Shown: positions 1 to 44,651 of the stretch, one piece after another
How positions within the stretch are numbered: the stretch's first letter is position 1
Layout of the letters: each line of letters begins with the position of its first letter
Assembly (NCBI GenBank): GCA_017406775.1
Contig: JAFQXV010000002.1
Location: 1-44,651 of the forward strand
Origin: Candidatus Saccharimonadota bacterium
GTDB taxonomy: Bacteria; Patescibacteriota; Saccharimonadia; Saccharimonadales; Saccharimonadaceae
Length of the DNA: 44,651 nucleotides
Reading direction: 5' to 3'
Notes under the pieces: model-generated
Databases searched by the model: none
The model's input: only the letters and a program-made list of their open reading frames with translations
Told to the model about the DNA's origin: nothing
Made by a program: the position numbers and the translations under genes

Positions 1-1
1 A

Positions 2-142
2 AATTCCGGGGATCCGGCCGAAATTATTAACTTTGACCCTAGTTTATATCTATGGGGGATGAAAAGCTCTGACGAAACATCCTTAAATAAAAGCAATAAT
101 ATTGACACAGTTTATATTAGAGAGTTGGCGCCTAGGTACTAA
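2..142 (+). CDS. C-terminal end of a truncated gene, function unknown
   Basis: An open frame enters from the left edge and ends at the TAA at 140-142, leaving 46 residues. The end of the protein reads ...LYLWGMKSSDETSLNKSN followed by ...VYIRELAPRY. It has no start codon in the window, its composition is ordinary for a soluble protein, and it has the same orientation as the next two genes. I do not recognise the family. It is called coding because the frame is open from the edge and because two promoters for the next gene follow its stop. Confidence 0.55.
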   Translation, partial: NSGDPAEIINFDPSLYLWGMKSSDETSLNKSNNIDTVYIRELAPRY

Positions 143-182
143 AAATATATTATTAAATAAGTGTGGCTAGCTGCCAAAAATG

Positions 183-191
183 TGATATAAT
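183..191 (+). promoter_or_regulatory. Extended -10 promoter upstream of the sigma-like gene
   Basis: TGATATAAT is an exact TGn-TATAAT extended -10 element, the most common promoter form in this window. A transcript would start near 198. It lies upstream of a second, more classical promoter for the same gene. Confidence 0.5.
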
Positions 192-218
192 AATCTCCAG
201 GAAGCAATAATTTCATAG

Positions 219-247
219 TTGACATTTATACAAACATATGATATTAT
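219..247 (+). promoter_or_regulatory. Sigma-70 promoter, TTGACA-N17-TATTAT
   Basis: A perfect -35 hexamer (219-224), a 17-base spacer and TATTAT (242-247) put the start near 254, which gives a 40-base leader before the ATG at 295. Confidence 0.75.
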
Positions 248-294
248 AGTTAAAATTCATTAATTTAACTGGGGTGGAACAAGGACGGGAAATA

Positions 295-1323
295 ATGGAG
301 CGAAATGCGGAAATCCTCCAAAATGCAATACAGGGAAGCCTAAAAATAATTGAGCAAGATCGTGAAAAGGAAATCATTTCTCGCAGATTTGGTTTAAGTG
401 GCACCAAAGAAACACTTGAGCAAATTGGCGAAATGCTATCCATTACAAGAGAGCGCGTGCGCCAACTGGAAAAAGCTATTTTGATTCGTCTTCAAATTTC
501 CGCAGAAGAAAATCAAATCCCAGAGCTCGCTGCCGCCGAAAAGATCCTAGTCCGCAATTTAACAGAAATGGGGCGTGTAGCTCGCCTGAATGATTTAGCA
601 GACAAAGTTTATGGTCGTACCACTACCGCCTCCGAAAAGACCGGTATTTATTTTATTGCTACTTTTGCTAAAAATTTATCTATTGTAGAAGAGAACGATA
701 GATACTTTGCCGCTATAGGCATCACAGAATATGGAGATAGTAAAACAATTCGCAGTAGGGTAGATGAGATTGTCAAGATCATCAAAGAAAACAAGCAGCC
801 GATGACTCTAGACGAATTAGATGCTAAGTTGGACTACGAGCATCCAGATCACATTAAGGCGATTGCATCTATTTCCAAATTATTAGCTTCTTTAAACGGT
901 GTATGGGGGCTAACCAAATGGCCATCCGTTAATCCAAAAAATATCCGTGATAAAATTTTTGTGATCTTGGAAACTAGAAAAGAACCGATGCATTTTTCGG
1001 AAATCGCTAGTGAAATTAAAAATTCCAATTTTAAACGCAAAAACGTCACGGTCCAGGCGATTCATAATGAGCTGATTAAGGATTCTCGCTTCGTACTAAT
1101 CGGTAGGGGTATTTATGCCTTAAGCAGCTGGGGATATAAGAAAGGTACAATTTCCGAAATAATCACTTCTATTCTTGAAAAATCTGACGAGCCACTATCT
1201 AGAGAAGAAATTGTAAAGCGAGTTCTAAAAGTCCGCAAAGTTAAAGAAACCACTATTTTATTAAATTTGCAAAATAAAAAACTGTTTAAGAAGTTAGATA
1301 AAAATTCTTACACATTGGCCTAA
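295..1323 (+). CDS. Sigma-70 region 4 / HARE-HTH transcription regulator
   Basis: A DNA-binding regulator of 342 residues. Residues about 20-65 match sigma-70 region 4: DREKEIISRRFGL, then the helix-turn-helix LEQIGEMLSITRERVRQLE, the -35-recognising fold. The rest holds two or three winged-helix repeats of the HARE-HTH type (EPMHFSEIASEI, EPLSREEIVKRV), like the N-terminus of RNA polymerase delta subunit (RpoE). There is no region 2, so it cannot act as a complete sigma factor. It may bind RNA polymerase or promoter DNA as an accessory factor; this is inference. The ATG at 295, preceded by AAGGA, is preferred over the in-frame GTG at 274. Confidence 0.75.
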   Translation: MERNAEILQNAIQGSLKIIEQDREKEIISRRFGLSGTKETLEQIGEMLSITRERVRQLEKAILIRLQISAEENQIPELAAAEKILVRNLTEMGRVARLNDLADKVYGRTTTASEKTGIYFIATFAKNLSIVEENDRYFAAIGITEYGDSKTIRSRVDEIVKIIKENKQPMTLDELDAKLDYEHPDHIKAIASISKLLASLNGVWGLTKWPSVNPKNIRDKIFVILETRKEPMHFSEIASEIKNSNFKRKNVTVQAIHNELIKDSRFVLIGRGIYALSSWGYKKGTISEIITSILEKSDEPLSREEIVKRVLKVRKVKETTILLNLQNKKLFKKLDKNSYTLA

Positions 1324-1338
1324 ACAGTTGAATTAGTA

Positions 1339-1347
1339 TGCTATAAT
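1339..1347 (+). promoter_or_regulatory. Extended -10 promoter abutting a start codon
   Basis: TGCTATAAT with only 7 bases between the hexamer and the ATG at 1355. The transcript would begin at or next to the start codon, so a leaderless mRNA is predicted. Confidence 0.65.
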
Positions 1348-1354
1348 TATTCTT

Positions 1355-4294
1355 ATGGAAAATGTCATACATTTTATTTTAATGCCAATCTTCTGGATTC
1401 CTGTAGTAGGAGTTCTGGCTTTTTTAACTTATAGAAACTACAAAAAATTAAACAAACTAAAAGTTTTGAACGTTGACTCTGTCCTTTTGATGCTGGAAAT
1501 TCCAAGAGAGAACGACAAAAAAGAGCTGGCAGCCGAGCAGCTGTTTGCATCTTTACACGGAATTTTAAGAGACAAACAGGAGTTAAAAAACTCTGGCGGA
1601 GTGCAAGAACATCTATCTTTTGAAATTGTCTCTACGGCAGGACAGATACGTTTTTACGTGTGGGTGCCAAAAATCTTGCAAAGTTTTGTGGAAGGCCAAA
1701 TATATTCCCAATACCCAACTGTTCAGATCTATAAAATGAATGAGGATTATGTAGACGACCGCAATAAATACCCGGTTTGTTACTCAACCGAGCTTACCTT
1801 AACCGATTACGAGGCTCTGCCGATTAAGACTTTTGACAACTTTGAAGTAGATCCGCTAGCAGGTATAACTGGTACACTAGCTAAATTAAGCCCGGATCGT
1901 TCGGAAGAACTCTGGATTCAGATATTAACTCGTCCGATTGCAGACGACTGGCACAAGGACACAACTGACAAGTGGATAAAGAAAATTAAATCTGGCAAGC
2001 GTACCATATTGGGTTCAACCGGGATTGATTGGACCTGGTTAGTGGAAGCTTTAGGCGCACTATTTCGTCCGCCAGCTGGTGGCACTGGCTCCGAAGTAAA
2101 AGTTGAGCTATCCGAACGCGACAAAACTCGGATTGCTAAAGCGGAAGAAAAAGCCACGAAACTTGGCTACGAAGTCAAAATTCGTTTGGTATATCTGGGG
2201 CAAGACCAAACCGACGCTCGTTTAAACATGCAGGCACTAGTGGGCACTTTTAAGCAGTATAATTCCACCAATTTAAATGGTTTTAAACAAGTTGGCGGCA
2301 GTTTTAATGCCAGTGATTTGGACGCTTACAAAATGCGGCAGTTTGCAGATCATGGCTTTATCTTAAATATCTCAGAATTGGCTTCGGTATACCATTTGCC
2401 ACACACCTCTGTAGAAACACCAAATATCGTCTGGGCTACCTCTAAAACCGCCGAACCACCAGCCAAATTACCAGTTTTGACTGGAAATTCTAATGTAGAC
2501 GAAAACGTCTCGGCTTTTGGATTGACTAACTTTAGGGGAATTAATCATCAATTTGGACTACTAAGGAGAGATCGCTCTAGGCATGTCTACATCATAGGTC
2601 AAACTGGGGCAGGAAAGAGTGGCCTTCTAGAACTACTAGCTTTGTCCGATGTTTTCTATAACCAGGGTTATTGCATTATTGATCCTCACGGTGATTTTGC
2701 CATTGATAATCTACGTTTTATTCCGGAATCCAGAGTAAAAGACGTAGTCTACTTTAATCCGTCCGATACTGCTTTCCCGGTAGCCTTTAATCCACTAGAG
2801 ATTACCGATCCAACCAGAAAACCGAATATTTGCTCTGAGGTGATTGGCGTACTTAAGCGGATGTTTGGTGATTCTTGGGGCCCAAGGCTAGAACATATTT
2901 TAAGATATACTCTCTTAGCCTTGCTTGATCGTCCTTCTACCACCCTACTAGATATTTCTAGGTTATTAACAGATAAAGACTTCCGCAAAGAAACCTTAGA
3001 GTACTGCCAAGATGTTACGGTTTTACAATTCTGGAAACACGAATTTGGCCAATGGAATGAAAAGCAGGTCAACGAATCTATTGCGCCGGTACTAAACAAG
3101 GTTGGCGCCTTTACTGCTAACCCAATTATTCGCAATATTATTGGTCAACCTAAATCTTCGTTTGATATTCGCAAAATCATGGACGAAGGCAAAATCTTGA
3201 TCGTAAACCTTTCTAAAGGCCTAATTGGCGAAGATAATGCATCTATCTTAGGTGCTTTTCTGGTCACCAAGGTACAACTCGCAGCAATGTCGCGTTCTGA
3301 TATTCCAGACGTTGCCGACAGGAGGCCGTTTTATCTCTATGTCGATGAGTTTCAAAACTTTGCCACCGATTCTTTTGCCGTAATTCTTTCCGAGGCACGT
3401 AAATATGGCTTAAATTTAACCGTAGCCAACCAATATGTGGCCCAAATGACCGATTCTGTGCGAGATGCGGTATTTGGCAACGTAGGTACCACTATCTCCT
3501 TCCGCGTATCGGCAGATGATGCGCCAATTCTAGTTAAACAATTTGAGCCTACCTTTGATGAGTCCGACATTATTCAGCTAAATAATCGCCATTTTGTGAT
3601 TTCTATGATTATCAATGGCGAGAAAGTACCAGCCTTTTCTGCTACTACTTTATCCATCCCTAAAACGCCAAAGGATAATTTTGATGCAATCGTAGCGCAT
3701 TCTAGGGAGTTCTACGCCCGTCCACGCCTTGAAGTTGAGGCAGAGATTCGTGAAACTATTGAGCAATCCGAAAAATACAAGAAAGATTTGGCCGATTCTG
3801 GCCGACAAGACCCCAAATTAGTGATTGAGACTAGTAGCAAGCCTGTTTTTAAACCGTTATTTCACACCGAACAAAAACCGAACTTAAAACATGGGCCTAC
3901 GCCGCAAGGGGATTTTATTCGACAAAAGATTAGCCCGAATACCGCCGAAGGCAAAGAAAGATTGGGGTTAAAGGATTTAGCCGCACTAATTGGAGATCAG
4001 AGAAATAACAGCCAGGGAAACGTAGAGTCCGAAAAAGACCTTATAAAACCTAACAAAACTAGCAAAAAACAGAGAAAAGATAAAAAGAAGGGAAAGAAAT
4101 CGAACCCTGATTCCGGGAGTACTTCTACCCCTGTTTCTTCCCCTGTTAAACCAGAAGTGGAATATCAGGAGAAATCAACCGTCTCGATTGAGCCAAGCCA
4201 CCATTCTCTACCCCTATCCACCCCTGTTAAAAACCCCGAGGACTTTGCAGACAAAGACAACTCGGTGGATGGATTCTTGTCGATAAAGCACTAA
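1355..4294 (+). CDS. VirD4/TraG-like type IV secretion ATPase, membrane-anchored
   Basis: A protein of 979 residues. An N-terminal membrane segment (about 5-27) is followed by a roughly 370-residue alpha/beta region and then a RecA-like motor: Walker A GQTGAGKS (415-422), a DPHGDFA motif, and Walker B YLYVDEFQNF (about 660-670). ANQY and a TraG/TraD-type C-terminal ATPase part follow. Such proteins couple DNA or protein to type IV machines. No pilus, VirB4 or relaxase gene lies nearby, so the substrate is unknown. The last 130 residues are Lys-, Pro- and Ser-rich and probably disordered. Start by leaderless promoter; no Shine-Dalgarno site is visible. Confidence 0.8.
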   Translation: MENVIHFILMPIFWIPVVGVLAFLTYRNYKKLNKLKVLNVDSVLLMLEIPRENDKKELAAEQLFASLHGILRDKQELKNSGGVQEHLSFEIVSTAGQIRFYVWVPKILQSFVEGQIYSQYPTVQIYKMNEDYVDDRNKYPVCYSTELTLTDYEALPIKTFDNFEVDPLAGITGTLAKLSPDRSEELWIQILTRPIADDWHKDTTDKWIKKIKSGKRTILGSTGIDWTWLVEALGALFRPPAGGTGSEVKVELSERDKTRIAKAEEKATKLGYEVKIRLVYLGQDQTDARLNMQALVGTFKQYNSTNLNGFKQVGGSFNASDLDAYKMRQFADHGFILNISELASVYHLPHTSVETPNIVWATSKTAEPPAKLPVLTGNSNVDENVSAFGLTNFRGINHQFGLLRRDRSRHVYIIGQTGAGKSGLLELLALSDVFYNQGYCIIDPHGDFAIDNLRFIPESRVKDVVYFNPSDTAFPVAFNPLEITDPTRKPNICSEVIGVLKRMFGDSWGPRLEHILRYTLLALLDRPSTTLLDISRLLTDKDFRKETLEYCQDVTVLQFWKHEFGQWNEKQVNESIAPVLNKVGAFTANPIIRNIIGQPKSSFDIRKIMDEGKILIVNLSKGLIGEDNASILGAFLVTKVQLAAMSRSDIPDVADRRPFYLYVDEFQNFATDSFAVILSEARKYGLNLTVANQYVAQMTDSVRDAVFGNVGTTISFRVSADDAPILVKQFEPTFDESDIIQLNNRHFVISMIINGEKVPAFSATTLSIPKTPKDNFDAIVAHSREFYARPRLEVEAEIRETIEQSEKYKKDLADSGRQDPKLVIETSSKPVFKPLFHTEQKPNLKHGPTPQGDFIRQKISPNTAEGKERLGLKDLAALIGDQRNNSQGNVESEKDLIKPNKTSKKQRKDKKKGKKSNPDSGSTSTPVSSPVKPEVEYQEKSTVSIEPSHHSLPLSTPVKNPEDFADKDNSVDGFLSIKH

Positions 4295-4379
4295 AAAAAC
4301 GAATAATTAATGGAGGGAAATACGCAAAGTTTTTTTGTTGAAAAAAATATAGCCAGAATGCCGCGAAAGTCAATCGTGA

Positions 4380-4458
4380 TTTTAACATAAGCTTAATGTC
4401 GCACAATATAGATTTTAAGACATTCCGCTTATGTTTAAAAGACGGTTAGACAATCGTC
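4380..4458. repeat. Two consecutive stem-loops downstream of the TraG-like gene
   Basis: The first has arms at 4380-4400 (TTTTAACATAAGC then AATGTC) and 4419-4440 (GACATT then GCTTATGTTTAAAA) around an 18-base loop. The second pairs GACG with CGTC within 4441-4458. No strong T-run follows, so this is not a textbook terminator. It begins about 85 bases after the upstream stop. Confidence 0.5.
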
Positions 4459-4522
4459 TTTAAAGACTAGTTCTAGCTACGTGGGCGGAGAAAAGCGCTG
4501 AATTATGTTTTCTGCTTAAGCA

Positions 4523-4729
4523 TTACTTTCTTTTTTTAGTCGCATTTTCTACTATAGCCAGCGTTGTTGCCGGATCAAATTTTTACCTAAGAATTCCAAT
4601 ATCAATTAACGCTTGTCCGTGTTTAAAATCGCCTTTGCATTTATTATTAAGCCATAACTCTTGGCAAATCTTATTCCACACATGATTATTTTTACAACAG
4701 ATGCTTGTTTGTAGCCGATTTTTGGTCAT
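4523..4729 (-). pseudogene. Small decayed gene with an in-frame stop, function unknown
   Basis: From the ATG at 4729 the minus strand encodes 48 residues (with HVWNKICQELWLNNKCKGDF) to a TAA at 4583-4585. The same frame then continues for 19 protein-like residues (KFDPATTLAIVENATKKRK) to a second TAA at 4523. The composition on both sides of the first stop looks coding, which suggests a gene of about 67 codons broken by a point mutation; a genuine 48-residue protein is the alternative. There is no good Shine-Dalgarno site, only an A-rich run before the ATG. I do not recognise the family. Confidence 0.35.
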
Positions 4730-4968
4730 TTTTTTTTAATTTTTGAGACTTTTTTAGCCTCACCCCTGTAAATTGCCTAAGTTTTCCACAGCCAAATTTT
4801 TAAATTTGACTTTTCCCCTTTTTATGTTTCCCCGCCCTATTTTTCCCTATTTTTTAAATATTTATACTCCATCCCACTAATTATTATATGCATAAAATAC
4901 CGAACAAATACCGAACAAGAGAAGAGAAAGATAAACTAGAACAAAAACCGAACATTTCCTTTTCTTCC
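4730..4968. other. AT-rich intergenic region with repeated CCGAACA motifs
   Basis: No gene is seen. The 11-base unit ATACCGAACAA occurs twice in tandem at 4897-4918 and CCGAACA again at 4948-4954. On the minus strand these lie just upstream of a possible -10 (TATAAT) facing the decayed gene. TTTTCCACA at about 4781 resembles a DnaA-box variant. An AAATTT inverted repeat lies near 4793-4808. Confidence 0.35.
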
Positions 4969-5592
4969 CTATTTCCAATAAGCCTTACCTTCTATGCGAA
5001 CGTCGATATAAGAGAAGTCTTGGACATTAATGCCAGCCAGATATCTTATGACGCGATCTAGGTCTTCGGCCGATTCGGCAGAGTTACGGTCGATAATAAA
5101 TTTAGCAAATCCACTATATCCATCTAAATATAAATCTACCTCCCTAATACTGCCAGTCGGGATTACAGCCTTAGTGGGGTGGTAGCCTAAATCTCGCAAA
5201 TCCTGTTCTGCCTGGCTGATATAGGTCCGCATCCGACCAGTAATGTGGTTGCCGCTGGTAGCGTCCTCATCGATGATTTCTATAGTTGCCTCGGGTGTAG
5301 TTTCAGCGCTTATTTGGGCGACTTCTGGTGGTGCCAAATCTTTGTGTAGGAATTGAGTCCCCAAAATTACCAAAATACCCGCTAAAGCAATAAATCCAAA
5401 CACTGTAAAAACGATGCGTGTAACCTGCCTAAATTTGTCTTTTTTACGTGCTGCGGCTCGCTCATTGGCGGTTTCTAGACGTTCCCTTTTTTCACCAATA
5501 GTACGACCAGAGCGAAAAGAAGAACTACGATTGGCACGGCGTTGTACTAATTTTGGCGGAGAAACTGTAGGCTGTTTTGATCCTTCTGCCAC
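4969..5592 (-). CDS. FtsQ/DivIB-like division protein (putative)
   Basis: A protein of 207 residues with a basic cytoplasmic N-terminus (about 1-58), one membrane helix (about 60-80, VFTVFGFIALAGILVIL) and an extracellular domain ending FSYIDVRIEGKAYWK, which resembles the beta-strand end of FtsQ/DivIB. It is the last gene of the division cluster, one base after murG, which is the usual ftsQ position. FtsQ-type proteins scaffold FtsL, FtsB and FtsI at the septum. The POTRA part is very short or degenerate, so identity rests on topology, the C-terminal motif and context. The start is GTG with GGGAG 10 bases upstream. Confidence 0.55.
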   Translation of the reverse strand: MAEGSKQPTVSPPKLVQRRANRSSSFRSGRTIGEKRERLETANERAAARKKDKFRQVTRIVFTVFGFIALAGILVILGTQFLHKDLAPPEVAQISAETTPEATIEIIDEDATSGNHITGRMRTYISQAEQDLRDLGYHPTKAVIPTGSIREVDLYLDGYSGFAKFIIDRNSAESAEDLDRVIRYLAGINVQDFSYIDVRIEGKAYWK

Positions 5593-5593
5593 C

Positions 5594-6823
5594 CTATATT
5601 TCTCCCAGTATTATTTCCGCTAACTTAGTTGAAGCGTTGGCTTTGGCCTCCGTATGTAAACGATCGGCCATGTCTGCTCTTAAGCGTGGGGATTTTACTA
5701 AGTGCCTTATTTCTTCTAGCAGTAGATTGGGGTTTTCTACCATCTTGGAGTCATAAAGTACGGCTGCAGCATTGGCGGCTTTGAGGCGATCTGCGTTTTT
5801 AACTTGATGGCCACCAGGCAGGCGTTCAAACGGTATCAAGATTGTAGCTTTTTTAAGGGCTGCCATTTCCGCGATGGTTGTGGCGCCCGCACGAGAGACT
5901 ACCACATCCGCTGCCCCCATAAGCTCATTCATGGTAGTATTAAACTCCCACATTCGAAAATTTGATTCGAGACTAGCCTTGTCCCAGTTTTCGTATTTTT
6001 TGAGGTCGATCATATTTTCGTAATGTTTACGCCCTGCGACTAATCCCACTGAAGTAAATTTGAGCAACTCTGGCAGAATTATCCTGATAGCTTCGTTGAT
6101 ATTTTCTGAGCCTTGAGAGCCGCCAGTTACCACTACTAGAGGTTTTTCCGGATTAAACGAGAATGCTTTCTTGAGGGCTAATTGGCGAGTTGGAGTAACC
6201 GATTTAAAATCCGGCGAAACAGGAATGCCCGTCCAAATGTAATTTGGATGGGCCGCCAAAACTTCTTCTGACGGCGGCATGCCAAAAGCAACTTTGCTAG
6301 CTTTTTTCATGAGAATACGGTTGGCTAGACCCGCAACAGCGTCCGACTCGTGAATTACAAAGGGGATTTTAAAAAGATTTGCAATTAGGCCAACTGGGAG
6401 GCAGACATAGCCACCCTTTAAAAAGATGACGTTAGGCCGATTATGGGATGGAGCTAACCGGAAAAAACTAGTAACTAGGCCGCCCAAAAATCCGAAGAAG
6501 CCTAATATATTGCCAATGATTAAATCTTTCAAAGTGATGCTAAAATGGACAAAATAATCTTTAAAAGTCCAGTTTGAATAACGATGAAATTTGCCGGCCG
6601 GCAAGCGACGAACACGAATGTAGGAAGATTTGCGGGGGATTTTCTTGTCTTCACCCCATGGAATACCTATTTCAGTGGTTAATTTAGTGACATTTTTATA
6701 ATACTTAAAATCAGTCCAAAATTCCACCTCGGCACGAGGTTTTTGGCTTAGAATTTCACGAACTACGGCGACGACTGGAGTGATGTGCCCTCCGGACCCC
6801 CCGCCGACTACTAATATCTTCAT
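5594..6823 (-). CDS. murG: UDP-GlcNAc:lipid I N-acetylglucosaminyltransferase MurG
   Basis: Makes lipid II by adding GlcNAc to lipid I on the inner membrane face. The GT-B fold is clear: GGGSGGHITP (7-16), HESDAVAGLANR, the donor-binding GGSQGSENINEA, and SRAGATTIAEM in the C-terminal domain. At 409 residues it is about 50 longer than typical MurG; the excess lies in the N-terminal domain around a hydrophobic stretch (IGNILGFFGFLGGLV) that may deepen membrane contact. The ATG is preceded by GAGAGG. The gene begins 68 bases inside ftsW, so translation is probably coupled. Confidence 0.93.
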   Translation of the reverse strand: MKILVVGGGSGGHITPVVAVVREILSQKPRAEVEFWTDFKYYKNVTKLTTEIGIPWGEDKKIPRKSSYIRVRRLPAGKFHRYSNWTFKDYFVHFSITLKDLIIGNILGFFGFLGGLVTSFFRLAPSHNRPNVIFLKGGYVCLPVGLIANLFKIPFVIHESDAVAGLANRILMKKASKVAFGMPPSEEVLAAHPNYIWTGIPVSPDFKSVTPTRQLALKKAFSFNPEKPLVVVTGGSQGSENINEAIRIILPELLKFTSVGLVAGRKHYENMIDLKKYENWDKASLESNFRMWEFNTTMNELMGAADVVVSRAGATTIAEMAALKKATILIPFERLPGGHQVKNADRLKAANAAAVLYDSKMVENPNLLLEEIRHLVKSPRLRADMADRLHTEAKANASTKLAEIILGEI

Positions 6824-7979
6824 TTGTAATTACCTCTCTACTAGTATAACACGAAAGTTGGCAAACGCAGCCAATCGCAAAGGCGATAAAAATCATGCTG
6901 GTTCCGCCATAAGAGAGTAATGGCAGAGTAATGCCCGTAACTGGTATTAAGGACGTCATCGCCATGATATTTACAACCACCTGGGCCAACATCCAGGAGA
7001 ACACGCCAACTACAAACAGCCTATTATCTGGCTCAGCAGTACCTCTGGCCACTTTAAGCATACGCAAAAGTAGCATACCAAAGACAATCACAATTAAACA
7101 TAGCCCAACAAAGCCAAAGGTTTCGCCCATAATCGCAAAGACTGAATCGTTGATGGACTCTGGTAAATATCCTGTAGCTTGTACGGAATTGCCTATCCCT
7201 ACCCCAAAAAATCCGCCTACGCCAATTGCCATCATGGCGTTTTCGATATGATAAGTCGAATCGGAACTTTCGCCACCCGTGAGGGTAGCAACCCAGGCGT
7301 CAACGCGTTGCATACGGTGTGCGGAAGTAGCTACCGCTACAACCGAAATTGCCAGAACCACTGCTATCATGATGAGATATTGCCTGGTAGGCACTCCAGA
7401 CATTAGAATCATGCCAAAAATAATCGCAATAAGAGCCACACCACTACCCAAATCACCCTGAGCAACCACAACCAGCCCTAACGAAATTCCGCAAACAATT
7501 AAGAGCGGTAGCCAGAATTCGCGCCATTTACCAATGTCCGCCTTTTTGCGAGTGAGAAAATCCGCCAAATAAATGACTAGAGCCAACTTTAAAAACTCTG
7601 CTGGTTGAAAACTAATAAACCCAAAATTAAACCAGCGACATTCACCTAACTCGCATCTAGCCAGCGATGAGCCCATCTTAGCCAGTAGCCACAAGAGAAC
7701 TGACATAATGATCGCCGCAATCATAATTGGTTTAGAATATTTTTGCAGATATTTATAAGGTACCACTTTAAAAGCGATAAAAAACGCTACTAGAGATAAC
7801 GCGCAGGAGCGCAATTGACCCAAGAAGAATGAGTTAGGGTCGTAATCTGTACCATAAGTAGAATTTAGAACGTTAGCCCGCATCGGGCCGATTGCATAAA
7901 TAACGATCAAACCTAGAGCCATTAATCCTAACGTAGTAAAAAGAATAATTAGATCGGATTTGTGTTTACGAGTTTTCAC
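6756..7979 (-). CDS. ftsW: Septal peptidoglycan glycosyltransferase FtsW (SEDS family)
   Basis: A 407-residue polytopic protein with about ten hydrophobic helices. Hallmarks of SEDS proteins include FGFISFQPAEFLKLALV, the large external loop with GVGIGNSVQATGYLPES, and the TSLIPVTGITLPLLSYGGTS motif. It polymerises lipid II with the transpeptidase encoded by ftsI two genes upstream. The GTG start directly follows the mraY stop (TAAGTG) with GGAGGAG just inside mraY. The C-terminus is a short Arg/Ser-rich tail read from the beginning of murG in another frame, so tail sequence and MurG glycine loop constrain each other. Confidence 0.92.
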   Translation of the reverse strand: MKTRKHKSDLIILFTTLGLMALGLIVIYAIGPMRANVLNSTYGTDYDPNSFFLGQLRSCALSLVAFFIAFKVVPYKYLQKYSKPIMIAAIIMSVLLWLLAKMGSSLARCELGECRWFNFGFISFQPAEFLKLALVIYLADFLTRKKADIGKWREFWLPLLIVCGISLGLVVVAQGDLGSGVALIAIIFGMILMSGVPTRQYLIMIAVVLAISVVAVATSAHRMQRVDAWVATLTGGESSDSTYHIENAMMAIGVGGFFGVGIGNSVQATGYLPESINDSVFAIMGETFGFVGLCLIVIVFGMLLLRMLKVARGTAEPDNRLFVVGVFSWMLAQVVVNIMAMTSLIPVTGITLPLLSYGGTSMIFIAFAIGCVCQLSCYTSREVITNEDISSRRGVRRAHHSSRRRSS

Positions 7980-9002
7980 TTAGATCGCTCCTCCAGTAGC
8001 CGCAATAAATACTCCTACTATAGCGCAGACACCTGCGATAATCCAAAATCTCATGACGATTTTGGCTTCACCCCACCCTTTTGCCTCTAGGTGATGATGC
8101 AACGGTGCAGAAATAAAAACCTTACGATGAAAGAATTTTTTAGACATGAGCTGAATTAGACTAGAAGCGGTTTCCACTACGGCTGGAAGACAAATAATTG
8201 GCAAAAGCAAGAAAGAATCTGTCATCATAGCAACCACACCTAAACTAGCGCCTAATGCAAAGGAGCCAGTATCACCCATCATAAAACGAGCTGGTGGAAC
8301 ATTAAACCAAATATAGCTAAGTAGCCAACCTACGACCGTCATACAAAAACCGAATAAGAGCATGTTGCCCTGGAATAGGGCAATTACTCCAAAAGCTCCG
8401 TAAGCCAACATGGCTAGACCGCCAGAAAGTCCATCTAGGCCATCCGTGATATTAACAGCATTCGAAGTGGCAACTACGGCAAAGGCAAAAATTAAAATAA
8501 TGCCCACGATGCCGACTTCTATATCCCCAATGAACGGCACTAATATAGAGGTCCAACCAAGCTTAACGGCGAAGAACCACCCCAGAGATAGACCTACTAC
8601 CGAAATGAGGAAAAATTTAACTGGCCCCCTTAAGCCGGCAGCGCCACGACCTGAGCCAAAGATATTAATAACGTCGTCGATTACTCCTACTAATGCCCCG
8701 CCCAAAAAACCTACGAGAGGCAACCAGGTTTGACCTCGATCTAAATTAAAAATCCAGGTGACCGCCGTAACAGCGATTACGCCAACTAGTCCAGCCATAG
8801 TAGGAAAAACGTGTTTAAATTTATGGGCGTGGAGTTTAGTCATAATAGGAAGGGCCTCGCCATCTACGGTAGTCTTTTTTTGTTTTTTCCAGAATTTATA
8901 TTTATAGGCAAAATGTGTATAAAACGGGGTTAAAACCATGGAAAATAAAAACCCGGCCAGAGCAAGCAATAATCCATAAAACATTTCGTCGTTAATATTC
9001 AT
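7980..9002 (-). CDS. mraY: Phospho-MurNAc-pentapeptide translocase MraY
   Basis: Transfers phospho-MurNAc-pentapeptide to undecaprenyl phosphate, making lipid I. At 340 residues it has about ten membrane helices and the family motifs NAVNITDGLDGLSGG, FMMGDTGSFALG and the cytoplasmic APLHHHLE. It lies one base after ftsI with AAGGAT before its ATG and is followed immediately by ftsW. Together with MurG it forms the membrane arm of peptidoglycan precursor synthesis, while no murC, murD, murE or murF lies in this cluster. Confidence 0.94.
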   Translation of the reverse strand: MNINDEMFYGLLLALAGFLFSMVLTPFYTHFAYKYKFWKKQKKTTVDGEALPIMTKLHAHKFKHVFPTMAGLVGVIAVTAVTWIFNLDRGQTWLPLVGFLGGALVGVIDDVINIFGSGRGAAGLRGPVKFFLISVVGLSLGWFFAVKLGWTSILVPFIGDIEVGIVGIILIFAFAVVATSNAVNITDGLDGLSGGLAMLAYGAFGVIALFQGNMLLFGFCMTVVGWLLSYIWFNVPPARFMMGDTGSFALGASLGVVAMMTDSFLLLPIICLPAVVETASSLIQLMSKKFFHRKVFISAPLHHHLEAKGWGEAKIVMRFWIIAGVCAIVGVFIAATGGAI

Positions 9003-9003
9003 T

Positions 9004-10767
9004 TTATATCCTTGGTTTAATTTTATAATAATCGATTAGGTAGTTTGATACGGAATCAAATAAATTACTAGCAATACCGCCGTCTAGATATTGCCCCTCT
9101 CCCCACATTTTAACCATTATCACGTATTTTGGCAACTCCCCATCTGTGCTAACGTAGCCAATATACGTACCAACAGTCTCGCTCATGGTATCGTCATAGG
9201 CGCCATTTTTGATGACCTGTGCCGTACCAGATTTACCACCAACCGCGTAGCCAGGACGATCGATACCGGCTCTAGCCTTGTAATTACGGTTGTTGACTAG
9301 CATTTCGCGCATCATAGCGGACGTTTCGTCACTCAGGATTTTTTCTGACTCTGGTTTTTCGGAAGAATCGGAGGCGCTTTCTTTAACTATTTCCCCGTTT
9401 TCTAAGGTCCCCTCAACGATACTGGGCGTATGATAAGTGCCGCCGTTAACTACCGCAGAAAAAGCGGACGCTGTTTGAATCATGGTGATACCTAAGTTTT
9501 GACCAAAGGTCATATTGGCGTAAACCGAATCACGTCCCCAGCCTTCATTGGGATCTGGAATAAAGCCTTCCGCCTCAATTAGCTCAATTCCAGTAGCTTG
9601 CCCCAAACGGAACTTATTATAATAATAGTCGTATAGTTTTTCCCTGCCGGCTTGAGTAATGGAGCTTGGATCACCGCCCAACAATTTGAGCGCATAGATA
9701 GAGCCAGTATTAAGCGACCAGTACAAGGCTGTTTTCATACTGATAGCGCCATAAAGCATACTACGCTGTTCGGCGTTTTGAATTTTCCAGCCATCTATAA
9801 TTTCGTATCCTTGATTAAAATAAGTAGTTTCTGGAGTCATTAAGCCTTCGTTAATGGCGGCTGAAAAAGCAAAATTTTTACAAACTGAAGCTGGCTCGTA
9901 TGGCACTTCTGTAGTGTAGTTAATATAAGCTGAGGCGTCGGTTACGTCACCATAGTTATCAGGGTGATAATTTGGTAAATTTGCCATCGCGACGACTTTA
10001 CCATCGTTTGGATTCATAATTAAAACGGAGGCATTGGTGGCCGCAGTTTGATTAATGGCGTCAACCGCAAGTTCTTCTATGCCCTTCTCCAGGCTACGGT
10101 CTACCGAGAGCACTACATTTTTGCCATCTTCGGCAGGAATTTTAATATTATCGTTGCCAATCGATAAAGCTACTTTGTTAACGTCTGCCGTAGTCTTTAA
10201 GAGGCCTTCCTTGCCCGATAATAGCTGATTAAGCGAGCCTTCTACGCCATACTGCCCTAAGCCATCAGAATTTACAAAGCCCACTAAGCCTGAAGCCAAA
10301 TCTCCTTCTGGGTAAACACGTTGGTTGGTTTTTTTGAGCCATACTGCCGATGCGCCTGAGTTAGCAATTTCCTCTGCCGTAGCGCGAGGAACGTTTTTGG
10401 CTACAATAGCATAACGAAGCCCTTCTTTACTATAAATATCATTAATATCAGCGACCACGTAATCTTTGGCATATTTATCAATAACGTCTTCGATGACGGA
10501 TTTTTCGGTGACGGCTGGATCAATAATGATTTGATAGGTAGTTTGATTTAACACCACCGCAACTGGGTCACCTTTATCCATCATGTATATTTCGCCTCTT
10601 TTAGGCGTAATTGTTTCCAAAATAGTGTGTTGTTCGTCGGCTTTGGCCACCCAATTACTATGTTCTATGATTTGGATAAAAAATAGCCGCACTATAATAA
10701 TAGCTAGCGCAGCTAAAACAATATTTCTTAAAATATCAAAACGAACTGAGATATTATTCTGCGACAT
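9004..10767 (-). CDS. ftsI: Penicillin-binding protein 2/3-type transpeptidase FtsI
   Basis: A class B penicillin-binding protein of 587 residues: one N-terminal membrane anchor (about 13-32), a dimerisation domain, then the transpeptidase with the active serine in SVCK (294-297), the SLN triad (351-353) and KSGTAQ near residue 513. Cys replaces the common residue before the Lys of the SxxK box, which is allowed. It cross-links septal peptidoglycan with FtsW. The start overlaps the end of the FtsL-like gene by 14 bases, so coupling is likely. Confidence 0.92.
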   Translation of the reverse strand: MSQNNISVRFDILRNIVLAALAIIIVRLFFIQIIEHSNWVAKADEQHTILETITPKRGEIYMMDKGDPVAVVLNQTTYQIIIDPAVTEKSVIEDVIDKYAKDYVVADINDIYSKEGLRYAIVAKNVPRATAEEIANSGASAVWLKKTNQRVYPEGDLASGLVGFVNSDGLGQYGVEGSLNQLLSGKEGLLKTTADVNKVALSIGNDNIKIPAEDGKNVVLSVDRSLEKGIEELAVDAINQTAATNASVLIMNPNDGKVVAMANLPNYHPDNYGDVTDASAYINYTTEVPYEPASVCKNFAFSAAINEGLMTPETTYFNQGYEIIDGWKIQNAEQRSMLYGAISMKTALYWSLNTGSIYALKLLGGDPSSITQAGREKLYDYYYNKFRLGQATGIELIEAEGFIPDPNEGWGRDSVYANMTFGQNLGITMIQTASAFSAVVNGGTYHTPSIVEGTLENGEIVKESASDSSEKPESEKILSDETSAMMREMLVNNRNYKARAGIDRPGYAVGGKSGTAQVIKNGAYDDTMSETVGTYIGYVSTDGELPKYVIMVKMWGEGQYLDGGIASNLFDSVSNYLIDYYKIKPRI

Positions 10768-11101
10768 ACCCAGTTACCGTCGCGTTTTCCATAGCCGCAG
10801 CGACAGTACTGTTCTTGGCTGTAGCGACAGAGGTGAGACGCGCCTTTTCTACTGAAAGATCTTCTAATTTTGCGGTCATTTCGGTGATTTCTGATTCAAC
10901 AGATGATAATTCATAATCAAAACTTGTAGCTTTAGTGCCTTCGGCAACATAAATTAAGGCAAAAATTAAAGTAAGCATACCGATAATGATAATTTGAGAG
11001 ATGGAGCCTAAACTCCTCTTGGTGTGACGAATGGTATTACGATTACGAGCAAAGCTGTTGCCGACAACTTCTCGCCTGGTTACGTAGGTTTGACTTATCA
11101 T
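10754..11101 (-). CDS. ftsL: FtsL-like division protein
   Basis: A 115-residue bitopic protein: basic N-terminus (1-33), one membrane helix (about 35-53, ISQIIIIGMLTLIFALIYV), then a heptad-rich coiled-coil (about 62-90) and a short tail. Size, topology and position between rsmH and ftsI are those of FtsL, which pairs with an FtsB/DivIC partner and activates FtsWI. The sequence itself is poorly conserved in this family, so the call is mostly topological and contextual. The structured region at 11161-11317 lies in its leader. Confidence 0.7.
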   Translation of the reverse strand: MISQTYVTRREVVGNSFARNRNTIRHTKRSLGSISQIIIIGMLTLIFALIYVAEGTKATSFDYELSSVESEITEMTAKLEDLSVEKARLTSVATAKNSTVAAAMENATVTGYVAE

Positions 11102-11160
11102 TATGGTTTTTATCCTCGCTATATGTTTATTTTTGTTTTTTATTGTTTCCTTTTCTTAGT

Positions 11161-11317
11161 CCGGGGTCTTTTATGGGCAGAGCTATAAGTAACCCATAAA
11201 AGTTTGCCCCGGGAAGGTCATACACTCCACACTCTCCGTGTGAACTCTAAATTGGTGGACCTTTTTGGGTCCATGTCACTTAGTCCCGAAATCTTGGGCG
11301 AGTTGCCCCGCCCAAGA
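11161..11317 (-). ncRNA. Unidentified multi-hairpin RNA or leader between rsmH and ftsL
   Basis: Four strong stem-loops lie in 157 bases. They are TCTTGGGCG/CGCCCAAGA (11292-11300 with 11309-11317), TGGACC/GGTCCA (11256-11261 with 11268-11273), CACAC/GTGTG (11228-11232 with 11238-11242), and a two-part stem CCGGGG/CCCCGG (11161-11166 with 11207-11212) enclosing TTTTATGGG/CCCATAAAA. The motif GGACTAAG or GGGACTAAG follows the first and the last hairpin. No T-run follows, so it is not a simple terminator. It could be a cis-regulatory leader of the division operon or a processed RNA. It matches no RNA family I can recall. Confidence 0.5.
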
Positions 11318-11326
11318 GAAGAAGAC

Positions 11327-11392
11327 TTAGCGGAAATGAACTTTAACTTTTTGTGCACGAGATTTGTTCGCGACTAAAATTTGCTTTGGCAT
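11327..11392 (-). CDS. Short basic peptide (21 aa) with strong ribosome binding site
   Basis: ATG at 11392 is preceded by AAGGAGG at 5-base spacing, the best Shine-Dalgarno site of the cluster. The peptide begins MPKQILVANKSRAQ, has 6 Lys/Arg in 21 residues and ends VKVHFR at a TAA. It lies 32 bases after the rsmH stop and 10 bases before the first stem of the structured RNA. It could be a leader peptide that controls ftsL, or a tiny structural protein. No family is recognised. Confidence 0.5.
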   Translation of the reverse strand: MPKQILVANKSRAQKVKVHFR

Positions 11393-11423
11393 ATTTGCCT
11401 CCTTTTTATGTTTTTATTTTTGA

Positions 11424-12299
11424 TCAATCCTTTGAAGCTACGCGAAGCTTAGCGCTGCGAGCTCGCGGGTTGATGCCTAACTCCGATTTTTCCGCAGTGA
11501 TAGGTTTTTTGGTGATAATTTTTAGTTCTGATTCTTCCCCATAGCTGGATGCTTCCTTAAAATAGTTCTTAACTAACCTGTCCTCTAAACTATGAAAAGT
11601 GATTAATCCAAGGCGTCCATGATGATTCAATAACTTAGGTAAAAGTGGCAACGTCTTTTCTATCTGACCCAATTCGTCGTTCACGGCTATCCTTATCGCC
11701 TGGAAAATGGTGGTGGCCGGATGAATTCTGTAGTAGCCATGAAGCCTGTTCCTAATCAAGTCGGCCAATTCTAAAGTAGTATGAATCGGGCGATGATGGA
11801 CAATGATTCTGGCTAGAATACTGGCTCTACCCGGGCTTTCTTCGCCATATTTTACCAAAATATCTGTTAGTTCACGTTCACTATATTTATTTACGATGTC
11901 TGCTGCTGTGATTTTTTGCCTTTGATCCATTCTCATATCTAATGGCGCATCATATTTAAATGAAAAGCCCCGCTCTCCATTGTCTAGCTGCGGAGAAGAA
12001 ACTCCAAAATCTGCTAGTATCATATCAAAAGTCTTTCCACACTCGATAAGCTGTAGCACCGCACCGTAAAAATCCATGTGTAAGATTTCGATCTCTAACG
12101 GGAATTTGCGTTTTAAATAATCTATAGCAAATTGGTCACGATCGACTAAACATGAACCCTTAAACTGCTGTGTTACATCCAAAATCCTGCTAGCATGTCC
12201 TCCGTAACCGGCGGTTAAATCTAGATACCTTTCCCCGGGATGCGGATCCATAGTCGCTAGGACTTCTGATAATAACACTGGGATATGTAGTTTCTCCAT
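11424..12299 (-). CDS. rsmH: 16S rRNA (cytosine1402-N4)-methyltransferase RsmH (MraW)
   Basis: Methylates C1402 of 16S rRNA with S-adenosylmethionine. Motifs: HIPVLLSEVL at the N-terminus, DLTAGYGGHA (SAM binding), ILADFGVSSPQLDNGERGFSF, and HSLEDRLVKNYFK near the C-terminus. The frame is open to 12395, but the first 32 codons do not resemble the family and a TATAAT at 12306-12311 lies 6 bases before the ATG at 12299, which gives the expected RsmH N-terminus at 291 residues. It is the first gene of the division cluster and is predicted to be leaderless. Confidence 0.93.
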   Translation of the reverse strand: MEKLHIPVLLSEVLATMDPHPGERYLDLTAGYGGHASRILDVTQQFKGSCLVDRDQFAIDYLKRKFPLEIEILHMDFYGAVLQLIECGKTFDMILADFGVSSPQLDNGERGFSFKYDAPLDMRMDQRQKITAADIVNKYSERELTDILVKYGEESPGRASILARIIVHHRPIHTTLELADLIRNRLHGYYRIHPATTIFQAIRIAVNDELGQIEKTLPLLPKLLNHHGRLGLITFHSLEDRLVKNYFKEASSYGEESELKIITKKPITAEKSELGINPRARSAKLRVASKD

Positions 12300-12305
12300 G
12301 TTATT

Positions 12306-12311
12306 ATTATA
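12306..12311 (-). promoter_or_regulatory. -10 element of the rsmH-ftsL-murG cluster
   Basis: TATAAT on the minus strand, 6 bases before the rsmH ATG. The start point coincides with the A of the ATG, so a leaderless transcript is predicted. No good -35 is visible. Confidence 0.6.
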
Positions 12312-12360
12312 CATCGTTTGAGACCAGCCAACTAGAAACTTCAGCGGTTTTGTTTTTGAT

Positions 12361-12388
12361 TTGATTTTTGTTTGATTCACAATATAAT
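12361..12388 (+). promoter_or_regulatory. Sigma-70 promoter, TTGATT-N16-TATAAT
   Basis: Divergent from the rsmH promoter. It would start a transcript near 12395, where no ORF begins, pointing to the possible RNA gene that follows. Confidence 0.5.
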
Positions 12389-12394
12389 CCACCA

Positions 12395-12588
12395 CGATTT
12401 ACCAGCGCGAAGCTAATCTTATATCGCAGCCGTTGAGAGACTTATTGTGTATTGGTTTTAGACCATTATAGAGTTTTATTGGGAGGTGTGTGTTAAAGGA
12501 AGGAGCGCACGATTGTTTTGACGCATCTCGCTAAATATTTAATGCGCGCCGAAACTCCTAGTTGGCCGATCTCAAACTGTTTTTTTTA
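12395..12588 (+). ncRNA. Possible non-coding RNA of about 190 bases
   Basis: The segment runs from a good promoter to an eight-T run (12580-12587) after CTCAAACTG. It has no ORF and is richer in GC than its flanks. Possible pairings: GTTGAGA (12432-12438) with TCTCAAAC (12570-12577, one bulge), GTGTGT with GCGCAC in the middle, and GCGCA with TGCGC. It has the size and promoter-to-U-run layout of 6S-like RNAs, but I see no diagnostic motif of 6S, RNase P, tmRNA or SRP RNA. Confidence 0.35.
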
Positions 12589-12849
12589 ATGTACGACTTT
12601 TTGTTTAGCGTTTTTGTATGAATTGTTCGCTGATTTAAGTTTATTATAATTTTGCACAAAATGCAAGAGCTTTTTTAGACTTTTTTAATAGTTATGTTTT
12701 GCACCACTGTGGAAAACTTCCCTGTTATTTTCCCGAACAAAATTAGTTGATTTTATTAATTCTTTATGTTTTAAAATCCGAACAAACAGATGTGGAGCTG
12801 CTGGTTTTTGGTTTAACTTTTTTCCCTTCTTGATTTTTAACGTAATTTG
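12589..12849. other. AT-rich intergenic region
   Basis: No gene is seen. It holds a possible + promoter (TTGTTC-N16-TATAAT, 12623-12650) directly followed by a 5-bp stem TTGCA/TGCAA and a T-run (12652-12676), a TGTGGAAAA motif at about 12709, and two CCGAAC motifs (12732 and 12778) like those near 4900. Confidence 0.3.
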
Positions 12850-12893
12850 TGCTATAATATAAGTATGTGGTCGTGCCATTCGGGCAGACCAAG
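12850..12893 (+). promoter_or_regulatory. Promoter and 5' stem-loop of the small GC-rich gene
   Basis: Extended -10 TGCTATAAT (12850-12858). The leader then folds into TGGTC-TGCC / GGCA-GACCA (about 12868-12891, one bulged G), followed by AAGGAGG. A stable 5' stem plus a strong ribosome site suggests a highly expressed mRNA. Confidence 0.6.
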
Positions 12894-12910
12894 AACCTCA
12901 AGGAGGAAAA

Positions 12911-13201
12911 ATGGCACTTGTTAAGAAGCTCGCCGACCTGCCGATCGCCCTCATTGGGCCGCTGTTCGTGGCCATCAACCCCGCGGGGGCCTGTGAGTTC
13001 TTCTCGGAGGACCCGTGGAACTTCAACAATATGGAGGGCTGCATCGTCACTTCCTTCAGCCCATTCAAGCTTAACCAGCTTGAGGGCTGGAGGATGGTCA
13101 GGAAGTCCAACGGTGAGCCAGTTTTCTTGACTAACAAACACCAGTCCTCTGGGCTTTACTACGAGATAATCGTACGTAAGCCCAGTGGTGACCCCTGGTA
13201 A
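12911..13201 (+). CDS. Small GC-rich gene, function unknown
   Basis: A 96-residue protein starting MALVKKLADLPIALIGPLFV, with a hydrophobic N-terminal third (about 8-24) and a C-terminal part rich in aromatic and charged residues (GLYYEIIVRKPSGDPW). The hydrophobic stretch is short and interrupted by Pro, so a membrane or signal role is uncertain. Codons end mostly in G or C, unlike its AT-rich neighbours, which suggests recent acquisition or strong codon selection. It is a self-contained unit: own promoter, leader stem-loop, AAGGAGG 5 bases before the ATG, and a terminator 12 bases after the stop. I do not recognise the family. The gene at 40790-41176 has a similar style. Confidence 0.7.
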   Translation: MALVKKLADLPIALIGPLFVAINPAGACEFFSEDPWNFNNMEGCIVTSFSPFKLNQLEGWRMVRKSNGEPVFLTNKHQSSGLYYEIIVRKPSGDPW

Positions 13202-13212
13202 CCTCCTAAAAA

Positions 13213-13236
13213 GCCCCTGGTCATTTGACTGGGGGC
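13213..13236 (+). terminator. Intrinsic terminator after the small GC-rich gene
   Basis: GCCCC pairs with GGGGC and GGTC with GACT around an ATTT loop, followed by AATAATTTTGTTTTTG. Confidence 0.65.
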
Positions 13237-13285
13237 AATAATTTTGTTTTTGTGTTATAATGAAAAAAATAAGTGGAGATAAACT

Positions 13286-14263
13286 ATGGAAAATCAAGAA
13301 TTCGACGTATTCCTGTGGGCAAATGAGATTGATGAGGTTAAGAATAACGTATCGGCAGAACTGTTTTTGTTTAACAAGAATTATACGCCATATAAAATTA
13401 AATACTCCGATAAACTAGCTGGCGCCGTAAAGTCAATGTTTATGCAGGAAGCTGTACACTATATTATTGAGGAAGCAGATAAGGGGCTAGAATGTCGTGA
13501 ATATGAGAAGGCCGATGGCGAAGACAAGGTAATTTATCGCACTTCTATTGACAAAGTTGGGCGTGCCGAAACCCTAATCCACCTGATTGAGAATGAGTAT
13601 AAAGACATAGATTATTTCTCGGAAAACGAGTATGATTTTAAAAAAGTTAAAGGGATTATTGCTAAATTTACCTATCCGGGCGAAGAAGGCATGAAGACTT
13701 TTTACATTGCTAAAATTTTGCCAGCTTCTTCGGCACTTAAAGGGGCTACTTCTTGGGAGATTAACGGAGAAAGCTTTGAACCGTTTTCTGCCGAAATTGC
13801 GCTAAAGATGCCTGAGGATAACCAGGTAGCAATTGTGGATGGTAATATTATTGTGTTTAACCAGGCCAAATTCGAGAATCTATTCCAATATGACTACGAA
13901 TCTCAAGTAATTGCTGAGGCTAAGGCTAAAGAAATTACTGATAAGTATAAGTTGTCCTTTGCGGAAGGTTTAACGCTTGATTCCCTACTCGCCGACAAGA
14001 AACCAATTCTTAAAAAAGTGCAGGCAATGGATATCGCTGAAGAAATGCCGCAAGACAAGCTGTTAGATTATGCAGACGAAATGCAACTTGAACTAATGAC
14101 TGACGATGATGGCTCAATTATCATTATGGACGATAAAGATTTAACGATGTTCGTGAATCTTCTAAACGAGGATTATTATGTTTCGCCGGTAAATGGTAGG
14201 CGTTACGAAATTAAGAGTAAAAAATTACTCGGTGAACCAGACGGCGAGCCGCCGAGAGGTTAA
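13286..14263 (+). CDS. KwaB-like (DUF4868) protein, possible anti-phage factor
   Basis: A soluble acidic protein of 325 residues. Its C-terminal end (LTMFVNLLNEDYYVSPVNGR, then YEIKSKKLL) has the LLNDDYL...Y...SK pattern I associate with DUF4868, the family of KwaB from the two-gene Kiwa defence system. Kiwa pairs KwaB, a DNA-binding cytoplasmic effector, with the membrane sensor KwaA. No KwaA-like four-helix membrane gene is adjacent, so it is either an orphan or works with something else. Promoter TGTTATAAT at 13253-13261, then GGAG 7 bases before the ATG. The family call is from memory of the C-terminal pattern only. Confidence 0.55.
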   Translation: MENQEFDVFLWANEIDEVKNNVSAELFLFNKNYTPYKIKYSDKLAGAVKSMFMQEAVHYIIEEADKGLECREYEKADGEDKVIYRTSIDKVGRAETLIHLIENEYKDIDYFSENEYDFKKVKGIIAKFTYPGEEGMKTFYIAKILPASSALKGATSWEINGESFEPFSAEIALKMPEDNQVAIVDGNIIVFNQAKFENLFQYDYESQVIAEAKAKEITDKYKLSFAEGLTLDSLLADKKPILKKVQAMDIAEEMPQDKLLDYADEMQLELMTDDDGSIIIMDDKDLTMFVNLLNEDYYVSPVNGRRYEIKSKKLLGEPDGEPPRG

Positions 14264-14268
14264 TTAGA

Positions 14269-14421
14269 TTAGGCCGTAGGGGCTTTAACTACCTTCGCTC
14301 GCGCTAGGATCAAAAAAGAATTTCAGGCAAGGCTGCGTCGGAATTACCAGTTCCGTACTCGCCTTGTGAAATTCTTTTTTGATCTGGCTCGCTCAATGTA
14401 GTTAAAGCCCTTACGGCCTAA
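14269..14421. terminator. Very long stem-loop between convergent genes
   Basis: Outer arms of 24 bases (14269-14292 and 14398-14421) match with a single G-T pair. Inner arms (14308-14333 and 14361-14384) carry GATCAAAAAAGAATTTC against GAAATTCTTTTTTGATC, and the tip is GGAA/TTCC (14340-14354). It fills the gap between the KwaB-like gene and the CYTH gene, whose stops face each other, so it can serve as a terminator in both directions. It is several times larger than needed for that. Confidence 0.65.
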
Positions 14422-14463
14422 TTAATTTCTTGGATTTTCGTCTTATCTACACGGTGTTACAAA

Positions 14464-14994
14464 TTACATTTCAAAGTAAGTATTTTCTATAAAACTAGAT
14501 TCACCAAGGGTCTTAAAAGTATTTTTTAAGTCGGTTTTGGCTTCGATGATGGAATCTTCTGGGGTTAAACTAGTTTCTATCTTAGCGTAATAACCTGGGA
14601 GTTTTTCAACTTTGTCTAGATAGATGTAGGTGTTTTCTCCCATATCTAGGCTCTGGCGGCGGCGGGAAACCTCCGCGATTGGTCTAAAGCCAAGCTGTAA
14701 GATTACGTTTACCATAGTTTCGTAATCTTTGACTACGGTTTCTTCGACAATGTCTACACCAGAATCCTCTATATGGCGCTTCAAGATAAAGACATATTTA
14801 GCGGGCTTATCTACGGCCTTCATTTCCGTACGCATAATGAGACGTGGATAATTGGAGTTTTTCTTGTACTCACGCGGAACGTAAATTCTGTCGTGTTGCC
14901 AAATAATATCGGAAAAATTTAGCTCAATATCGGAAAGTTTTTGTTCAAAGGTCTCCTTAGAAGAGAGTCTGCACTTAACAATCACTTTTTTCAT
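14464..14994 (-). CDS. CYTH-domain protein (class IV adenylate cyclase / ThTPase fold)
   Basis: A 176-residue protein with the CYTH pattern of alternating charged strands: RLIMRTEM, AKYVFILKRHIED, ETVVKDYETMVNVILQLGF, then VSRRRQSLD, YIYLDKVEKLPGYYAKIET. Family members hydrolyse or cyclise triphosphates such as thiamine triphosphate, ATP or tripolyphosphate inside a beta barrel. The N-terminal ExExK signature is replaced by KVIVKCRL, so the metal site is altered and activity is uncertain. TGATATAAT lies in the end of recJ with TATAAT 6 bases before the ATG, so the gene has its own predicted leaderless promoter. Confidence 0.75.
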   Translation of the reverse strand: MKKVIVKCRLSSKETFEQKLSDIELNFSDIIWQHDRIYVPREYKKNSNYPRLIMRTEMKAVDKPAKYVFILKRHIEDSGVDIVEETVVKDYETMVNVILQLGFRPIAEVSRRRQSLDMGENTYIYLDKVEKLPGYYAKIETSLTPEDSIIEAKTDLKNTFKTLGESSFIENTYFEM

Positions 14995-15001
14995 AGGGAA
15001 A

Positions 15002-16624
15002 TTATATCATATCTATGTCAACAATGCGAGCCTCAACCGAACGGACGCCGTTAAAATCATTTTCAACTAGTTTGACTAGCGGCTCAATATGGTCGTAACC
15101 TGGATCTAAATTTAGCCAACTTTCGGGTGCATAAAAAGCTACCAGCTTGAGAGGCTTACCAGAACGATCTTTAAGATCAACTCTCAAATGCTTGCCCTCT
15201 GCACCCATACTGCGGATTTCACGTATAGAGACATTTTTAAGTCGAAAAATTGGTTCTTCGTTCCCTGGACCAAATGGCTCAAGTAGCTTTAAGTCTTGCA
15301 AAAAATCCAGAGTAAAATCGGAAAAATCATCTACTTCTAAATCTGGGTGGTTGACTAGGAATTTAGACTGATCGCCTAAATTTAGGTTTTTATAGTAATC
15401 ATTGAGTTTTTCTGTAAAAAGTTGCAGATTGGCCTTTTTTACCCGAACTCCGGCGGCACCAGCGTGACCGCCGCCGCTAACGATAGAATCACCAACGTTA
15501 GCGAGTGCGGACGCCAGATTGAATTCGCCAAAACTGCGCCCAGAGCCTTTAAGGACATCGCCGGTAGTCTCTGTTAATACAAAGGCTGGGCGCTTATAGG
15601 TCTCTAGCAGACGCCCTGCCACGATGCCAATAATTCCCTCATGCCAATTGCCGCTTTCTACGATTACTGGACTTTTTGAGACGCCGCGTTTTTCTATTTC
15701 TTTGACGGCGGTCAGCTGTTCGGCTTTGCGCTTTTTGTTTAGTTCCTCTAGGCGCGAAGCCAGACTCGCGGCCTCTGAAGCTGAATCAGTCCTAAGCAAA
15801 TTAAGGGCAATTTCAGCACTTTCCAAACGTCCAGCCGCATTGATTCTGGGGCCAATCTGAAATCCGATACTCTCTGAATTTAGCTTATTTACTCCGGCGT
15901 TTTTCATGAGCTCCCTTAACCCTCGGCGACGAGTTTTTTCTAAGACTTTAATCCCGTAATAGCCCAAAATGCGGTTTTCTCCCGTAATAGGCATACTGTC
16001 ACACATTGTGCCGATTAGCACCAAATCCAACAACCATTTCTCCTGTCCTTCCTTGATGAGGCCCTCTTGAACCAAAGCTGAGGCAACCTTAAAAGCCACT
16101 CCTACTCCGGCTAAATCGCGTAACTCTGGAGATATTTGGCAGTCTTTACGCTTAGGATTAACGATAGCTACGGCTTTCGGTAACTCCACGTCTGTCTCAT
16201 GGTGGTCAGTAACAACCGAATCAATATTTAATTCATTTAATGAGTTGATAATCTTGTGATTGCGCGACCCGCAATCTACGGTGATAATTAGGCTAGCACC
16301 TTGTTTTTTGGCACGCTCGACTAGCCTTGGGCTCATTCCGTAACCATCGGCAAAACGATCTGGCAGCATAATATCTAAATTACTGGGGGCAGCACCGGCC
16401 AATTTAAGGGCTTGCTCCATCAAAGTACTAGCGGTAACACCATCAGCGTCGTAATCGCCATAGATTAAGATTTTTTCGTGACCTTTGATAGCTTTTTTGA
16501 TTCGCTCTACAGCTTTCTTCATGTCTGGCATATCGAATGGATCAGAGAGATCTTCGTACTTAGGATGCAAAAAATCAGGGGACAAATTACGCGCTTTTAA
16601 TAGACGAATAAAAAGTTTATTCAT
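15002..16624 (-). CDS. recJ: Single-stranded-DNA-specific exonuclease RecJ
   Basis: A 5'-3' ssDNA exonuclease for recombination and repair. DHH-family motifs: YGDYDADG (55-62), TVDCGSRNH, TDHHE (139-143), then the DHHA1 part with GNWHEGIIGIVAGRL and SGGGHAGAAGV, and an OB-like C-terminus (LLEPFGPGNEEPIF). Its 540 residues are close to the usual length. It follows the winged-helix gene by 3 bases and is divergent from priA, which lies beyond that gene; a repair and restart neighbourhood is suggested. Confidence 0.93.
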   Translation of the reverse strand: MNKLFIRLLKARNLSPDFLHPKYEDLSDPFDMPDMKKAVERIKKAIKGHEKILIYGDYDADGVTASTLMEQALKLAGAAPSNLDIMLPDRFADGYGMSPRLVERAKKQGASLIITVDCGSRNHKIINSLNELNIDSVVTDHHETDVELPKAVAIVNPKRKDCQISPELRDLAGVGVAFKVASALVQEGLIKEGQEKWLLDLVLIGTMCDSMPITGENRILGYYGIKVLEKTRRRGLRELMKNAGVNKLNSESIGFQIGPRINAAGRLESAEIALNLLRTDSASEAASLASRLEELNKKRKAEQLTAVKEIEKRGVSKSPVIVESGNWHEGIIGIVAGRLLETYKRPAFVLTETTGDVLKGSGRSFGEFNLASALANVGDSIVSGGGHAGAAGVRVKKANLQLFTEKLNDYYKNLNLGDQSKFLVNHPDLEVDDFSDFTLDFLQDLKLLEPFGPGNEEPIFRLKNVSIREIRSMGAEGKHLRVDLKDRSGKPLKLVAFYAPESWLNLDPGYDHIEPLVKLVENDFNGVRSVEARIVDIDMI

Positions 16625-16627
16625 GAT

Positions 16628-16918
16628 TTAACCGATGGTTTTACTAGGTTTATTTCCCTTTTGGCTCTTAATTACGATGCTTTGAAGCTCTTTTAGAATT
16701 GGGAATTGTTTGTTGGTTTGATAAATTTTAGTCTTGCCCTTTTTGGTAACGATTAAGAATTTACCATTCACCATGCGATTTAATTCCCTTTGGATATTGC
16801 CTGGATCCTCTTTAATAAGTTTAGCTAACGCCCTAACGTGAGTTTTAAAATCCGGATATTTAGCAAAAACTACAATTATTTTACGGCGCACCCGAGAAGT
16901 CACAAATATATCTAACAT
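16628..16918 (-). CDS. Winged-helix DNA-binding protein
   Basis: A 96-residue protein with the compact winged-helix pattern: VTSRVRRKIIVVFAKYP, then ALAKLIKEDPGNIQRELNRM as helix-turn-helix and FLIVTKKGKTKIYQTN as the wing, like ArsR/MarR-type or archaeal regulators. It probably represses or activates a promoter, possibly its own. It heads a recJ operon from TGCTATAAT (16943-16951), with GAGG 4 bases before the ATG, and faces away from priA, so it could regulate both. Confidence 0.7.
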   Translation of the reverse strand: MLDIFVTSRVRRKIIVVFAKYPDFKTHVRALAKLIKEDPGNIQRELNRMVNGKFLIVTKKGKTKIYQTNKQFPILKELQSIVIKSQKGNKPSKTIG

Positions 16919-17032
16919 AATACCTCGCTTTAACTTCTCTCTATTATAGCACGGATTTGGCGGTTTTGTAAAAATTACAACGTATAGACGGCGGTATTTT
17001 ATTTAGATATCTAGTTGTAGTATAATCATGGC

Positions 17033-19012
17033 ATGTTCTATGAGGTGATACCAGAAGGTAAAGTGGAGGCCCTAACATATGATTATGATAATTCCCTATT
17101 GCCGGGGCAAATAGTAATGGTGCCCGTAGGGAGGCGAATCGTGCCGGGTGTTGTCATTAAAAAAGTTGCGCGACCAGATTTTAAAACAAAAACAATTGTA
17201 AAAGTTTTGTATACGACGCCTTTGCCTAAGCATTTAACTAAAGTTATCCAATTTATTCATGAATATTATTTGGCAGCATCTGGCTCAGTGGTATCAATGA
17301 TTTTACCTAAAGGGGTCGAGAAAAAACGGAGAAAAACCGAACATTTGTTCGGTGATGCTATAAATGAGGAGGAGTTAGGTACAGCGTGCCCTTCGGACAC
17401 GCTCCGGGATTCCCCCTCATCGAGCCAGTCAGTTGTTGTTCCGCTTAATACTGCCCAAAAAAATGCGCTAGAAGGCCTCCAAAAGGCTCCAGGAGCCACG
17501 AAACTGCTGTTTGGCGTTACTGGTAGTGGTAAAACTAACATCTACCTTAAAATGGCAAATAAGGCCCTTTTAGAGCAAAAATCTACCATCCTTTTGGTGC
17601 CAGAAATCGCCTTAACTGGCCAACTAGTACAAGTATTTAGGAATTATTTTGGTAAGCATGTCCTACTAATTCACTCGCAACAAACCGAAGCCGAAAGGCA
17701 CTTAATCTTTAATAAAATCCTTAACGCCAAAGAACCCTTAGTGGTAATCGGACCGCGCTCTGCCCTGTTTGCACCCCTTAACGATCTGGGGTTAATTATC
17801 ATCGACGAGGAACACGAATCTACTTATATCCAAGAAAATGCGCCCCGATATTCAGCTATCAGAGTAGCGAGCTTTATGGCAAACCAGCTTGAGTGTCATC
17901 TGATTTTAGGTTCCGCTACACCTACAATTGAGGACTATTATCTGGCAAAACAGAGGCACGGGATAGTTAAACTAACAGAAAAAGCTAAGGCAGAGGCGAT
18001 TAGACCAGAAATTAAAATTATCGACTTTAAAAATAGAGATAATTTTAGTAAAAATAAGTACTTTTCCAATTCCCTCCTTGCCGCAATCAAGCGGAACCTG
18101 GAGCAAGGTTACCAGACGCTAATTTTTCATAATCGTAGGGGGTCGGCGCCACTAACAATTTGCGAGAATTGTGGCGAAGAAATACTGTGTCCAAATTGTT
18201 TTTTGCCGCTAACACTCCATGCGGATACTTATAATTTATCCTGCCACACCTGCGGTTTTTCTAAAAAGGTACCAGTAAACTGCCCAAAATGCGGATCACC
18301 AGGGTTAGTACATAAGGGGTTTGGAACCAAACTATTAGAGGCGGAGCTACGTAAGCTTTTCCCTAACGCCAGGATAAGGCGTTTTGATGCGGACAATAAA
18401 AAAGGCGAAGGTTTAGACGCAACATATTCAGAAGTAAAAAATGGTAAGGTGGATATTTTGGTGGGGACTCAAACAGTAGCAAAAGGGCTAGATCTGCCCA
18501 AGCTCGCTACAGTAGGTATTGTGCAGGCAGATGCGGGATTAGCCTTACCAGATTATTTGGCCGAGGAACGAGTATTCCAGCTTTTAACCCAAGTAATGGG
18601 GCGAGTCGGGAGAGGGCACTTGGATACGGCCGAAGTATACGTACAAACGTTTAGGCCAGAACACCCCGTACTTGAGTTTGCAAAAAACGAAGATTATCAG
18701 GGGTTTTATCGGTATATAGTAAGAAGACGCATGGCGGCATCATTCCCGCCATTTGCCTTTGTGGCAAAATTTGAAATTACTCTAAAAACTGAGAAATTGG
18801 TTGTTAAAAAGGTGCGGGAGGCGGTTAAAACATTATCCAAAAACCACAAACTGATAGTTTCCCCGCCCCAACCGGCGTTTCATGAACGTACAAATAAAGG
18901 TTATACTTGGCAATTTATTGTACGAAGTAAAAGTCGTAAAGAGCTTAGTAAAATTTGTAGCCTAGTTGACCAGAACTTTAAGATTACGCTTGATCCGGCG
19001 GGGCTGCTGTAG
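17033..19012 (+). CDS. priA: Primosomal replication-restart helicase PriA
   Basis: A 3'-5' helicase that reloads the replisome at stalled forks. Walker A GVTGSGKTN (161-169), Walker B IIIDEEHE, LGSATPTIEDYY, and the paired zinc-binding cysteines CENCGEEILCPNC with CHTCG and CPKCG. Its 659 residues are somewhat short because the N-terminal fork-binding domain is reduced. Residues about 117-131 are a low-complexity insert encoded by a palindromic repeat also found twice in intergenic DNA. TATAAT (17021-17026) lies 6 bases before this ATG, and another ATG at 17028 is out of frame, so leaderless initiation at 17033 is predicted. Confidence 0.93.
   Translation: MFYEVIPEGKVEALTYDYDNSLLPGQIVMVPVGRRIVPGVVIKKVARPDFKTKTIVKVLYTTPLPKHLTKVIQFIHEYYLAASGSVVSMILPKGVEKKRRKTEHLFGDAINEEELGTACPSDTLRDSPSSSQSVVVPLNTAQKNALEGLQKAPGATKLLFGVTGSGKTNIYLKMANKALLEQKSTILLVPEIALTGQLVQVFRNYFGKHVLLIHSQQTEAERHLIFNKILNAKEPLVVIGPRSALFAPLNDLGLIIIDEEHESTYIQENAPRYSAIRVASFMANQLECHLILGSATPTIEDYYLAKQRHGIVKLTEKAKAEAIRPEIKIIDFKNRDNFSKNKYFSNSLLAAIKRNLEQGYQTLIFHNRRGSAPLTICENCGEEILCPNCFLPLTLHADTYNLSCHTCGFSKKVPVNCPKCGSPGLVHKGFGTKLLEAELRKLFPNARIRRFDADNKKGEGLDATYSEVKNGKVDILVGTQTVAKGLDLPKLATVGIVQADAGLALPDYLAEERVFQLLTQVMGRVGRGHLDTAEVYVQTFRPEHPVLEFAKNEDYQGFYRYIVRRRMAASFPPFAFVAKFEITLKTEKLVVKKVREAVKTLSKNHKLIVSPPQPAFHERTNKGYTWQFIVRSKSRKELSKICSLVDQNFKITLDPAGLL
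17383..17410 (+). repeat. Palindromic repeat copy inside priA
   Basis: AGCGTG/CACGCT arms with the core CGTGCCCTTCGGACACG (17385-17401), then CTCCGGG. It differs at two bases from the 17-base cores at 24611-24627 and 27972-27988. It is in frame and encodes a non-conserved linker between the N-terminal part and the helicase motor. Confidence 0.6.
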
Positions 19013-19045
19013 GACTTATTGGGGTTATTCGTTTTATTATATTTA

Positions 19046-19054
19046 TGCTAAAAT
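19046..19054 (+). promoter_or_regulatory. Extended -10 promoter of the hydrolase gene
   Basis: TGCTAAAAT, followed by a leader of about 27 bases with GGGAGG 5 bases before the ATG at 19088. Confidence 0.5.
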
Positions 19055-19087
19055 AAGATTAAAGAATTAAGTGAATCGGGAGGTAAA

Positions 19088-20035
19088 ATGTGTACAAGTA
19101 TACGATTCGACGACAATCAAGGTAATTTATATTTTGGACGTAATTTGGATTGGTCTACTACGTTTGGGCAAAAAATCGTAATCACTCCGCGTGGCTATAA
19201 ATATCAGACGGCGTTTTTAGGGGAAAATGCCAATTCTCCGGCCGTCATTGGGATGGGGATTGTAGCGGAAAACGTCCCACTTTATTTTGATTGCGTAAAC
19301 GAGAATGGACTTGCTATTGCTGGCCTAAATTTCCCCGGCTATGCCAAGTACGAAAATTCACCAATTGAAGATAAAATCAATGTTGCAGCTTACGAATTTC
19401 CGCTTTTCTTGGCGCTAAATTTTAGCACCGTGGACGAAGTCGAGAAAGCCCTTAAAGATATAGCGATTGTAGCCAAGCCTATCAAGGAGCAATACCCTGT
19501 TTCTCAGCTGCATTGGCTAATTGGCGATGCTAAGCGCTCTATTGTAGTGGAGTATACTGATAGAGGAATGGAAGTTTTTAGAAATGACGTTGACGTACTA
19601 ACCAATCAGCCTGGTTATAATTGGCATAAAGAGAATTTGCGCAACTACTTAAACCTCTTTTCTCAGATGCCAAAGGAAGTTAAATGGGGCAAAGCCACTA
19701 TGGTACCGCTGGGAGCTGGAGCCTTAACGTGCGGGCTACCAGGGGGTTCTTACCCTGCCGATCGTTTTGTGCGGGCAGCTTACCTTAATACACATTACCC
19801 GCTTAAAACTACTGAGGAGGATAACGTTTCCCGCCTATTTCATACTTTGGCTGGAGTCGCAATGATTGAAGGTGGCGCCGCTATGGCGGACGGTACGTTC
19901 GAAAAAACTATCTACACCAGCGGCTATTCTGCTCGTACCAAGACTTATTACTACAACACCTACGAGGACCCAACCATTAAAAGTGTTGCAATGGAAAGTA
20001 AAGACCTTAATTCTAGCGACTTAATCGTACAATAA
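19088..20035 (+). CDS. Choloylglycine hydrolase family protein (bile salt hydrolase / penicillin V acylase)
   Basis: An N-terminal-nucleophile amidase of 315 residues. Cys2 is the nucleophile exposed by Met removal (MCTSIRF). Other conserved residues: Arg18 and Asp21 (GRNLDW), Asn in NENGLAIAGLNF, Asn in LTNQPGYNW, and Arg in PADRFVRA. The family cleaves amide bonds in conjugated bile acids, penicillin V or N-acyl homoserine lactones; substrate cannot be told from sequence. There is no signal peptide, so the enzyme is cytoplasmic, as bile salt hydrolases are. It has its own promoter and Shine-Dalgarno site. Confidence 0.88.
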   Translation: MCTSIRFDDNQGNLYFGRNLDWSTTFGQKIVITPRGYKYQTAFLGENANSPAVIGMGIVAENVPLYFDCVNENGLAIAGLNFPGYAKYENSPIEDKINVAAYEFPLFLALNFSTVDEVEKALKDIAIVAKPIKEQYPVSQLHWLIGDAKRSIVVEYTDRGMEVFRNDVDVLTNQPGYNWHKENLRNYLNLFSQMPKEVKWGKATMVPLGAGALTCGLPGGSYPADRFVRAAYLNTHYPLKTTEEDNVSRLFHTLAGVAMIEGGAAMADGTFEKTIYTSGYSARTKTYYYNTYEDPTIKSVAMESKDLNSSDLIVQ

Positions 20036-20085
20036 GGTCGTTTTACTTTTTTAGCAAAGCTCAAGTAATATTCCTCTCTTAAATG

Positions 20086-20094
20086 TGATATAAT
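20086..20094 (+). promoter_or_regulatory. Extended -10 promoter of def, leaderless spacing
   Basis: TGATATAAT with 6 bases between the hexamer and the def ATG at 20101. Confidence 0.65.
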
Positions 20095-20100
20095 GTAAGC

Positions 20101-20676
20101 ATGGAAATCATAACTACTCCAGATCCGAGATTAAGAGAAAAATCCACTAAAGTTGGCCAAATTACGGACGAAATAGCGGGTATTATTGCTGATATGCGCA
20201 AGTTATCTCTTGATTGGGAAAAAGAACACCCGTATGAACTTTCGGCTGCAATGGCGGCGCCTCAGATGGGGGTAAACAAGCGTATCATTATTATCCGTGA
20301 CGATATGGAAAACAAGAAAAACGCTACTTTTACGGCATTAATTAATCCTGAAGTTATCAAGGCGGATGGCAAGATTAAAACCGATTACGAGGGTTGCCTA
20401 TCGGTGCCATCCATTTATGGGATGGTTCCCCGTCCTACCAAAGTACGCGTTAAGGCTAAATTAGAAGATGGAACAGAGGTTAGAATTAAAGCCACCGATG
20501 AACTGGCTAGGACTCTGCTCCACGAAATAGACCATTTGGATGGAGTTTTGTTTATCGATCATATCAAAGATCAAAAAGATGCTTTTTATAAGATGAACGA
20601 CAAGGGAGATTTAGAGCCGGTAGTAGATTACGAAAAAGAAATCCTAAACAATGACGAGTTGTGGGGTGAAGAATAG
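20101..20676 (+). CDS. def: Peptide deformylase
   Basis: Removes the formyl group from nascent proteins. Motif 1 appears as MAAPQMGV (51-58, usually GLAAPQ), motif 2 as EGCLSVPS with metal ligand Cys99, and motif 3 as HEIDHLDG with His141, Glu142 and His145. Its 191 residues are normal for the family. It is followed 37 bases later by fmt, the enzyme that adds the formyl group, an arrangement found in many bacteria. Initiation is predicted to be leaderless. Confidence 0.95.
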   Translation: MEIITTPDPRLREKSTKVGQITDEIAGIIADMRKLSLDWEKEHPYELSAAMAAPQMGVNKRIIIIRDDMENKKNATFTALINPEVIKADGKIKTDYEGCLSVPSIYGMVPRPTKVRVKAKLEDGTEVRIKATDELARTLLHEIDHLDGVLFIDHIKDQKDAFYKMNDKGDLEPVVDYEKEILNNDELWGEE

Positions 20677-20713
20677 TTTCATTTTGAGTAAAAAATTTGT
20701 ACAGGAGGTCTAG

Positions 20714-21508
20714 ATGGATAAAAAAACAGGGGTAAAAAAAGAGATCATCTTTTTTGGGAACGGTCCGTTGGCTGAATATGCATTAGCAGTGCTAGCCACG
20801 GAGTGCCAAATTGTGTTCCATGCTAAGACCAAAGAAGATTTAGCCAAAGTTGCAGAATTAAAGCATGCAAAACCTAGCTTATACGGAGTACTGGCGTCTT
20901 TTGGGGTTTTGATACCGCAAGATTTACTGGATTTATTTGAGCCAGAGGGGATTTTGAACATTCATCCTTCTCTATTGCCAAAATACAGGGGCGCGTCGCC
21001 GATCGAATCGGCCATTTTGGCTGGAGACAACGAGTTTTCCGTCTCTGTAATGAAACTAGTTAAAGCTATGGATGCGGGGCCGATTTATTATCAGGCCACT
21101 CTCAATGATTTACCACTTAAGAAAGATGAGATATACCGGGCATTAGCGGAGACGGGAGCAGATTGGATTGTAAAGAATTTAGGATGCTTGCCAGAACCCA
21201 CGCCACAGTCATCGGAGGCAACTTTCTGTGGGAAATTTGATAAAACTATGTCCTTTTTGACCCCAGATAAAGATTCTGCGGATACGATTTTGCGCAAAAT
21301 TATTGCTTTTCAGGGCTACCCTAAGCCAAAATATGCGTTCTACGGCCAAAATTGCATCATTCTAGACGCTTACGTTTTAAAAATGGGCGAGAAGGCGGAT
21401 TTAACAATGAAATGCGCTGACGGGGCTCTGGTGGCCGTAAAAAAGCTACAGCCAGAAGGCCGCAAGGCTATGGATGCCAAAAGTTTTATTAATGGATATG
21501 CTCGTTAG
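20714..21508 (+). CDS. fmt: Methionyl-tRNA formyltransferase
   Basis: Formylates initiator Met-tRNA with 10-formyl-tetrahydrofolate. The catalytic core is clear: GVLASFGVLIPQDLLD, NIHPSLLPKYRGASPIESAI (Asn and His of the active site), and AMDAGPIYYQ. At 264 residues it is about 50 shorter than the E. coli enzyme; the C-terminal tRNA-binding domain is reduced to a compact version. AGGAGG lies 6 bases before the ATG. It ends 4 bases from the convergent metallopeptidase-like gene with no terminator hairpin between them. Confidence 0.92.
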   Translation: MDKKTGVKKEIIFFGNGPLAEYALAVLATECQIVFHAKTKEDLAKVAELKHAKPSLYGVLASFGVLIPQDLLDLFEPEGILNIHPSLLPKYRGASPIESAILAGDNEFSVSVMKLVKAMDAGPIYYQATLNDLPLKKDEIYRALAETGADWIVKNLGCLPEPTPQSSEATFCGKFDKTMSFLTPDKDSADTILRKIIAFQGYPKPKYAFYGQNCIILDAYVLKMGEKADLTMKCADGALVAVKKLQPEGRKAMDAKSFINGYAR

Positions 21509-21511
21509 ATG

Positions 21512-22294
21512 TTATTTCCTTAATCTTTTTTGAAGACGGAGGAATTTGGTAACAATGTCTTGGCCATTCTTAATGGATGCGGAAAAAATTCTTTCCACCC
21601 CGTCGCCAAAGCGAAAAGCTTCAGCTTCCATCAGTTGTTTAGCGTAGCCCTGTACACTTTCTTCAGGGGCAATATAGCATCTGTCGTTTAATTCATATAG
21701 TTGACTACGCTTAGTGTCCCCCTCAATCGCAAGAATCGCCTGATAAGCGTGCCACATCTCGTGGGCAATCGTGTTAAGGTCGTTAGTGCTGCCCTTGCGG
21801 CTACGTTTTCTATCGTAATAAAGGGTGATAGAGTATTCTTCTGGGTTAAAAGAACCAAACGAGCCGTCGCCATCGGAAATACGGTAGTTAATTACGGGCA
21901 TATCGATGTCAAGGATTTCTGCGAGGTATTGGGCCATTTTTTTGCTTCCTTCGCGATAATTTTGGCGATTAGCCTCGATAATATCCCACTGCATGACTTT
22001 GTTGTCTTCAATCTGATTGAGGAATTCTCGACTAGCTTTGGCAACCTCACCGGAATTAACACTGTCACCAAAGGTTTCTTCCCATTTGGTTAATTCACGT
22101 CGAATTGGTATATGTTCTACTTCTGTTTTGACCGGAAGGTGGCTACCAATACCTATGGATGACGTCTCCATTTTGCGAGTATGGGTTTGGCCGAGTTGGC
22201 GTGGATATTCGAACGGCGGTAGCTCGGCTAGAGTATCAAAACCTAGATCATCGTTTTGATTTTCCGAATTGCTGGCTCTTTCTCTGTTATACAT
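21512..22294 (-). CDS. HExxH metallopeptidase-like protein
   Basis: A soluble protein of 260 residues. Residues 1-70 are polar and probably disordered. The core has IAHEMWHAYQ, with HEMWH at 178-182, and a downstream Glu-rich helix (LMEAEAFRFGD) that could supply the third zinc ligand, so a zincin-type peptidase is likely. No signal peptide or membrane segment is seen. The ATG at 22294 overlaps the stop of the DUF5663-like gene (ATGTATAA), so translation is coupled; an in-frame GTG at 22306 is less likely. The substrate is unknown. Confidence 0.65.
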   Translation of the reverse strand: MYNRERASNSENQNDDLGFDTLAELPPFEYPRQLGQTHTRKMETSSIGIGSHLPVKTEVEHIPIRRELTKWEETFGDSVNSGEVAKASREFLNQIEDNKVMQWDIIEANRQNYREGSKKMAQYLAEILDIDMPVINYRISDGDGSFGSFNPEEYSITLYYDRKRSRKGSTNDLNTIAHEMWHAYQAILAIEGDTKRSQLYELNDRCYIAPEESVQGYAKQLMEAEAFRFGDGVERIFSASIKNGQDIVTKFLRLQKRLRK

Positions 22295-22592
22295 GATTTG
22301 TGCCACTAATTAGAGCTGCCCGATTAGCGCGAATTTCCTCTTTCATCTCTTCGATGGTGCGATTAACGATTTCACGGTAATCTGGACGATTCTTTTCGAG
22401 CCATTTTCTGGCTTCGTCGACATCAGTAATAAGATCGAATTCGTTAAGCTGTACTTCTGTTAATCCCCTAGAAATCCGTTCACCAATACGTACCTCTAGC
22501 TCTTCCTGTACGTAGTCCAAGAATTTTTGTTTTAAGTCCTCCGGCATAGCCGAGAGACCCATTTCTTGCAGAAATTTATCATCAAATTGCAT
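22287..22592 (-). CDS. DUF5663-like small protein
   Basis: A 101-residue acidic helical protein: MQFDDKFLQEMGLSAMPEDL, then ...YVQEELEVRIGERISRGLTEVQLNEFD and a Glu/Arg-rich C-terminus. It shares layout and motifs with the product of 32913-33215 (LxEAxGI or LQEMGL, then ...RLxxxLTExQxEEF, then W-x-IPD/RPD-xxxIV/II), so the two are paralogues. Each precedes, and is coupled to, a larger gene. Promoter TGCTATTAT, leader of about 20 bases and AAGGAG. The DUF number is from memory; function is unknown. Confidence 0.65.
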   Translation of the reverse strand: MQFDDKFLQEMGLSAMPEDLKQKFLDYVQEELEVRIGERISRGLTEVQLNEFDLITDVDEARKWLEKNRPDYREIVNRTIEEMKEEIRANRAALISGTNHV

Positions 22593-22640
22593 ATTATTCT
22601 CCTTATGTTTAATAATAGCACAGAATTATCATTTTTCTTA

Positions 22641-22790
22641 GATTCATAAAATCCTTTTTGGAGTTTTCTCGGTAAAAAACTAAAAAAATAATCAGGTGGG
22701 AACCTTCCGGTATTTCAGTACCGGTTTCCCACCACTATTTTTTCAGTTTTTTAGCCGGAAAACGTAAACTCCAAAAAGGATTTCATCAAT
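22641..22790. repeat. Long inverted repeat between infB and the DUF5663-like gene
   Basis: 18-base perfect arms (22648-22665 and 22766-22783) extend outwards with few mismatches. Inside are A-rich/T-rich arms (AAAAACTAAAAAAATA against TATTTTTTCAGTTTTT) and a GC-rich tip GGTGGGAA/TTCCCACC with CCGGTA/TACCGG (22695-22733). It starts right after the infB stop and can terminate infB transcription on the minus strand, but its 140-base length exceeds a normal terminator. Confidence 0.65.
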
Positions 22791-24557
22791 CTACAATGTG
22801 CGTTTTTTGGTCTCTCGAGTAAAGAATTTGAGACGATCGCCAACCTGAAGATCGATCTTGGAAGTAGTTTTAAGAGCAAGTCCGCCGGTTTCCCCCGCAA
22901 CCAGCTCTTTGGTATCGATTTTTTCCTTTTGCACAGAGGTAACTTCGGCCTCGCCAAGATATTTTTTGTCATGGATAATGCGTGCTAAGTATTCTGGCTT
23001 AACATCGCCAGTTAATACTTCGCCGCCGGCAATGATATTAGTTTTTTCGGTACGAAAGACGCCTAGGACCTTTAATTCCCCCTTGTCTTCCTCAACGATT
23101 TCCGCATCAAGCAGGTTTTCCATCTCATGCTTGGCATCATCTAGTAGCTCGTAGATAACTTTATAGGTGCGGATTGGGACGTTATCGCGTGCGGCCATTT
23201 TGCTGATATTAATTGGCACAGAAACATTAAAGCCATAGATTACGGTATTCTCCCCCGCAGCCATATAAACGTCATTTTCGTTAATGTCGCCAACGCCGGT
23301 GGAGACAATATTAAGGGTGATTTCCCCCTTGGTATCAATCAATTTAAGAGAGTCGACTACGCTAGTGACAGAACCCAAGACATCACCCTTAACAATAACG
23401 TTAAAGGTTTTAGTATTATCAACTACATTCATCATACGAAGAAGGTCCGTACTAGTAACATTAGCGCTGGCAGATTCGTCTGCAGCAGCCTGAGCGTTAA
23501 GTAAGGCCATCTTGCGAGCGGTTTTCTCATCTTTAGCCTCGGTAAAGCGATCGCCAAAATTCGGTAAATCCTTAAAACCAGTAATAGTGACTGGGGTAGA
23601 TGGAGTAGCTTTGCCCTTTGGTTTGCCCTGCCAGTCTAGCATAGTGCGAATTTTGCCGTAGGTGGAGCCAGCTACAATAAATTCACTGGTCTTAAGTTCA
23701 CCACCAGTTACCAGTAGATTAACCACGGAGCCTTTACCGGTTTCCATATGCGACTCAATTACTAAACCTTCGGCTGGAATATCTATATCGGCTTTTAATT
23801 CTTCTATATCGGCGGTAAGCAAAATCATATCTAGAAGTTTGTCCAGATTTTGATTTTGCTTGGCAGAAATTGGCACCATTACGATATCTCCGCCCCACTC
23901 TTCTGGCTGCAAGCCTTGCTGAGCAAGATCCGCCATAGTACGGTTAATGTCTGCGCCTTCACGATCTATTTTATTAATCGCAACGATTATTTTGGCGTTG
24001 GCGGATTTGGCAAAATTGATAGCTTCGATAGTTTGAGGTTTGACACCATCATCTGCAGCTACAACAATCACCACGATATCCGTAAGCATAGCACCATGCT
24101 GACGGATGGCCGCAAAAGCCTCGTGTCCTGGGGTGTCTAGAAAAGTAATTATCCGGTCACTATGCTTGAGCTGATAAGCAGAGATATGTTGGGTAATGCC
24201 ACCAGCCTCGCCCTCGACAGTCTTTTTATGAAGTAAAGTGTCCAGGAGGGTAGTTTTACCGTGATCTACGTGCCCCATTACAGCGACTACTGGCGGTCTA
24301 AGTACGGCCTTATCAGAGAGTTCGCGATGAAAATTAGAGGTTTTAGTAGAGGTATTCTTTTTTTCTAGTTTGACGTTTTTAAGACCAAGTTCATCAATGA
24401 TAATAGAGGCAGTTTCAAAATCTAAGCGCTGATTAATAGTAGCTACGATGCCGTTTTTAAAGAGTGTGCCGATTAATTCGGTAACAGAAAGGCCAAGAGC
24501 GTTAGCGAGCTCATCAACAGTAATAGAACCAGCAATTTGAATTGTCTTTTCTTCCAT
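22791..24557 (-). CDS. infB: Translation initiation factor IF-2
   Basis: A GTPase that delivers fMet-tRNA to the 30S subunit. The N-terminal IF2_N module (ITVDELANALGLSVTELIGTLFKNGI) leads almost directly to the G domain: GHVDHGKT (95-102), DTPGHEAF, NKID and SAKQ. Domains II-IV follow, ending GDRLKFFTRETKKRTL. At 588 residues it lacks the long variable N-terminal region of E. coli IF-2, as in other reduced bacteria. AAAGGAG precedes the ATG by 5 bases. A cloverleaf-like inverted repeat lies in its predicted leader. Confidence 0.96.
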   Translation of the reverse strand: MEEKTIQIAGSITVDELANALGLSVTELIGTLFKNGIVATINQRLDFETASIIIDELGLKNVKLEKKNTSTKTSNFHRELSDKAVLRPPVVAVMGHVDHGKTTLLDTLLHKKTVEGEAGGITQHISAYQLKHSDRIITFLDTPGHEAFAAIRQHGAMLTDIVVIVVAADDGVKPQTIEAINFAKSANAKIIVAINKIDREGADINRTMADLAQQGLQPEEWGGDIVMVPISAKQNQNLDKLLDMILLTADIEELKADIDIPAEGLVIESHMETGKGSVVNLLVTGGELKTSEFIVAGSTYGKIRTMLDWQGKPKGKATPSTPVTITGFKDLPNFGDRFTEAKDEKTARKMALLNAQAAADESASANVTSTDLLRMMNVVDNTKTFNVIVKGDVLGSVTSVVDSLKLIDTKGEITLNIVSTGVGDINENDVYMAAGENTVIYGFNVSVPINISKMAARDNVPIRTYKVIYELLDDAKHEMENLLDAEIVEEDKGELKVLGVFRTEKTNIIAGGEVLTGDVKPEYLARIIHDKKYLGEAEVTSVQKEKIDTKELVAGETGGLALKTTSKIDLQVGDRLKFFTRETKKRTL

Positions 24558-24594
24558 CCTTCTCCTTTCTGCAGTTTTGCCGTGTCGCTAGATG

Positions 24595-24684
24595 ATTAGA
24601 ATTTTACAAACGTGCCCTTTGGGCACGTTCCGGGCCACTCGGCCCAAGTCTTTATATTCCATAAGACAGTTGTAAAATTCTAAT
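24595..24684. repeat. Cloverleaf-like inverted repeat upstream of infB
   Basis: Perfect 15-base outer arms (24595-24609 and 24670-24684) enclose three stem-loops: ACGTGCCC/GGGCACGT (24610-24628), GGGCC/GGCCC (24632-24645) and GTCTT/AAGAC (24648-24667). On the minus strand it would lie in the infB 5' leader. The first inner stem shares a 17-base core with the element at 27961-28042. Confidence 0.7.
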
Positions 24685-24727
24685 TATCCTACAAACTGTA
24701 ACAATTTTATCACATTTTAAAAAAATA

Positions 24728-24736
24728 TGCTATAAT
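24728..24736 (+). promoter_or_regulatory. Extended -10 promoter of tRNA-Asn
   Basis: TGCTATAAT, 10 bases before the tRNA 5' end. Confidence 0.6.
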
Positions 24737-24746
24737 GGGTGTACTT

Positions 24747-24821
24747 TCCCCGGTAGCTCAATGGTGGAGCAAGAAGCTGTTAACTTCGAGGTTGCCAGTT
24801 CGAGTCTGGCCCGGGGAGCCA
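24747..24821 (+). tRNA. tRNA-Asn (GTT)
   Basis: Acceptor TCCCCGG/CCGGGGA with discriminator G and encoded CCA. D stem GCTC/GAGC, anticodon loop CTGTTAA (anticodon GTT) on an AGAAG/CTTCG stem with an A-G mismatch at its base, T arm GCCAG-TTCGAGT-CTGGC. A single transcription unit with its own promoter and terminator. Confidence 0.95.
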
Positions 24822-24822
24822 T

Positions 24823-24862
24823 AGAAATAAAAGAAGGCCCTTCATGGGTTTATTTTATTTCT
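24823..24862. terminator. Bidirectional terminator after tRNA-Asn
   Basis: AGAAATAAAA pairs with TTTTATTTCT around CCC-TTCAT-GGG. It separates the tRNA from the convergent membrane-protein gene. Confidence 0.65.
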
Positions 24863-24885
24863 GTAACTTTCTTGAGGGACAGAAT

Positions 24886-25368
24886 TTAAAATAGCCACCT
24901 AAATAGACCCAATGAGACAAAAAGCATAATAATGCCAGCAGTTAGGACGCCAGCGCAAATAGCAATCATGGTTTTTTTGAAATCTAGGTTTAGGATACTG
25001 GCAGCTAAGGTCCCAGTCCAGGCGCCAGTGCCAGGGATTGGGATAGCTACGAATAAAAACAGCCCAAAATAGGTGCCATAATTTCCGGCTTTTTTGAGTA
25101 GTTTGGTACCGGCTTTCTCACCCTTTTTGAGGCAGAAATTGCAAAACTGTTTAAATGGTTTCCAATCTTTTTTACTTCCCCACTCTAAAATTTTGCGTGC
25201 AAAGAAATAAATAACTGGTACCGGAATCAAATTACCGATAATTGCAGTTATTAGAACTGCCCACTCTGGGAGGCCTAAATCCATCCCTACTGCTACTGGT
25301 ATTGCACCACGAAGCTCGATCAGGGGTACCATCGAAATCAATAATACGATTAGAAACTTCCAAAACAT
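24886..25368 (-). CDS. Small multidrug export family membrane protein (COG2426-like)
   Basis: A 160-residue protein with four hydrophobic helices. It carries the signature LIELRGAIPVAVGMDLGLP, then NLIPVPVIYFFARKILEW and FVAIPIPGTGAWTGTLAAS, which resemble the membrane motifs of COG2426 and the related DedA fold. The actual substrate is unknown; the export label comes from the family name. A basic cytoplasmic loop (KKGEKAGTKLLKKAG) sits in the middle. TGATATAAT lies with TATAAT 6 bases before the ATG, so a leaderless transcript is predicted. Confidence 0.8.
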   Translation of the reverse strand: MFWKFLIVLLISMVPLIELRGAIPVAVGMDLGLPEWAVLITAIIGNLIPVPVIYFFARKILEWGSKKDWKPFKQFCNFCLKKGEKAGTKLLKKAGNYGTYFGLFLFVAIPIPGTGAWTGTLAASILNLDFKKTMIAICAGVLTAGIIMLFVSLGLFRWLF

Positions 25369-25479
25369 AGGCTTATTATATCACATACGGATTGCCCCCA
25401 AAATAACATAAAGTTTTTAGCCGAAACAACTTTCCAAAAAAACGATTGAATAGTGTAAAATAATATAAAAGGAGTGCGT

Positions 25480-27030
25480 ATGTTTATCAGCGAAAAATTA
25501 TTAATTGGTAAAACCGCCAAAGGCAAAGAACTCGGGATTTTACCGCAAATGGCAAATCGCCATGGTGTAATTACGGGTGCCTCTGGTTCAGGTAAAACTA
25601 TTACACTTAAGGTGATGGCAGAGAGTTTTTCGGATGCCGGCGTACCAGTTTTTCTAGCCGACGTTAAGGGGGATATCGCCGGAACAGCGGTACAGGGAGA
25701 AGTTAACGAGGCGATCCAAAAACGCTTAGATAAGCTTGCGATTTCTAATTTTGAGGCAAAAGCCTTTCCGGTGCGGTTTTGGGACTTATATGGCAAGAAC
25801 GGACACCCGATTCGTGCTACCGTAGAATCAGTCGGCCCAGAGATTCTATCTATTATGCTCGGTCTTTCTGAGGCTCAAGAAGGTAACCTTGCGATAGCTT
25901 TTGCGATAGCCAAGGACGAAAATTTAGCTCTGATAGATCTAAAAGATTTGCGCGCTGTGCTCCAATATGTTAGCGAAAACAAAGACAAGTATAATACTAA
26001 ATATGGTAATATCACAGCACAAAGCATCGGCGTAATTCAGCGCTCGCTACTTACCCTGGAAAATCAAGGTGCTGATCATTTCTTTGGCGAACCGGCATTA
26101 GACGTTAAAGATTTTTTTGCTACTGAGGATGGTCGTGGTGTAATCAATATTCTCCATGCCGTGACTCTATTTGAAAGTCCCGATATGTATGCGGCATTTC
26201 TGCTATGGCTACTTACTATACTTTTTTCTACCTCTCCAGAGGTCGGAGATTTAGACAAGCCCAAGCTTGTTTTCTGTTTTGATGAAGCACACCTCTTATT
26301 TAACGGTATGCCTAGCTATCGTTTAAAGCGCATTGTTCAGATTGTTAAGCTAATCCGTTCTCGCGGAATTGGGCTTTACTTTATTTCGCAAAGCCCTACC
26401 GATATTCCGGATGAAATTTTAGCTCAGCTTGGTAATCGCGTGCAACACTCCCTTCGCGCCTATACTCCATCGGAGCAAAAATCCGTCCATGCGGCAGCTC
26501 AGGCTTTTCGTACCAACAAAGCCTTTGATACCGAAAAAGCCATTCTGGAACTTGGCACTGGCGAGGCCTTAATTTCTTTTCAAGATGAAAAGGGTGCCCC
26601 AGAAATTGTTGAGCGCGCCACTATCTTGCCACCACAAAGCATGATGGGCGCTATCGATGATATAACTAGAATGAAGATAATTAATAATTCCCCTCTCTCT
26701 GGTAAATATGATGAGGTGGTTGATTCGGAATCTGCTGCCGAAATTATCACTCAAAAGGCCGAGACAAAAAAGGCCGAACTTGAGGCCGAGGAACAAGCTA
26801 AACTTGCTGAAAAACAGCAGAAAGAAGCGGAGCGAGCTGCCGAACGGGCCGCTAAGGAGCAAGCTAAGCTAGAAAAAGCCGAACAAGCCGCCGCTAAATC
26901 TTCCGCTAAAAAGACCGCAGCTAAAACCAAGTCCCTTGGAGACCGCTTCCTTGGTAACGTGATTGGCTCGCTCGGCAGTGGCATTGGGCGTAAAATTAGT
27001 AATAAAATTCTGAAGGATTTGTTTAAGTAA
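25480..27030 (+). CDS. HerA/DUF853-type ATPase (YjgR-like)
   Basis: A 516-residue cytoplasmic ATPase. Walker A GASGSGKT (33-40), VPVFLADVKGDIAG, Walker B LVFCFDEAHLLF, then IVKLIRSRGIGLYFISQSPTDIPDEILAQLGNRVQHSLRA, typical of DUF853 proteins of the HerA-FtsK class. A long Ala/Lys/Glu coiled-coil (about 415-485) separates the motor from a short C-terminal end. Function in this family is not established; DNA translocation or interaction with partners is inference. AAGGAG lies 5 bases before the ATG at 25480, favoured over the GTG at 25474. Its stop overlaps the next start (TAATG). Confidence 0.85.
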   Translation: MFISEKLLIGKTAKGKELGILPQMANRHGVITGASGSGKTITLKVMAESFSDAGVPVFLADVKGDIAGTAVQGEVNEAIQKRLDKLAISNFEAKAFPVRFWDLYGKNGHPIRATVESVGPEILSIMLGLSEAQEGNLAIAFAIAKDENLALIDLKDLRAVLQYVSENKDKYNTKYGNITAQSIGVIQRSLLTLENQGADHFFGEPALDVKDFFATEDGRGVINILHAVTLFESPDMYAAFLLWLLTILFSTSPEVGDLDKPKLVFCFDEAHLLFNGMPSYRLKRIVQIVKLIRSRGIGLYFISQSPTDIPDEILAQLGNRVQHSLRAYTPSEQKSVHAAAQAFRTNKAFDTEKAILELGTGEALISFQDEKGAPEIVERATILPPQSMMGAIDDITRMKIINNSPLSGKYDEVVDSESAAEIITQKAETKKAELEAEEQAKLAEKQQKEAERAAERAAKEQAKLEKAEQAAAKSSAKKTAAKTKSLGDRFLGNVIGSLGSGIGRKISNKILKDLFK

Positions 27031-27962
27031 TGCCGAAAATCTCTATTATTATTCCAGTTTATAATGCAGAAAAATATTTGGAACGTTGCGTTAATTCGGT
27101 TTTGGCTTCTCTTAATGAAATTGATGGAGAGATATTGCTTGTTGATAATTGTTCCTCTGATGGCTCACTAGAGGAAGCTAGACGCCTAGAAAAACATAAT
27201 AAGAGTATTATAAGTGTATTACAATGTAATACACCAGGAGCTAGCGCCGCCCGGAATCTTGGCGTAAAGCGTGCCAGGGGTGAATTTATTTGGTTTATTG
27301 ATGCGGATGATTATATTGCACCCGATGCAATCCCAGAACTACTGGCAAAAACCCAGGGGTCTGATCTGATAATGATGGGAGCCGAGAGAATATCCCGGAG
27401 TGGCAAAAAGTCTTATCTTTCAGCGGTGGACTCCAAGGAACGTGACTATAAGAGTCGTTTTATATGCTATGGAATGGGGCCTTAGCAAGTGGTAATACGT
27501 CGTGAATGGTGGAATAGGCATAAATTTAACTTTAAAGAAGGTATCATCCACGAGGATATGGAGTTGATGTCTGCTCTAATACTCTACACGGACAAACTCA
27601 CAAGTATTAATAAACCGCTTTATTTTTACTGTGATACCCCTGAGTCCGTACTTCATCAAGCCAAATTTAATCCGCATATTTTTGACATCTTCCCGGCACT
27701 AAAAGGATTATATCAAAGGTTTACTCAGGCTGGGGCTGAGCAGAAATATCATGACGAGTTAGAGTGGTTTTTTATTTGGAATTTGCTGATTGATTCTGCC
27801 AAAGATTTTAAAAGATTCCCAGAGGGGAGACCGGGTTTTGCCCAGTCGCGCCAGATGCTTAAAAAATACTATCCTAATTGGCGAAAAAATCGCTTTTTAA
27901 AGCAAAAACCATTAAAATTACAGATTATGGTAAGATTAAATTATTATAGAAGAGGTAAATAA
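27030..27962 (+). pseudogene. Family 2 glycosyltransferase interrupted by an amber codon
   Basis: Residues 1-151 are a GT2 catalytic domain: ISIIIPVYNAEKYLERCVNSV, LLVDNCSSDGS, TPGASAARNLGVKRARGE, and FIDADDYI with the DxD metal site. The frame stops at TAG 27483-27485 and continues without shift for 159 codons (QVVIRREWWNRHKF..., IIHEDMELMSALI). Family members usually read G-x-P-W-x-K/V at this point, so the TAG most likely replaces a Trp TGG. Together the parts make about 310 residues, a normal GT2 length. The enzyme would build surface glycans. A sequencing error, a real nonsense mutation or readthrough are all possible. Confidence 0.75.
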
Positions 27963-28042
27963 AATCACAGGCGTGCCCTTTGGGCACGCTCCAAGGCCGT
28001 TCTAGCCAGTCTTCATGCCCCTTAGGGCACATTTGTGATTTT
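27961..28042. repeat. Cloverleaf-like inverted repeat between convergent genes
   Basis: Outer arms AAAATCACA/TGTGATTTT (27961-27969 and 28034-28042) enclose GCGTGCCC/GGGCACGC (27971-27989), GGC/GCC (27995-28007) and TGCCC/GGGCA (28016-28029). It lies between the glycosyltransferase and acyl-CoA synthetase stops and can terminate both, with T-rich flanks on each strand. The first inner stem has the same 17-base core as the element upstream of infB. Confidence 0.65.
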
Positions 28043-28050
28043 TTATTTGC

Positions 28051-29763
28051 TTACTTCCTGCTCTTTTCTTCCTTCTCTAGCTCACGGAAAGCAACTTTAC
28101 CGATTTTAGTTTGGGGTAACTTATCCCTAAATTCATAGGCGACTGGGAGGGCGTAAATTGGTACGTTGCGCTCTAAGAGCTCCCTGATTTCGCGCTCTAG
28201 CTTTTTCCCTGCTTTGTAGCCAGGCTTTAATACGATAAAGGCTTTTGGTACTTGACCCTTGTAATGATGATCAATCCCGATTACGGTAGAAGTTAATACT
28301 GCTTCATGGGAATTAATGATGGACTCAAGGTGAGTTGGATAAATATTGTAGCCGCTAGAGATAATGATACGCTTGAGGCGCTGTGCGAAGTAAATCAAAC
28401 CGTCTTCCCCTAGATAACCGATGTCACCGGTGTGGAGCCAAACTTTGCCGTCATCATGAACGCGAATGGTTTGAGCGGTCTCGGCATCGTTGTTTAAATA
28501 CCCCATCATCACTAATGGACCAGAAATACAAATTTCTCCTTCTTTACCTACGAGAAGCTCTTTAAAGGTATCGTTTTGGATGATTTTAAAATCTGTATCT
28601 GGAAACGGTACACCGATAATGCCGTCAGCGAAGGTGTTCTCTGGAGATAGACAAACCGCACCGGAGCCCTCGGTTAATCCGTACCCGACTCTGATTTTAG
28701 CGCTAGAGCCGTGAGCCATGAGAAAATCGTTGACTTTATTGTGTAAAGTCTGATTTAGAGCATCGCCGCCACAAATAACCGCCGTGACAGATTTAAGATC
28801 TTCCTTTTTTAGCTTGGTGTTAACTAGGGCTTCAAACAGAGTAGGCACACCTACGATAAAATTAGGGGCGTTTTTCTTGATGATTTCCGCGAATTGCTTG
28901 TGCGAGAAAGCTGGGATCAAGATACAACCCATACCTTTACAGAGAGGCGTATGGATACAGACACCCAGGCCAAAACAGTGAAACAGCGGCAAAATTGAAA
29001 GTACCGTGGCCCCTGGCGTAACCTGACGTATCATGGTGGCATCACAGAGCGATTCTGCGTTGATATTAAGGTTAGAAAGTAAAACGGCCTTAGGGGCGCC
29101 CGTAGTGCCTCCTGAGTACATGATTACGGCCGGATCCTCACCGCCACGTTCTTCGTGATAGTTACCCTGGTAAAAGTATGAGTTAGCAATGAAATCTTCC
29201 CAGAGTACTACTCTGTTATCATTAGAGGGTAGGCGCACTTTTTTGACGTGCAAAGTGTTGTAGAGCTTTTTCTTAAGAAAGCCAAGACCATCAGAGGGGC
29301 GTACCACGATAATTCTCTCTAACTGCGCTGTATCGCGAAGGCGGTAAATTTTATCAAAAACGGCGTCTATTACAAGGACATATTTAGAATCAGCTACCTT
29401 GATGTAATATTCTAGTTCCTTCTCTGATGATAGGGGGTGAACCATATTACAAATAGCTCCAACCATATTAACGGCATACACCATTGTGATACCTTCTGGA
29501 GTATTTGGCATACAAATGGTAACCCTGTCGCCCTCTTTAACACCGTAGTTTTTAAGGGCGCGGGCGGCTTTTTCAATTTTTTTAACAAAATTTTTATAGG
29601 TAACTTTATGCCCGTAATATACATAGGCGGTATTATCTGGCCATTTTTCAGCAGATTGCAAAACCATGTCTACCATAGAGCAATCTGGGTAGTCCATGTT
29701 AACTGGGATACCCTCTTCTTCATAATATTTAAGCCAAGGGCTCTTTTCTTTACTTTTTTTCAC
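28051..29763 (-). CDS. AMP-dependent acyl-CoA synthetase/ligase-like protein
   Basis: An adenylate-forming enzyme of 570 residues. P-loop motif YSGGTTGAPKAVLLS, VGYGLTEGSGAVC, HTGDIGYLGEDGLIYF, RLKRIIISSGYNIYP, and the C-terminal Lys in PQTKIGKVAFREL. It would activate a carboxylic acid, probably a fatty acid, with ATP and attach CoA or another thiol. No beta-oxidation or lipid synthesis gene lies nearby, so lipid salvage from a host is a guess. The frame is open to 29793, but the promoter lies in those codons; the GTG at 29763 with AAGGAG at 6-base spacing is the likely start. Confidence 0.85.
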   Translation of the reverse strand: MKKSKEKSPWLKYYEEEGIPVNMDYPDCSMVDMVLQSAEKWPDNTAYVYYGHKVTYKNFVKKIEKAARALKNYGVKEGDRVTICMPNTPEGITMVYAVNMVGAICNMVHPLSSEKELEYYIKVADSKYVLVIDAVFDKIYRLRDTAQLERIIVVRPSDGLGFLKKKLYNTLHVKKVRLPSNDNRVVLWEDFIANSYFYQGNYHEERGGEDPAVIMYSGGTTGAPKAVLLSNLNINAESLCDATMIRQVTPGATVLSILPLFHCFGLGVCIHTPLCKGMGCILIPAFSHKQFAEIIKKNAPNFIVGVPTLFEALVNTKLKKEDLKSVTAVICGGDALNQTLHNKVNDFLMAHGSSAKIRVGYGLTEGSGAVCLSPENTFADGIIGVPFPDTDFKIIQNDTFKELLVGKEGEICISGPLVMMGYLNNDAETAQTIRVHDDGKVWLHTGDIGYLGEDGLIYFAQRLKRIIISSGYNIYPTHLESIINSHEAVLTSTVIGIDHHYKGQVPKAFIVLKPGYKAGKKLEREIRELLERNVPIYALPVAYEFRDKLPQTKIGKVAFRELEKEEKSRK

Positions 29764-29768
29764 TAAAA

Positions 29769-29800
29769 ACTCCTTATGATAATTATAGCACATAAGGAGT
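29769..29800 (-). promoter_or_regulatory. Overlapping terminator, promoter and ribosome site
   Basis: A perfect 10-base inverted repeat ACTCCTTATG/CATAAGGAGT is followed on the minus strand by TTTTT, giving a terminator for the preceding 1026-residue gene. Its loop holds the extended -10 TGCTATAAT (29782-29790) of the acyl-CoA synthetase gene, and its 3' arm holds that gene's AAGGAG. Confidence 0.65.
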
Positions 29801-29830
29801 GTTTAGTGAATAGGTGGCTTAGGGTAGGTC

Positions 29831-32800
29831 CTATTCCCCACCAAATAGCCCGCCGGTTGGATCTATAACGGCCCTGAGGTTACGAGCGCGATCCGGATGA
29901 TTCCTTAGATAACTCTGAAGGTTCTGGACATAATATTGGCGATCTGGATTTGTTTCTAAACCGCTGTACCATTGCTGGATTTCTGCTCGTCGCTCATCTG
30001 TAAGGGGATCGCCGTCCATTAGGATGTCCACACCTTCCTCATCGACTTCTGGTATCTCTGCCATAATTTGATTTACAATTTCAAATTCATTTCTGATTTC
30101 TTCTTCACTTAGTAATGTGTCTGCAGTTTCTGCCTCACTATCGATGTTTTGCTCTGGATTTTCTGCTACAGGTTCTGGCTGGGTTTCGTTAGCCTCTTCT
30201 TCATTGATCTGTTGAGCGTTGGATTCACCCGTTAGTTGAACTTCCCTTGGCGGAAGTGGTTGGGGGATATTATCGCCTTCGGTCTCTGGTTGTGGTTGAG
30301 CTTCGGCTTGAGCTGGTTCTCCGCCTTCAGGCTGTTCTGGATTTGCGTTGGGCTGAGGAGTTTGTCCAATCTCTAGAGTTTCGCCTTGAGGTTGGACTGA
30401 CTCCAACACTGCTTGAGGGCGCTCTCTGGGTATCTCATTCCCGTTAGCATCGTACTTAGGAGGAGCTTCACGACGAAAAACTTGCCTGGTTCCACCTATT
30501 CCGCTACCGACAGCGGCGCTAGTTGCATCGGCAACAATTTGGACCAGTCGCTCTGCTAGGGCATTGCGAACTTCTTCTGTGGTCCAGTTCGTAATTGTAT
30601 TGTAAATTGGTTCACCGCCTGTTTGTGTGGATGGAATAAGGCCTTGTCTTGCCCATTCTTGTGAGACCTCGTCCATATATGCTTGTACCTGAGATGGCCA
30701 AGTATTGATGTGGCCGGGATAAGTATGCGCAAAATTACCAACAGTGCCGTCGTATCCTGCAACTACGCCATTACTACCTGGCGAGAGGCCATAGGCAGCA
30801 TCGAACGAATGCGCAATACCTTCGGCCTGCGCATAATTGGAAGGATCTCCGCCTAGTTGAGTAAAGGTCTCCATCATGCCATACCCTTCTGGTATATCTA
30901 CTTGGTTTAAATCTACTTCGTAATTAACTGGAGTGGTACCAACCTGTTCTTGGACAGTTTGAGACACATGATCAATATTATTGATTTGGATGCCACTCGC
31001 AAAACCACTAATTAGTCCGCCAATTCCTGCAGATATCAGAGTGCGTTTGCGGTTTTCTTGTCTATCGGTGGTATTTGCACGTTCATATTCGCCAAGTAAC
31101 CAACTAGTGACATTAGCAATACCTTCGCCTTGTTCTCTTGGATCTATACCTTCAAGTTTAGTTTTGATTTCCTCTGAATTATTTGCGAATCCTTTAATGG
31201 CGCTAGTCTCTGAGCTTTGGCGAGACATTATTCCTCCGGCTAATGCCCCTCGTGCAGCCCCAAGAGCTACCCCTCCTGCCGTATAGCCTAAACCAACAGA
31301 GACTGTACCGGCCGCAATACCGGTAGCTAGGCCAATGCCAGATACGGCAAGACCTGCAACCGCAGCTCCAGTCAATACTCCTTTAAGTATCGGATTGGTA
31401 ATTACCCTGCTTACGACCCGGCGAAGAATCGTACCGTTATCTAATCTATCAATAGTTTTTGCTTCAAGATCAGCTTCTTGTTCAATTAAACTCTGGATGA
31501 ATTCTACGCTGATTTTACCCTTTAATTCCTCTTGTTTCTCGTCATAAATGGCTCTAATCTCAGCATTAGCCGCCTCGATAAGGCGAGCTTTCTCAGCATC
31601 GATTTCTTCTTGGGTTTTTTCTGTATTATCTAAATCTCCACCAGCGAATTCTAATAAATCATTCTTGATTCTTTCGGACAATTCATTGATTTTTGCGTCA
31701 AGCGTATCCATGATATCGCGTTGGCCTTGTTCGTAAGTGACATTAGCACGTAATTTTAAAAGCTCATTTAGTTTCTGTTTATATGTTTTAGTGGCTTCGT
31801 GGAACCTAGCTCGGTTGGCGCCAGTGATTAATCTTCTGCTTCTCGCATATAATTCGGCTAACTCTGGGAGCATACTATTCAATTCTTGCTCGAGTTGCTC
31901 TTTTCTAGCATTGTCGGCTTCTTCTATTTGAATATCGATTTTGTCTAAGATAACATCGCCGATTTTAGGTTTATCGCGATCAGGGTTGTCTTCTCCACTA
32001 CCATTAGCATCGCCTCCAGGGGTAACTATTTCGCCATTAGGATCCCCTGCATTTGCATCGAGCCCCCAATCTGAATCAACCGCACCGGATTTAAAAAGTT
32101 CGTCTATACGTTTTTCGTATTGGGCCAGCGACTCATTGTTTTGCCTTGGATATTGCGTCATGAACGCCTTAACCCTTTCTATGTGATGCTGCTGAGTTTC
32201 AGGGATTCTTCGGTCCATATTCCTACGAATATGCTCTGCGACGACTTTCATATTGTATCCATTAGATAATCGCTCCCCATATTCTGCTGGAGTTTCGTCG
32301 AATTTTCCTTGTCTATCAAAATTAAACTTTCCTTCTATTTTTGCTCTGTCCTTTTCTATTTTTTGTCTTTCTCGTTCAAACCGCTGCTCTGCAAGAGCCC
32401 TCATGCTAGCTGCACGATCAGGACTAATATTTCCACTTTGAAGTTGATTTTCGATTTTTTGAAAGTACTCGTCTCTCTCGGATTCGTTTTTACTAGTTCT
32501 AGCCTCAATCTCTCTAATTTTAGATTCGAATTCCGTGCGAACATCTGCAAGTGGATTACGCGGGTTCATATCAAAGACGCTGTAACTTCTTTTCACTCCC
32601 CTCTTATCGTCCGTATGCGTCTCAAGTTCACTCATGCGCTCTTCCTCGCTCATAGCTTGTCTACGGTCTCGATTCTCGTAAAGCTGTTGTAGGTCCGCTT
32701 TGATTTGATCTTTATCATCGTCGTACCATTTCTGTACTGCTTCTTTTGCGGCGGCTGCCTGCTCTTGGGTGATATCACCCCTTTTAAGAGAGCGCCTGAT

Positions 32801-32911
32801 GTCGGCAAGCTCATTTCTACGGTCTCGTCTATTTTGCTCTAGTAAAAATTCATCCCATGGCCCCTGAGATACTTGGCCGGGCCCCTGCGTTCTTTCTCCT
32901 GCTCCGTTCAT
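29831..32911 (-). CDS. Large coiled-coil protein with glycine-zipper membrane region, unknown function
   Basis: A protein of 1026 residues. Residues about 1-330 are highly charged and helical, with two SHOCT-like motifs (SLKRGDITQEQAAAAKEAV near 40 and QLQSGNISPDRAASMRALAE near 160). About 330-500 is further coiled-coil. About 505-565 is a Gly/Ala-rich hydrophobic region (GVLTGAAVAGLAVSGIG, then GGVALGAARGALAGGIM) with a second near 622-640, both glycine-zipper-like. The last 200 residues are acidic, Pro/Gln/Glu-rich and probably disordered before a short structured end. It lies one base after a DUF5663-like gene. I do not recognise the family; a membrane-inserting or envelope-anchored surface protein is a guess. 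Confidence 0.7.
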   Translation of the reverse strand: MNGAGERTQGPGQVSQGPWDEFLLEQNRRDRRNELADIRRSLKRGDITQEQAAAAKEAVQKWYDDDKDQIKADLQQLYENRDRRQAMSEEERMSELETHTDDKRGVKRSYSVFDMNPRNPLADVRTEFESKIREIEARTSKNESERDEYFQKIENQLQSGNISPDRAASMRALAEQRFERERQKIEKDRAKIEGKFNFDRQGKFDETPAEYGERLSNGYNMKVVAEHIRRNMDRRIPETQQHHIERVKAFMTQYPRQNNESLAQYEKRIDELFKSGAVDSDWGLDANAGDPNGEIVTPGGDANGSGEDNPDRDKPKIGDVILDKIDIQIEEADNARKEQLEQELNSMLPELAELYARSRRLITGANRARFHEATKTYKQKLNELLKLRANVTYEQGQRDIMDTLDAKINELSERIKNDLLEFAGGDLDNTEKTQEEIDAEKARLIEAANAEIRAIYDEKQEELKGKISVEFIQSLIEQEADLEAKTIDRLDNGTILRRVVSRVITNPILKGVLTGAAVAGLAVSGIGLATGIAAGTVSVGLGYTAGGVALGAARGALAGGIMSRQSSETSAIKGFANNSEEIKTKLEGIDPREQGEGIANVTSWLLGEYERANTTDRQENRKRTLISAGIGGLISGFASGIQINNIDHVSQTVQEQVGTTPVNYEVDLNQVDIPEGYGMMETFTQLGGDPSNYAQAEGIAHSFDAAYGLSPGSNGVVAGYDGTVGNFAHTYPGHINTWPSQVQAYMDEVSQEWARQGLIPSTQTGGEPIYNTITNWTTEEVRNALAERLVQIVADATSAAVGSGIGGTRQVFRREAPPKYDANGNEIPRERPQAVLESVQPQGETLEIGQTPQPNANPEQPEGGEPAQAEAQPQPETEGDNIPQPLPPREVQLTGESNAQQINEEEANETQPEPVAENPEQNIDSEAETADTLLSEEEIRNEFEIVNQIMAEIPEVDEEGVDILMDGDPLTDERRAEIQQWYSGLETNPDRQYYVQNLQSYLRNHPDRARNLRAVIDPTGGLFGGE

Positions 32912-32912
32912 T

Positions 32913-33215
32913 TTATTGCCCCACCACTGCCATCTTATGTTCTAAGATGTCGTTTTTCATATCGTTCATGATTTCTGTAATGATCGACTCTAAATCAGGT
33001 ATATTTGTTTTGATCCAATCGGCAGATTGCTGGTCGTCTGTTAGCTGGCTAAATTCTTCGGCTTGTTGCTCTGTCAATCTTTCAGATAATTTGGTAACTA
33101 GTCTTTTTTGGGCGAGGTCTTCCATGCCGGCAATTATAGTTTGTTTTGTATCCTCCGACGCGTTAGCTATACCTATAGCTTCCAAAAATTCCGTATTGTT
33201 TGCAATGCCGAACAT
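32913..33215 (-). CDS. DUF5663-like small protein
   Basis: A 100-residue acidic helical protein (FLEAIGIANASEDTKQTII, LSERLTEQQAEEFSQLTDDQ, WIKTNIPDLESIITEIMNDM), paralogous to the product of 22287-22592. AAAGGAG lies 5 bases before the ATG. It heads a two-gene operon with the 1026-residue protein, one base apart, from a TTGACT-N17-TACCAT promoter directly behind the rpsA terminator. The repeated pairing with a larger downstream gene suggests a chaperone-, adaptor- or antitoxin-like role, which is inference. Confidence 0.65.
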   Translation of the reverse strand: MFGIANNTEFLEAIGIANASEDTKQTIIAGMEDLAQKRLVTKLSERLTEQQAEEFSQLTDDQQSADWIKTNIPDLESIITEIMNDMKNDILEHKMAVVGQ

Positions 33216-33259
33216 TATGATTTCTCCTTTTGTTAATTTTGTATGACACTTATGGTTTT

Positions 33260-33288
33260 ATGGTACCTAAATCTTTGAAAAAAGTCAA
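33260..33288 (-). promoter_or_regulatory. Sigma-70 promoter, TTGACT-N17-TACCAT
   Basis: Drives the DUF5663-like/1026-residue operon. The -35 begins three bases after the T-run of the rpsA terminator. Confidence 0.6.
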
Positions 33289-33290
33289 TA

Positions 33291-33320
33291 AAAAATAGCC
33301 CCGTTTAAGGGGCTATTTTT
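33291..33320 (-). terminator. Intrinsic terminator of rpsA
   Basis: AAAAATAGCCCC/GGGGCTATTTTT with a 6-base loop, followed by TTTTTTATT on the minus strand. Confidence 0.85.
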
Positions 33321-33326
33321 CAAGTT

Positions 33327-34394
33327 TTATTTGGCGATTGAAAGTGAGATCTTGCGACCTTCTTTATCAATATCTAAGACCTTAAAGCTTTTACGCCCAT
33401 TTAAGGTAAAGATTTTCTCTGGATCTACATCAGATCCTTCGCCAAGCTCGGATACATGCACCAAAGCTTCTACGGCTGGAGAAATTTGCACGAAAGCACC
33501 AAATGGAGTGATCCTGGTGATGGTTCCCTCAACTTTGGAGCCTTTCTTTAGTCCTGCAACTTCAGAAATCCATGGGTCTTCTACAAGTTGTTTCATGGAT
33601 AACGAGAGGCGCTCCTTATCAATGGCGATGATTTTGGCATCAATCGTATCGCCAACCTTGACATAGTCCGAAGGATTATTGACACGTTCCCAAGAAATCT
33701 CGGAAATGTGGACTAAGCCCTCAATACCATCTACGTTAACGAACACACCAAAATCAACTACTCCGGTAACCACACCTTTGACGGTATCGCCAATCTTAAG
33801 TTCAGCGAAACGCTCGGCTAAACCATCTTTGATAGCTTCCTTTTCAGAGAAAATAAGCTTATTTTCCTTTTTGTTGGCATCGAGGATGCGAGCCTTAATT
33901 GGCTTGCCAACCAGAGAGTTAAGACGTTGCAAAATCTCGTCCTTGTCGGCAGCACCTACGCGTGGATAATGCTCTGCGGATAATTGAGAAACTGGCATAA
34001 AACCGCGAATTCCTTCGTATTCTACCAGTAAACCGCCACGGTTAGCGTCAAATGGCGTAACTTCTACGATTTCGCCACCGTCCAACTTGGCTTGGATTTC
34101 GTCCCAGCCCTTATCCTTAACGGCCTTACGGAGCGAAAGCAAAACGTAGCCATCGTCCATCTCTGACTCAATAACTGAGGTAGTGACTTCGTCGCCTACG
34201 TTTAGATTGCGGGCAAAAGACGCCTCACGACGAGGGACAAGACCTACTCCTTGTGGTCCGAGATCAATTAATATTTCGTGTTTTTTGACTGTAAGGACGG
34301 TACCTTTTACGGTGTCCCCAGCGTTAACTTTTTTGAATGAGTCTCCGCTCTCGGCTAGAAGATCATCCATTGTGATTTTTTTGGCATTTGCCAT
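33327..34394 (-). CDS. rpsA: Ribosomal protein S1 (four S1 domains)
   Basis: An RNA-binding protein of 355 residues with four S1/OB repeats, at about 22-88, 105-175, 195-262 and 280-350. Typical strands: GDTVKGTVLTVKKHEILIDLG, GDTVKGVVTGVVDFGVFVNV, DGIEGLVHISEISWERV and VEGTITRITPFGAFVQISP. E. coli S1 has six domains; a four-domain form is usual in Firmicutes and small genomes. It helps ribosomes unfold and bind mRNA leaders, notable here because many mRNAs appear leaderless. The start has AGGAAGGAA upstream. A 130-base stem-loop occupies its predicted leader. Confidence 0.9.
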   Translation of the reverse strand: MANAKKITMDDLLAESGDSFKKVNAGDTVKGTVLTVKKHEILIDLGPQGVGLVPRREASFARNLNVGDEVTTSVIESEMDDGYVLLSLRKAVKDKGWDEIQAKLDGGEIVEVTPFDANRGGLLVEYEGIRGFMPVSQLSAEHYPRVGAADKDEILQRLNSLVGKPIKARILDANKKENKLIFSEKEAIKDGLAERFAELKIGDTVKGVVTGVVDFGVFVNVDGIEGLVHISEISWERVNNPSDYVKVGDTIDAKIIAIDKERLSLSMKQLVEDPWISEVAGLKKGSKVEGTITRITPFGAFVQISPAVEALVHVSELGEGSDVDPEKIFTLNGRKSFKVLDIDKEGRKISLSIAK

Positions 34395-34412
34395 GATTAA
34401 ATTATTCCTTCC

Positions 34413-34545
34413 TTAGGCTCATTCAATAGCTCATAACTTATGACGGGTCCTGCCGGCTACTTTCCTCCCAAAATGGGGTCCCCTCCGTAGCCGTCACCCG
34501 TCATAGGCGGCGCGCACAAGTCTAAGAACTAATGAATGAGCCTAA
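34413..34545 (-). promoter_or_regulatory. Large stem-loop in the rpsA 5' leader
   Basis: TGGTATAAT at 34555-34563 (minus) predicts a start near 34548, so the transcript opens with this structure. Outer arms TTAGGCTCATTCA and its complement (34413-34425 and 34533-34545) are perfect over 13 bases. Inside are TATGACGGGT/ACCCGTCATA (34439-34448 and 34496-34505), GGCTAC/GTAGCC (34455-34460 and 34487-34492) and a CCC/GGG tip. It lies between divergent genes, so it is not simply a terminator; control of S1 synthesis is possible. Confidence 0.6.
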
Positions 34546-34571
34546 ACTTGGCTAATTATACCAAATAATCA

Positions 34572-34580
34572 TGATATAAT
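34572..34580 (+). promoter_or_regulatory. Extended -10 promoter, leaderless spacing
   Basis: TGATATAAT with 6 bases to the ATG at 34587. Confidence 0.65.
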
Positions 34581-34586
34581 CAAGAT

Positions 34587-35081
34587 ATGAGTTCAAGAAC
34601 TGGAGAGGACTGGGGTGGTAAAAGAAAAACACAAAATTTGAACACGGCTGAACAAAAAAATTATTCAATTAGCTTTAATGTCCTTTTAGATCAGTTAAAA
34701 AATGACTTTCCGGAGTTTGATTTTAGGCACGGTAGCAAGTTTGCCTTTAGGCCACCTAAAACTATTGTGATCGGCCCGAGCGAGCCCAAGATGGAGTTTC
34801 TGCTGCTTCATGAGTTAGGGCATGCCCTGCTTGGTCATAAAGATTTTAGTATTGACATAGAGAGAATCAAGATGGAAAGTGATGCTTGGGAAAAGGCTAG
34901 AGATTTGGCGACCAAATACCGGATTGATTTTGATGACGACATGATGCAATATGAGCTTGATACCTACAGGGATTGGTTACATAAAAAATCGCGTTGCCCT
35001 ATATGTGGACTAACGCGATTCCAAGATGCGAGTGGTTATCATTGCCCATCGTGTGAAGCCTTCAGAAACAACAAAAAATAG
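34587..35081 (+). CDS. ImmA/IrrE-like metallopeptidase with C-terminal zinc ribbon
   Basis: A 164-residue protein. LLLHELGHALLGH carries the HELGH zinc motif (75-79) of the ImmA/IrrE peptidase family, which cleaves repressors or regulators in phage and stress responses. Residues about 134-160 form a zinc ribbon (RCPICGL and YHCPSCEAF), suggesting nucleic-acid or protein binding. No phage repressor lies next to it. The cytoplasmic location and the target are inferred. Predicted leaderless start; divergent from rpsA. Confidence 0.75.
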   Translation: MSSRTGEDWGGKRKTQNLNTAEQKNYSISFNVLLDQLKNDFPEFDFRHGSKFAFRPPKTIVIGPSEPKMEFLLLHELGHALLGHKDFSIDIERIKMESDAWEKARDLATKYRIDFDDDMMQYELDTYRDWLHKKSRCPICGLTRFQDASGYHCPSCEAFRNNKK

Positions 35082-35177
35082 CATCATCTCGGGGCGGGTC
35101 GCTCGTTCCTGTTGTTACGGGGCTCGCGCCCTTCATCCTCGGTCGTAACCTCGGGCACCCCTCGATGTTGCTATTTT
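35075..35177. terminator. Long GC-rich stem-loop between convergent genes
   Basis: Outer arms AAAATAGCA/TGCTATTTT (35075-35083 and 35169-35177) enclose CATC..GGGG/CCCC..GATG and GTTACG/CGTAAC (35114-35119 and 35144-35149), with a GGGC/GCCC tip. The outer left arm overlaps the end of the peptidase gene. T-rich flanks on both strands allow termination of both converging genes. Confidence 0.6.
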
Positions 35178-35185
35178 ATTGTTGC

Positions 35186-35389
35186 TTAGGCGGCCTTTTT
35201 CGCAGGGCCACGACGGGAAATACGTCCGCCTTTAGCACCAGCGATACGAGCTAACGCAGGGTTAGCAGCAAAGCCACCAGTGTGACCATTTTGGCCACCT
35301 TTTTTACCAATACGAGCATAGAATTCTTTACCGTATTTAGCTTTGTTGGTTGCAGCAGCTTTCATGCCGCCAGCTTTAGTTCCAGCCAT
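35186..35389 (-). CDS. KGG-repeat stress-type small protein
   Basis: A 67-residue, Gly/Lys/Ala-rich basic protein with KAGGMKAAATNKAKYG, RIGKKGGQNGHTGGF and GAKGGRISRRGP, the pattern of KGG or GsiB/con-10-like stress proteins. It has no hydrophobic segment; such proteins are small, hydrophilic and often abundant, sometimes DNA- or RNA-associated. Its promoter is the best sigma-70 match in the window, which fits strong expression. AGGAG lies upstream of the ATG after a leader of about 60 bases. Confidence 0.7.
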   Translation of the reverse strand: MAGTKAGGMKAAATNKAKYGKEFYARIGKKGGQNGHTGGFAANPALARIAGAKGGRISRRGPAKKAA

Positions 35390-35455
35390 TTCTAGAACTC
35401 CTATCTGCCCACCAAATTAAAATTAATTCACCACCTTTTCAGAGTGTATGTGCTT

Positions 35456-35484
35456 ATTATAGCATACCGCTTTAGTTTTGTCAA
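35456..35484 (-). promoter_or_regulatory. Consensus promoter TTGACA-N17-TATAAT with TGn
   Basis: Both hexamers are perfect and the -10 is extended (TGCTATAAT). It drives the KGG-repeat protein gene. Confidence 0.85.
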
Positions 35485-35573
35485 TATGCTAATTCTAAAA
35501 AATATGTTTTAATATTTTTATAAATCCCGAACAAAAAATTTAGAGGTTTTGCACAAAATGTGGAAAAAAGGTC
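35485..35573. other. AT-rich divergent spacer
   Basis: No gene is seen. It holds CCCGAACAAA (35526) and TGTGGAAAAA (35560), both resembling motifs in the 4730-4968 and 12589-12849 spacers. Confidence 0.25.
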
Positions 35574-35602
35574 TTGACAATATGCACGCAGTGATATAAA
35601 CT
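35574..35602 (+). promoter_or_regulatory. Promoter of the small RNA candidate
   Basis: TTGACA (35574-35579) with TGATATAAA (35592-35600). The spacer to TATAAA is short at 15, or 17 to TAAACT. Confidence 0.5.
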
Positions 35603-35605
35603 GAA

Positions 35606-35690
35606 ATTAGTTTTAAGTAGATTAAACTGCGAGGCTACTTAAAATACATGTATGACCTAAGAAATCGCCCCAAAATAGGGCGATTTCTCT
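35606..35690 (+). ncRNA. Small RNA candidate of about 85 bases
   Basis: Behind a promoter and with no plausible ORF are two stems: TTTTAAGTAG/CTACTTAAAA (35611-35620 and 35635-35644) and AGAAATCGCCC/GGGCGATTTCT (35660-35670 and 35678-35688). The second looks like a terminator with only a short T-run. It ends just before the promoter of the DUF3137 gene. A long leader of that gene is the alternative, but that gene has its own leaderless promoter. Confidence 0.45.
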
Positions 35691-35706
35691 ATGTTATAAT
35701 TATTAT

Positions 35707-36633
35707 ATGGAGTTTAAAGACCTAGAAAACCTACATCAATCATACAAGAAAAAAGTTCAAAAAAATATCTGGATAGGCGTAGCGGTAGCGGTCTTTTTTT
35801 CTCTTGTTACGCTGATTTTCTCAGGGTATTATTCCCTGCCTGTATTTTTATTTTGTGTTTTTACAATCGGAATGATTGTGGCAATTTTTACACTCATACT
35901 CACTGTTATATTAACGCAAAAGGATGCTAAGGCTTACAGATCGGCTTATAAGGCCTATTTTGTTGAAAAAGCTCTCCGGAACACTTTTACGGAATTATCT
36001 TATAATCACGAAGCTGGACTGAGCGAGAGCGTACTTTTGGATAGCCAGATGGTTAACACTGGAGATAGGTACTCTTCTAATGATCTTACCGCTGGTAAAT
36101 ACAAGGATGTTTCCTTTACACAGGCAGATGTCCATATTGAGACGGAAAGCACCGATAGCGATGGTAACACTACATATGTTACGATTTTTAGGGGACGTTT
36201 TATGATTTTTGAATTTCCAAAAAAGTTTAATTTTCGCCTAGAAGTCGTAGAAAAAGGCTTTGGAGCTAGCCGTGTGCCCAAAAAAGATCCTGTAACAAAA
36301 CGAAAGTTTGAGAGGATAAAGCTTGAATCTGGCGAGTTTAATAGCACTTTTCGGACTTATGCCGAAGATGGATTTGAGGCGTTTTACTTGCTGGATCCCA
36401 CATTTATTAATAATACACTCATCTTAGCGGAACAGCACAAGGGCAAGATTTTGCTGGGTTTTATCGATAATAAGTTATTAATTGGCCTAAAAGACGGTAA
36501 GGATGCTTTTGAGCCGCCTAGCGTTTTTAAGGAACTTAATGAGGCCACCGAAACCGCTAAAATAGCGAACGACATTCATCTAATCACTAATTTTGTAGAT
36601 GTCTTAAAGCTTAACAATAAACTATTTAAATAG
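35707..36633 (+). CDS. DUF3137 membrane protein
   Basis: A 308-residue protein with two adjacent membrane helices (about 21-40 and 45-68), then a soluble domain with the DUF3137 pattern: DVSFTQADVHIETE, TIFRGRFMIFEFPKKF, FNSTFRTYAEDGFEAFYLL and LLGFIDNKLLIGLKDGKDAFEPP. Function is unknown for this family. It resembles LemA-neighbour proteins, but no lemA is seen here. TGTTATAAT (35692-35700) lies 6 bases before the ATG, so initiation is predicted to be leaderless. The ABC transporter genes follow 17 bases later from their own -10. Confidence 0.75.
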   Translation: MEFKDLENLHQSYKKKVQKNIWIGVAVAVFFSLVTLIFSGYYSLPVFLFCVFTIGMIVAIFTLILTVILTQKDAKAYRSAYKAYFVEKALRNTFTELSYNHEAGLSESVLLDSQMVNTGDRYSSNDLTAGKYKDVSFTQADVHIETESTDSDGNTTYVTIFRGRFMIFEFPKKFNFRLEVVEKGFGASRVPKKDPVTKRKFERIKLESGEFNSTFRTYAEDGFEAFYLLDPTFINNTLILAEQHKGKILLGFIDNKLLIGLKDGKDAFEPPSVFKELNEATETAKIANDIHLITNFVDVLKLNNKLFK

Positions 36634-36650
36634 TATGCTACAATTATTTT

Positions 36651-37358
36651 ATGATAGAGATTAAGGGTGTCAGCAAAAAATACGGCGACAAATACGCCTT
36701 GAATAAAGTTTCCTTCGATGTTAAAGATGGCGAAATCTTCGCTTTTATCGGTCATAATGGTGCCGGTAAAACCACTCTGATTAAATCGATTTGTGGCATT
36801 ATCGAATTCGATGAAGGTAAAATCCTGATCAATGGCCAATCTATTAAAGATAATCCTTTAGCCTGTAAAAAACAAATGGCTTACATCTCTGATGATCCAG
36901 AACTTTATGAAGATATGAAAGCTATCGCGTTTATTAATTTTGTTTGCGATATGTACGATACGCCCGCCGACGTCCGTGCTAAAAACATCGAACACTATGC
37001 CAAGCTTTTTGATCTCGAAAAAGAATTAAACAATCAAATTAAATCTTTTTCTCACGGTATGAAACAAAAAGTCGCTTTAATAGCTGCGCTTTCTCACGAA
37101 CCTAAAGTATTGATCATGGATGAGCCCTTTGTTGGTCTAGATCCTAAAGCAATTTTTGATATGAAGGAGGTCATGCGCGAAGTAGCCAAAGCTGGTGGTA
37201 CTATTTTCTTCTCCACTCACATTCTGGATATGGCCGAAAAACTCTGCGACCGTGTGGCAATCGTCAAAAAGGGCCAAATCGTTAAAGTTGGCAGCATGAA
37301 AAAAATCCGTGGCGACAGATCTCTCGAAAAAGTCTTCTTAGAACTCGAGGAAAAATGA
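36651..37358 (+). CDS. ABC transporter ATP-binding protein
   Basis: A 235-residue ATPase: Walker A GHNGAGKTT (34-42), Q-loop region MAYISDDPELYE, signature FSHGMKQK, Walker B VLIMDEPFVGLD and a switch His in FFSTHI. It powers the permease encoded next; its stop overlaps the permease start (ATGA). The order and type fit an exporter, possibly of peptides, antibiotics or lipids, with no substrate clue. TGCTACAAT (36636-36644) lies 6 bases before the ATG. Confidence 0.92.
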   Translation: MIEIKGVSKKYGDKYALNKVSFDVKDGEIFAFIGHNGAGKTTLIKSICGIIEFDEGKILINGQSIKDNPLACKKQMAYISDDPELYEDMKAIAFINFVCDMYDTPADVRAKNIEHYAKLFDLEKELNNQIKSFSHGMKQKVALIAALSHEPKVLIMDEPFVGLDPKAIFDMKEVMREVAKAGGTIFFSTHILDMAEKLCDRVAIVKKGQIVKVGSMKKIRGDRSLEKVFLELEEK

Positions 37359-38971
37359 GTAAACTAGTTTCCCTTTTAAAAGCATCAATGGCAGGAGGGC
37401 TTCAGCTATTTAATTACCGCGGCAAAACCGAGCGTTCACAACGCATTATGCCACTAGTACTCGGCGCACTGGTCTGGGTATCTATGCTAATAAGCGCTGG
37501 CGCTATAGCCACTGGGCTAAAACAAGACGGGAATGGAGTTGCTCTACTTTCTCTATATACTTTAGTCACCAGTGTTATTATCCTGATGGAAGGCATCTAC
37601 AAATCTAGCGATCTACTGTTCAAACCAAAAGACAACGACCTCTTGCTCTCAATGCCTATCCCTAAGCGACATATCATTTTAGCTAGAATTATCAAATTTT
37701 ACATTTACGAATTACTTTACTGTCTAATTTTCCTCTTACCCGCCGTTGTGGCCTACGCCACAACTTTCGATATTAACCCACCACTATTTTGGCTGACCTC
37801 TATTACGGTTCTTCTGCTTACTCCAATTATTCCTATTGCGCTCTCTTGCATTATTGGTCTGATTTCCTCGTCAATCTCCTCCAAATTTAAACACAAAAAC
37901 TTCTTCCAGGTCATCTTTTCTTTTATTTTTCTAATCGCTCTCGCGATTTTTATCATAATATCAAATACCGATTCAAGTTTCGAAGGTCGTGCTATAGTAG
38001 CTATTAGTGACAAAGTTGCTGATTACTATTACCCGGCTCAAACTTTCATCAATCTTGTATCTGACTTTAATATCTGGCAATACTTGTTATTTATTGCTGT
38101 TAATTTAATAGTGTTAGTAGTTTCTACCCTTATTGTTAGCCACTTTTATGCCAAAATCGTCAGCCGCCTCGGCACCATCAAACAAACCGTAGTTACATCC
38201 ACAAACTACAATTTTAAACGCCGCAGTCAAACGGCTGCCATGATAAAAAAAGAAATCGTGAAATATTTTAACACACCAGTACTGCTAATGAACACCGCTA
38301 TAGGCCTCATCCTCTTTATTGTAGCCATTGTGGCACTTTGTTTTAAATACGATGATTTCGTCGCTTCTCTGACCTCATCTACGGAAAATTTTCCTCTTAC
38401 TTCAGAACAAATTCTCTCTTATTTACCAAGCGCAACCGTTGCTCTAGTAGCATTTGCCAGCCTAATGACTTTTATTACTGCTACCATAATTTCTCTCGAA
38501 GGAAAAACCTTTAATTTGCTAAAAACCCTCCCCATCAGTGGTCACAAAGTTATCATGACCAAAGTTTTAGCCGCCGTACTTTTAATTGTGCCAGTGACCG
38601 CTCTGGGCAGCATCATTATGGCTATTAGATTTCAATTCGGTATTCTAGATACGATTTTAATTTTTATCGCCGTTATTGCCGCACCTATGCTTACGGAAAT
38701 GATTGGCGTCCTAATTGACCTCAAATACGCTCGCTTCAATGCCGAAAGCGATGCCGTTGTCGTCAAACAAAGCGCTGGCGTCATGGTAGCAACCTTTCTC
38801 GGCCTCGGCATGGTACTTGTCTCTATTTCCCTACTCTTTACACTAGTCTTTCTCGCTGGCCAAACCGTCGGTCTAATTATCTTTAACGCGACTTTGGTGA
38901 TTGTCTCTACTTTTGTCTACTTTGTCATTGCAGCGCGTGGCGCCGAAAAATACATGAAACTTTCTGCGTGA
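37355..38971 (+). CDS. ABC exporter membrane permease
   Basis: A 538-residue polytopic protein with about twelve hydrophobic segments in two similar halves (about 30-255 and 310-535), of the large ABC-2 exporter type. The N-terminal part has SDLLFKPKDNDLLLSMPIPKRHIILARI and the second half TFNLLKTLPISGHKVIMTKVLAA, the same coupling-helix-like motif repeated, suggesting internal duplication. It forms the channel for the ATPase encoded upstream. The ATG overlaps the previous stop by 4 bases. Confidence 0.85.
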   Translation: MSKLVSLLKASMAGGLQLFNYRGKTERSQRIMPLVLGALVWVSMLISAGAIATGLKQDGNGVALLSLYTLVTSVIILMEGIYKSSDLLFKPKDNDLLLSMPIPKRHIILARIIKFYIYELLYCLIFLLPAVVAYATTFDINPPLFWLTSITVLLLTPIIPIALSCIIGLISSSISSKFKHKNFFQVIFSFIFLIALAIFIIISNTDSSFEGRAIVAISDKVADYYYPAQTFINLVSDFNIWQYLLFIAVNLIVLVVSTLIVSHFYAKIVSRLGTIKQTVVTSTNYNFKRRSQTAAMIKKEIVKYFNTPVLLMNTAIGLILFIVAIVALCFKYDDFVASLTSSTENFPLTSEQILSYLPSATVALVAFASLMTFITATIISLEGKTFNLLKTLPISGHKVIMTKVLAAVLLIVPVTALGSIIMAIRFQFGILDTILIFIAVIAAPMLTEMIGVLIDLKYARFNAESDAVVVKQSAGVMVATFLGLGMVLVSISLLFTLVFLAGQTVGLIIFNATLVIVSTFVYFVIAARGAEKYMKLSA

Positions 38972-38973
38972 AC

Positions 38974-38996
38974 AAAAAACAGGCGGATTACACCTG
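38974..38996 (-). terminator. Terminator of the tRNA-Ala/tRNA-Ile unit
   Basis: CAGG/CCTG stem (38980-38996) followed by TTTTTT on the minus strand. Confidence 0.5.
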
Positions 38997-39004
38997 CTAA
39001 GATT

Positions 39005-39081
39005 TGGTGGGGATATGTGGACTTGAACCACAGACCTCGTCATTATCAGTGACGCGCTCTAACCAGCTGAGCTATATCCCC
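39005..39081 (-). tRNA. tRNA-Ile (GAT)
   Basis: Acceptor GGGGATA/TATCCCC, discriminator A and encoded CCA; D stem GCTC/GAGC; anticodon arm CGTCA-CTGATAA-TGACG (anticodon GAT); T arm with GTTCAAG. It lies downstream of tRNA-Ala in the same orientation. Confidence 0.95.
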
Positions 39082-39267
39082 ACATTGTAAAAGTTTGGTC
39101 GACTGTTCGCTTTGCGAAAGTCGTCCACATGACGTCGCCTCGGAAAAGAAAGTAAACTTTCTTTTCGTAGTTTCCTCATTACTTAAAATATATGCAAGCA
39201 TCTATTTTAAGTAATTCGTCATCTACTCGAAAAATGAAATAATTCATTTTTCGCTCGGCTCCTAGTG
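39082..39267. repeat. Series of four stem-loops between two tRNA genes
   Basis: GACT-TTCGC/GCGAA-AGTC (near 39101-39122), GAAAAGAAAG/CTTTCTTTTC (near 39143-39166), ATTACTTAAAATA/TATTTTAAGTAAT (near 39178-39215) and CGAAAAATGAA/TTCATTTTTCG (near 39228-39253). They fill the 186-base gap. They may be processing signals of the tRNA precursor. Confidence 0.55.
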
Positions 39268-39344
39268 TGGTGGAGTAACTGGGACTCAAACCCAGGACCT
39301 CTGCCTTGCAAAGGCAGCGCTCTAATCAGCTGAGCTATTACCCC
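39268..39344 (-). tRNA. tRNA-Ala (TGC)
   Basis: Acceptor GGGGTAA/TTACTCC with the G3-U70 pair that identifies tRNA-Ala, discriminator A and encoded CCA; anticodon arm CTGCC-TTTGCAA-GGCAG (anticodon TGC). First gene of an Ala-Ile pair, normally found in the 16S-23S spacer but here separate from rRNA. Confidence 0.95.
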
Positions 39345-39382
39345 GTGCTATCATTTTACCAAAAAATGAAAAATATGCAAGA

Positions 39383-40204
39383 TTAAGGCTTAAAATTGTA
39401 GTAGGCATAACCAGGAAGTGGGTTTACTTGGCGAATTTTAACTAGTTCTGGAAGCGAAACGAACTCGTACCCGTTAAACCTCAAGGTATCGATTAATCCC
39501 GGCACAGCATCTACAGAAGTACTATAAATATCATGCATAAGGATTATGGCACCATCATGAACTTCGTCCAGAGTAACAGCGATAATAGAGTTAGGGTCGC
39601 GACTCTTCCAGTCTAGAGTGTCGACCGACCATAAAATCATAGGTGTTTTCACGAATTTACGAACCGAATCATTGATATTGCCATACGGTGGGCGCGTGAA
39701 GCTAGGGGTCTTGCCAAGAATATTGTTGAATACCGCTCTAGATTCTTCTATATCGGATTGTACGGCAGAGGCCGAAATTTTGATTAAATTTTGGTGATAC
39801 ATGGTATGACTGGCGATTTCGTGCCCTTCTTTAGAGGCGCGCTTAACAATGTCTGGATTATTTCTAGCCATTACGCCCAACATAAAAAACGTAGCCGGCA
39901 CATCTTTTTCTTGCAAGATATCAAGGAGCCTAGGCGTAGTTTCTGGCGATGGCCCATCGTCAAAAGTAAGCGCCACAAGCTTTTTTCCATTTAAATCTCT
40001 AGTGGTGGCCCTGACATGTTTAGACATTGGGGCTATGCGAATCGTGCTGAGTGGATCCCCGGTTCTTGAGATAGTTATATCAAGTAGGTCCAAAATAGAC
40101 ATTATGCCAATAATTATTACCGCCACCAGTTTTAGCCAAGGCCAACGTGCGTTAATGCGGCTTAAAAAATTTCTTTTAGAGAATGTTTTGTCTGACGTAC
40201 TCAT
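39383..40204 (-). CDS. Polysaccharide deacetylase (NodB/CE4), membrane-anchored
   Basis: A 273-residue protein with a short cytoplasmic N-terminus, one membrane anchor (about 25-42) and an extracellular CE4 domain: ALTFDDGPSP (79-87, catalytic and metal Asp), EIASHTMYHQ (metal His), RPPYG, a DWKSRDP motif and ILMHD. It probably removes acetyl groups from peptidoglycan GlcNAc or MurNAc, which protects against lysozyme. Its start overlaps the end of the SpoU methyltransferase gene by 29 bases, so it depends on that transcript. Confidence 0.88.
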   Translation of the reverse strand: MSTSDKTFSKRNFLSRINARWPWLKLVAVIIIGIMSILDLLDITISRTGDPLSTIRIAPMSKHVRATTRDLNGKKLVALTFDDGPSPETTPRLLDILQEKDVPATFFMLGVMARNNPDIVKRASKEGHEIASHTMYHQNLIKISASAVQSDIEESRAVFNNILGKTPSFTRPPYGNINDSVRKFVKTPMILWSVDTLDWKSRDPNSIIAVTLDEVHDGAIILMHDIYSTSVDAVPGLIDTLRFNGYEFVSLPELVKIRQVNPLPGYAYYNFKP

Positions 40205-40697
40205 ACATGGCGATTCCTGCTGCTACACCCACATTAACTGAGCGCGTAGAGCCAAAACTTTCGATAAATCTAACGTCACTGGCTTTATTCAATAATTCTG
40301 CCGTGATGCCGTTATTTTCGGAGCCAAAAATAAGCGTAGTGTCTTGAATAAATTTTTTATCATGCAGAGCTTTGGCGCGCGGGGTGTTGTTTTCAATAGC
40401 GATTAGTTCCCTGCCGTTCTGCGTGGTAAGAAAATCTTCCACAGTAGGATGGTGAACAATTTCTAGATATTTATCGGTGCACATAGCGCCACGACGGTTA
40501 TACTTTTTCTTGCCTATGATGTGGACTTTTGATACATTGAAAGAATTGGCCGTGCGCACAATGGAACCAATATTAAAATCGTGTTCAACATTTTCGATGG
40601 CGATTTCTAAAGGAACTCTTTTTTGAGCAAGTAAATCAAAGACCTGTTCGTTGGTGAGGCCTTTATACTTATCAATTAAATTCCTGGTATCTTCCAT
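40176..40697 (-). CDS. SpoU/TrmH-family RNA 2'-O-methyltransferase
   Basis: A 173-residue SPOUT enzyme: VEHDFNIGSIVRTANSFNV (motif 1, NxGxIxRTA), TLIFGSENNGI (motif 2, FGxExxG) and GSTRSVNVGVAAGIAMYEYVR (motif 3, SLNVxxAxxI). It methylates a ribose in tRNA or rRNA; the precise site cannot be read from the sequence. There is no extra RNA-binding domain, as in TrmL or minimal SPOUT enzymes. TGTTATAAT (40704-40712) is 6 bases before the ATG, so the mRNA is predicted leaderless. Confidence 0.88.
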   Translation of the reverse strand: MEDTRNLIDKYKGLTNEQVFDLLAQKRVPLEIAIENVEHDFNIGSIVRTANSFNVSKVHIIGKKKYNRRGAMCTDKYLEIVHHPTVEDFLTTQNGRELIAIENNTPRAKALHDKKFIQDTTLIFGSENNGITAELLNKASDVRFIESFGSTRSVNVGVAAGIAMYEYVRQNIL

Positions 40698-40741
40698 ACT
40701 GTAATTATAACACGCTGAGGATAATTTTATTACTCAAGGAA

Positions 40742-40769
40742 GTAGCCCGGGTGGGGGAACCCGGGCTAC
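40742..40769 (-). terminator. Strong stem-loop after the second GC-rich gene
   Basis: GTAGCCCGGGT/ACCCGGGCTAC, 11 pairs and a 6-base loop. Only a weak T-run follows on the minus strand. Confidence 0.65.
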
Positions 40770-40789
40770 AGAGGAAGGGGGGGGAGACA

Positions 40790-41176
40790 TCACGCTTCGT
40801 AGAACGTGATGAGACCCTTGCGAGTTTTAGGGTCGTAATCAGCACTAAAGCGATAGCGCTTCGACCCAAAATCAGATTTAAGATAGACGTCACATCTACC
40901 CTCGATGGTGTACCATGATGTTTCGCCGATAAACTGATCATCGAGCCCAGAACCGTCGCTCTGAGGAGCATCGTTGTCCACATCGTGACGAATTATAGCG
41001 GTCACGAATACGTTCTCCATACCAATGCGAGTTGATTCGCGTTCACCACTTAGGGACTCCACCACGGAGAACCACATGCCTACGTAGGCACGCCTTTCTG
41101 TTGAATACTTGAACGCATCCAAGATGCGGTCAAGGCTTGGTCCGCCCGTGATGTTGTAGAATTTTGCGGTATCCAT
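40790..41176 (-). CDS. GC-rich gene, function unknown
   Basis: A 128-residue soluble protein: MDTAKFYNITGGPSLDRILD, ending RFSADYDPKTRKGLITFYEA, probably a small beta-rich domain. Its codons favour G/C endings, unlike adjacent genes. It is a self-contained unit: -10 TGTTATACT near 41300 on the minus strand, a long leader of about 120 bases, GGGAGG 7 bases before the ATG, and a strong stem-loop after a C-rich tail. It is similar in style, though not in sequence, to the gene at 12911-13201. I do not recognise the family. Confidence 0.65.
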   Translation of the reverse strand: MDTAKFYNITGGPSLDRILDAFKYSTERRAYVGMWFSVVESLSGERESTRIGMENVFVTAIIRHDVDNDAPQSDGSGLDDQFIGETSWYTIEGRCDVYLKSDFGSKRYRFSADYDPKTRKGLITFYEA

Positions 41177-41340
41177 AACGGATACCTCCCTTCTGTCTAA
41201 AACGTTTACAGTTCGTGCTTTCCTGATTCTATCTGGATAACTTCATCACCCCTTCTTTTAAGGTACTCAAAGCCTAATATCTAGGATTAAAAAAGTATAA
41301 CATGTTTTTTTATCAAATAAAAGCATAAGCTAGATAAAGA

Positions 41341-41368
41341 AATCCCCGAGTAATTATACTCGGGGATT
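41341..41368 (-). terminator. Terminator of the 41370-41528 RNA unit
   Basis: AATCCCCGAGTA/TACTCGGGGATT, 12 pairs with an ATTA loop, then TTTCTTTAT on the minus strand. Confidence 0.75.
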
Positions 41369-41528
41369 AAGGTACAGGAAGGATTTTGTTTTGTTGTCAT
41401 GTAGATCCTTGACTACCTGGAAAATGTTGGTCGGGTAAGCCCGTCGCTTGCCTAGGATACAAACGGTAACTTACCCGGTGAGGGACCTGTGTCGGCCTGG
41501 TCAGAGCCCCGCGGAACTTCCCCGCTTG
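41369..41528 (-). ncRNA. Unidentified GC-rich structured RNA candidate
   Basis: The segment starts 7 bases after TGTTATAAT (41535-41543) and ends at a strong terminator. It is much richer in GC than its surroundings. Pairings on the minus strand: CGGGTAAG with CTTACCCG enclosing a 30-base internal part, GCGG with CCGC near the 5' end, GACC with GGTC, and GTAG with CTAC near the 3' end. One frame is open through it but has no start codon after the promoter and no ribosome site. It does not show the signature motifs of RNase P, tmRNA, SRP or 6S RNA. Confidence 0.5.
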
Positions 41529-41534
41529 GTTTAC

Positions 41535-41543
41535 ATTATAACA
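41535..41543 (-). promoter_or_regulatory. Extended -10 promoter of the RNA candidate
   Basis: TGTTATAAT on the minus strand; start near 41528. Confidence 0.6.
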
Positions 41544-41578
41544 AATTTTGCCTATTTGTCTTACTCTGTTGCTCCAAC

Positions 41579-41601
41579 AAAAAACTCCCTTTCGAGAGAG
41601 T
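41579..41601 (-). terminator. Terminator behind the 16S remnant
   Basis: ACTCTCT/AGGGAGT with a CGAA tetraloop followed by TTTTTTGTTGG. The real 16S unit also ends in a hairpin followed by TTTTTTGTTGG (44336-44367). Confidence 0.7.
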
Positions 41602-41660
41602 GTTCTTACAGATTTATATTCATCAATTCCTTCTCGAGAAAGGAGTTTGACGGGCGGTGT
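41600..41660 (-). pseudogene. Decayed fragment of the 16S rRNA 3' end and spacer
   Basis: On the minus strand ACACCGCCCGTCAAAC, the universal segment near 16S position 1400, is joined directly to CTCCTTTCTCGAGAAGG, the 16S 3' end plus downstream spacer; about 120 bases of 16S between them are missing. Positions 41600-41645 match 44495-44540 at 40 of 46 bases. It follows the toxin gene by 13 bases. Confidence 0.8.
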
Positions 41661-41673
41661 AATGTGGTTCACT

Positions 41674-41955
41674 TCACATATTGAACAAATCTGCGTGCGA
41701 GCCGGTGTCGATTAAAGTTAGAACTAAGATATCATCCCGGATTTCATATACTAACAGCCAGTCTGGATTGATATGACATTCTCGATATTTCTTAAACTGA
41801 CCCTTTAAAGCATGGTCCTTGTACTTAATGTCTAACTTCTTTCCATTCCGTAATAATTCTACAACTATTTGCAATTCTTCTTTCTTGAGCCCACGTTTTT
41901 GCATCTGTTTGTAATTCTTTTTAAATTTGCTGGTCGCTTGTAGGCTATATTTCAT
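41674..41955 (-). CDS. YafQ/RelE-family mRNA interferase toxin
   Basis: A 93-residue basic protein with the RelE/YafQ fold pattern: SKFKKNYKQMQKRG, ALKGQFKKYRECHINPDWLLVYEI and LTLIDTGSHADLF. The catalytic-type residues are present in CHINPDW and in the C-terminal TGSHADLF. It would cut mRNA on the ribosome when free of its antitoxin. Its ATG overlaps the antitoxin stop (ATGA), the standard arrangement. Confidence 0.9.
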   Translation of the reverse strand: MKYSLQATSKFKKNYKQMQKRGLKKEELQIVVELLRNGKKLDIKYKDHALKGQFKKYRECHINPDWLLVYEIRDDILVLTLIDTGSHADLFNM

Positions 41956-42236
41956 TCTGTCTCCATCGCCGCCCAGAATTCTTCAGACGAATCATATGTT
42001 GGGGTATTTGGATCTTTTGCCATTGCTTTTGCCTCTTTTATCGCTTCTAGAAGTTCTTCGGTAGGTTGCGGTTTCTTGATACGGAAAGGAATACTGCCAG
42101 TATTGACACATTGTTTCAAAAACATATTCACGGCACCAGACATACTGGTTCCAAGTTCTTCAAAAAGCTCGTTGGCCTCTTCCTTGGTCTTTTTATCTAC
42201 TCTAATTTGGATTGGTATCGTGGTGCTTGTACTCAT
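41952..42236 (-). CDS. DinJ/RelB-family antitoxin
   Basis: A 94-residue protein with an N-terminal ribbon-helix-helix (TTIPIQIRVDKKTKEEANELFEELGTSMSGAVNMFLKQ), which forms the DNA-binding dimer, and a C-terminal tail (SSEEFWAAMETE) that would wrap the toxin. It should repress its own promoter through the inverted repeat at 42265-42306. The ATG at 42236, with AAAAGGAA upstream, is preferred to the frame start at 42263, which lies too near the promoter. Confidence 0.88.
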   Translation of the reverse strand: MSTSTTIPIQIRVDKKTKEEANELFEELGTSMSGAVNMFLKQCVNTGSIPFRIKKPQPTEELLEAIKEAKAMAKDPNTPTYDSSEEFWAAMETE

Positions 42237-42264
42237 ATTATTCCTTTTCATTGTTTGACTCAAT

Positions 42265-42306
42265 TATACTACAAAGACATTACAAATGCAATAAGTTTGT
42301 AGTATA
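42265..42306 (-). promoter_or_regulatory. Promoter and operator of the toxin-antitoxin operon
   Basis: Perfect 11-base arms TATACTACAAA/TTTGTAGTATA (42265-42275 and 42296-42306) flank TTGCAT-N17-TATAAT on the minus strand. An operator overlapping the promoter is expected for ribbon-helix-helix autorepression. Confidence 0.7.
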
Positions 42307-42341
42307 GATTCGGGTTATCAAGCAAACCATGAATTGATTTA

Positions 42342-42971
42342 TTAACTTCTAATGAGCATATCACTAGACAGCATGTTTTTAATTCTCTCTGGATATCCAT
42401 TAGTTTTCTTGTCCCAACTACTGACATACACGGAAAGAATATACCTAGTAGCTTCATCTTCTGAGCGACCGGACGGTTCTCTATTTTTACCCCAATCACA
42501 TTGAAAAGGTAAATTACTTCCATTTGGGCGTAATTCTTTAATTCTTTTAAGCGAGGTCCAAAAGATATCGCTCGTATCATTTTTATTGACTATAAGAAAA
42601 TAATAATCGTATCCGTATCTTAAATTCTCGGCAAGCATCTCGTTAAAACTATCCCAATCAATCGGCATATCCTTAATCCCGGTTAATGCGTACCCCATTC
42701 CGATTTTTGAGGAAAGATTATCTGCTGCTCCATTATTGAGGTAGGACACCTTCACGTTAACATATATTTCTTGGTTGTTTTTCCGAAAACCAAAATCATA
42801 CCATGACCTGATATTCGGGACATCAATTTCTTTTGGATATTTTTTCCTTAATAGATTAATAATTTGATCTTCATTGGCGATCGAATTAACTCGCCCATCA
42901 TTACTTGATGCTACTAGAATGAGACTTTCTAACGATAAATAATTGACCATTTCATCTAAATAGTGTTCCAT
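42342..42971 (-). CDS. Type II restriction endonuclease (EcoRV-like fold, putative)
   Basis: A 209-residue protein. The segment SWYDFGFRKNNQEIYVNVKVSYLN fits a PD-(D/E)xK core with Asp59 and N-x-K (72-74), and its surroundings resemble the region around Asp74, Asp90 and Lys92 of EcoRV as I remember it. Asn at the second acidic position is unusual and could change or abolish activity. It follows the methyltransferase gene with a 20-base overlap, so the pair forms a restriction-modification operon and this is the expected nuclease. The recognition sequence is unknown. Confidence 0.7.
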   Translation of the reverse strand: MEHYLDEMVNYLSLESLILVASSNDGRVNSIANEDQIINLLRKKYPKEIDVPNIRSWYDFGFRKNNQEIYVNVKVSYLNNGAADNLSSKIGMGYALTGIKDMPIDWDSFNEMLAENLRYGYDYYFLIVNKNDTSDIFWTSLKRIKELRPNGSNLPFQCDWGKNREPSGRSEDEATRYILSVYVSSWDKKTNGYPERIKNMLSSDMLIRS

Positions 42972-44091
42972 CTATCGGTGCCTCCTGTAATGATTTTTGA
43001 GAAAACATATATCTACCTCCGGTCATAAACCCAAGTTTTTGCCAATCAACCTCATTTAAACGAGAAACTGCATTTTCAAGATTGATGTTTTCTTTGGGAA
43101 ATAGAGCCAAGATGGAGCCGTCCCATTTTTTGCATTTGTTTAGGAAAAAAGGGTTATTAAGTCTTGTCCTACAGTTCACATATATTCTCTCCCTTCTCTC
43201 TTCAAAATTGACTGGCCTGCCCCACATAAACCAGTTTGTCTCGTCGAATTTTTTTATTTTTCTACTGATTAATGTCTCTTTGTATTTTTCGAGTTCTGGT
43301 GAATACTGCTGATAAATAAGTTTTCTTAGCTCCCCTGTCTTTCGTGTTTTCGAGCAAACAAATTCCTCTCCCTTTTCGCTAACAAAAAACGCATCTGCAC
43401 CACTAACGGCCCCAACTTTAATATCAAAGAAATCCCCAATTCTGTTACTAACACCTTCACCAACAAACGATATAATTCCGTTATTGATTACACTAATTAA
43501 TTCTCCATCTAAAGTTGTTGTCTTCCTGCTAAAATTGTCTTTTTCGTACCTAAAAATGCAGATGTTTGGACACGCATCTTCGAAGAACTTCTCGTCTCCA
43601 TAGTCATAATAATGAGTGATTGTGCCGTTCTTGAACAGTAGTTCATTGACATCTTTAGCTGATGTTTGTTTGATAAATTCTCTTGGAACAATAAATATTA
43701 ATTCTCCGTGAGCCCTAAGGTGATGAAAACATTTTTCTATAAAGTATATATAAAGGTTAGCTTGCACTTTGATGCGTGTATTTTTTGGTTTTTTAAAAAG
43801 CGAATTATCAACATAGGGTGGATTACCGATAATGGTATCGAATTTCTCTTCCGTTCCATAATCGAAGAAGTCCATTATTAAAACATCATTGTCATGAACT
43901 ACTGTTTTATCTTTTTCTATAAACACTGATTCGTTGTTTTTTAATTCTTTAAATGCACCAGCACCACAAGATGGTTCGAGCAGTCGGCCCTTGTTTTTGA
44001 TTAAGGAAATACACTCCTTAACAAGTTTCTTTGGCGTAAAAAATTGGCCATAGCGTTGCCGATGAGTGATTTCGCCGTTTCTATCAATCAT
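42952..44091 (-). CDS. Adenine-specific DNA methyltransferase of a type II R-M system
   Basis: A 379-residue N6-adenine methyltransferase. Gamma-class order: RYGQFFTP, SAM motif LLEPSCGAGAF (37-47), acidic motif near IEKD, catalytic NPPY (90-93), then GELIFIVPREFIKQ. The long C-terminal part (about 200-379) is the likely target-recognition domain, as in TaqI/HincII-type enzymes. The ATG at 44091 with GGGAG upstream is preferred to the frame start at 44130. It protects host DNA from the nuclease encoded next. Confidence 0.9.
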   Translation of the reverse strand: MIDRNGEITHRQRYGQFFTPKKLVKECISLIKNKGRLLEPSCGAGAFKELKNNESVFIEKDKTVVHDNDVLIMDFFDYGTEEKFDTIIGNPPYVDNSLFKKPKNTRIKVQANLYIYFIEKCFHHLRAHGELIFIVPREFIKQTSAKDVNELLFKNGTITHYYDYGDEKFFEDACPNICIFRYEKDNFSRKTTTLDGELISVINNGIISFVGEGVSNRIGDFFDIKVGAVSGADAFFVSEKGEEFVCSKTRKTGELRKLIYQQYSPELEKYKETLISRKIKKFDETNWFMWGRPVNFEERRERIYVNCRTRLNNPFFLNKCKKWDGSILALFPKENINLENAVSRLNEVDWQKLGFMTGGRYMFSQKSLQEAPIDGTLFR

Positions 44092-44123
44092 GGTCTCCCT
44101 TCCCCATAGACCACAATCGAAAA

Positions 44124-44143
44124 GTGACACCTTGCGGTGCCAC
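44124..44143 (-). promoter_or_regulatory. Hairpin in the R-M operon leader
   Basis: GTGGCACC/GGTGTCAC with a GCA-type loop, just after a possible -10 (TATAGT) and before the methyltransferase ATG. It repeats the GACACC motif of the neighbouring terminator and may be an operator or a leader structure. Confidence 0.45.
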
Positions 44144-44154
44144 TATACTAAGCT

Positions 44155-44180
44155 AAAAAACAGGACACCGCGACGGTGTC
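44155..44180 (-). terminator. Terminator of the 44181-44316 RNA unit
   Basis: GACACCG/CGGTGTC with a TCG loop (44164-44180), then CTG and six T on the minus strand. Three bases are shared with the outer stem of the RNA. Confidence 0.75.
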
Positions 44181-44316
44181 AATAACGTTTTTCCGCACTC
44201 AGACCAGTTAAGATCTAAATGTTTCGCGCGATGCCCTGATTGATAATCTCAACTGTAACAACGCGCAAAGCTAGTGCGGTTCGTAGTCTAAGTACGGATA
44301 TTAAATTGTTATTGAC
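44155..44316 (-). ncRNA. Novel structured RNA candidate, about 160 bases
   Basis: From TGGTATAAT (44323-44331) to a terminator. Nested perfect stems: GTCAATAAC/GTTATTGAC (44308-44316 with 44178-44186), CCGCACT/AGTGCGG (44273-44279 with 44193-44199), GCGCG/CGCGC plus TTT/AAA (44262-44269 with 44222-44230) and TTGA/TCAA at the tip (44240-44252). This makes one long rod with internal loops, similar in size and outline to 6S RNA. There is no ORF. It lies between the 16S terminator and the restriction-modification operon. Confidence 0.6.
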
Positions 44317-44322
44317 GATTTA

Positions 44323-44331
44323 ATTATACCA
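44323..44331 (-). promoter_or_regulatory. Extended -10 promoter of the RNA candidate
   Basis: TGGTATAAT on the minus strand, directly downstream of the 16S terminator T-run. Confidence 0.65.
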
Positions 44332-44341
44332 TACTACCAAC

Positions 44342-44367
44342 AAAAAACCGCCCAAAAGGGCGGTTTT
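44342..44367 (-). terminator. Terminator of the 16S rRNA transcript
   Basis: AAAACCGCCC/GGGCGGTTTT with a 4-base loop and six T on the minus strand, about 170 bases after the 16S 3' end. No 23S gene lies between. Confidence 0.85.
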
Positions 44368-44533
44368 CCTTTAACAACTTAGTTGTGCAATTTTCATCTG
44401 TTAGTTTTGAATAGCTTAATGTTACGTCTCGAGCGAACTCAAGAGTTGTTATGATTTAAGCTTTTAATCATAACCGTAACCGACCTAGATACATGTGTCC
44501 TTACGGATTCATGCTCATCAATTCCTTCTCAAG
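44368..44533 (-). other. 16S rRNA downstream spacer
   Basis: Transcribed tail after 16S. It has short inverted repeats: GGAATTG region, GATTTAAGC/GCTTAA-like pairs and CTCAAGAG/CTCGAGCG. No tRNA or ORF is seen. Confidence 0.5.
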
Positions 44534-44540
44534 AAAGGAG
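44495..44540 (-). repeat. 16S 3'-end direct repeat, intact copy
   Basis: Matches the remnant at 41600-41645 in the same orientation at 40 of 46 bases. The two copies enclose the toxin-antitoxin and restriction-modification genes. Confidence 0.8.
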
Positions 44541-44651
44541 GTAATCCATCCACACGTTCTCGTACGGATGCCTTGTTACGACTTAACCCCAATCATCTCC
44601 CCCACCTTAGGCCGACGAATCGGACTTCGGGTGTTGGTGACTCTCATGGTT
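44534..44651 (-). rRNA. rrs: 16S ribosomal RNA, 3' end (partial)
   Basis: The last 118 bases of 16S run off the right edge. On the minus strand: AACCATGAGAGTCACCAACA at the edge, then GGGGTTAAGTCGTAACAAGG and GGATTACCTCCTTTCT, which holds a standard anti-Shine-Dalgarno CCTCCTTT. The spacer that follows ends at a terminator without 23S, so the ribosomal RNA genes are not linked on this side. Confidence 0.97.

Follow-up and report, generated by a model that had tools for sequence, protein, structure and literature searches.

A candidate riboswitch-like attenuator family in the 5' leaders of restriction-modification and envelope genes of Saccharibacteria

On the minus strand of a Saccharibacteria contig, a short, structured sequence separates a 16S rRNA gene (3' end at 44534) from a type II restriction-modification gene pair and raises the question of whether it encodes a free RNA or the regulatory 5' leader of the genes that follow it. 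The window, by which we mean the whole stretch of DNA analyzed, is this complete contig of 44,651 bases, which comes from a 720-kb genome that is 99.6% complete. A sequence-only reading had described here a rod-shaped RNA with its own promoter and terminator, either a relative of 6S RNA or a regulatory or defense-linked RNA. In the minus-strand direction, a G+C-rich hairpin with a T run (at ~44370 to 44340) follows the 16S rRNA 3' end, and then come the extended -10 element TGGTATAAT, a rod of ~160 nucleotides (nt), a terminator and, 65 nt on, the start of an Eco57I-type methyltransferase gene (Table 1). The nearest named record to this methyltransferase is from Candidatus Saccharibacteria isolate RGIG5889 from sheep jejunum (96% identity). 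The gene that overlaps the end of the window's methyltransferase gene is probably the cognate restriction endonuclease; family searches with this putative nuclease gave no match, and a similar gene follows the homologous methyltransferase gene in Helicobacter (L169). Directly 3' of the operon is a RelB/DinJ antitoxin and RelE/YafQ toxin pair (41674 to 42263, minus strand). The tRNA-Ala and tRNA-Ile genes (39005 to 39344) lie ~5 kb from the 16S end (16S, 44534 to 44651), with the restriction-modification and toxin-antitoxin genes in between, and a 23S rRNA gene is absent from the window; the rRNA genes seem to be unlinked or interrupted at this locus. In the phage and plasmid collections searched, there is no DNA similar to the element.

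The promoter, the stems, and the six-T terminator named by the sequence-only reading are all present on the minus strand. The RNA from 44320 to 44155 has a calculated folding energy of -54.2 kcal/mol (z = -4.85), and none of 200 dinucleotide shuffles was equally stable. The 9-pair outer stem (P1), the 7-pair stem, and the 5-pair stem that had been described can all be found, but the best second stem of the minimum-energy rod is different: the AGTGCGG strand pairs with the longer CCGTACTTAGACTAC, and CCGCACT is an alternative partner of that same strand. A second arm complementary to the P2 3' strand is likewise found in the relatives G003, G038, L066, and L070. The earlier observation that the outer stem and the terminator share three bases (GAC, 44180 to 44178), and compete in part, was also correct; to this we add a second, long-range partner for the terminator 3' arm at 44238 to 44227. 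In a scan of the region, terminator-like sites were no more numerous than in shuffled sequences, so the case rests on comparison and not on a single sequence.

Table 1. Features of the leader RNA and of the genes downstream of it, in window coordinates
Feature	Position	Strand	Basis or remark
Extended -10 promoter TGGTATAAT	44323..44331	-	Sequence; TGNTANNNT at the same place in 70/81 members
P1 5' strand GTCAATAAC	44308..44316	-	Sequence, fold, P1 covariation; 44316-44308 pairs with 44186-44178 (9 pairs)
P1 3' strand GTTATTGAC	44178..44186	-	Sequence, covariation; its GAC also opens the terminator 5' arm
P2 5' strand CCGTACTTAGACTAC	44283..44297	-	Fold, covariation
Alternative P2 arm CCGCACT	44273..44279	-	Sequence; 7 pairs with AGTGCGG
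P2 3' strand GGTCTGAGTGCGG	44193..44205	-	Fold, covariation
P3 5' strand TTTGCGCG	44262..44269	-	Fold, covariation; GCGCG/CGCGC stem of 5 pairs, lengthened by adjacent pairs
P3 3' strand CGCGCGAA	44223..44230	-	Fold, covariation
Apical (predicted antiterminator) segment CAGGGCATCGCG	44227..44238	-	Complements terminator 3' arm and flank; swap 0/1000, flank 0/2000
Hairpin P4, sharing the P2 3' strand	44197..44220	-	-11.6 kcal/mol, z -2.8 in the window
Predicted attenuator terminator GACACCG-TCG-CGGTGTC, flank CTG, then TTTTTT	44155..44180	-	Hairpin 44180-44164, TTTTTT 44160-44155; helix 90% paired across the family
Second hairpin AGTGGCACCGCAAGGTGTCACT	44123..44144	-	Arms able to pair with either terminator arm in read-through RNA
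Ribosome-binding-site hairpin GGTCT-ATGGGGAAGGG-AGACC	44092..44112	-	Abuts the start codon; -10.6 kcal/mol, z -2.6
Type II adenine methyltransferase (Eco57I domain)	42952..44091	-	ATG at 44091; family search
Putative cognate restriction endonuclease	42342..42971	-	Overlaps the methyltransferase end; similar gene after the Helicobacter homologue (L169)

A BLAST search found three clear relatives within the genus. In G071 the RNA is at the same locus (99%), and in G003 (82%) and G038 it lies at other genomic places, 5' of EcoRI-family methyltransferase genes (assigned by Pfam in the case of G038). The outer-stem strands differ on both sides, being GTCAATAAC/GTTATTGAC in the window, GTCTATAAC/GTTATAGAC in G003, and GTCAATTAC/GTAATTGAC in G038. 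When 174 genomes of the genus were searched with a covariance model built on these four sequences (R1), 42 had a match. A second model, built on 28 members (R2), was run on 392 genomes of the window's order and matched 94 of them, which belong to 32 genera and contain as many as 7 copies each. Because weak R1 scores (32 to 39 bits) also occur on the opposite strand of true elements, where R2 gives no such matches, we distrusted R1 scores in this range unless they were accompanied by R2 and by context. Nearly all matches in a phylum-wide sample are in the window's order; four genomes from other classes or families of the phylum have one leader-like match each (L162, L163, L164, and L165), possibly as a result of horizontal transfer. 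These family data come from draft contigs, with rough E-values and mechanically called start codons. The window's genome (G000, contig C1) has a second, weaker leader copy (L118:313-468, minus strand) before a gene with a signal-peptide-like N terminus; by eye, its apical segment complements its own terminator 3' arm with one mismatch. Elsewhere, a LOOT RNA (RF03000; L152:2035-2152) lies ~1.1 kb from a leader member. At the element itself, in the window or in member loci, there is no Rfam match above the gathering threshold, and a permissive scan of the window (E up to 10) gave only weak matches, of which the aligned ones fell largely on the neighboring rRNA-terminator hairpin. We found no description of such a leader in the open-access literature. 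Apparently, this is a large leader family of Saccharibacteria that has so far gone undescribed.

Across 73 members, the four modeled helices contain 92.8% standard pairs, compared with 30 to 42% in slid controls, and changes on both sides are seen at 32 of 33 pairs; the alignments (A3 to A6), including the one used for this count, were fitted to the model. In an alignment-free comparison, which ignores relatedness, the P1 match is 26.5 for a member's own strands and 12.8 for swapped strands (0/1000). The compensatory changes in relatives that the sequence-only reading had named as a check are therefore found, and together with the fold statistics they show that this RNA, with its own predicted promoter and terminator, is real and is more than a chance hairpin.

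The pairing between the P3 segment (CAGGGCATCGCG in the window) and the terminator 3' arm is absent from the covariance model and was found by a swap test, in which the match is 27.3 for a member's own arm and 19.5 for swapped arms (0/1000, relatedness again ignored). In addition, the three bases after the terminator 3' arm covary with the bases adjacent to the segment, forming 2.64 Watson-Crick pairs per three versus 1.32 (0/2000, in a swap test that ignores kinship). These bases are outside the hairpin stem as defined in our analysis, and their covariation shows that the antiterminator is more than a duplicate of that arm. The stretch from the segment to P1 contains hairpin P4, with a mean z of -2.0 over 72 members (mononucleotide shuffles). 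The predicted pairings thus exclude one another at four points: P1 versus terminator, terminator versus antiterminator, antiterminator versus P3, and P2 versus P4. Conserved, mutually exclusive terminator and antiterminator pairings of this kind are a hallmark of attenuators. By calculation, the rod and terminator states differ little in energy, and P1 may therefore be unable to block termination on its own; the antiterminator state lies ~10 kcal/mol above the rod plus terminator and would need help or kinetics in order to form. A small signal for pairing between the RNA interior and the ribosome-binding site, present in methyltransferase members only, was set aside as probably reflecting the local ribosome-binding-site hairpin and shared sequence. 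Hairpins resembling the window's second hairpin occur in several other restriction-modification members. At L091, L092, L102, L096, and L097, there are extra copies of a terminator arm between the terminator and the gene, and pairing of these with the arm is possible.

The extended -10 element stands before P1 in most members (Table 1) and there are no gaps between the two in alignment A5, so the RNA should begin with P1; the predicted +1 in the window is G44316, the first base of P1. A same-strand reading frame begins 12 to 112 nt after the terminator in 66 of 79 members, most of them with a Shine-Dalgarno-like sequence, and several of the remaining members precede methyltransferase genes that start at ATA and were missed by the start search. 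No extended -10 element was found in the 72 terminator-gene gaps checked, 21 of which are shorter than 35 nt, and so expression of the downstream gene most likely depends on read-through, as far as can be judged from promoter motifs. With respect to extended -10 elements, the sequence has the layout of an attenuator, in which a leader with a terminator separates the gene from its sole promoter. A weak -10-like TATAGT before the window's second hairpin is possibly a minor second promoter there.

These observations bear on what kind of RNA this is. A free-standing small RNA acting in trans, with the terminator as its normal end and a separate promoter for the gene, would be consistent with the complete promoter-to-terminator unit, the stable rod with its paired 5' end, and the TATAGT downstream in the window. 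However, the close same-strand gene in most members and the gaps that are short or lack an extended -10 element argue against this, and a free RNA would have no use for the conserved alternative partner of the terminator 3' arm and flank; we consider this explanation unlikely. A 6S-like RNA that binds RNA polymerase would be alike in length and in the rod shape with its internal bubble, but Rfam 6S (RF00013) has no match at gathering or even at E up to 10, and the RNA is a leader with several copies in one genome that all precede genes, and it is missing from most sampled genomes of the order. An identity with 6S RNA is therefore highly improbable. One further explanation is a constitutive leader without a regulated switch, in which the terminator merely lowers expression or the 5' structure is stabilizing. 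The calculated weakness of the antiterminator state and the lack of an evident ligand-like theme among the genes speak for it, yet many compensatory changes have preserved the long-range pairing of the terminator 3' arm and its flank, and the P1/terminator overlap and P4 have been kept as well; a plain damper would require none of the three. We give this explanation a small chance.

Two known attenuator types were also compared and rejected. A leader-peptide attenuator requires a translated short reading frame, and the window RNA, the member that was read for this, contains no ATG. The T-box (RF00230) likewise has an internal segment that competes for a terminator arm (GGCACCG-like here, the T-box there), but many leader members have no UGGN at the segment, its Rfam model matches neither the window nor the element in member loci, and the downstream genes encode methyltransferases and mostly envelope proteins instead of aminoacyl-tRNA synthetases or amino acid functions. 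Based on the comparisons above, we conclude that the restriction-modification mRNA probably begins with this RNA as its 5' leader, which would act as a riboswitch-type transcription attenuator, with translational control in addition at this operon.

The evidence for this second layer comes from the members that precede methyltransferase genes, in which the Shine-Dalgarno sequence is enclosed in a hairpin that extends up to the start codon (in the window, GGTCT-ATGGGGAAGGG-AGACC-ATG). The mean z of this hairpin is -3.15 in methyltransferase members versus -0.73 in the others (p = 1e-8), and on inspection it is absent from the four leaderless EcoRI-type genes. In six leader-linked methyltransferase genes (L064, L065, L066, L071, L134, and L137), the most plausible start is ATA, at a position where homologues have ATG or GTG and the window has ATG; in those of the six that were inspected, no other usable start is near the ATA. 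Since AUA is a poor start codon, these starts fit low translation.

Methyltransferase genes are downstream of 20 collected members, and those tested with Pfam include Eco57I, EcoRI_methylase, C-5 cytosine, and N6/N4 types. Roughly three in four of the collected members are followed by other genes, mostly for envelope proteins: a hydrophobic segment of the membrane or secreted type is found in 44 of 59 of these first genes, whereas the figure for the remaining frames of these loci is 31% (Fisher p = 1e-9). The earlier suggestion of a regulatory RNA linked to defense is thus borne out in that the RNA has the same position before other restriction-modification genes, but it is not specific to defense. 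The first downstream genes have no obvious metabolite in common. When EcoRI-type methyltransferase loci of the genus were collected by a protein-side search, the leader was directly upstream in 18 of 22, two of them with weak scores. Loci of the same methyltransferase in Helicobacter and Campylobacter have neither the leader nor the ribosome-binding-site hairpin. It thus seems that the leader is a feature of Saccharibacteria, joined to a gene pair that other phyla share.

In the model that we infer from these data for transcription start, termination, switching, signal, and purpose, RNA polymerase would start at the extended -10 promoter, and the nascent RNA would fold as the rod P1-P2-P3 or refold. 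The terminator would take its first bases from the P1 3' strand, making P1 and the full terminator mutually exclusive, and the apical segment could block the terminator by pairing with its 3' arm and with the flank as far as the U tract. This pairing would require P3 and P2 to open and P4 to take over. The off state would then consist of P3, P2, and the terminator, and the read-through state of the antiterminator and P4, or of a stabilized P1. By default the RNA is likely to be in the off state, and read-through would need a signal or kinetic trapping, as P4 can form before P2; the postulated signal that biases the choice may be a ligand, a protein, or transcription speed. At restriction-modification operons the second hairpin would hide the ribosome-binding site and throttle translation too, and the AUA start of some members would lower it further. 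The purpose may be to limit or time expression of methyltransferase and nuclease.

Such a leader has a close counterpart in ON-type transcription-terminating riboswitches, such as the pbuE adenine riboswitch, in which the P1 3' strand is common to the terminator 5' arm. As in that case, the leader lies 5' of a gene and a stabilized 5' structure should favor read-through. In contrast to pbuE, the Saccharibacteria leader has no known aptamer or ligand and is not in Rfam, it has an extra long-range partner for the terminator 3' arm, and restriction-modification and envelope genes lie downstream of it. Control of type II restriction-modification genes is known to occur by C proteins, by methyltransferase autorepression, or by antisense RNA. 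These serve the same purpose of limited or timed methyltransferase and nuclease expression, whereas the control predicted here is by an RNA attenuator in the 5' leader and a ribosome-binding-site hairpin. The cis attenuator of riboswitch-like kind is thus known, and the family, its regulon, and the link with restriction-modification appear to be new.

It seems that the refolding of a leader around a built-in stop signal decides the expression of DNA-modification and cell-surface genes. We suggest tentatively, as an idea with somewhat less than an even chance, that the leaders form a novel class of riboswitch or attenuator, present mostly in a single Saccharibacteria order, through which restriction-modification systems and surface or secreted proteins are placed under the common control of one signal, which might, for instance, report whether the cell is attached to its host or free. 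At restriction-modification operons, this class would add a further RNA lock and the AUA starts. It would be unusual for a restriction-modification system to be controlled by RNA attenuation together with a concealed ribosome-binding site. A 2024 review calls the mechanisms behind Saccharibacteria differentiation completely unknown (PMC11665869). Very little is known of gene regulation in Saccharibacteria, and the leader family offers a concrete candidate regulon together with a candidate native RNA switch.
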